From a virus, in IMG/VR virus record IMGVR_UViG_3300047646_000039, positions 1 through 28,257 of that record: a DNA stretch of 28,257 bases; one strand, given 5' to 3'. The number at the start of each line of letters is the position of its first letter. The stretch's first letter is position 1. Shown in pieces: positions 1 to 28,257 of the stretch. The translations under genes and the position numbers were made by a program. Under the pieces are notes generated by a model. The model saw only the letters and a list, made by a program, of their open reading frames with translations, was not told where the DNA came from and made no database searches.

Positions 1-1371
1 CTAACCTATTGTTAAATCCGGTTTAGTTATTATGTTTCCGAGTGTATCCCTGGTTACTCCGGGCTGTGTAATTGTTTTTCCTGATGCTACATGCGTTATT
101 GTATAAGCATTAATTGCATAAAAGCTACTGTCAATTATGGTAGAAGTAAATACGCCCGAACTGCCGTCCGGCCATTTTATTGTTGCACCTGTAATTATAC
201 CGTTTGAATCCCTTGTAATTGAAAGCAACTGATAAGCTATTCCCTCAGTCCATTCTGCAAGCGTCTGGTCGAGAGTATTTTCCCCGCCTAAATTGCGAAT
301 TGCATTAGTAGTATCAAGGTTTGGAACATTCCCGAGTCCTACCTGTGCTTTTGTTGTATTATGCGGATTAGAATTATTATTAAGATGCCCGTTGTATGCA
401 GCCTTGAGTTCATTTGTAAAATCATTTGTTGAAAGGCCCTTGCCGTCCTCTTTATCGACTTTTGAGTTTAATGCTGTTTGGGCTGCCGCTGAGATAGGTT
501 TATTTATATCCGAAGTATTATCTGCGTTGCCTAAACCTACCTGGGCTTTTGTGGTTGCATGTGGATTATTTGTATTATTAATATGACTATTCAATGCTGT
601 CATACTGGCTTTATTATCCAGAGCTGTTTGGGTTGCCGTTGAAATGGGTTTATTTATATCCGAAGTATTATCTGCGTTGCCTAAACCTATCTGGGCTTTT
701 GTGGTTGCATGTGGATTATTTGTATTATTAATATGACTATTCAATGCTGTTGTACTGGCTTTATTATCCAGAACTGTTTGGGTTGCCGTTGAGATAGGTT
801 TATTTATATCCGAAGTATTATCTGCATTGCCTAAACCTACCTGTACTTTTGTTGTATTATGCGGATTGGATGTATTATTAAGATGCCCGTTATATGCAGC
901 CTTGAGTTCATTTGTAAAATCATTTGTTGAAAGGCTCTTACCGGTATCTTTATCTACTTTTGTGTTTAATGCTATTTGGGTTGCCGTTGAAACCGGTTTA
1001 TCTGCATCCGAAGTATTCTCGGCGTTCCCGAGTCCGACCTGATTTTTTGTAACAGAATGAGGGTTATCCGTTCGGGTTTTATGGTCTGTTATGGCCTTTT
1101 CGCCAATCCATATTTTATAAATTGTACCGTCGCTTCTTTTATAAACATCCGATTCGGTAAGTTCGCCTGATTTATCAGCATTAATATAAATTTTATATTC
1201 GCCGTCGGGTACGCCATCGCGGTAATAAACTCCCGCCCTTATTGAATCCTCGGCAAGAGGCATATTTGTATTTACGACCTGGTCTGACGGAACAATATAA
1301 ATATAATTTGAATATCCGGTTAATGTTCCGTTTGCATTTTCCATGAAACGGATAAAACTTGAAGTTGCCAT
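1..1371 (-). CDS. Tail fibre / receptor-binding protein with tandem repeats
   Basis: Likely distal tail fibre, extracellular in the virion, contacting the host surface. The 456-residue protein has an N-terminal part (about 1-95) presumably joined to the tail, then five copies of a phage fibre motif of the form NPHxxTKxQVGLGN (starting near residues 103, 169, 219, 269 and 336), often followed by NTSDxxKPxSTA. That motif is well known in side-tail fibres of many phages. Units starting at 169, 219 and 269 are spaced exactly 50 residues. The last about 100 residues are different and could be the variable tip. It is the last gene of the leftward tail operon, four bases after the gene at 1375. No fibre chaperone or invertible segment is seen because the window ends at its stop codon. 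Family assignment is confident; receptor is unknown. Confidence 0.85.
   Translation of the reverse strand: MATSSFIRFMENANGTLTGYSNYIYIVPSDQVVNTNMPLAEDSIRAGVYYRDGVPDGEYKIYINADKSGELTESDVYKRSDGTIYKIWIGEKAITDHKTRTDNPHSVTKNQVGLGNAENTSDADKPVSTATQIALNTKVDKDTGKSLSTNDFTNELKAAYNGHLNNTSNPHNTTKVQVGLGNADNTSDINKPISTATQTVLDNKASTTALNSHINNTNNPHATTKAQIGLGNADNTSDINKPISTATQTALDNKASMTALNSHINNTNNPHATTKAQVGLGNADNTSDINKPISAAAQTALNSKVDKEDGKGLSTNDFTNELKAAYNGHLNNNSNPHNTTKAQVGLGNVPNLDTTNAIRNLGGENTLDQTLAEWTEGIAYQLLSITRDSNGIITGATIKWPDGSSGVFTSTIIDSSFYAINAYTITHVASGKTITQPGVTRDTLGNIITKPDLTIG
493..840. repeat. 150-bp near-identical tandem repeat inside the fibre gene
   Basis: The stretch beginning at 493 recurs at 643 and, for about 48 bases, at 793. 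The first two units differ by only a few bases, including in third codon positions, so this is a recent DNA-level duplication rather than only a conserved protein motif. A second, more distant duplicate pair links about 350-440 with about 850-940. Copy number could change by recombination and so change fibre length. Confidence 0.85.
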
Positions 1372-1374
1372 AAA

Positions 1375-1866
1375 TTACTCCAGTAAATTATCTTTAATAA
1401 TAATTTCCTCTATTGAGGGATTAAAACTTGAACCGTCGCTTAAGTCTATATATTCCAGGCTTTTGAAACTTATCGTTAATAAGTCTTTATATTTTACCGT
1501 ATCCAGATAAGATTCATCAATATTTGTAAGCATAAAAAGAACATTATTCTGATTCTTATCTTTAAAAGGCGCACCGTCGGCATGTCTATATAATAACCCG
1601 GTCAGGCCTTCAAAAGATTTTATTTGTTGATATTTATTCCGCGGGTAAGCATATTTGAATAAATATAACATTATCTCAAACGACCAATGTTTACCGAGGT
1701 TTATAAAATTCCGGTGCCCCGTAATTACGCTTTTATGCTCTATTAAATCAGTATCAGGTTCGTCTGTCTTAATGGTTATATGATTAAGTAATAATATTGA
1801 CTGGTTTTCCAGTCCTGCATTAATTACAAATTTAGGCGCGCCTGTTCCGAACATTCCCTCATTCAT
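1375..1866 (-). CDS. Putative distal tail / baseplate-region protein
   Basis: A 163-residue soluble protein of unknown family. It has no signal peptide or membrane segment and is rich in beta-type sequence (for example the stretch around residues 25-60). Its ATG overlaps the TGA of the upstream gene at 1863 (ATGA), so the two are probably translationally coupled. Position between a hub-like protein and the tail fibre suggests a structural part of the tail tip or a fibre adaptor. This is inference from gene order only; no catalytic motif is seen. Confidence 0.55.
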   Translation of the reverse strand: MNEGMFGTGAPKFVINAGLENQSILLLNHITIKTDEPDTDLIEHKSVITGHRNFINLGKHWSFEIMLYLFKYAYPRNKYQQIKSFEGLTGLLYRHADGAPFKDKNQNNVLFMLTNIDESYLDTVKYKDLLTISFKSLEYIDLSDGSSFNPSIEEIIIKDNLLE

Positions 1867-3050
1867 GCCGCTACATCATAAGTTTGTTGAACAATTTTTG
1901 AAATTCTTTTATCAGAGTTATAGTCAATAAAATTCTGCTGCACTGTTAAAGGTGTAACATCAATATCCGTCTCTATAGTTTCCTCTGTATAATTAGCACA
2001 ATTAGCTATAAATTTATTTCTTACCGGGTTTGGTACCAGTCCTTGTATCATATCAGTAAATGTACCGTCAAGGTTCAAATGTTTTCCATCATAAGGGCAG
2101 GCTTCGGGAATAAGCCAGCCGCCGGTAACCATATTTGTTTTTGTTCCGGTATTCCAAAAAATCCAGTTATTTGAAAGCCATGAAAGGGAAAAGGCCCCGA
2201 GACCTGACTGTGTTTTACCACTCGGACTTGTATATGGCGTATTGCCCGTATAATTACCATAATTAACTCCCCAGAGATTGAAACAAACATTTGCATCTTC
2301 ATATTCCGCCAGGATAGTTGCAATTTTATATGACCAGGTTTCATTATCTGTCTTTACATAATTTGAAGTGCGCGGAATTAATTTGAATGTATCATAGCCG
2401 CTTACCTGTACACCTAATGTAAAAGCCGAACATATTTCGGATAAATAATCATAGAAAGTAATTTTACTGCCGTTATAATTATTATTTATAGTATCGTCAA
2501 TTACCTCATGCTGCACCGCAACCGACTGATTTATGCAATAAAGTACAGGTTCAAAAGTGTAAAAGTCACTATATAAAATATCTTTATCGGCTAATAAGTC
2601 ATGGAAGCAGACTGCGTTTTCAACTAATGAACAATCAAGCGTTAAGCCGCTAAGAGTGAACATCCCTTTTAATAAATCAATAATATAAAATATACTTGTC
2701 CCTGTATTTTCAATTGCATATTGCCCGATTGTTGAGGCATATTCAACCTTTGTATTTTGAAGTTTTTTAAGGTTATGACTTACCTGAATATCATAGCAAT
2801 GATTGTCCTGGTTCAAAGGCGCCGCGCTTATAAAGCCTGCAAATATTACATCAAGGCCGTAATTAATTATTACCTTATCAAAAAGTTGCGGAATAAACGG
2901 GCAGGTAACAGATACCGAACATGAAAAATTTTCAGACGTCGGAGTCCAGTCCCGGTTCATAGCAAGATAAGGGATTGTACTTATTTTATGAATATAATCG
3001 CTTATATCCTGCCAGTCTTCATTTTTAAATATTTTTATAGTCAGACTCAT
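1863..3050 (-). CDS. Putative tail tip hub (distal tail / Tal-like) protein
   Basis: A 395-residue protein encoded directly after the tape measure gene, where siphoviruses place their distal tail and tail-associated hub proteins. The N-terminal half has the feel of the baseplate hub fold: short beta segments with a phrase around residues 60-95 of the sort VIINYG...IFAGFIS...YDIQVSH seen in gpD/gp27-type hub proteins that rotate or shift a domain. I see no peptidase or lysozyme motif. Start ATG overlaps the tape measure stop (ATGA at 3047-3050). Role is inferred mainly from position and this weak resemblance. Confidence 0.55.
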   Translation of the reverse strand: MSLTIKIFKNEDWQDISDYIHKISTIPYLAMNRDWTPTSENFSCSVSVTCPFIPQLFDKVIINYGLDVIFAGFISAAPLNQDNHCYDIQVSHNLKKLQNTKVEYASTIGQYAIENTGTSIFYIIDLLKGMFTLSGLTLDCSLVENAVCFHDLLADKDILYSDFYTFEPVLYCINQSVAVQHEVIDDTINNNYNGSKITFYDYLSEICSAFTLGVQVSGYDTFKLIPRTSNYVKTDNETWSYKIATILAEYEDANVCFNLWGVNYGNYTGNTPYTSPSGKTQSGLGAFSLSWLSNNWIFWNTGTKTNMVTGGWLIPEACPYDGKHLNLDGTFTDMIQGLVPNPVRNKFIANCANYTEETIETDIDVTPLTVQQNFIDYNSDKRISKIVQQTYDVAA

Positions 3051-5620
3051 ATTAAAGGTTTTATTAAAACTGATTTAACGCCGTTTCTTATTAATTGATT
3101 CTTTACACCTTCGGCATTCTTAACGGTTAAATAAGGATCGCTGCTTTCAAGGTTTATCTGCATCGGCCTCTTTTTCAATGATGTTTTCAAATCGATCATA
3201 TTAAGCGCAAGAACATTCATCTTAGTTAATATCTGGCCGCTTAATTGTTCAACCGGCGTAACTTTATTTGCCGCGGTTACGCTTACAAGCTCGCCGGATT
3301 CAACAAATAAAGGATAAGAATCATTTGCATATCCCTGGGGGACTATAAATGAACCGCCGCCTGCAAGCTTTCTTATTCCGCTGTCTGAGACCGAATAACG
3401 CCCTCCTTCATGGCTACTTATCCCGAGCATCGTTAATATGCTTACTCCCGGTCCCCCGGCCATTGCACTTATTATATTTAACAATGCCCATTTAACCATA
3501 ATTTGTTCTATTTCCTGTATAATAAGGTTTCCCATATTTACAAAGAACCGGGTGGTATCATTCGCAGTTTCCGCGGCTTTAATTCTTAACATATCAAAGC
3601 CGCTCATTGCACTTTCATAAAAAACATTATAAGCTGAGGTTGCGGCCTGGCTGCTGTTTATCCAGTCATTAAGTATGCTTTCCTTCCCGGACATATTATT
3701 TTTATTTCCACCTGATAAATTAACGCCCGGATTAGGCTCTCCCGACTTCGGATTCATATTATGAGGAACCAAAGGGCCGTAACCTGATATAGTTAGTTCG
3801 CCGTTCTCATTGAATTTATAAATATCCGAGCCGGTTTCTTTCTTTAGCAATTCCTCAAGATATTTCAGATATTCTTCCTGTATCTTTTTCTTTTCCTCAA
3901 TTTTATATTTTTCAATCTGCACCTCTGTAATACCGTTTTCCCGGAATTTTTTTATTTGCTCGTTCATATTCTTTGCCAGATAATCCCAATAGCTTTTATC
4001 CGCAAATTTTACCGCTTCATAATATTTATTTACAATTTCTTTTTTCTTATCCGCTGCATCCTTTGCCTGCTGTAATTCCTGCAACTTCAATTCCGATTCT
4101 TTTATTTCGCGTTCAATCTTATTATATTCAACGGCATCCGTAACCTGGTCAAATTCCAGTTGCTTTTTACGTAGATCTAAAATATGCGCCTGAATTTGGG
4201 GTATGGTTTTACCTGCAAGTTGCCATGCGTCCGTATTGTTTTTAATATCCTGCGTTGATTGTTTTGTTTCATTAGCTTCTTTCTCATGCTGCGCAAATGT
4301 AACATAACCGCTTCCCTGATATGTTGAAGGTGTACTGGGAGTTGTCATCCATTTAGGCAGAGGTGAAGATGAAGGATTCTGCATCCATTGAAATTGTTTT
4401 ACAAGAAACAATGCGGCCGCCGCCCCGGCGCCGGCCCATCCGAGCAATTTCCAGATTGCGGAACCTTTTGCAGCGGTATCCAGATGAATAAGAGCTGCTG
4501 TCTCGGTTTCAATCTGCCCGGCGGTGGTTAAAGCTGTAAGTCCTAATACCTTTTTCATGGTAATAAGTGTTATAAGAGAAGGTAAAATATCAATCACGGC
4601 GCCGCCTATTCCTATTAATGCCGAAATTACATTTTTCAATTTCTTATCGCTATTATCAAATTCTTTCATAACAGGCATAAGAGCATCATTCAGAAATTGC
4701 CCTAAATTTCTTTTCTGGTTATTAATAGTAACTCCCCAACTTTCCCATTCATCTTTATCAGAACGAGTTGTATCGGTTGCCTTTTCAAACGTCATTCCTG
4801 ATGCATGTATTATAGCTTCAAGCCTTATCTGCCTTTGCGTTTCAGAATCAAGTTCATTTATGCGGCCGCCATGCTGTTTAGATAACTCATATAATTGCTG
4901 TTTATAATCTACGACTGAAATGCCGAGGGCGCGCAATCCTTTTACAGTACCGTCGCTTGCCTGTATAACGCGTTCCATTCCCGCGGAAACATCCCCTCCG
5001 TATTTTTCCGACGCCTCTTTAGCCATAGCAAAAAGCAAAACCTGATCCTTAAATGATATACCCATATCCTTAGCTTTGTTGCTTAATTCAATCAGGCTCT
5101 GGTCGTCCGCCGTTTCCTTAGTCGCTTTTCTTAAAGCTTCCATTTCTTCGACTGTACCTGAAAAATACGACTTTGCTTCGGCCAATGTAGTAGCTTTATT
5201 AATCGATTCTAATAAGATTGTTTTTACCTGCTGAAAGCTTTCTTTAACAAGTTGTACACCCTGATTTATGCCTGTAATTATCATGCCCCAGCGGCTCATA
5301 TTCTCGGTAGTATTTTTCGTTCCGCCTTTTATTGAATCGATTATGGAACCGACTTTATCAAGCCGGGATTGCGCCTCGGTAACAGAGGCGACGTCAAGGT
5401 TTGCCTTTATTTTGTTTTCAAACCGGATTTTTAATTTATTATAATACCCCTCAAGTTCACTTAATTTCTTTTGTCCCAGGAAAGTATCAAAATCTATTTT
5501 AGGCTTCGGCGCGTTGGCATATAGTTTATTAAGCTGCTTAAGCTGCAGTTCAAGCTTATCGGTCTTGGCTTCAATTTCAATTATTAATTTTTCTAAAGTT
5601 TGTACATCCATTGCTACCAC
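3047..5620 (-). CDS. Tail tape measure protein
   Basis: The longest gene of the window (857 residues), which fits a tape measure that sets tail length and passes through the membrane at DNA injection. The N-terminal 120 residues are highly charged and helical (coiled-coil type). A hydrophobic stretch lies at about 330-395 with Gly/Ala/Ile-rich segments, a second helical charged block follows at about 460-600, and a hydrophobic segment with Met/Ile/Ala recurs near 695-725. It lies immediately downstream of the two-frame tail chaperone, the standard siphovirus order. The start used here is GTG at 5618-5620, which overlaps the end of the chaperone's second frame; an ATG three codons later (5609-5611) is equally possible. 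Length would predict a tail of roughly 120-130 nm by the usual 0.15 nm per residue rule. Confidence 0.88.
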   Translation of the reverse strand: MVAMDVQTLEKLIIEIEAKTDKLELQLKQLNKLYANAPKPKIDFDTFLGQKKLSELEGYYNKLKIRFENKIKANLDVASVTEAQSRLDKVGSIIDSIKGGTKNTTENMSRWGMIITGINQGVQLVKESFQQVKTILLESINKATTLAEAKSYFSGTVEEMEALRKATKETADDQSLIELSNKAKDMGISFKDQVLLFAMAKEASEKYGGDVSAGMERVIQASDGTVKGLRALGISVVDYKQQLYELSKQHGGRINELDSETQRQIRLEAIIHASGMTFEKATDTTRSDKDEWESWGVTINNQKRNLGQFLNDALMPVMKEFDNSDKKLKNVISALIGIGGAVIDILPSLITLITMKKVLGLTALTTAGQIETETAALIHLDTAAKGSAIWKLLGWAGAGAAAALFLVKQFQWMQNPSSSPLPKWMTTPSTPSTYQGSGYVTFAQHEKEANETKQSTQDIKNNTDAWQLAGKTIPQIQAHILDLRKKQLEFDQVTDAVEYNKIEREIKESELKLQELQQAKDAADKKKEIVNKYYEAVKFADKSYWDYLAKNMNEQIKKFRENGITEVQIEKYKIEEKKKIQEEYLKYLEELLKKETGSDIYKFNENGELTISGYGPLVPHNMNPKSGEPNPGVNLSGGNKNNMSGKESILNDWINSSQAATSAYNVFYESAMSGFDMLRIKAAETANDTTRFFVNMGNLIIQEIEQIMVKWALLNIISAMAGGPGVSILTMLGISSHEGGRYSVSDSGIRKLAGGGSFIVPQGYANDSYPLFVESGELVSVTAANKVTPVEQLSGQILTKMNVLALNMIDLKTSLKKRPMQINLESSDPYLTVKNAEGVKNQLIRNGVKSVLIKPLI

Positions 5621-6176
5621 TTCCCGGATTTTTTACGTTCCTCATAATCCATTTGAGCGATAAACTCTTTTTCTTTTTCCGTTTCAAAATCATACTTGCC
5701 CGATATGGCTAAAGAGGTAAGGTTAAAGGCTTCATTCAGGAAAAACCTGTATTCTGTTATCGGCAGGCTTTCAACTTCGTTAATTGGTACAGAATAAAAA
5801 TGGGCGATTAAGGATTTTACTTTTGAACGGCTTATAAATTTTCCGCCGTCTTTTTTTTTTCAGCTTCCTCAAGCGTATTAATTTTTTCCACAAGATCGAC
5901 AATTTCATTATCGCTCAGGTGTTTCATTAACCAGGTTGTATTGCGCATTTTTCTAAGCCGGAATCTTTTAATAACCTGGTAAAATTTTATATCAGATAAT
6001 TTTGCCGGTGCAAGGGCGTCTGCAATTTTAGCGCAGGCTATAAGCAACCCGAATTTATTGTCTATCTTTTCACGGTGTTTTATAGTAAAGTCCTCTAACT
6101 CGCGTACATCAAATGAAGTGCGTTCATATAAGGTTGCTTTATAGCCTGCAATATTTACCTGAATATTTTTTCGCAT
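5614..6176 (-). CDS. Tail assembly chaperone, frameshifted long form (gpGT-like)
   Basis: A -1 shift on the A10 run at 5851-5860 (mRNA sense) joins the first 108-109 residues of the short form to a second frame of 78 codons starting DGGKF and ending SGKW with TAG at 5614-5616, giving about 187 residues. The second frame is open throughout, but a TGA lies directly before the A run (5860-5862) and the only ATG is near its end, so it cannot be expressed alone. In lambda-like and many other siphoviruses the G/GT pair directly before the tape measure gene is made in exactly this way; the long form binds the tape measure protein through its T domain and recruits tail tube subunits. The T frame reads as coding: acidic/aromatic helices such as residues EVESLPITEYRFFLNEAF. 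Confidence 0.8.
5832..6176 (-). CDS. Tail assembly chaperone, short form (gpG-like)
   Basis: A 114-residue helical cytoplasmic protein, product of normal termination at 5832-5834. It ends in a Lys-rich tail EEAEKKKTAENL encoded across the A10 run. Its place between tail tube (6183) and tape measure (5620), its size and its frameshift overlap fit the short tail chaperone, which assembles with the tape measure before tube polymerisation and is absent from mature tails. Sequence alone would not have named it; the second reading frame does. The gene begins six bases after the tail tube gene. Confidence 0.78.
   Translation of the reverse strand: MRKNIQVNIAGYKATLYERTSFDVRELEDFTIKHREKIDNKFGLLIACAKIADALAPAKLSDIKFYQVIKRFRLRKMRNTTWLMKHLSDNEIVDLVEKINTLEEAEKKKTAENL
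5851..5860 (-). promoter_or_regulatory. A10 slippery site for -1 frameshift
   Basis: Ten A residues in the mRNA sense (ten T on the plus strand), read GAA AAA AAA AAG in frame 0. A slip of one base back gives AAA then GAC. Either ribosomal slippage or RNA polymerase slippage on the homopolymer could produce the long form. A homopolymer length error in the assembly is the trivial alternative, although the location, directly upstream of the tape measure gene, is where a frameshift is expected. Confidence 0.75.
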
Positions 6177-6182
6177 AATAGT

Positions 6183-6770
6183 TTATGAATTTTTGGTTAA
6201 TGCCCCGGAACCGCTTGCATTGCCTGTAACCTGTACGGCGTCTGTTAATTTGCATGTTACATCGTAGCTTTCAAATATTGCAGTACCGCCCCAGTAATTG
6301 TCTTCATCAACGTCTAATTCCACCGGTAATTTTTCCTGTATCGGCAGGTCGCCCTGGCCGTCATAAAGCAAAGCGGAATATGTAAACGTCCAGCTCTTAT
6401 GTCCTGCGATTTCTCTTTCCTCCCATTCGCCGGATTCCGAATCGCTAACATCCACCGAGGTTGATTTAGGAGATTTTTTCCAGTCCGTAATCGGCAATAT
6501 CCTCTGTGCGGTACCGGAACCGGCTTCGCCCCAGGTTTGCGATGATGCAAGCGCAACTTTAAATGTTGTAGAGGTTGCCTCAGTAACAAGCAGGCCGCGG
6601 TTGCCGTTGTTTAAGTCGGTCATTGTCGTACTTTTTAATAATACAAACATACCTGCCTTTAATATATTTGCGCAGGTTATTGTAGCGATGCCGTTTGCAA
6701 TTGTAACGCCTGTAATTGTCATTATTGCGCCGATTTTAATCCTGCCTGATTTGCCTGATAGTTTTCCCAT
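6183..6770 (-). CDS. Major tail tube protein
   Basis: A 195-residue beta-rich protein. The N-terminal part (about 1-80) is Gly/Thr/Ile-rich and ends with a TAQRILPITDWK-like strand; the C-terminal part (80-190) has the pattern SxSVDVSDSESGEWEE...SWTFTYSALLYDGQGD...DEDNYWGGTAIFESYDVT, typical of tail tube subunits of the gpV/Hcp fold. Lacks a sheath gene next to it, so the tail is taken as non-contractile. Located just upstream of the chaperone and tape measure genes, as expected. Family assignment rests on fold-type pattern plus order. Confidence 0.75.
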   Translation of the reverse strand: MGKLSGKSGRIKIGAIMTITGVTIANGIATITCANILKAGMFVLLKSTTMTDLNNGNRGLLVTEATSTTFKVALASSQTWGEAGSGTAQRILPITDWKKSPKSTSVDVSDSESGEWEEREIAGHKSWTFTYSALLYDGQGDLPIQEKLPVELDVDEDNYWGGTAIFESYDVTCKLTDAVQVTGNASGSGALTKNS

Positions 6771-6778
6771 GATTCAAC

Positions 6779-7081
6779 TCATTTTTTTATTGAATAAATT
6801 TTATTATCAAATTTGTCAAAGCGTTCTTTAAGTTCCTGAATGCCGTCGTCTATATTTTTCAAACGTTCCTGCAGGCCGGGAATTTTATTTATCTCTATGT
6901 AGTTGTTTTTAATATTGCAGTTATTTTTTTCAATCGCTTCGTTTATAACTTCTTTAACTTCAACACGGTCCGGTTTGTTTTCATACTGTGCTTTCAGATA
7001 ACCGACTGAAAAAATTATAAATGCACCGGAGACAGCAACCTGCCAATAATTAGTAAAGATATTTTTAACTTTATCCGTCAT
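6779..7081 (-). CDS. Small membrane-anchored coiled-coil protein of the lysis cassette
   Basis: A 100-residue protein with one hydrophobic segment near the N-terminus (about 12-30, YWQVAVSGAFIIFSVGYL) and a charged helical remainder, with heptad-like Leu/Ile spacing at about 67-98. Its ATG overlaps the TGA of the spanin-like gene (7078-7081), so it is the fourth gene of an ATGA-linked lysis cassette. By topology it could be an inner-membrane spanin (N-in, periplasmic coiled coil) or an antiholin/XhlA-like protein. No family is recognised with certainty. Confidence 0.55.
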   Translation of the reverse strand: MTDKVKNIFTNYWQVAVSGAFIIFSVGYLKAQYENKPDRVEVKEVINEAIEKNNCNIKNNYIEINKIPGLQERLKNIDDGIQELKERFDKFDNKIYSIKK

Positions 7082-7542
7082 AAGATTATTTTTTTAGCCT
7101 TATATAAAACAAATAATAAAGCTGCTGCACCTATAATTATTAAGATTATACTACCTGAAAGAAAGTCATAAATTTTCTGGTACCAGGGCCTTTCAATAAT
7201 CGTTTGCTTAGTAATAACCGTATGCCGGGTTGTATCTATATGGCTTACCGGTGCGGGCTTAACAATAACTTCGGTATGCAGTACCGGTTTACCCCCGGGT
7301 GATTTTATATCCGGTTTCTCGGTAATGTTTATTGTTAAAGTATCGCCTCTGTCTGTTATGGCCTTTTCATTCCAGGCTTTTGTAACTGTATCAAAAGGAA
7401 CATCCGCCGAGGCTTTTATTTCCGGTACCGGCACCGACACTGCTTTTATTTCGGTTGTAGTCTCTTTGCATATGCTTTCTTTAGATGAACTGCATCCCGC
7501 AAATAATAAAGCTGCAAGAATAAGAATTAAAAAATATTTCAT
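7078..7542 (-). CDS. Lipoprotein with C-terminal membrane anchor; candidate unimolecular spanin
   Basis: A 154-residue protein with a bacterial lipoprotein signal (hydrophobic 4-14, lipobox LFAG-Cys17, followed by SSSKE) and, unusually, a second hydrophobic helix at the very C-terminus (about 129-147) followed by basic KAKK. The middle is Pro/Val/Thr-rich without coiled coil. An outer-membrane lipid anchor at one end and an inner-membrane helix at the other is the defining layout of u-spanins such as T1 gp11, which fuse the two membranes in the last step of lysis. It sits after endolysin and holin with ATGA overlaps on both sides. If the C-terminal helix is not membrane-inserted it would instead be a plain outer-membrane spanin working with the 100-residue protein next to it. 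Confidence 0.68.
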   Translation of the reverse strand: MKYFLILILAALLFAGCSSSKESICKETTTEIKAVSVPVPEIKASADVPFDTVTKAWNEKAITDRGDTLTINITEKPDIKSPGGKPVLHTEVIVKPAPVSHIDTTRHTVITKQTIIERPWYQKIYDFLSGSIILIIIGAAALLFVLYKAKKIIL

Positions 7543-7793
7543 TGCTTAACCTCGTCATTTTTATTCGAGGGGCCGGGGACGGGTTGTATTTTCCCTTTGT
7601 CTGTAAAATGTTCGAGAACATTTGAAGCAAAAAATAATGACGCAATTGTACCATAACCAATTGCACCCTGTACTGCAAATAAGCTTATATCAACTGCAAG
7701 ATTTGTAACTTTTGTAAGTGCAATAAAAAGGACAAAAGTATAAGCTAAAAGCGTTAAAACAAATCCTAAGAATTTTCTTGAACCCTGTTTCAT
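7539..7793 (-). CDS. Putative holin
   Basis: An 84-residue protein with a short basic N-terminus (KQGSRK), two hydrophobic helices (about 8-28 and 36-57) and a charged, Pro-containing C-tail (63-84). Size, two-helix topology and place directly downstream of the endolysin with an ATGA overlap (7790-7793) all fit a class II-type holin. Holins share little sequence, so the call rests on topology and neighbourhood. It would form the lesions in the inner membrane that release the endolysin. Confidence 0.68.
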   Translation of the reverse strand: MKQGSRKFLGFVLTLLAYTFVLFIALTKVTNLAVDISLFAVQGAIGYGTIASLFFASNVLEHFTDKGKIQPVPGPSNKNDEVKQ

Positions 7794-8389
7794 AAGCTCA
7801 ACTCCGGTTTAATAGGAATATTAACAAAATTCATTTCAAATACTTCATCTGCAAGATTATGAGGTAAATCTAAATCCGCCGGTTGCAAGTCGACTGTAAG
7901 GTTAATTATATCTTTAATGATTGAATCATTATATGGTATAGTTTCAAAAAGTAATTTTTCTGCGAATCTACGCCTCAATAGACCTTTAAGAATGTTTCCG
8001 GCTACATCTTTTGTAAAAGATAAAAATTCCTGAGCCGCATCCTTATAATTTCTATTTAATAGACATTCATAAATCAAAGTACGCTTACCACTTTTCCATT
8101 TTAATGTACCGCGATTAAATGCAAAATCAGTACATGCGCCATATTGATTCTCATTCAGATATTGCCATTCGGGTAATTGTTTTTTTACTATATTTTCAGC
8201 TTCACTCATATCCAATAAAAATAATTCTTCAGCATCTATTTCGGTTATAATAGAATTAGGTTTAATGGTAAAATTATTATCCGAAGTATGGCCCCATCCA
8301 ATTGTTAAAATATCGGCACTGTCTTTATAAGCTTTTAATCTCAAAGTTTCAAAGCTCTTAGTTAATATTTCGGTTGCTTTGTTTATCAT
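7790..8389 (-). CDS. Endolysin, T4-type lysozyme (GH24 muramidase)
   Basis: A 199-residue soluble muramidase that cuts the beta-1,4 bond between MurNAc and GlcNAc. The catalytic E-8-D-5-T signature is complete: Glu14, Asp23, Thr29, in the context SFETLRLKAYKDSADILTIGWGHT split over residues 12-35. The helical C-terminal half has the usual lysozyme phrases around residues 87-137 (NQYGACTDFAFNRG, LRRRFAEKLLF). It is longer than T4 lysozyme (164) by a C-terminal tail of about 45 residues of unknown role. No signal or SAR segment is seen, so export depends on a holin. It starts the lysis cassette; no clear Shine-Dalgarno, only an A/T-rich leader. Confidence 0.92.
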   Translation of the reverse strand: MINKATEILTKSFETLRLKAYKDSADILTIGWGHTSDNNFTIKPNSIITEIDAEELFLLDMSEAENIVKKQLPEWQYLNENQYGACTDFAFNRGTLKWKSGKRTLIYECLLNRNYKDAAQEFLSFTKDVAGNILKGLLRRRFAEKLLFETIPYNDSIIKDIINLTVDLQPADLDLPHNLADEVFEMNFVNIPIKPELSL

Positions 8390-8452
8390 ATATGCGTTTA
8401 TAATTTTTACTAATTTATTTTAATCATTAAGAATCATATAAATCAGTGGTAC

Positions 8453-8908
8453 TTATTCGCGCCTGTATAATATCATTTTAGCTACGAACTGAGTTTTGTA
8501 AGCATTGCCGGTGCGGCCTATAAATACAATCCTGTAACTATCCGCTTTCTCAGAAAAGTAATAATTAAAATACCCGACAGTTGAAGATTTGACCGAGTCG
8601 CTTATTGTTTTAACCGTAAGCCATTCTCCGCTTAACCCCGAAGCCTGCATTATAATTTTTATATTGACCGAATCCTCCGTGAATTTATACCAGAATGTTG
8701 CGGTTGTATCATATTGCCTTTTATCGAATGACTGTGTAATTACAGTATCGGTACCATGCAGATAGCCTGCATATGTGACCTCATATTTGTAAACTCCGTT
8801 CGGGGCCGCATTTCCTGAATCGCTTACGGCAGTTTGCGCCTGTAAATATGACAACACACTAAGCATGAATATTATTACTATATAAAAAAGAATTTTTGAT
8901 AATTTCAT
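8453..8908 (-). CDS. Secreted beta-rich protein of unknown function
   Basis: A 151-residue protein with a classical signal peptide (basic KLSK, hydrophobic to about residue 22, likely cut near LQAQ) and a mature part rich in Thr/Ser/Tyr beta strands without Cys. A longer version from TTG at 8918-8920 is possible, but GGAG (8915-8918) lies six bases before ATG 8906-8908, which fixes the start. It lies between the capsid terminator and the lysis cassette on the same strand. Secretion is odd for a virion gene; candidates are a surface-modifying or superinfection-related moron, or a late periplasmic factor. No family recognised. Confidence 0.6.
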   Translation of the reverse strand: MKLSKILFYIVIIFMLSVLSYLQAQTAVSDSGNAAPNGVYKYEVTYAGYLHGTDTVITQSFDKRQYDTTATFWYKFTEDSVNIKIIMQASGLSGEWLTVKTISDSVKSSTVGYFNYYFSEKADSYRIVFIGRTGNAYKTQFVAKMILYRRE

Positions 8909-8934
8909 TTCAGACTCCAATATTTATTTAAGAT

Positions 8935-8968
8935 AAACCTCCAGGGTTTTAAAGAACCCTGGAGGTTT
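8935..8968. terminator. Strong hairpin terminator after the capsid gene
   Basis: A perfect 14-bp stem (8935-8948 with 8955-8968) with a 6-base loop. On the plus strand it is followed by a T-rich tract; on the minus strand, the direction of the capsid transcript, the stem is followed by TTTATCTT. Its place 12 bases past the capsid stop suggests it ends or stabilises the abundant capsid message and lowers read-through into the secreted and lysis genes. Confidence 0.8.
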
Positions 8969-8979
8969 TTGTTTTACAA

Positions 8980-9915
8980 TTATTCTAAGGAGTAACCTTT
9001 AACCTGTACAAGCGCCGTGTCATTCTGCAATGCAAGTGCCATATCCATATTAACATTATTAGTGTAAAAGTTGCCGACTAAGCCTGCATAAACCGCTTTA
9101 CATCCTACAGAGGTCAGGGCGGATAAATCTTTGCGTTCGCCCCAACGCGCTAAAAAGATTGAACTGCATTTATGATTTTCGCCGACGGTTTCTGTGAAAG
9201 GCAAATTTGCATCGCCGTTCTTTTTATACCCGGCGCCTCTTATAATGGTTTTGCCGATCAAATCAACTATGTTACCGAGTTCGTCTTTGCTTTGCCTGTA
9301 ATAGCCCAGGTTCTTGGCTATTGTTAAAATCCTGGTCTGCATAAATTCATTCATATAGCAGTGAGAAGCTCCGCCGCGTACTAATTTGAAAAAGTTTATC
9401 AGAGATTCCATAAAGGTCTGCTGGGCTGTTACCGCCGCATCGCTGTTTCCAAGTGCCGCAACCAGGCCGTTTGTTCCCGCTGTTTTTATCCAGGCATTCT
9501 TTACCATTCTTCTTAAGCCGTCAAACTCGTCGGAACCTTCGGTTGACGAATTGCCTTCAAAAAATTTTTCCTGCAATATCCAGCCTGCGTCCTCGGCTTC
9601 CAGTCCTGACTGAGTAACAAGCTCAGTTGCGACATCTTCGTTCCTGTCTTCAAGAACGCGGTCAACTTTAATGTCGAAAGAAACAATTTTCTTGGCGATC
9701 GGGTCATAGGTATTTGAGGGCGGAGTGGCTTCATTATCTTCATTCAACGGCCTGAATATTGAAGTTGTACTGCCGGTCCTTTGTTTCTTTAATGAATCGG
9801 CGTCGCCCATCTTTGAATAGAACTGAATGTCCTGCAGAGCCGGCGCGTTTTTTTCAAGTCCGGTTAAAATAACGTTTGTTAAATTATCCGACGGGCTTAT
9901 TTGTCTTAGTAACAT
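8980..9915 (-). CDS. Major capsid protein
   Basis: A 311-residue protein directly downstream of the head protease/scaffold gene, the standard position of the HK97-fold capsid subunit. Features that fit: N-terminal helical arm with ALQDIQFYSKMGDAD, a loop-rich acidic section, the FDIKVDRVLEDRNEDVATEL strand-helix (spine-like) at about 78-98, and a C-terminal LVQVKGYSLE strand. It has no transmembrane or enzymatic motif. Ribosome binding site AGAGG lies five bases before ATG. A strong terminator follows. Named mainly by order and size, with sequence character in agreement. Confidence 0.78.
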   Translation of the reverse strand: MLLRQISPSDNLTNVILTGLEKNAPALQDIQFYSKMGDADSLKKQRTGSTTSIFRPLNEDNEATPPSNTYDPIAKKIVSFDIKVDRVLEDRNEDVATELVTQSGLEAEDAGWILQEKFFEGNSSTEGSDEFDGLRRMVKNAWIKTAGTNGLVAALGNSDAAVTAQQTFMESLINFFKLVRGGASHCYMNEFMQTRILTIAKNLGYYRQSKDELGNIVDLIGKTIIRGAGYKKNGDANLPFTETVGENHKCSSIFLARWGERKDLSALTSVGCKAVYAGLVGNFYTNNVNMDMALALQNDTALVQVKGYSLE

Positions 9916-9974
9916 TTTAACCTCTGATTTTATAATTAATAATTTTCAAAACTGATAACCTGGAACCTGAGAAC

Positions 9975-10445
9975 TTATTTTCCCATCTTGGATTTTATTT
10001 CTGCAATAGCCGCGTCCTTAATATCTTTCTGAGATTTCACCTTTTCAGGTTCTTCATTTACTTTTATTTTGCCCGGGAGTGCTGAGTTCTTTTCTTTTGC
10101 GTCAAGCTTTGCCTTTGTTCCGGCATAATCAACTTTTGCATTATTCAACCAGACCTCTTTATCGGCCGGTAATATTTTTCCATCTGCAATAGCGCCGTTT
10201 ACCAGATCGTCGTTTTCTTTATGTTGCAGGGATAATTTCAGGTCGTCAAATTCTTTGCGCGGAACAAAGTTTTTTGATTCAGGTAAATTAAGCGCTGAGG
10301 CTGCCTGTGACGCGGTAATAATATCTGTAATAGTTGCATCGTCTTTTAAATTAAACTGTTTTCTTAATTCTGCAAGTTTGTCATTAATCTGTTGTTCGGT
10401 TGCGTTTTCCGGGAGTCCCAGAAATATTAATAATGCTTTGTTCAT
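9975..10445 (-). CDS. Possible nested scaffold protein from internal start
   Basis: An in-frame ATG at 10443-10445 (Met194 of the protease) would give a 156-residue scaffold without the protease domain. An AAAGG lies seven bases upstream, a plausible ribosome site. Lambda C/Nu3 and Mu I/Z make their scaffolds from such an internal start, so the arrangement has precedent. Here the evidence is the domain boundary coinciding with Met and this weak site; no direct proof. Confidence 0.4.
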   Translation of the reverse strand: MNKALLIFLGLPENATEQQINDKLAELRKQFNLKDDATITDIITASQAASALNLPESKNFVPRKEFDDLKLSLQHKENDDLVNGAIADGKILPADKEVWLNNAKVDYAGTKAKLDAKEKNSALPGKIKVNEEPEKVKSQKDIKDAAIAEIKSKMGK

Positions 10446-11024
10446 TTCTTTACCTTTAATTTTATTTTTAACTTCATCATCATTGATTAAATTAACAAAA
10501 AGGCCTACATACCCCTTATCCATAACCGCGGGATCAACTATGCCGTCAACAAATCCTTTTTTCAAAGCTTCTTTATCAGTAAGAAAAGTATCCGCGTCCA
10601 TCATGTCGGTAATTTCAGATTTGCTTAAGCCCGTTTTCTGCATGTAAATTTTAATTATAGATTCATTTATTTGCTTTAGTTGGTCTGCATTTTTCTGCAT
10701 TTCATTGTTATCGCCTGCGGCCAGCATCCAAACGTTATGAATCATAAGCATAGTGCTTTTATACATGAATACTTCTTTGCCCGCCATTGCTATAACTGAG
10801 GCAATCGAAGCGGCTATACCGTCAACATAGGTAATAACATTTTTACTCTTAAGTAAATTGTAAATGGCAATGCCGTCAAATACAGAACCGCCATAACTGT
10901 TTATATGCACTTCAAATTCAGTCGTTCCCTGTTTTTCCGCTTCATCAAGGGCCAACTGGAAATCTTTTGCGGTCAATGCACCTTCGCCAATGGTATCATA
11001 TATATAAATTTTTGCTTTCGGCAT
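9975..11024 (-). CDS. ClpP-like (S14) prohead protease fused to scaffold-like domain
   Basis: A 349-residue protein. Residues 1-165 are a ClpP-type serine protease: HINSYGGSVFDGIAIYN (40-56), nucleophile Ser73 in GIAASIAS, His96 in LMIHN, and Asp145 in DADTFLTD, the spacing matching ClpP. It would cut scaffold and capsid arms during head maturation. Residues 194-349 are helical and highly charged, beginning MNKALLIFLGLPENAT, a phrase close to the scaffold part of Mu-I-type proteins, and ending in a Lys-rich tail. It is the first gene of the leftward late operon, next to the divergent control region. Confidence 0.9.
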   Translation of the reverse strand: MPKAKIYIYDTIGEGALTAKDFQLALDEAEKQGTTEFEVHINSYGGSVFDGIAIYNLLKSKNVITYVDGIAASIASVIAMAGKEVFMYKSTMLMIHNVWMLAAGDNNEMQKNADQLKQINESIIKIYMQKTGLSKSEITDMMDADTFLTDKEALKKGFVDGIVDPAVMDKGYVGLFVNLINDDEVKNKIKGKEMNKALLIFLGLPENATEQQINDKLAELRKQFNLKDDATITDIITASQAASALNLPESKNFVPRKEFDDLKLSLQHKENDDLVNGAIADGKILPADKEVWLNNAKVDYAGTKAKLDAKEKNSALPGKIKVNEEPEKVKSQKDIKDAAIAEIKSKMGK

Positions 11025-11100
11025 TTTTTTTACTTTTTATTTTTTTATAAACTTTGAATCAAACCTAAGCCTGAAACTTTCTATTGTAAAAGGGTTTTAA

Positions 11101-11118
11101 CGCAAATATATATTTGCG
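11101..11118. promoter_or_regulatory. 18-bp perfect palindrome in the divergent late promoter region
   Basis: CGCAAATATATATTTGCG lies 76 bases before the leftward protease start (11024) and 62 bases before the rightward terminase start (11181). Because it is symmetrical it carries a TATATTTG on each strand, matching the TAnnTTTG -7 element of Bacteroidota promoters in both directions. It could be a shared promoter core, an operator for a late activator, or both. The rest of 11025-11180 is A/T-rich and holds no gene; an AGAGG ribosome site precedes 11181. Confidence 0.6.
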
Positions 11119-11180
11119 CTTATTTTACGGTTATAAGCCTGATTAGTTGTTTATTTTTTACGTGAACAAAAGAGGTTATT

Positions 11181-11672
11181 ATGAAATATGCTCCGCAGTT
11201 GATAGCTGAAATAAAATTCAAGTTTGTACATGAAGGCTTAAGCGCACGGGTTATATCGAAAGGATATGACGGTAAACCGAGCATCCAGACTATAATCAAC
11301 TGGTCAATAATTATAAATAAAGACGGTTCAAACTGGGTAAGCGAACGTGATGAATTTATTCAAAAGCAGTATGAAAAGCTTTCACCTCAAAGTCAGGCCG
11401 GTAAAATACTTGAAAGAATAAATATTTTATTGCAGAAGCCCTCCAAAAGTTTTACAACAAAAGACGCCGATGCACTTGCCAAACTTCAAAAGGTTATGGA
11501 AAAACTGATTGATAAAAATTTCCAACTGCCGGTAATGTATTCCATGCTTTCAGACTTCGTTGTTTTTCTTAAAGATAATTATATAGAACTTCTTTTGCCC
11601 GAACTTGGCTTATTAAACGCCGTAAGGCATTTCAAGAATAATCTGAAAGATAAATATGCCGGGAAATATTAA
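11181..11672 (+). CDS. Putative terminase small subunit
   Basis: A 163-residue helical protein. Residues about 17-45 look like a helix-turn-helix (EGLSARVISKGYDGKPSIQTIINW), followed by a charged oligomerisation-type helical region and a hydrophobic C-terminal helix around 120-140. It is the first gene of the rightward late operon and overlaps the large terminase start by 17 bases. The small terminase recognises phage DNA and hands it to the motor; in Mu-like phages packaging starts near the phage end. Call rests on HTH plus position. Confidence 0.68.
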   Translation: MKYAPQLIAEIKFKFVHEGLSARVISKGYDGKPSIQTIINWSIIINKDGSNWVSERDEFIQKQYEKLSPQSQAGKILERINILLQKPSKSFTTKDADALAKLQKVMEKLIDKNFQLPVMYSMLSDFVVFLKDNYIELLLPELGLLNAVRHFKNNLKDKYAGKY

Positions 11673-13164
11673 ACAACTTGACGAAGCCTTTGAAGAACTA
11701 CTGAATAAAATAACCTTTGAGGAATCAGATACCGAGTTGACGCCTGAGTTAAGGATTAAACGCCGCGCCCTTGCCGATAATGACGACTTTGAATTCTGCA
11801 AAATTTATTTTCCGCAAATATTTTTTGATTTATGGAACGCTATACACCGGCATATTAAAAGCCTTAAGCATGGCAAATATACTGTTTCAGGCAGTCGTAA
11901 ATTTGGCAAGACAGCTTTTACACTCATAACAAAATTAGTAAAACATATCTGCCTCGGCGGTATAGGATTAACCGGACTTATCCTGAGAACCCAGGACGAC
12001 GCATATGAACGCGGCGATGCTTTAATGCGGCTGATTAAGCGCAATAAAAAATTAATGTATGACTACGACGTGCAATTTCAGCAGGATAAAAAAGGGCACT
12101 GGATTGTTAATAATAAAACCTTCGTAGGTATCGGAGTCCGGGAAGGAATGCGAAATTTCTTAGATGAAGAATTTAACCGCTTTGAAGTATTAATACTTGA
12201 CGATTTATTTAACCGCATCTCGGTAACTTCAAAAGTTGATAATGAGAAAGTTTATGACTTTGTTTCCTCCGAAGCAATCGGACAAATGAATGACGACGGC
12301 CTGTTAATCTGGTTATTTAATATTATCATGCCTGATTCCCCCGGGGATAAATTTGCAAAAGAACACCCGGATAATCATTTTAACCTGCCTGCATTAAATG
12401 ACAATGAGGAAACCAACTGGCCCGAATCTAAAAAATTTACTACTGAATATTTAATCGCCTTAAGGGATTCTATGAATTATGAAATATGGATGGGCGATTA
12501 TATGAATAAGCCGGTCCTGATAGGAGAGATATTCAAAAAAGAATGGATAAGATTTATAAATATCAATACCGTGAATATTATTACTTCGCTTTCTGCAATT
12601 GATCCCAGCTACGGCAAAAGTCCCGAAGCCTGCTATAAGGGAATTATCACACTGGGAGTAACAGATAAAGGCGAACGTCCCGTAATAGATATTTATTTAA
12701 GAAAAGAAGATTATTCATACGTCTTTGATTATATAGATAATATAAGGCAAACCGCGCCGCATTGGAAAATACTTTTATTTGAAAATGATTTCTCTCAATT
12801 CCAGATAGCAAAGCCTTATTATGACGCATGGTGTGAAAGCCATAAGAAAGAAATTTCGCTTTTTGTATTCAGTACAAAATCGCTTAAGACTGACGAATAC
12901 GGTTCTGATAAAGTTTCAAGAATTATGAACCTGGTATTTCCGCACCAGACCGGCAAACTGCTGTATTCAGACAGACTTGAACATACCGCGGATTACCAGT
13001 TATTTCTTACACAATACCTCAGCTTCGGAAAGAGTACAGAAAAACTTGACGGCCTTGACGCCGAAGCTTCGGCATATATTCAGATTGCAAGTTATGTGGA
13101 TAACGGCAGCTTCAATTCCTCCGGGCACCGTAAAGCAAAAGAAAAATTATTCAGAAAGGTTTAA
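11656..13164 (+). CDS. Terminase large subunit (DNA packaging motor)
   Basis: A 502-residue two-domain motor. The ATPase domain has a Walker A variant GSRKFGKTA (79-87) and Walker B VLILDD (178-183), with the terminase-type deviant P-loop. The RNase H-like nuclease domain begins near 312 with SAIDPSYGKS (Asp316 metal ligand) and continues through LLFENDFSQFQ. It packages DNA into proheads through the portal encoded next. Comparable to Mu gp28-type terminases. Start is within the end of the small terminase gene; no strong ribosome site, so coupling is likely. Confidence 0.92.
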   Translation: MPGNIKQLDEAFEELLNKITFEESDTELTPELRIKRRALADNDDFEFCKIYFPQIFFDLWNAIHRHIKSLKHGKYTVSGSRKFGKTAFTLITKLVKHICLGGIGLTGLILRTQDDAYERGDALMRLIKRNKKLMYDYDVQFQQDKKGHWIVNNKTFVGIGVREGMRNFLDEEFNRFEVLILDDLFNRISVTSKVDNEKVYDFVSSEAIGQMNDDGLLIWLFNIIMPDSPGDKFAKEHPDNHFNLPALNDNEETNWPESKKFTTEYLIALRDSMNYEIWMGDYMNKPVLIGEIFKKEWIRFININTVNIITSLSAIDPSYGKSPEACYKGIITLGVTDKGERPVIDIYLRKEDYSYVFDYIDNIRQTAPHWKILLFENDFSQFQIAKPYYDAWCESHKKEISLFVFSTKSLKTDEYGSDKVSRIMNLVFPHQTGKLLYSDRLEHTADYQLFLTQYLSFGKSTEKLDGLDAEASAYIQIASYVDNGSFNSSGHRKAKEKLFRKV

Positions 13165-13166
13165 TA

Positions 13167-14315
13167 ATGCTTAAAGTAAATGAGCAAATCGGGCAGACGT
13201 TTGTTGATTATACTCCGTCTTTTTATAAACGTACAATCGCCAACTGGAAACAGGGATATTATAAAGAAATTACAGCCTTGTATGAACAATGCGAAACAGA
13301 TAGTTATTGCGGTGGATGTGTTGAGGCCCGCCAGGACGGGTATAAAAAGAACTGGCGCCTTACCGAAGCTTCGCAATCCAAACAGGATATTGCAATTAAA
13401 GAATTTGTTGAAGGCGTACTGCTTGAACTTGATATTTACGATTTGTTCGACTTTATACATGACGCCCGCCTGAAAGAATTTTCTGTTATCGGCTACGACT
13501 GGGAGGTAATAAACAACAAACAGGTTATTACCGCCATAAATAAAATCAATCAGAAATATTTCCGTAGGGATATGAAGGATAACAGGAAAATTAAAATCGA
13601 CTGGGGCAACCGGCTTGAGGAAATTCCCCCTGACGCCGCGCTTGTATGCGAGTCTGTTAAACTGCCTTTGCTTATTTCCGTCGCCCGCGATTTCATTTTA
13701 AAAGAATTTGGCATTGAATGCTTTGCCTCCTTTATTGAGAACTTCGGCGAAGCTTTTATAATTGCGCGCTATCCCCCCGGCGCAAGTGAGAAGTTTAAGG
13801 CCGAACTTAATGACGCCGTTAATAAACTCGGCGCATCAACGCGCGGCATTGCGCCTATCGGCTCCGAACTGCAGGTTATTGAAAGCCATAAAAATACCGG
13901 CGATCATTCCGCTTTTATAGACCTTGCTAAGACAGGAATCGTATTAACTTTATTAGGACATGAGAACGCTGTTAAAAATTCAAGTGGCCTGCAGGTGGGC
14001 CAGAACGATACGCCCTGGAAAGCTTTACGTTCAAAAACATTAAGCGATATTATCTTTATAGAAAAGTTCTTGTATAAAATGATAAAGCTTCTTGTAGATA
14101 AAAATTTCAGCGCGGTTACGCAATACCCTTTATTCAGGATTGATAATAGCGAACCGATTGACAGTACTAAGCAACTTGCGATTATAGATTCCGCATATTC
14201 AAAAGGCTATAAAATAGCAGCGGACGAATATGCAAAACTCGGCTTAATTAAGGCTGACGATCAGGAACCTTTCTTGCAACGGGATTTTAATAATCCTGCG
14301 GATGCCGGGTTTTAG
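13167..14315 (+). CDS. Portal protein, Mu gp29-like (DUF935)
   Basis: A 382-residue portal protein forming the ring at the unique head vertex. It shows family phrases such as DARLKEFSVIGYDWEV (about 92-107), FGEAFIIARYPPGASEKF (about 192-209) and a central helical region with GHENAVKNSSGLQVG. Starts two bases after the large terminase stop with AAAGG upstream. It is shorter than Mu gp29 (about 510), lacking much of the C-terminal part, and is followed not by gpF as in Mu but by a hairpin repeat and then gpG. Confidence 0.88.
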   Translation: MLKVNEQIGQTFVDYTPSFYKRTIANWKQGYYKEITALYEQCETDSYCGGCVEARQDGYKKNWRLTEASQSKQDIAIKEFVEGVLLELDIYDLFDFIHDARLKEFSVIGYDWEVINNKQVITAINKINQKYFRRDMKDNRKIKIDWGNRLEEIPPDAALVCESVKLPLLISVARDFILKEFGIECFASFIENFGEAFIIARYPPGASEKFKAELNDAVNKLGASTRGIAPIGSELQVIESHKNTGDHSAFIDLAKTGIVLTLLGHENAVKNSSGLQVGQNDTPWKALRSKTLSDIIFIEKFLYKMIKLLVDKNFSAVTQYPLFRIDNSEPIDSTKQLAIIDSAYSKGYKIAADEYAKLGLIKADDQEPFLQRDFNNPADAGF

Positions 14316-14322
14316 TTTTATT

Positions 14323-14365
14323 CCCCTCCCGGGAGGGGTGAAGGGATGGGTAAATGCCCCCTTCA
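14323..14365. repeat. GC-rich double hairpin repeat of host type
   Basis: A 16-bp perfect palindrome CCCCTCCCGGGAGGGG (14323-14338) followed at once by TGAAGGG...CCCTTCA (14339-14345 with 14359-14365). It stands in the 142-base gap between portal and gpG-like genes. It resembles the second element at 15826 and dispersed CCCTCCC/GGGAGGG repeats seen in many Bacteroidota-type genomes. It could act as a transcription pause or weak terminator, or be a passenger. Confidence 0.7.
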
Positions 14366-14457
14366 ATGGCACCTGTAGAATCGTTCGGAAGGCGTTCGTA
14401 ATAAGATTTATGGAACAAATAAGCCATGACAAGATATTTATATAGGCATTAATCAAA

Positions 14458-14910
14458 ATGGAAATAAAAGACAGCAAGCGCGACAAATTATTAAAGGCAC
14501 TTCATAGCCAAAAGCTTATGAATGAACTTGGCCTTGCCGTTATCCAGATTATAAAAGAACGTACCCGCCGCGGCAGTGATATTGAAGGCAAAAGCTATGG
14601 CGAATATTCAAAGAGCTATATAAAAGTACGTGAAAGGCACGGCCTGCCTACCAGTCCCGTCACTATGACCTTTGACGATGTTTCCGGCATGATGCAAAAA
14701 ATAGATCACCTTGTAGCGACTGATTTTTCAAATGCTTCTGTATTTATTGATGATAGGGCAAAAGAACAAATTGCCCGCTATTGGAACATGGAAGGCGCGG
14801 GACGTAAAAAGATGATAAGAACCTTCTGGGGAATAAGCCTTAAATCGGAACTTGATAAACTTGCGGCCCTCGGTTTCAAAATATTAAAAGATGTTTTAAG
14901 AAAATTATAA
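14458..14910 (+). CDS. Virion morphogenesis / tail completion protein (gpG / gpS type)
   Basis: A 150-residue basic protein of the phage virion morphogenesis family that includes Mu gpG and P2 gpS. Family-type features: RTRRGSDIEGKSYGEYSKSY (about 35-55), a central beta region, IARYWNMEGAGRKKMIRTFWGISL near 103-127, and a helical C-terminus. It probably helps attach or finish the tail. Position after the portal and before the gp36/gp37-like genes agrees. No strong ribosome site before the ATG. Confidence 0.75.
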   Translation: MEIKDSKRDKLLKALHSQKLMNELGLAVIQIIKERTRRGSDIEGKSYGEYSKSYIKVRERHGLPTSPVTMTFDDVSGMMQKIDHLVATDFSNASVFIDDRAKEQIARYWNMEGAGRKKMIRTFWGISLKSELDKLAALGFKILKDVLRKL

Positions 14911-14915
14911 ATGAC

Positions 14916-14929
14916 GCTATGCGCATAGC
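14916..14929. other. 14-bp perfect palindrome between gpG and gp36-like genes
   Basis: GCTATGCGCATAGC lies in the 36-base gap after the gpG-like gene, just before the AAGGAAGGA ribosome site of the next gene. A 14-bp symmetrical site may fold in RNA as a short loop-poor hairpin or be a protein-binding site; no function can be assigned. Confidence 0.5.
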
Positions 14930-14946
14930 AAAGGAAGGAAATATTT

Positions 14947-15393
14947 ATGACTGACTTAGTTGATATAGAATTTATTAAAAAAAACTTTCCTTTATGGAAT
15001 AAGTATTTTTTAGATGATGACGGTGAAGCGAGCGAAACGGTATTGCAGAATGACATTGACCGCGCCGCAGTTGATTTTCTTTCTTATGTCTTTTATACCA
15101 AAGATACTATACCGGAATGCTGCAAGTTTGATTTATTAAATATTGTAAAGAAGTACGGACTTGACCGAGCACTGGGAGACGTTGAGTTTGAAACAAAGCC
15201 TATGATATTAAAAGATTATGAAAGTACAATCGCAAGGCTTCAAAGTTATAAAGACGGTACGGCCGTACCGGAGGGGACAAACCTGAATTCAGATAAACCC
15301 TCCGTTATAATAAATGCCAAGCCGCGCCGCTTCGGGGAATGGTTTAATAATGATATTAATAGTTTACCCGGAGGCGATAATGTTAATTTTTGA
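14947..15393 (+). CDS. Mu gp36-like head-tail connector protein (DUF1320)
   Basis: A 148-residue protein with the DUF1320 layout: N-terminal helical region with acidic DDDGEASETVLQNDIDRAAVDFLSYV, the conserved KPMILKDYESTIARLQSYKDG (about 83-104), and a C-terminal PRRFGEWFNNDI phrase (about 126-137). The family forms part of the head-tail interface in Mu-like phages. A clear AAGGAAGG ribosome site precedes it. Its end overlaps the start of the gp37-like gene. Confidence 0.85.
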   Translation: MTDLVDIEFIKKNFPLWNKYFLDDDGEASETVLQNDIDRAAVDFLSYVFYTKDTIPECCKFDLLNIVKKYGLDRALGDVEFETKPMILKDYESTIARLQSYKDGTAVPEGTNLNSDKPSVIINAKPRRFGEWFNNDINSLPGGDNVNF

Positions 15394-15823
15394 TGACTTA
15401 AATGCAGTTATAGATTTTATTCAGGACGGCAACAAGGATTTTTATCCTGAAGTTAAAACAATAGACGCTTACAAAGGGCAATTATCGGATGCTGTTAAGA
15501 ATAATAACGTTATAAAGCTTGCAGACCGTCTGCCTGCTGTTTATGTAATTCTTATCGATTCAAAGCCGCTTGCAATTATTGAAGATTATAATTTCGATTT
15601 ATTAATCGTTACTGAAAGCAAGACATTTGACAAAAAGGAAAAGCATACCGCCGCTTTAACTATTACAGGTAAAATATGCAATTACCTGAAAGTGCATGAC
15701 GGCTTTAATTATAACGGCAAGGATTATAGTATTGAAGCCGAGGCGGTAAAAGTAGCTCACTTAATGACGGATAATAAATATTCGATTTATCAGATAAGCC
15801 TGCCAATTAAAGATTTGAAATAA
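15380..15823 (+). CDS. Mu gp37-like protein (DUF1834)
   Basis: A 147-residue protein. The start chosen is ATG 15380-15382, five bases after a perfect GGAGG (15370-15374); a longer frame back to 15314 has no such signal and would overlap the upstream gene by 80 bases. The sequence LADRLPAVYVILIDSKPLA...NFDLLIVTESKTF...AALTITGKICNYL is the DUF1834 pattern, a tail-terminator-type fold at the tail end of Mu-like phages. Last gene of the rightward operon; a hairpin follows its stop by two bases. Confidence 0.82.
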   Translation: MLIFDDLNAVIDFIQDGNKDFYPEVKTIDAYKGQLSDAVKNNNVIKLADRLPAVYVILIDSKPLAIIEDYNFDLLIVTESKTFDKKEKHTAALTITGKICNYLKVHDGFNYNGKDYSIEAEAVKVAHLMTDNKYSIYQISLPIKDLK

Positions 15824-15825
15824 CT

Positions 15826-15849
15826 CCCTCCCTTTGGCAAAAGGGAGGG
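15826..15849. terminator. Bidirectional hairpin between convergent operons (GGGAGGG-type repeat)
   Basis: A perfect 10-bp stem CCCTCCCTTT / AAAGGGAGGG with GGCA loop, followed by CCGGGGAGGGTTC. It lies 2 bases after the rightward late operon and 26 bases before the end of the leftward early operon. Little T-tract follows on plus, so it may work as a barrier rather than a classic intrinsic terminator. Its 3' part parallels the repeat at 14323. Confidence 0.65.
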
Positions 15850-15875
15850 CCGGGGAGGGTTCGTTGATTGCAACA

Positions 15876-16271
15876 TTAAACCGGAATAGCCTTATTCATA
15901 TTTGGATATATTCTAAAATATTTCCACTTCCCCTCAATCCGTACAACTGCAATATAATATTCCGGTGTATCATATTGCCAGTTGAATTTAACATCAGGAA
16001 TAAACTTTCTGAAATAATTAAGATAGGTTCTAAGAATTGATTTTTGAAAAAGGTAAACAGGTTCTAACATATCAAGATATTTAATTACTTCTTTTGTAAT
16101 CTCAATCTGCCCGGGTTCGGAATCTGCAAGGTCAACATCCATTTTACTTTTTTCACCGACTATAATTGAAACAATTTTTTCACGCAGTTCAAGTTCATAT
16201 CTCAATGGAAATTTTGTCTTTGGATTCTCTTTTAACACGGCAATTATTTTATTCAAGGGTATCATTTTCAC
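15876..16271 (-). CDS. Hypothetical protein, last gene of the early operon
   Basis: A 131-residue soluble protein with no recognised family. The N-terminal half is helical and charged, the C-terminal half aromatic and beta-rich (WQYDTPEYYIAVVRIEGKWKYFRIYPN). It overlaps the adenine methyltransferase by 23 bases, so it belongs to that cassette; an accessory role in modification or anti-restriction is only a guess. Ends facing the hairpin at 15826. Confidence 0.55.
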   Translation of the reverse strand: MKMIPLNKIIAVLKENPKTKFPLRYELELREKIVSIIVGEKSKMDVDLADSEPGQIEITKEVIKYLDMLEPVYLFQKSILRTYLNYFRKFIPDVKFNWQYDTPEYYIAVVRIEGKWKYFRIYPNMNKAIPV

Positions 16272-17097
16272 TAAACAGATATAAATTATTTGTCTGGTAC
16301 GGATTATAATTTGTCCACAGAATTTCCTGTCTCTTTGTTTTATGCAGTATTGTTTCCCGTTCCGGGGCTTTTATTTTGTAAAATCTCTTTAGTTCTTCAT
16401 TATATAAATCCGATTCATACCCGGATATTGCTATTTTTGCTTTTGATTTTTTACATAGTTCCAATAAATAATAATGGTCGGATAAAGACATTTCAAATTC
16501 ATATTCCGATTTATTTGTTCTTGTATTATGTACATAAGGAGGATCGCAGTATAATAAAGTATCCTTATTATTAAACTTTTCAAATATGTCCCTGAAATCC
16601 ATATTAGAAATTTGGATAGAACGCAACCGGTTTATTATTCTTAACAGATTAGGAATTTTAGAGTTCCATCGTGAACACATTTCCGAAATATTTTTTCTTG
16701 AATTATGTGAACTCATTTTCCAGCCTGTTTGCCTTGCATAAGTGCCGTTAAAACTTTGATTGACTGCGACAAAAAATCTTCTCGCCCTTTCAATCTTATC
16801 TCCCTTATTCATATCCCGGTAGCATTTTATGTATTCGTCCTGGCAATAAGGCGTTAAATAAATTTTTTCAAGAAGCTTTTCAGAATGATCTCTAAGGCAT
16901 TCAAAGAAGTTAATCACAACGGAATTAATATCGTTAAGAGTTTCAATTTTACTTGGTTTACGATTAAATAAAATAACTCCCGAACCGCCGAAAACCTCAA
17001 CATAATTCTTTGTTTCCGGCAGGTGGTTAATAATAAAATCTGCGTGCATAAATTTTCCGCCGAAATAATTGAAGGGAATAATTTTACTTTTTATCAT
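16249..17097 (-). CDS. DNA N6-adenine methyltransferase, D12 / Dam class
   Basis: A 282-residue alpha-class adenine methyltransferase. Motif X NYFGGK (10-15), motif I VEVFGGSG (33-40, AdoMet binding) and catalytic motif IV DPPY (185-188, in LLYCDPPYVHNTR) are all present in the right order. It transfers a methyl group from S-adenosylmethionine to adenine in a short target, probably GATC-like by family, though this is unproven. No matching restriction enzyme is seen, so a protective role for phage DNA is likely. The start overlaps the C5 methyltransferase end by 14 bases. Confidence 0.9.
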   Translation of the reverse strand: MIKSKIIPFNYFGGKFMHADFIINHLPETKNYVEVFGGSGVILFNRKPSKIETLNDINSVVINFFECLRDHSEKLLEKIYLTPYCQDEYIKCYRDMNKGDKIERARRFFVAVNQSFNGTYARQTGWKMSSHNSRKNISEMCSRWNSKIPNLLRIINRLRSIQISNMDFRDIFEKFNNKDTLLYCDPPYVHNTRTNKSEYEFEMSLSDHYYLLELCKKSKAKIAISGYESDLYNEELKRFYKIKAPERETILHKTKRQEILWTNYNPYQTNNLYLFSENDTLE

Positions 17098-17842
17098 AGT
17101 ATCGTTTAATTATAAGGAATAAGTAATATGCTATTTGCGGAACAATGGCATTTCCCAGGCCGCATAGTCTATCTGCGTCCAATTTTCGGGATAGCCCATT
17201 ATTACTTCCACTAAGGAGATATTTATATCTTCGCCAGTTGTACATTTTATAATCTCTAACAGAGATAGTGTGAAGCAATTCCCATTCTCGCGGTTCTTTT
17301 TTATTTTCCTTTGCAGCGAAGATACCGGCAAGTTCATTAAATATTGAAATCCCATTGAAGCGACCGGAGTAGGCAATAATCCACATCCTTTTACGGACAT
17401 GCGGAGCTCCGACTTCCTCTGCGGAAATAACCTGCCATTCGACATTATACCCGATATTGGAAAGCGATTCGACAATTTCTTTTAATCCTTTATTTCTTAT
17501 ATTAACAACATTTTCAATTACTATAACACCCGGTTCCAGTTCAGTAATAATTCTGAAATATTCATACCATAAGCCCGAACGCCTGCCTTTTATCCCGGCG
17601 CCGGTTTTGTTTAACAAACTAATATCCTGGCATGGAAAGCCGCCGGAAATGATGTCAACCTTTTTAAGATTATGCCTGCCGGTCTTTTGTATATAAGAGA
17701 ATTTATCGACGCCGGGGAAATTTTTATTTAATACCGCCCGGCAGAATTCATTTTTCTCAACCTGCCATAATGTTTTTATTCCGGCCCACTCAGCGGCAAG
17801 GTCAAAACCGCCTATGCCTGTAAATAAACTGCCATGCGTCAA
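17084..17842 (-). CDS. DNA cytosine-5 methyltransferase
   Basis: A compact 252-residue C5 methyltransferase. Motif I SLFTGIGGFDLAAEWAG (5-21), catalytic Cys71 in GGFPCQDIS, motif VI IEN (109-111), motif VIII HVRKRMW (148-154), and a C-terminal motif X GLGNAIVPQIAYY are visible. The recognition region between VIII and X is short. The start is a TTG (17840-17842) overlapping the TGA of the upstream gene (TTGA), with GGAG eight bases before; no in-frame ATG precedes motif I. It forms a pair with the adenine enzyme. Confidence 0.9.
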   Translation of the reverse strand: MTHGSLFTGIGGFDLAAEWAGIKTLWQVEKNEFCRAVLNKNFPGVDKFSYIQKTGRHNLKKVDIISGGFPCQDISLLNKTGAGIKGRRSGLWYEYFRIITELEPGVIVIENVVNIRNKGLKEIVESLSNIGYNVEWQVISAEEVGAPHVRKRMWIIAYSGRFNGISIFNELAGIFAAKENKKEPREWELLHTISVRDYKMYNWRRYKYLLSGSNNGLSRKLDADRLCGLGNAIVPQIAYYLFLIIKRYYDKK

Positions 17843-18093
17843 AATTGCAGCTCCAGTTGCTTTTCAGGTACCGGTTCAAGCCAGTATTCTGAAAATGATT
17901 TGCCGTCCCGCGTTACATATTCATCATTGATGAAATATTCAGTACCGTTTAATTTAAAGTTGCCTTCCTTTTTCAGATCTGCAATTCGTTGCGCCAAAGT
18001 CGTACAATGAAATCTTTCATATGCAACCCAGGTACTTATCCGCCGCCCTGGTATCTGCATCATAAAGGATAATATTTCATCGGCCTGACTCAT
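17839..18093 (-). CDS. Small winged-helix protein
   Basis: An 84-residue protein with a winged-helix-like pattern: helix (SQADEILSFMMQIP), turn, recognition-helix-like STWVAYERFHCTTLAQRIADLKKEG, and a beta wing FKLNGTEYFINDEYV. DNA binding is the likely role, perhaps as a specificity or control partner of the modification genes. ATGA overlap with the HNH gene (18090-18093) and TTGA overlap with the methyltransferase show tight coupling. Confidence 0.6.
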   Translation of the reverse strand: MSQADEILSFMMQIPGRRISTWVAYERFHCTTLAQRIADLKKEGNFKLNGTEYFINDEYVTRDGKSFSEYWLEPVPEKQLELQF

Positions 18094-18455
18094 TCAAATA
18101 AATCTCCGATAGCTTTTTTGTTAAATCTCCGGTGTTGTTTATTCTTAATATCATATTGCAAATGGCACCTCTGGCAAAGTGCCTTTAGCCGATCAATTTT
18201 CACGTTATGGTTTTCTTCATCATGGTCAAGGTGCGCGATTGTTAAAATTATTTTAATGACATTGACTTTATTATTATTAATATAAACTTCATTTCCAGTG
18301 TCAAATGGCAATTCAAAAAATTCTCCGAGTTGATTTCTAAATCCAACTGCATAATTAGAAACTCCGCAAAACTCACACTTATTTTCGGCGCGTTTTAATA
18401 CTGCATCCCTCAGTTCTTTCCAGTTCGGCGGATATTTTTTATAATCAATCGGCAT
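18090..18455 (-). CDS. HNH endonuclease-like protein
   Basis: A 121-residue protein with zinc-binding Cys27/Cys30 (CEFC) and Cys94/Cys97 (CQRCH), and the nuclease core TIAHLDHDEENHN (72-84) with His98 closing the beta-beta-metal motif. It probably nicks or cuts DNA; phages use such enzymes in packaging, homing or as small restriction-like nucleases. It is too short for a multi-domain homing enzyme and lacks a target-recognition domain. Its place among the methyltransferases leaves open a restriction-type role. Confidence 0.75.
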   Translation of the reverse strand: MPIDYKKYPPNWKELRDAVLKRAENKCEFCGVSNYAVGFRNQLGEFFELPFDTGNEVYINNNKVNVIKIILTIAHLDHDEENHNVKIDRLKALCQRCHLQYDIKNKQHRRFNKKAIGDLFE

Positions 18456-18457
18456 AG

Positions 18458-18913
18458 TTAATTATTAAATATTTTTAATTTCATTGTCTGATTATTTGCA
18501 AGATATTTTGAATTAATAAAGTCAAGGTTATATGTCCATATTCCCCGGCGTCCCTTAACTTTAATAGGCACAATCGGTTTAATGTTTTTAAGGAATAATC
18601 CGAACCTGTTTCCGGCACTGCAATCTATTAAAGCATGTTCGCTGTCTTTTGCCTGCAATGGCCGTGTGCCTATGACAAAGGCCGTGCAAAGTATAATGCC
18701 TTTAAGCTTTTTTATCCGTTCGATTGATTCATCTGAAATATCCATATATGGTTTAACGGATTCTTTCCAGTTTGCATCAAACTTTAATCCTGCATGTATG
18801 CCGATTGTCTGGTTTACAAGCGAGGCAAACCGGTTATGTTCCCTTGTTTCAATTGTTTTCCATCCAAGCGTAATGAATGACGCCCAGGGTTGATATAGAG
18901 TTATTATTTTCAT
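18458..18913 (-). CDS. ASCH-domain (PUA-like) protein
   Basis: A 151-residue protein beginning LYQPWASFITLGWKTIETRE, the diagnostic opening of the ASCH fold, with later ILCTAFVIGTRPL and a C-terminal VPIKVKGRRGIWTYNL. ASCH/PUA-like domains bind RNA or modified nucleosides; some hydrolyse N4-acetylcytidine. In phages they occur near DNA-modification genes. Here it lies two bases upstream of the HNH gene. Substrate unknown. Confidence 0.8.
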   Translation of the reverse strand: MKIITLYQPWASFITLGWKTIETREHNRFASLVNQTIGIHAGLKFDANWKESVKPYMDISDESIERIKKLKGIILCTAFVIGTRPLQAKDSEHALIDCSAGNRFGLFLKNIKPIVPIKVKGRRGIWTYNLDFINSKYLANNQTMKLKIFNN

Positions 18914-19176
18914 TTTTTTGGCTCAAATTTTTGCTTTAATTTATAGTAAAGTTCTTTCTCGCATTCATAGCCGACTATCAATCCGTTGATTTTCAGATTT
19001 ACTTCGCCTTCAAATTCAAAAGATTTAACCAGCATAGTAACTTTTGCTCTGTTATTATTATTTATATCGGTAGTAATAAGACAACTGACAAAGGGAATAT
19101 TATCGCTACCATCTATATAAAGTTTTGCACTTTTAGCGGAATGTTCCGGGGCAATTAATTTTAAGTGTCTTATCAT
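18910..19176 (-). CDS. Hypothetical protein
   Basis: An 88-residue protein with no recognised family: beta-rich N-terminal half, a hydrophilic NNNN segment, then FEFEGEVNLKINGL and a Lys-rich helical end (LYYKLKQKFEPKK). It overlaps the ASCH gene start by four bases (ATGA), so it is a real operon member. No motif suggests a function. Confidence 0.5.
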   Translation of the reverse strand: MIRHLKLIAPEHSAKSAKLYIDGSDNIPFVSCLITTDINNNNRAKVTMLVKSFEFEGEVNLKINGLIVGYECEKELYYKLKQKFEPKK

Positions 19177-19191
19177 TTTTATTCCTATTAA

Positions 19192-19923
19192 TTAAGGTTC
19201 ATAAAAAACGTCCGGTTCTATATCGTGATGACACCGCCAGCCGCCCCGGCATTTTGAAACCGGTTTCGGCTGTTTAGGACCGTTATCAAGTGCGTCAAGT
19301 TGTTTTATAGTCCACCGCTTACCCGCCTTTGATTGTTTCAGTATTTCAATACAAAAAGGGCGGGAGGTTTTTCTTAAGAAACCGACGTAATCAAACCATA
19401 AGACTTCTGCAATACGTGCCTTTTCAAGCTTTATTAAATTGCCGTAATCTTTCAGCTTTGTAATGGCAATTGTGTCTGCATAAGCCGAAACAGAATCTCC
19501 GCATTTAGATATTGACGCGGCAAACTCAGACTCGCTTAAGCTTTTTGATAAACCCGAACGTATTGTTTTTATTAATTTATTTTCAGTTGCTTTTTCAAAA
19601 GTTCCCAGGTAATCCTGAGTTACTTTTTCGACTGCCCTTACTTTTGTATAGTCCCGCTGTATTTCATGCCCTAAATGAGAATAGACATCATTAACCAGTT
19701 CTATAACAGCATTGTAATTATTAAAAATCTGATTTGCCGCTTTGTTAAATTCCGGGGGTGTTGCATAAGCGATAAACCTTTTAATAGCATTAAGGTCGGC
19801 GTTCCTGTTACGGCTGAAATAATCAATAAGCTTTGCCTCAAGAATCCTGATATATTCCTTTGAGTCAACTGTCTTAAGAATTCTATTTATTTCGCTTTGA
19901 TATTCCTCCCAGAGAACCGGCAT
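19192..19923 (-). CDS. Head morphogenesis protein, Mu gpF / SPP1 gp7 type
   Basis: A 243-residue protein whose second half has the minor head protein pattern: LIKTIRSGLSKSLSESEFA (about 116-134), ADTIAITKLKDYGNLIKLEKA, WFDYVGFLRKTSRPFC (about 177-192), GKRWTIKQLDALDNG, and a terminal PVSKCRGGWRCHHDIEP. Such proteins accompany the portal and act in DNA entry or head assembly; Mu places gpF between portal and gpG. Here it lies instead on the opposite strand within the early operon, between a zinc ribbon gene and the modification cassette, and the usual place beside the portal holds only a hairpin repeat. Confidence 0.72.
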   Translation of the reverse strand: MPVLWEEYQSEINRILKTVDSKEYIRILEAKLIDYFSRNRNADLNAIKRFIAYATPPEFNKAANQIFNNYNAVIELVNDVYSHLGHEIQRDYTKVRAVEKVTQDYLGTFEKATENKLIKTIRSGLSKSLSESEFAASISKCGDSVSAYADTIAITKLKDYGNLIKLEKARIAEVLWFDYVGFLRKTSRPFCIEILKQSKAGKRWTIKQLDALDNGPKQPKPVSKCRGGWRCHHDIEPDVFYEP

Positions 19924-19930
19924 AATTTAC

Positions 19931-20212
19931 TCACTGATTAAAAAGGTTCAATATCATTTTTGTTTTTTTTGTAACCGGCTTTGCGGCCTTAATCTTTGCC
20001 TGAGCGTCTGCAACCATTTCCATAATCTTAACGCCTTTAACCTGAATCTCGGAATCAAATAATTCTTTGCTTTTGAAATAGTACCCGCATTGCAGGCAGA
20101 TAATCCGCCGCGATGTAAAATGAGGAAATGATTCAGTACCGACTACCTTAAGGGGTGAGGGAACGTCGGACGTCGGCTGAAATCCTGCATTTTTACAACG
20201 CGGGCAATCCAT
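19931..20212 (-). CDS. Zinc-ribbon protein with NrdR-like N-terminus
   Basis: A 93-residue protein with a four-cysteine ribbon, Cys3/Cys6 (CPRC) and Cys39/Cys42 (CLQCGYYF), preceded by SRRI as in the zinc ribbon of NrdR, where the same spacing style supports DNA binding. The C-terminal 45 residues are basic and helical (AQAKIKAAKPVTKKTKM). It lies two bases after the transposition ATPase gene. It could be a regulator, and is one of the few candidates for a late-gene activator. Confidence 0.6.
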   Translation of the reverse strand: MDCPRCKNAGFQPTSDVPSPLKVVGTESFPHFTSRRIICLQCGYYFKSKELFDSEIQVKGVKIMEMVADAQAKIKAAKPVTKKTKMILNLFNQ

Positions 20213-20214
20213 AA

Positions 20215-21171
20215 TTAAACAGCCTTTCCGAAAGCAATATGTTTACCTGAATTCTTAGCCTGTAAATTTTCAATCGCTTTTTTTACAGTCGGTGAAAGCG
20301 AGTGTGAGGGATTATTAAGAACGTCATGCACCGTTGTTTTGCCTAACCCCGCCTCGCTTGCAATCTGCTGCAGGCTTAATCCGAGGGCCTCTTTCAATTC
20401 CGCATTGCCCGGGTTTATAACTTCGCCGTCAAGAACTTTTTTACCGGCCCTGCGGGCTTCCTCCATTTTATTGGCAATATAAAAATTTATTTCCAGCGGC
20501 ACTTTACAAATTGCGGCTATCCGCTTTACAGCTTCGTCGGTTATTGCCTTCCCGAACAATTTTTTTATATAATTGATTCGCATATTCAATGAATAATAGC
20601 TTTCCTCTTCATTAAGATTTAACTGCTGACTTCGCCAGTTTACTTCGGCATTGCCTTTAATCTTATCAGCCAGTTCGGGATGTCCTGTAATTATAACCGA
20701 AAACAAAGGCCCGGCGCCGTTAAAACGCGCTTCGCGCAATTCTTTTAGTGCCCTGTATGTATTTGCATGTATGCGGTGCCCTTCATTGATTAAGACGGAA
20801 ATAAGTTTTTTCTCATTAACAAACTTTGCGCCTGCTATTCTTATAAACTGCCGGCTCCGGGCTTCTAAATCCCGCCGGGGGGATTCATTAGACAGGTCAT
20901 AAATACATGCGTTAATGATTGAACTTATATCTAATTTTTCCTTATAATAATTTGTTACGTTTACAAAAGCGACTTTGTCCGAAAATTCCCTGCAGGCCGT
21001 TTCATAAAGAATATTTTTGCCCGCGCCTTTATCCCCAATTATAAAAAGCATCTGGTTTTGTTTTATTGCGTCAACCACTTCCTCTTTATAATCATTCAAA
21101 ACCCGGTCCCAGTAAAAAGGTACTTCATCAATGCCGAAGTGCTTTAACAGTGCATGTTTAATCTGAATCAT
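20215..21171 (-). CDS. MuB-like AAA+ transposition ATPase with altered Walker motifs
   Basis: A 318-residue AAA+ ATPase of the MuB/ExeA type, expected to coat target DNA and activate the transposase. Walker A is GDKGAGKN (46-53), with Asn in place of the usual Thr/Ser; the Walker B strand reads SVLINEGHR (125-132), with Asn in place of the first acidic residue but Glu130 kept. Sensor 1 region is VIITGHPEL (159-167). The C-terminus (about 262-300) carries a lambda-repressor-like helix-turn-helix, LQQIASEAGLGKTTVHDVLN, whereas MuB has its DNA-binding HTH at the N-terminus. Overlaps the upstream gene by 14 bases. Confidence 0.85.
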   Translation of the reverse strand: MIQIKHALLKHFGIDEVPFYWDRVLNDYKEEVVDAIKQNQMLFIIGDKGAGKNILYETACREFSDKVAFVNVTNYYKEKLDISSIINACIYDLSNESPRRDLEARSRQFIRIAGAKFVNEKKLISVLINEGHRIHANTYRALKELREARFNGAGPLFSVIITGHPELADKIKGNAEVNWRSQQLNLNEEESYYSLNMRINYIKKLFGKAITDEAVKRIAAICKVPLEINFYIANKMEEARRAGKKVLDGEVINPGNAELKEALGLSLQQIASEAGLGKTTVHDVLNNPSHSLSPTVKKAIENLQAKNSGKHIAFGKAV

Positions 21172-21343
21172 TTTTATTTATCTCCTGTTTATTATTATTT
21201 TCTGAAACTGATTTTATAATGCCCTGCCAGTCAAGGTCATTATTCCAGTCATGGTTTATCATTAAAAGAGCCGTGCAAAGTGCGATAAGTTCATTCTTAT
21301 TCAGTTTACTCAGGTCGCTTGCTATTTTATTAATGAGTTTCAT
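21158..21343 (-). CDS. Small hypothetical protein
   Basis: A 61-residue helical, acidic protein (Leu/Ile-rich 1-28, Asn/Lys-rich tail). It overlaps both neighbours by 14 bases, at its start with the zinc ribbon gene and at its end with the MuB-like gene, typical of compact phage early operons. No family recognised. Confidence 0.45.
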   Translation of the reverse strand: MKLINKIASDLSKLNKNELIALCTALLMINHDWNNDLDWQGIIKSVSENNNKQEINKNDSD

Positions 21344-21515
21344 TTATGTCAATCTCAGGATTACCCTTATTATCATTTTCAGTATGGTCTTCCGTTTCAT
21401 CTGCTTTTGAAATCTTTAAGCGACATCCGCAAGCGACGCATTTACCTATTAAGAAAACTTCATATCCTGTCAACTGAAATCCGCATTCAGGACATATTGT
21501 GTCTTCCATTGCCAT
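21330..21515 (-). CDS. Small four-cysteine zinc-ribbon protein
   Basis: A 61-residue protein with Cys8/Cys11 (CPECG) and Cys26/Cys29 (CVACGC), a rubredoxin-knuckle ribbon, followed by a very acidic tail. Start taken at ATG 21513-21515, five bases after the upstream stop; a second ATG two codons on is possible, while a longer frame would run into the DUF3164 gene. Resembles in size the Mu Com zinc protein, but no homology is claimed. May bind nucleic acid. Confidence 0.55.
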   Translation of the reverse strand: MAMEDTICPECGFQLTGYEVFLIGKCVACGCRLKISKADETEDHTENDNKGNPEIDINETH

Positions 21516-21519
21516 ATTA

Positions 21520-22164
21520 TCACTCGCTTTCTTCCGGGTCAACCGAGGAAAAACCAAGATTAAGAGTTTTCCATTTTGAATTTTGGTCCTTACGGTATTG
21601 AAATGTTAAATATTGTCTTTTACCGACGCATGTTTCAGCCTTTGTTAATAATTCCATAGCCTCAATCCATTCGTTGTCATTAGTCTCAAGCTGCTTAAGC
21701 GAACGGAGTGCCGTAGAATTTACAAACCCATCCTTATCTGTTTTGAAAACGCTGTTTATAACCTGTCTCAGCATCGGATGTGCGTCTTTGCCCCATCGGT
21801 TCATACAACTTTTTATTTTAGCCTCGGCAAATTGCCTGGTATCGTCAAGCCTTATTATATCATTGGATTTTACTATAATCTTCATTGTATTGTCATAACT
21901 GGAAAGAGTAAAATTATTAAGGCCTTCCATATCCTCACTCTTATTATATTTTTTCCAGAATAACATATAAGCCTGAATCATTCCGTCCATTTTTAATTTT
22001 TGTGAAATCATATATTTTTGAAGCTTAAAAGCATGTTCAAATATTTTCTTCACGGTAGCATCTTTGCGCAGGTGGTCTTTTCTTATTACCTCCACCGGTA
22101 TTTCGCGTCCGTTGCTGTTTTTTAATTTCAGACCGCTATATTTTATTTTCTTTCTCTTACGCAT
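21520..22164 (-). CDS. DUF3164 protein of Mu-like phages
   Basis: A 214-residue protein of the DUF3164 family, found in the early regions of Mu-like phages next to A and B. Visible family phrases: VEVIRKDHLRKDATVKKIFEHAFKLQ (about 23-48), SYDNTMKIIVKSNDIIRLDDTRQFAEAKIKSCMNRW (about 89-124), and FVNSTALRSLKQLET. Function in the family is not established; DNA handling in replicative transposition is the usual guess. Its start overlaps the upstream gene by eight bases. Confidence 0.85.
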   Translation of the reverse strand: MRKRKKIKYSGLKLKNSNGREIPVEVIRKDHLRKDATVKKIFEHAFKLQKYMISQKLKMDGMIQAYMLFWKKYNKSEDMEGLNNFTLSSYDNTMKIIVKSNDIIRLDDTRQFAEAKIKSCMNRWGKDAHPMLRQVINSVFKTDKDGFVNSTALRSLKQLETNDNEWIEAMELLTKAETCVGKRQYLTFQYRKDQNSKWKTLNLGFSSVDPEESE

Positions 22165-22447
22165 TTACGACCTCTGATTTTATTGATTCTTTCGATTCAA
22201 TAGAAATCCCGGACTGGCATTCAATAGCTTCATTAAGCTTTCTTTCCCTTAGATCAAGAACCGCCCAGTATATTTCTACCTTTTCGTCATATTCTTTTTT
22301 GCCTTCGGGCGCTAATTGTTTATTATTTTGTTCCTGCAGTTCTTTATATATTTGCCCGGCATATTCATCAAGTGCAGTAACATCATTTTCCGCGTCGGGA
22401 TAAATAAATTTTGCGGCTTTCAAAAGTTCTTCATCAAGTGCGTGCAT
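22157..22447 (-). CDS. Small acidic early protein
   Basis: A 96-residue acidic helical protein (DEELLKAAKF, VEIYWAVLDLRERKLNEAIE) with no recognised family. It has one of the best ribosome binding sites in the early operon: GGAGG four bases before ATG. It follows transposase A after 27 bases and overlaps the DUF3164 gene. Confidence 0.55.
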   Translation of the reverse strand: MHALDEELLKAAKFIYPDAENDVTALDEYAGQIYKELQEQNNKQLAPEGKKEYDEKVEIYWAVLDLRERKLNEAIECQSGISIESKESIKSEVVNA

Positions 22448-22474
22448 ATAACCTCCATGAATATTATTATTGAT

Positions 22475-24043
22475 TCAGGCTTCGTTTGCCTGCCACGGCG
22501 GCAGACAGGCCTGGTTAATTATGTAATAAAGAAATTCGTTTATATAATCTTTTCTTAGGCCATCCGGCTGTGAAAACATTTCTGAAAAGACATCGGCATA
22601 ATCTTCATAGCATTTGCCGGAACGTTGCAATATTTTCCCCGCGTAAACCTTAGCTTCATAAGCATCTTTGAAATAATTTTCTGCCTCCGCCTGCGTAAAC
22701 ACCGTTTCCGGTTCAACTTTATTAATTGCAGGTTTCAGATATTTTATTTTCCCGTCCTGTTTTACTTCATTTTCCACTACCTGGCGGTAAGTAGGCTGCT
22801 GCCTGTGTTCAAAATTGCCAAGCGTAACAAAGCCGTCAACCGGCTTTAATATGAAAGGCTTTGAATATTCGTCTATTAATTCGGCTACAACTTCCCCGCG
22901 CAGGTTCTTATAAATCCTTATATGCTTATTCTGTGTATTGCGGGGACATTCATATTTGTCGTTATTAATGCTTACCAGCAATGACGGATTAACTTTTCTT
23001 ATCCAGGGCTTTGCAATTATTTCTTTCATATCGATTGATATTTCCCGCTGAGGATGTAAATTTAAGCCGCTCATATAAGCATGGCCGCGCGTGCAGGCTT
23101 TAACCGGGTGCTGCCTGTCTAAAAGTTCAATCATAAACTCGTGAATCATATCGTTGTAATCATTCAGGTAAATAGTTTTTCCGTCGCCCAGAATCATTGC
23201 CCGCTTAAGTTCAAATCTTTTCCATAATAATTTCCAGGCGCTTTCACGTTTCTGTATGCCGCGTTTTTTCATTGGTATTGATAGTTCGCTTGCAATCTCA
23301 AGCTTATTAAGCAAAGCCTTAACGGAATTATCTTTTATAAAGCTGCCGTTGTCGGTTTTTAATATTTCAGGCAGGTAATGAATAGGCAGATCATCTTCGG
23401 GCCGGTTATAAACATAATTAAGAAATTCTATGCCGATTAAAACGCATTCGCCTGACGCAACATAAGCTCTGGATATACTTACACGGCTGAAAGCATCTGT
23501 TATGCCTACAAGCCAGGTCCTTAATTTATGCTCGTCCTCTTTATAATAAAGCGACTTGCCGGAAACGCGCAATAAATAATCGTTTGCCTTTTCATCATAT
23601 TTAATTACCTGAAAATATTTTGAACGCGAAAAGTCCATTTGATGCTGCTGATTCGGGTATTCGGCTTCAACTCTTACAATTACATCCTGCTGCCTGTATC
23701 CGAGTTCCCTAAGACGCCTGTTTACAGTTGATATTGTCAAAGTGTCCGCGCCCGGGAATTGTTTTTCCTGCAAAATCTGAATACATATATCGGTCGCAAG
23801 TTCGCGTTCGCTTAAGCCCATTAATGCGCCGCGGCTTTTTATCTTTGCTATTTCGTGAATCAGGTTCATATCAATTTTTTTCTGCCTGTAAATTGTTTTG
23901 CTTGCGCCGTATTCATTGCGTAAAGTCCTGTATATAGTAAACCGGCTTGTATTATATAATTTTGCATACCTGTTTATAATATCGCCTTTAGAACCTTTGC
24001 CCGCGGCTTTTAATTCCGCCTTTATCATTGCCGTATTAATCAT
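22475..24043 (-). CDS. Transposase A of Mu type (DDE recombinase)
   Basis: A 522-residue transposase that joins phage ends to target DNA. N-terminal helix-turn-helix segments (about 18-46 and 68-115) bind the phage ends. The RNase H-like catalytic core has Asp137 (HQMDFSRS), Asp231 (LKTDNGS) and Glu267 (KRESAW), with exactly 35 residues between the last two (DD35E). The C-terminal part (about 345-522) is the beta-barrel and helical region that would contact the MuB-like partner. It is shorter than MuA (663). The last residues, ACLPPWQANEA, are encoded in a hairpin repeat. The start overlaps the gemA-like gene by eight bases. Confidence 0.92.
   Translation of the reverse strand: MINTAMIKAELKAAGKGSKGDIINRYAKLYNTSRFTIYRTLRNEYGASKTIYRQKKIDMNLIHEIAKIKSRGALMGLSERELATDICIQILQEKQFPGADTLTISTVNRRLRELGYRQQDVIVRVEAEYPNQQHQMDFSRSKYFQVIKYDEKANDYLLRVSGKSLYYKEDEHKLRTWLVGITDAFSRVSISRAYVASGECVLIGIEFLNYVYNRPEDDLPIHYLPEILKTDNGSFIKDNSVKALLNKLEIASELSIPMKKRGIQKRESAWKLLWKRFELKRAMILGDGKTIYLNDYNDMIHEFMIELLDRQHPVKACTRGHAYMSGLNLHPQREISIDMKEIIAKPWIRKVNPSLLVSINNDKYECPRNTQNKHIRIYKNLRGEVVAELIDEYSKPFILKPVDGFVTLGNFEHRQQPTYRQVVENEVKQDGKIKYLKPAINKVEPETVFTQAEAENYFKDAYEAKVYAGKILQRSGKCYEDYADVFSEMFSQPDGLRKDYINEFLYYIINQACLPPWQANEA
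22488..22510. repeat. GC-rich imperfect hairpin repeat at the transposase 3' end
   Basis: TTTGCCTGCC with GGCAGACAGGC forms an imperfect GC-rich hairpin within the last codons of the transposase gene. The same kind of GCCTGCC/GGCAGGC palindromic repeat is common between genes in related genomes. It seems to have changed or provided the C-terminus of the protein. Confidence 0.45.
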
Positions 24044-24554
24044 TAGTATAGCCTTTTAGTTCACTGTTTTTCATACAGTTAATTCTTTTATATAAATTCT
24101 TGTCGCCGTTTGATAAAATGCGTTGCATACCGACAATTATTTTTGAAGCTTCAAAATTTGTAAGCATCTGCACCGCTTTGTTTAAGTTCAATTGATGCTT
24201 AATAAATCCGGTAGTCCTGGTTTCATTCCATCCTAACAAATCCTGTAATATATTTATCCTTTGCGCCTGTAGTTCTGTTAAATGTATCTGCATTCCCCGT
24301 CGTCCCTTACCGTAGTATTTATTAGCAGAACCGGGCCGCTGCAAACCCGGTTCCGCCGTGGTTTTGGGCAGGGGATTAATTTTATTTAATGTCTTTTCAA
24401 GATTGCTTATAAATAAAGATGCCTGGTCAGTTGATAATTCCTTTGATGTTTCCGCAGAAAAAACAGACAGGTTCTGCCTGTAATCTTCATCTGAAAGCGA
24501 TAATTTGCTTTTCAATGTGTGAATTTTTTTTATCTGTCTTAATGTTGCATACAT
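24036..24554 (-). CDS. GemA-like protein (Mu gp16, DUF1018)
   Basis: A 172-residue protein of the Mu gemA/gp16 family: it opens LRQIKKIHTLKSKLSLSDEDYRQNLSVFSAETSKELS, the DUF1018 signature, and has a C-terminal helical block with NILQDLLGWNETRTTGFIKHQ and TNFEASKIIVGMQRIL. In Mu gemA modulates host gene expression and gyrase; in Mu it lies after A and B, here before A. The start is ATG 24552-24554; a longer TTG-start form (24597-24599) would place the start inside a hairpin stem. It overlaps the transposase by eight bases. Confidence 0.82.
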   Translation of the reverse strand: MYATLRQIKKIHTLKSKLSLSDEDYRQNLSVFSAETSKELSTDQASLFISNLEKTLNKINPLPKTTAEPGLQRPGSANKYYGKGRRGMQIHLTELQAQRINILQDLLGWNETRTTGFIKHQLNLNKAVQMLTNFEASKIIVGMQRILSNGDKNLYKRINCMKNSELKGYTND

Positions 24555-24575
24555 TTTATTTGCTTTCAAATTAAA

Positions 24576-24601
24576 CTTTGCGGGCCTTTCAACCCGCAAA
24601 G
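24576..24601. terminator. Hairpin (attenuator candidate) upstream of gemA/transposase
   Basis: A perfect 9-bp stem CTTTGCGGG/CCCGCAAAG with an 8-base loop. In the direction of the early operon the stem is followed by TTTAATTT, an intrinsic-terminator-like tail, 22 bases before the GemA-like start. It would reduce read-through from the regulatory genes into the transposition genes, or be relieved by an antiterminator. The reverse strand runs into a GC-rich stretch. Confidence 0.6.
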
Positions 24602-24659
24602 CAGGAGATCAACATGGCCGCAGCTATTACCGCCGCTGCGCAGGCGGTTAAAGTGAAAA

Positions 24660-25574
24660 TTATTCCGTAATAGCATCGACGTATGTGGTTAATAACCTTT
24701 CATGCACTTCGTCTGTCTCGCGGATAATGCCCTGCAATAGTTTCCTTAATACTTCCGGGTCCTCCGGCGTTATTCCGCAGCGAATGATAACCTCATTAAA
24801 ATTTTCAAGAAGATTGCGGGCTTGTTCAAGGGCTTTTCTCTTTGCCTGCGCCGAACTTGCAACCGGCCCGTATTTTAATTCAATATCCTCAAGTTCCTCT
24901 TTCCGTTTATTCAGTTTATCTAAATTCTTTTCAGTCGCTTCTTTTTGTTCAATCAGCAATTTGTTTTCTTCGGTAAGTACAGCAATCTTTGATTTATATT
25001 TTTTCGTCGCTTCGGAAATTTGCCGCCCTAATTCCTTCGCGGTTTCGTCCTTTATATCTTCAATGTTGAAATCATTCTCTCCGACTTTTACTTTGCCCTT
25101 TTTAATCAGTTCTGCCAGGTCGCCGTCATCAAACCGTGATAGTTCGTATAACTTTTCAATACCAAGATTTGAAACTTTTTCGGCAATTTCATTAGGCGAA
25201 GTTGACTTCGCATTTTCTAAAGTATCACCTGAGGTAATTTGTATAAGTCCGTTTCCAGTCAACGACTTGGAAACATTCTCAAATTTTGCGGCAATAGCAC
25301 AAAGTTTCTCGGCCTGACGAAGTCCGAAAGGTAAAGTTGAGCAATATTCCTCTTTACTCTGGCAGTTAAGGGCCAGATAGAGCTTTTCATCAAATATTTT
25401 CTTAAGGGATATTGCCGAGATAAAAACGCCGAGTAAAACCTGCTGATGTGCATATTGCGCCAGCCTTATTTGTTCGTGAGATACCTCTGTAAATTCACCT
25501 GTATCAAGGTCAAGTATTGTTAATGAATTTGCATTCGTATTATTTGCTTTTTGGAATGTCTTATTCTTTGTCAT
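24660..25574 (-). CDS. Early coiled-coil protein, DUF3102-like N-terminus
   Basis: A 304-residue soluble protein. Residues about 40-100 (AHQQVLLGVFISAISLKKIFDEKLYLALNCQSKEEYCS...LPFGLRQAEKLCAIAAKF) resemble the DUF3102 / ParB-related helix-turn-helix segment of phage and plasmid proteins. Residues about 175-250 are a long charged coiled coil (ISEATKKYKSKIAVLTEENKLLIEQKEATEKNLDKLNKRKEELE). The end is helical. Replication or partition-type DNA binding is plausible; it occupies the place of Mu's ner/gam-side accessory genes. ATG is preceded by AGGGG. It follows a 12-base gap after the small membrane protein. Confidence 0.65.
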   Translation of the reverse strand: MTKNKTFQKANNTNANSLTILDLDTGEFTEVSHEQIRLAQYAHQQVLLGVFISAISLKKIFDEKLYLALNCQSKEEYCSTLPFGLRQAEKLCAIAAKFENVSKSLTGNGLIQITSGDTLENAKSTSPNEIAEKVSNLGIEKLYELSRFDDGDLAELIKKGKVKVGENDFNIEDIKDETAKELGRQISEATKKYKSKIAVLTEENKLLIEQKEATEKNLDKLNKRKEELEDIELKYGPVASSAQAKRKALEQARNLLENFNEVIIRCGITPEDPEVLRKLLQGIIRETDEVHERLLTTYVDAITE

Positions 25575-25586
25575 AGTGTGTTCCCC

Positions 25587-25721
25587 TTAATTATGGTTTT
25601 GTTTATCAATTAAAAAATAATTTTCGTCTGAATCGGGATAAAGGGTAGCATGTTTTATACATGATTTTAGAAAGAAAATAGAAAAAACAATATAAAAAGT
25701 ACCGGCTATTATGTAAATCAT
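25587..25721 (-). CDS. Small single-pass membrane protein
   Basis: A 44-residue frame starting MIYIIAGTFYIVFSIFFLKSC and ending DKQNHN. A near-perfect AGGAGG lies five bases before ATG 25719-25721, which follows the upstream stop directly. One hydrophobic helix (2-19) is followed by a Cys and a polar tail, so the N-terminus is likely outside or in the membrane. It lies between the double HTH protein and the coiled-coil protein in the early operon. Unknown family; a small toxin, exclusion or holin-like peptide is possible. Confidence 0.6.
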   Translation of the reverse strand: MIYIIAGTFYIVFSIFFLKSCIKHATLYPDSDENYFLIDKQNHN

Positions 25722-25979
25722 TTAGACCTCCTGCAGTTTATTTATGGCCTGCCTGGTAACGCCGAACCGGCGCCCGACCTGCCCGCATGTTTCAAATTTG
25801 CTGTAATAATTCCTTAAGTAAATTTCATTGTCGTTATTAATAATATTATTACTCTTTCCGGCTTTGCATATCCGCCTTATCTGCCGTGTTGAGCAGTCAA
25901 GCCTTTTTGCAATTTCTTTCTGGCTTAAGCCGGTGTTAATCATTTCCTGTAATAATATTTTATCAATAATTTTAGGCAT
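25722..25979 (-). CDS. Double helix-turn-helix DNA-binding protein
   Basis: An 85-residue protein with two HTH-type units: TGLSQKEIAKRLDCSTRQIRRICKAGK (about 16-42) and ETCGQVGRRFGVTRQAINKLQ (about 62-83). It is a likely early transcription regulator. Begins one base before the start of the preceding small gene's stop. No close family named; size and two HTH units allow it to be the Mor-like or Ner-like control protein of this phage, which is inference. Confidence 0.65.
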   Translation of the reverse strand: MPKIIDKILLQEMINTGLSQKEIAKRLDCSTRQIRRICKAGKSNNIINNDNEIYLRNYYSKFETCGQVGRRFGVTRQAINKLQEV

Positions 25980-25980
25980 A

Positions 25981-26181
25981 TCAGGCAGCGGCTATAATGT
26001 TTATAAAATAATTCCGGCGGATTGTTTTGTATGTTAATGGCCTTGAATATTGTTCTTCGGCTTTTGTAGGTATAATGCCGTTTAAGATTCTGCCGAGCAA
26101 ATGGCTCATAAATAATTCCCGGCGCTCTGATTTCTTCGTCTGCCTTATTGAGTGCAAAAGTATTTTTGATTTTGCCGTCAT
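25981..26181 (-). CDS. Small basic early protein
   Basis: A 66-residue very basic protein (KSKILLHSIRQTKKSERRE; later YKTIRRNYF). Its ATG overlaps the upstream TAA (TAATG at 26179-26183), arguing that it is translated by coupling. No family is recognised and no ribosome site is needed. Confidence 0.45.
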   Translation of the reverse strand: MTAKSKILLHSIRQTKKSERRELFMSHLLGRILNGIIPTKAEEQYSRPLTYKTIRRNYFINIIAAA

Positions 26182-26639
26182 TATAATTCCAGGTCTATTT
26201 GTTTTGATATTTTTTTGTCTGCAAACTTTTTAACTGCAACACTTTCATTTATAACTTTATCAAGGCTATCCCTCAGCTTCGGATAAACTTCCCCCGGGTT
26301 CTTAAGGAATTTTGTAAAATTATTTACGGCTTCGCTTGTGGCGGCGGAATAACTGGCAACCATTTCATTTTCATCACCGCGTGCCATTTTTATTTTGGGC
26401 AGCTTTATCATTGCGAAGCCAAGCCTTGATGCTTTAATTTTCAGCGGTTCATAATTATTCTGCAATTCCATAAACTTGTCTTCAAGGTTTGAAGGGAAAG
26501 GAATATTTTCCGCAAGGTTAGCCAGCCGGTATAAATAATTCTGAGACCTGCAAACCGCATCGGCAAGTTCTTCAATACTAAGCGGGCCGCCGTGAATTAG
26601 TTTATAATGAGCAATTTTAAGAGCCGTTGAATGGTCCAT
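26181..26639 (-). CDS. CII-like phage regulatory protein
   Basis: A 152-residue protein with an N-terminal HTH-like unit (LSIEELADAVCRSQNYLYRLANLAE, about 20-44) followed by a helical part SRLGFAMIKLPKIK and a C-terminal charged segment. The pattern is reminiscent of Phage_CII / CP76 regulators; it could govern the lysogeny decision or delayed early genes. Third gene from the early promoter. Confidence 0.5.
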   Translation of the reverse strand: MDHSTALKIAHYKLIHGGPLSIEELADAVCRSQNYLYRLANLAENIPFPSNLEDKFMELQNNYEPLKIKASRLGFAMIKLPKIKMARGDENEMVASYSAATSEAVNNFTKFLKNPGEVYPKLRDSLDKVINESVAVKKFADKKISKQIDLEL

Positions 26640-26645
26640 TAAAAT

Positions 26646-26948
26646 TTATTCTCTGTTTTTTAATATCTTTTTATTACTTAGTTTATTATGTTTGTAAACG
26701 CTGTAAACTGCTATTCTATTCTTAGAATCAGGAAATAAATAGAGTTGAATTAATCCCCTGGCCCTGGGGGCCTTAACTTTGCCGGCAATAATTTTCTGAA
26801 TATATTGATGCGTAAAGCCTAAGGCCCTTGCTATCTCGCTTTCATTGATTCTATGCTGGTCAATGATTATGAAACGGGCATTATTCCGGGGGTTATTTAT
26901 CAACTCAATTTCATTCTCATTATTTAGTATATAAGAAATACGTTTCAT
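26646..26948 (-). CDS. Small helix-turn-helix protein
   Basis: A 100-residue protein with a HTH of the form SEIARALGFTHQYIQKIIAGKVKAPRARG (about 36-64). It starts by ATGA overlap with the upstream HTH gene (26945-26948), and its HTH resembles that protein's ((V/I)ARxLGxTxQYxxxxxxG), so the two look like a divergent tandem pair. Confidence 0.65.
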   Translation of the reverse strand: MKRISYILNNENEIELINNPRNNARFIIIDQHRINESEIARALGFTHQYIQKIIAGKVKAPRARGLIQLYLFPDSKNRIAVYSVYKHNKLSNKKILKNRE

Positions 26949-27130
26949 GCGGCTTTATCCGGGTTAATCATTTTCTGAAATTGTTCTTTCAGTTTTTTAG
27001 AGGATTGACGTCCCCGAAGAACACGTCCGGCATATTGAGGAGTAACACCGAGCAAACGCGCGACCGCACTCGGATTTAAGAGATTTACATGTTCTTTTTT
27101 ATCCAGGTCAATTTTAATTGTTTTGCTCAT
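26945..27130 (-). CDS. Small Cro/Ner-like helix-turn-helix protein
   Basis: A 61-residue protein with a lambda-type HTH, PSAVARLLGVTPQYAGRVLRGRQSSKK (about 20-46). It is the first gene of the early operon, facing the CI-like repressor across the operator region, exactly where Ner or Cro lies in Mu and lambdoid phages. It probably represses the repressor or its own operon. Short basic tail after the HTH. Confidence 0.75.
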   Translation of the reverse strand: MSKTIKIDLDKKEHVNLLNPSAVARLLGVTPQYAGRVLRGRQSSKKLKEQFQKMINPDKAA

Positions 27131-27155
27131 TGTTCTCTTTTTTTATTAAAATATT

Positions 27156-27173
27156 AGGTTCAAATTTGAACCT
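27156..27173. promoter_or_regulatory. Operator palindrome O1
   Basis: AGGTTCAAATTTGAACCT is an 18-bp perfect palindrome, 26 bases before the Cro-like start (27130). It differs from O2 and O3, so it may bind a different protein, such as the Cro/Ner-like product. Confidence 0.7.
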
Positions 27174-27176
27174 GAC

Positions 27177-27207
27177 AAAACTTAAACAATCGTTTAATAA
27201 AAGTCAA
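27177..27207 (-). promoter_or_regulatory. Candidate leftward early promoter
   Basis: On the minus strand TTGACT (27202-27207) is followed 17 bases later by TAAGTT (27179-27184), reading TAAGTTTT, close to the TAnnTTTG element. O2 falls between the two boxes, so repressor binding there would block polymerase. The first gene starts about 47 bases downstream. Confidence 0.4.
27182..27197. promoter_or_regulatory. Operator palindrome O2
   Basis: TTAAACAATCGTTTAA has 6-bp inverted arms around AATC. Its AAACA/CGTTT half-sites resemble O3, so the two are likely bound by the same dimer. It lies between the -35 and -10 of the leftward promoter candidate. Confidence 0.65.
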
Positions 27208-27216
27208 GGGAAATAC

Positions 27217-27234
27217 ATAAAACAACTGTTTTAT
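27217..27234. promoter_or_regulatory. Operator palindrome O3
   Basis: ATAAAACAACTGTTTTAT has 8-bp inverted arms around AC and ends 7 bases before the repressor ATG at 27242. The position allows self-repression by the CI-like protein. Confidence 0.65.
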
Positions 27235-27241
27235 TTTTATA

Positions 27242-27562
27242 ATGAAAACCTCCGAAAAGATTAAAATATTTGCAAAAAAGCACTTCGGCAGCTTAAGAAA
27301 CCTTGCCGAACGCTTATTCATTAGTCCTGAAAATTTATCCGCTTATGCGAATGATAAGCGAGACCCGGGAGCTCCCTTTTTAAGAAAAATGTTAAAGGCG
27401 GGTTGTGACCTGAATTGGTTATTAGATGAAAGCGACCAAATAAAGGAAGGAACTGATAACTTTAAGGATATTAGAATTGCTGAATTGGAAACTGAAAACA
27501 AAAAGTTAAGAGAAAAATTAAATTCTATAGAGAAATTTATACAAAAAATAAAGCCGGTGTAA
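27242..27562 (+). CDS. CI-like prophage repressor
   Basis: A 106-residue cytoplasmic regulator. Residues 16-40 (GSLRNLAERLFISPENLSAYANDKR) are a lambda-repressor HTH, followed by LRKMLKAGCDLNWLLDE (about 47-63), a phrase typical of CI-type proteins, and a coiled coil (about 78-102) for dimerisation. It lacks the S24 peptidase domain, so RecA-driven self-cleavage is not expected. It faces the early operon across three palindromes and would maintain lysogeny. Terminator overlaps its stop codon. Confidence 0.85.
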   Translation: MKTSEKIKIFAKKHFGSLRNLAERLFISPENLSAYANDKRDPGAPFLRKMLKAGCDLNWLLDESDQIKEGTDNFKDIRIAELETENKKLREKLNSIEKFIQKIKPV

Positions 27563-27571
27563 GACCGGCTT
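27551..27571 (+). terminator. Terminator of the repressor gene
   Basis: AAGCCGGT / ACCGGCTT makes an 8-bp perfect stem with a 5-base loop holding the TAA of the repressor, followed by TTAATTAATTATT. On the opposite strand it could also end the short gene at 27587. Confidence 0.75.
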
Positions 27572-27586
27572 TAATTAATTATTAGA

Positions 27587-27760
27587 TCATAGGAGGCGTT
27601 CGAGAAGGGTAATAATTAATTTCATTTCTGCACTTAGAAGATGGCCATGTATCCCGTATTCAATTTCTGTCTGTCTTAATACATTATGAAATAAGCGTGC
27701 ATGAGTTATTATCTCATGTATTAATTGCGGAACTGGTCCTTGAATAATATGAATTGACAT
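27587..27760 (-). CDS. Small convergent protein
   Basis: A 57-residue frame from ATG 27758-27760 with GGGAG six bases upstream (27765-27771, GGGAGAAGCG before ATG) to TGA 27587-27589. It reads MSIHIIQGPVPQLIHEIITH... and ends ITLLERLL, helical, His-rich, with no membrane segment. It points towards the repressor terminator. The 257-base stretch 27563-27819 would otherwise be empty; no other gene is seen there. Family unknown. Confidence 0.55.
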   Translation of the reverse strand: MSIHIIQGPVPQLIHEIITHARLFHNVLRQTEIEYGIHGHLLSAEMKLIITLLERLL

Positions 27761-27819
27761 CGCTTCTCCCTTTATCTATTAGAGTTTAGGAAATCTATTA
27801 ATTAAGTGAAAGGTAAAAA

Positions 27820-28257
27820 ATGTCCGACCAAAACAACTTGGATGTAAATATTCCTCCTAAAATACCTTTTATGAATAGAGCGCACCCGATTTTAACAATA
27901 ATTATTATCATAGCTATAACATTTATATTAGCCAGTTTAATCTCAGAAATAAAAGAAGAACAATTTTTTGAAAAGAAAGAATACCAGGTAACTTTATCAG
28001 TAACAGGAACGGCTCATGCTGCCTCAATAACTTATACAAATGGAAATGACGGAATTGAACAAATTAATGCTGTTAAGTTACCCTGGCAGAAAACATTTAA
28101 TTGTAAAGGAACGACTAATTTTTATTTAAGTGCTCAAAACTTATATCTTGAGGGTACTATTATAACAACAATACTTCATAATAATGAAATTATAAGAACC
28201 GCTGAGAGTCAGGGCCAATATGTTATTGCATCGACAAAAGCTGAGTTTAATGAATAA
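27820..28257 (+). CDS. Membrane-anchored MmpS-like protein
   Basis: A 145-residue protein with a single membrane helix (about 23-42) and an outward beta-sandwich domain: YQVTLSVTGTAHAASITYTNGN...QINAVKLPWQKTF...FYLSAQN...GTIITTILHNNEIIRTAESQGQY. This is the pattern of MmpS-like proteins (small accessory proteins of RND exporters) and related cell-surface proteins. AAAGG lies six bases before ATG. Located outside the repressor; it may be a lysogenic-conversion or superinfection-exclusion gene or the first host gene. It ends at the window border. Confidence 0.6.
   Translation: MSDQNNLDVNIPPKIPFMNRAHPILTIIIIIAITFILASLISEIKEEQFFEKKEYQVTLSVTGTAHAASITYTNGNDGIEQINAVKLPWQKTFNCKGTTNFYLSAQNLYLEGTIITTILHNNEIIRTAESQGQYVIASTKAEFNE

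What the first reader, a model, noticed from the sequence alone, without database searches (positions are those of the whole stretch)
5614..5860. Hidden second frame and -1 frameshift of the tail chaperone
A 78-codon frame without its own start, bounded upstream by TGA directly before an A10 run, directly precedes the tape measure gene. This is the lambda G/GT arrangement on a pure A10 slippery site, and shows an unannotated protein needed for tail assembly.
Basis: partly seen in the sequence, partly recalled or inferred. Interest (0 to 1): 0.7.

Follow-up and report, generated by a model that had tools for sequence, protein, structure and literature searches.

The report
Frameshifted tail chaperone at poly-A run
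A Mu-like virus of (probably) Bacteroidota makes two versions of a tail-building helper protein by slipping one letter at a run of ten A's, a trick long known from phage lambda and kept here by every relative found, so it is a real but mostly ordinary feature, with one open question about whether the ribosome or the RNA polymerase does the slipping.

Summary
The putative tail-assembly chaperone (TAC) frame 5832-6176(-) contains an A10 run (5851-5860) near its end; the -1 frame is open from there to 5614, 5 nt before the tape-measure ATG. The -1 frame has normal codon usage, homologues in other phages, and purifying selection between relatives (dN/dS 0.12 and 0.20). In 11 of 11 loci with a readable tail module (window included) the second frame is entered by -1 and never fused. 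Eight form one homologous TAC family and all carry A9 or A10 exactly at the transition; three with unrelated chaperones use T6C or T8 sites. A9+/T9+ runs are otherwise almost absent: 9 in 169 kb, 7 of them at this site. A sequencing error is therefore very unlikely; only 11 (or 8) A's would fuse the frames, not 9. This is the lambda G/GT arrangement in a new, unannotated TAC family: a new member of a known kind. No named TAC family or solved fold matched, so TAC identity rests on gene order and frameshift layout. Unsettled is the slipping step: ribosomal -1 on A AAA AAG/A (favoured) or RNA polymerase slippage to A11, which the conserved run length of at least nine A's leaves open.

The parts
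6183..6770 (-). major tail (tube) protein, directly upstream of the chaperone
   Evidence: PHROG 1407 / 584 major tail protein E 1e-6 / 3e-6; homologues at the same place in L002, L005, L009, L015, L016, L022
5832..6176 (-). tail-assembly-chaperone-like frame 0 product (G-like, 114 aa)
   Evidence: ORF; homologue in L015 32% id, E 2e-7; no Pfam/PHROG match
5851..5860 (-). A10 shift site; frame 0 heptamers A AAA AAA and A AAA AAG
   Evidence: A9 or A10 at the same place in 8 of 8 homologous loci
5860..5862 (-). TGA that closes the -1 frame on its upstream side; shares its A with the run
5614..5859 (-). -1 frame (T-like extension, 78 codons after the run), stop TAG 5616-5614
   Evidence: homologous to the -1 frames of L015 (42%, E 9e-11), L016 (8e-5) and L005 (1e-4)
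3047..5608 (-). putative tape measure protein, ATG 5 nt after the -1 frame stop
   Evidence: longest ORF, 41% identical to the same gene of L005

Best explanation
A Mu-like phage tail module makes two chaperones from one gene. Most products stop at 5832 (short, G-like, 114 aa). A minority change to the -1 frame on the A10 run and continue for 78 codons, giving a fusion of about 190 aa (GT-like) whose C-terminal domain is encoded only by 5614-5850. By analogy with lambda, the shared N-terminal part would bind the tape measure protein and the extension would recruit the tail tube protein, and the ratio would matter. Shown here: both frames, the site, its conservation and purifying selection on the extension. 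Inferred: that the shift happens, its efficiency, and both binding roles. Slipping step: tandem ribosomal -1 slippage on A AAA AAG/A is favoured (about 0.6), RNA polymerase slippage giving A11 mRNA is the main alternative (about 0.3), or both act.
For: Open -1 frame with true-gene codon usage, 0 of 5400 comparable frames open. Seven other homologous loci with frame 0 and -1 frame in the same relation, including L024 (same phage as L022) and L025, which were fetched after the A-run pattern had been noted. Three relatives with non-homologous chaperones have the same -1 layout on T TTT TTC or T TTT TTT sites. dN/dS in the -1 frame 0.12 (L016/L025) and 0.20 (L002/L009). Gene order tail tube - TAC - tape measure. 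In 7 of 7 loci tested a net +1 A reaches a 68-82 codon extension, a net -1 A stops within 1-26 codons. Lambda G/GT is described as widely conserved in long-tailed phages despite low sequence similarity (PMC5009743), and a Pseudomonas Mu-like siphophage has a proposed T TTT TTC -1 site at the same place (PMC4378225).
Against: No protein or RNA data. No match of either part to a named TAC family or fold (AlphaFold pLDDT 65 for the extension and 46 for frame 0). No downstream stimulatory RNA structure in any of 8 loci (z -0.41 to +0.89), although lambda-type low-level shifting is not known to need one (own knowledge).
Confidence: 0.88

Rival explanations
1. RNA polymerase slips on the A9-A10 run and makes a share of A11 (or A8) mRNAs; ordinary translation of these gives the fusion, comparable to Thermus dnaX. 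The G/GT ratio is then set in transcription. (This is a rival for the slipping step only, not for the fusion.)
For: All 8 homologous loci have 9-10 A's although a ribosomal heptamer needs only 6-7; the run's phase varies (GAA AAA AAA AAG, GTA AAA AAA AAA G, ATT/GAT/ATC AAA AAA AAA G) while its length stays 9-10. The first Lys of KKK is kept in 8 of 8 amid variable neighbours. Nine As is the length at which selection against slippage becomes evident in many bacterial genomes (PMC1088944), and slippage on 9 As/Ts is efficient in vivo (PMC5009743).
Against: Any run of 9 or more also contains a ribosomal heptamer, so length alone does not decide; three relatives use T6C or T8 sites, and T6C is too short for plain homopolymer slippage; lambda-type systems studied are ribosomal; eight loci are few and share ancestry.
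Confidence: 0.3
2. Homopolymer sequencing or assembly error: the true run has 11 A's and the gene is one ORF.
For: Homopolymers are error-prone; one extra A would fuse the frames. Read data were not available.
Against: The same out-of-frame relation in 8 homologous loci from different assemblies and in three relatives with T6 or T8 sites; never a fused form; run lengths differ (9 or 10) but always in the -1 phase; it is the expected layout for a TAC.
Confidence: 0.03
3. The second frame is a separate small gene started internally or by reinitiation, not a fusion.
For: The frame 0 stop lies inside the second frame, so reinitiation is conceivable.
Against: No start codon in the -1 frame before codon 69 in the window and none at a common place in relatives; the overlap and the slippery site would be unexplained.
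Confidence: 0.03
4. Phase variation: the DNA run itself changes length and switches the fusion on or off.
For: A9-A10 runs can slip in replication.
Against: All loci sit in the same -1 phase, none is fused or in the third phase; relatives with T6C sites are not expected to do this.
Confidence: 0.03

Closest known systems
Lambda G/GT and the tail-assembly-chaperone -1 frameshift of long-tailed phages (Xu, Hendrix, Duda 2004; reviewed in PMC5009743)
   Same: Position between tail tube and tape measure gene, overlapping -1 second frame ending at the tape measure start, slippery site near the end of the first frame, no usable start in the second frame
   Different: No detectable sequence or fold match; A9-A10 run in place of lambda's site; function not tested
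Putative -1 tail frameshift of Pseudomonas Mu-like siphophages such as PaMx73 (PMC4378225)
   Same: Mu-like head and transposition genes with a -1 (not Mu's -2) tail chaperone shift; T TTT TTC as in L003 and L008
   Different: Window family uses a poly-A run; no tblastn match of the TAC homologues L015 and L016 in 50,697 phage records
Thermus thermophilus dnaX transcriptional slippage on nine As (PMC5009743, PMC1088944)
   Same: Run of at least nine A's in coding sequence used to make two product lengths
   Different: In dnaX the unslipped frame gives the long product; here the unslipped frame gives the short one; slippage at the RNA level is not shown here

Membership tests
Lambda G/GT-type tail assembly chaperone | Gene lies between major tail protein and tape measure gene | tested here: met
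   same order in L002, L005, L009, L015, L016, L022, L025
Lambda G/GT-type tail assembly chaperone | Second frame reached by -1 (rarely -2 or +1) with overlap, slippery sequence at the transition | tested here: met
   11 of 11 loci, X XXY YYZ heptamer in frame 0 in each
Lambda G/GT-type tail assembly chaperone | Second frame is a selected protein-coding sequence | tested here: met
   (codon usage, homology, dN/dS 0.12 and 0.20)
Lambda G/GT-type tail assembly chaperone | Sequence or fold homology to a known TAC family | tested here: inconclusive
   No Pfam/PHROG/PDB match; structure models too poor to judge. Known TACs are highly divergent
Lambda G/GT-type tail assembly chaperone | Both products made in a set ratio; N-part binds tape measure, extension binds tail tube | not testable with these tools
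   needs protein work
Programmed transcriptional slippage gene | Run of about nine or more A or T at the transition, kept in homologues | tested here: met
   A9-A10 in 8 of 8 homologous loci; 7 of 9 A9+/T9+ runs in 169 kb lie there
Programmed transcriptional slippage gene | mRNA with heterogeneous run length | not testable with these tools
   needs RNA sequencing

The most novel reading that the evidence does not exclude
A phage tail-chaperone family has moved the lambda G/GT switch from the ribosome to RNA polymerase: the ratio of short to long chaperone is set by slippage on a conserved A9-A10 run. That would parallel dnaX, where homologous genes use ribosomal frameshifting or transcriptional slippage.
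Probability: 0.3. Interest if true: 0.55.

Novelty: new member of a known kind. Interest (0 to 1): 0.33.

Why it matters
It corrects annotation: automatic gene calling would miss a selected 78-codon domain in a group of Mu-like phages with no relative of this TAC found among isolate phage genomes. The A9-A10 run gives an easily seen marker for this TAC family, and a clean natural case to ask whether a phage can set its chaperone ratio by transcriptional rather than ribosomal slippage.

Tried and rejected
Single-protein scans of IMG/VR with the fusion, capsid, tape measure and protease found nothing; terminase worked. Weak family matches (phrog_33987, UBL_AVO1, Phage_80a_gp11 on the L003 extension) are below cut-offs and were set aside. 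PDB profile matches of the extension to ribosomal protein eL8 (E 0.0015 and weaker, one protein family, charged helix) and Foldseek matches (all E above 1) were judged chance. L011/L012 (tail tube hit of 31%) and L018 (extension hit with a stop inside) are unrelated on inspection. A stem-loop GACGGC/GCCGUU right after the run is no stronger than shuffles and lies with no spacer from the site. A GAGG upstream of the run in the window is not at the same place in the relatives looked at, so an internal Shine-Dalgarno stimulator was not proposed. Reading the fusion with a four-letter codon word did not isolate the site. The phylum-wide genome search with A12 returned nothing even in G391 and is uninformative.

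Full report
What is there. The window is an IMG/VR virus record of 28,257 bases. It is a Mu-like phage: Mu portal, Mu protease and lysozyme matches, weaker matches to GemA and a DDE transposase. On the minus strand the tail tube gene (6183-6770) is followed by a 114-codon frame (5832-6176) and then by the putative tape measure gene (ATG 5608). Without a further gene there would be 223 non-coding bases between the last two. Those bases are filled by a frame open from a TGA at 5862-5860 to a TAG at 5616-5614, in the -1 phase to the 114-codon frame. The TGA shares its A with an A10 run that reads GCT GAA AAA AAA AAG ACG in frame 0, which contains the heptamers A AAA AAA and A AAA AAG in the right phase for tandem -1 slippage.

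Is it more than chance. The window holds one A10 run, with 4.64 expected in shuffles, and no other A or T run above 8. In other genes of the window none of 5400 windows of 78 codons in the same relative frame is stop-free. The codon-usage score of the second frame (0.40) is that of a true gene frame (0.387 +/- 0.108), not of a wrong frame (-0.03 +/- 0.16, 0.4% reach it).

Relatives. Terminase similarity gave L002, L003 (= L004), L005, L006, L007 and L008; tail tube similarity gave L009, and in bacterial genome assemblies L015, L016 and L022; chaperone similarity gave L024 and L025. L006 has no tail genes in reach. L002, L005, L009, L015, L016, L022 (same phage as L024) and L025 encode homologues of the window chaperone family, in two branches (window with L015; the rest together), and their second frames are homologous too: window versus L015 42% (E 9e-11), versus L016 E 8e-5, versus L005 E 1e-4. 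In all eight loci the frames are joined by a net -1 shift at a run of ten A's (window, L005, L002, L009, L015) or nine (L016, L022, L025). L003, L007 and L008 have other chaperones, and still the -1 layout, with T TTT TTC, T TTT TTT (T8) and T TTT TTC. So 11 of 11 loci are out of phase by -1 and none is fused. Between L016 and L025 the second frame has 17, 11 and 30 differences at codon positions 1, 2 and 3 and dN/dS 0.12; between L002 and L009 dN/dS is 0.20 (synonymous sites are near saturation, so these are rough). Raw reads were not available.

The run. In 168,771 bases of these loci there are nine A or T runs of nine or more, and seven lie at this site, one in each of the seven homologous loci then in hand. 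The phase of the run within the codons varies while its length stays 9-10, and KKK is kept in 8 of 8 while the residues on both sides vary. Elsewhere in the window KKK is written AAG AAA AAA or AAG AAA AAG. A run of 9-10 always contains a ribosomal heptamer, so the data fit both ribosomal -1 slippage and RNA polymerase slippage to A11. Published length thresholds place nine A's at the edge of efficient polymerase slippage (PMC1088944, PMC5009743), while consecutive AAA codons also make ribosomes slide (PMC4363877). No stimulatory RNA structure was found downstream in any of the eight. I favour the ribosome about two to one because the related phages with T6C sites presumably use it and because lambda-type systems studied so far do.

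What it is. Gene order, layout, site and selection all fit the lambda G/GT system, described as widely conserved in long-tailed phages despite low sequence similarity (PMC5009743) and proposed with a -1 T TTT TTC site in a Pseudomonas Mu-like siphophage (PMC4378225). Homology to a named TAC family could not be shown: no Pfam, PHROG or PDB match, and structure models were poor. So it works like G/GT with high likelihood, and membership in a named TAC sequence family is unproven.

Verdict. Real, well supported and of a known kind. The family itself appears undescribed: no tblastn match of the homologues L015 and L016 in 50,697 phage records, nor of L005 in 72,556 plasmid records. The open and testable part is the conserved A9-A10 run.

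Noticed in passing
window 9975-11024(-) and 11656-13164(+): Protease/capsid/tail genes and terminase/portal genes are transcribed divergently, and the relatives keep this; unusual beside the late operons of Mu (own knowledge).
   Followed up: partly
window 16249-17842(-): Adjacent D12 adenine and C-5 cytosine DNA methyltransferase genes, overlapping by 14 bases.
   Followed up: no
window 1-1371(-): Putative tail fibre with repeated NNPHATTKAQ(V/I)GLGNADNTSDINKPIS units at the window edge.
   Followed up: no
L003 / L004: A contig of the same length (38,406 bases) is in IMG/VR and in a MAG named Nautiliaceae (Campylobacterota), though a relative sits in a Bacteroidetes MAG; possible mis-binning or wide host range.
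   Followed up: no
L002, L005 versus window: Terminase, portal and tail tube are homologous while no match to the window capsid is found in L002 and L005: head modules seem to be exchanged within this phage group.
   Followed up: partly
L022:714-722 and L008:3451-3459: The only two A9/T9 runs outside the shift site in the loci scanned; the first lies inside an ORF upstream of the tail genes, the second at the end of the L008 second frame, next to the tape measure start.
   Followed up: no
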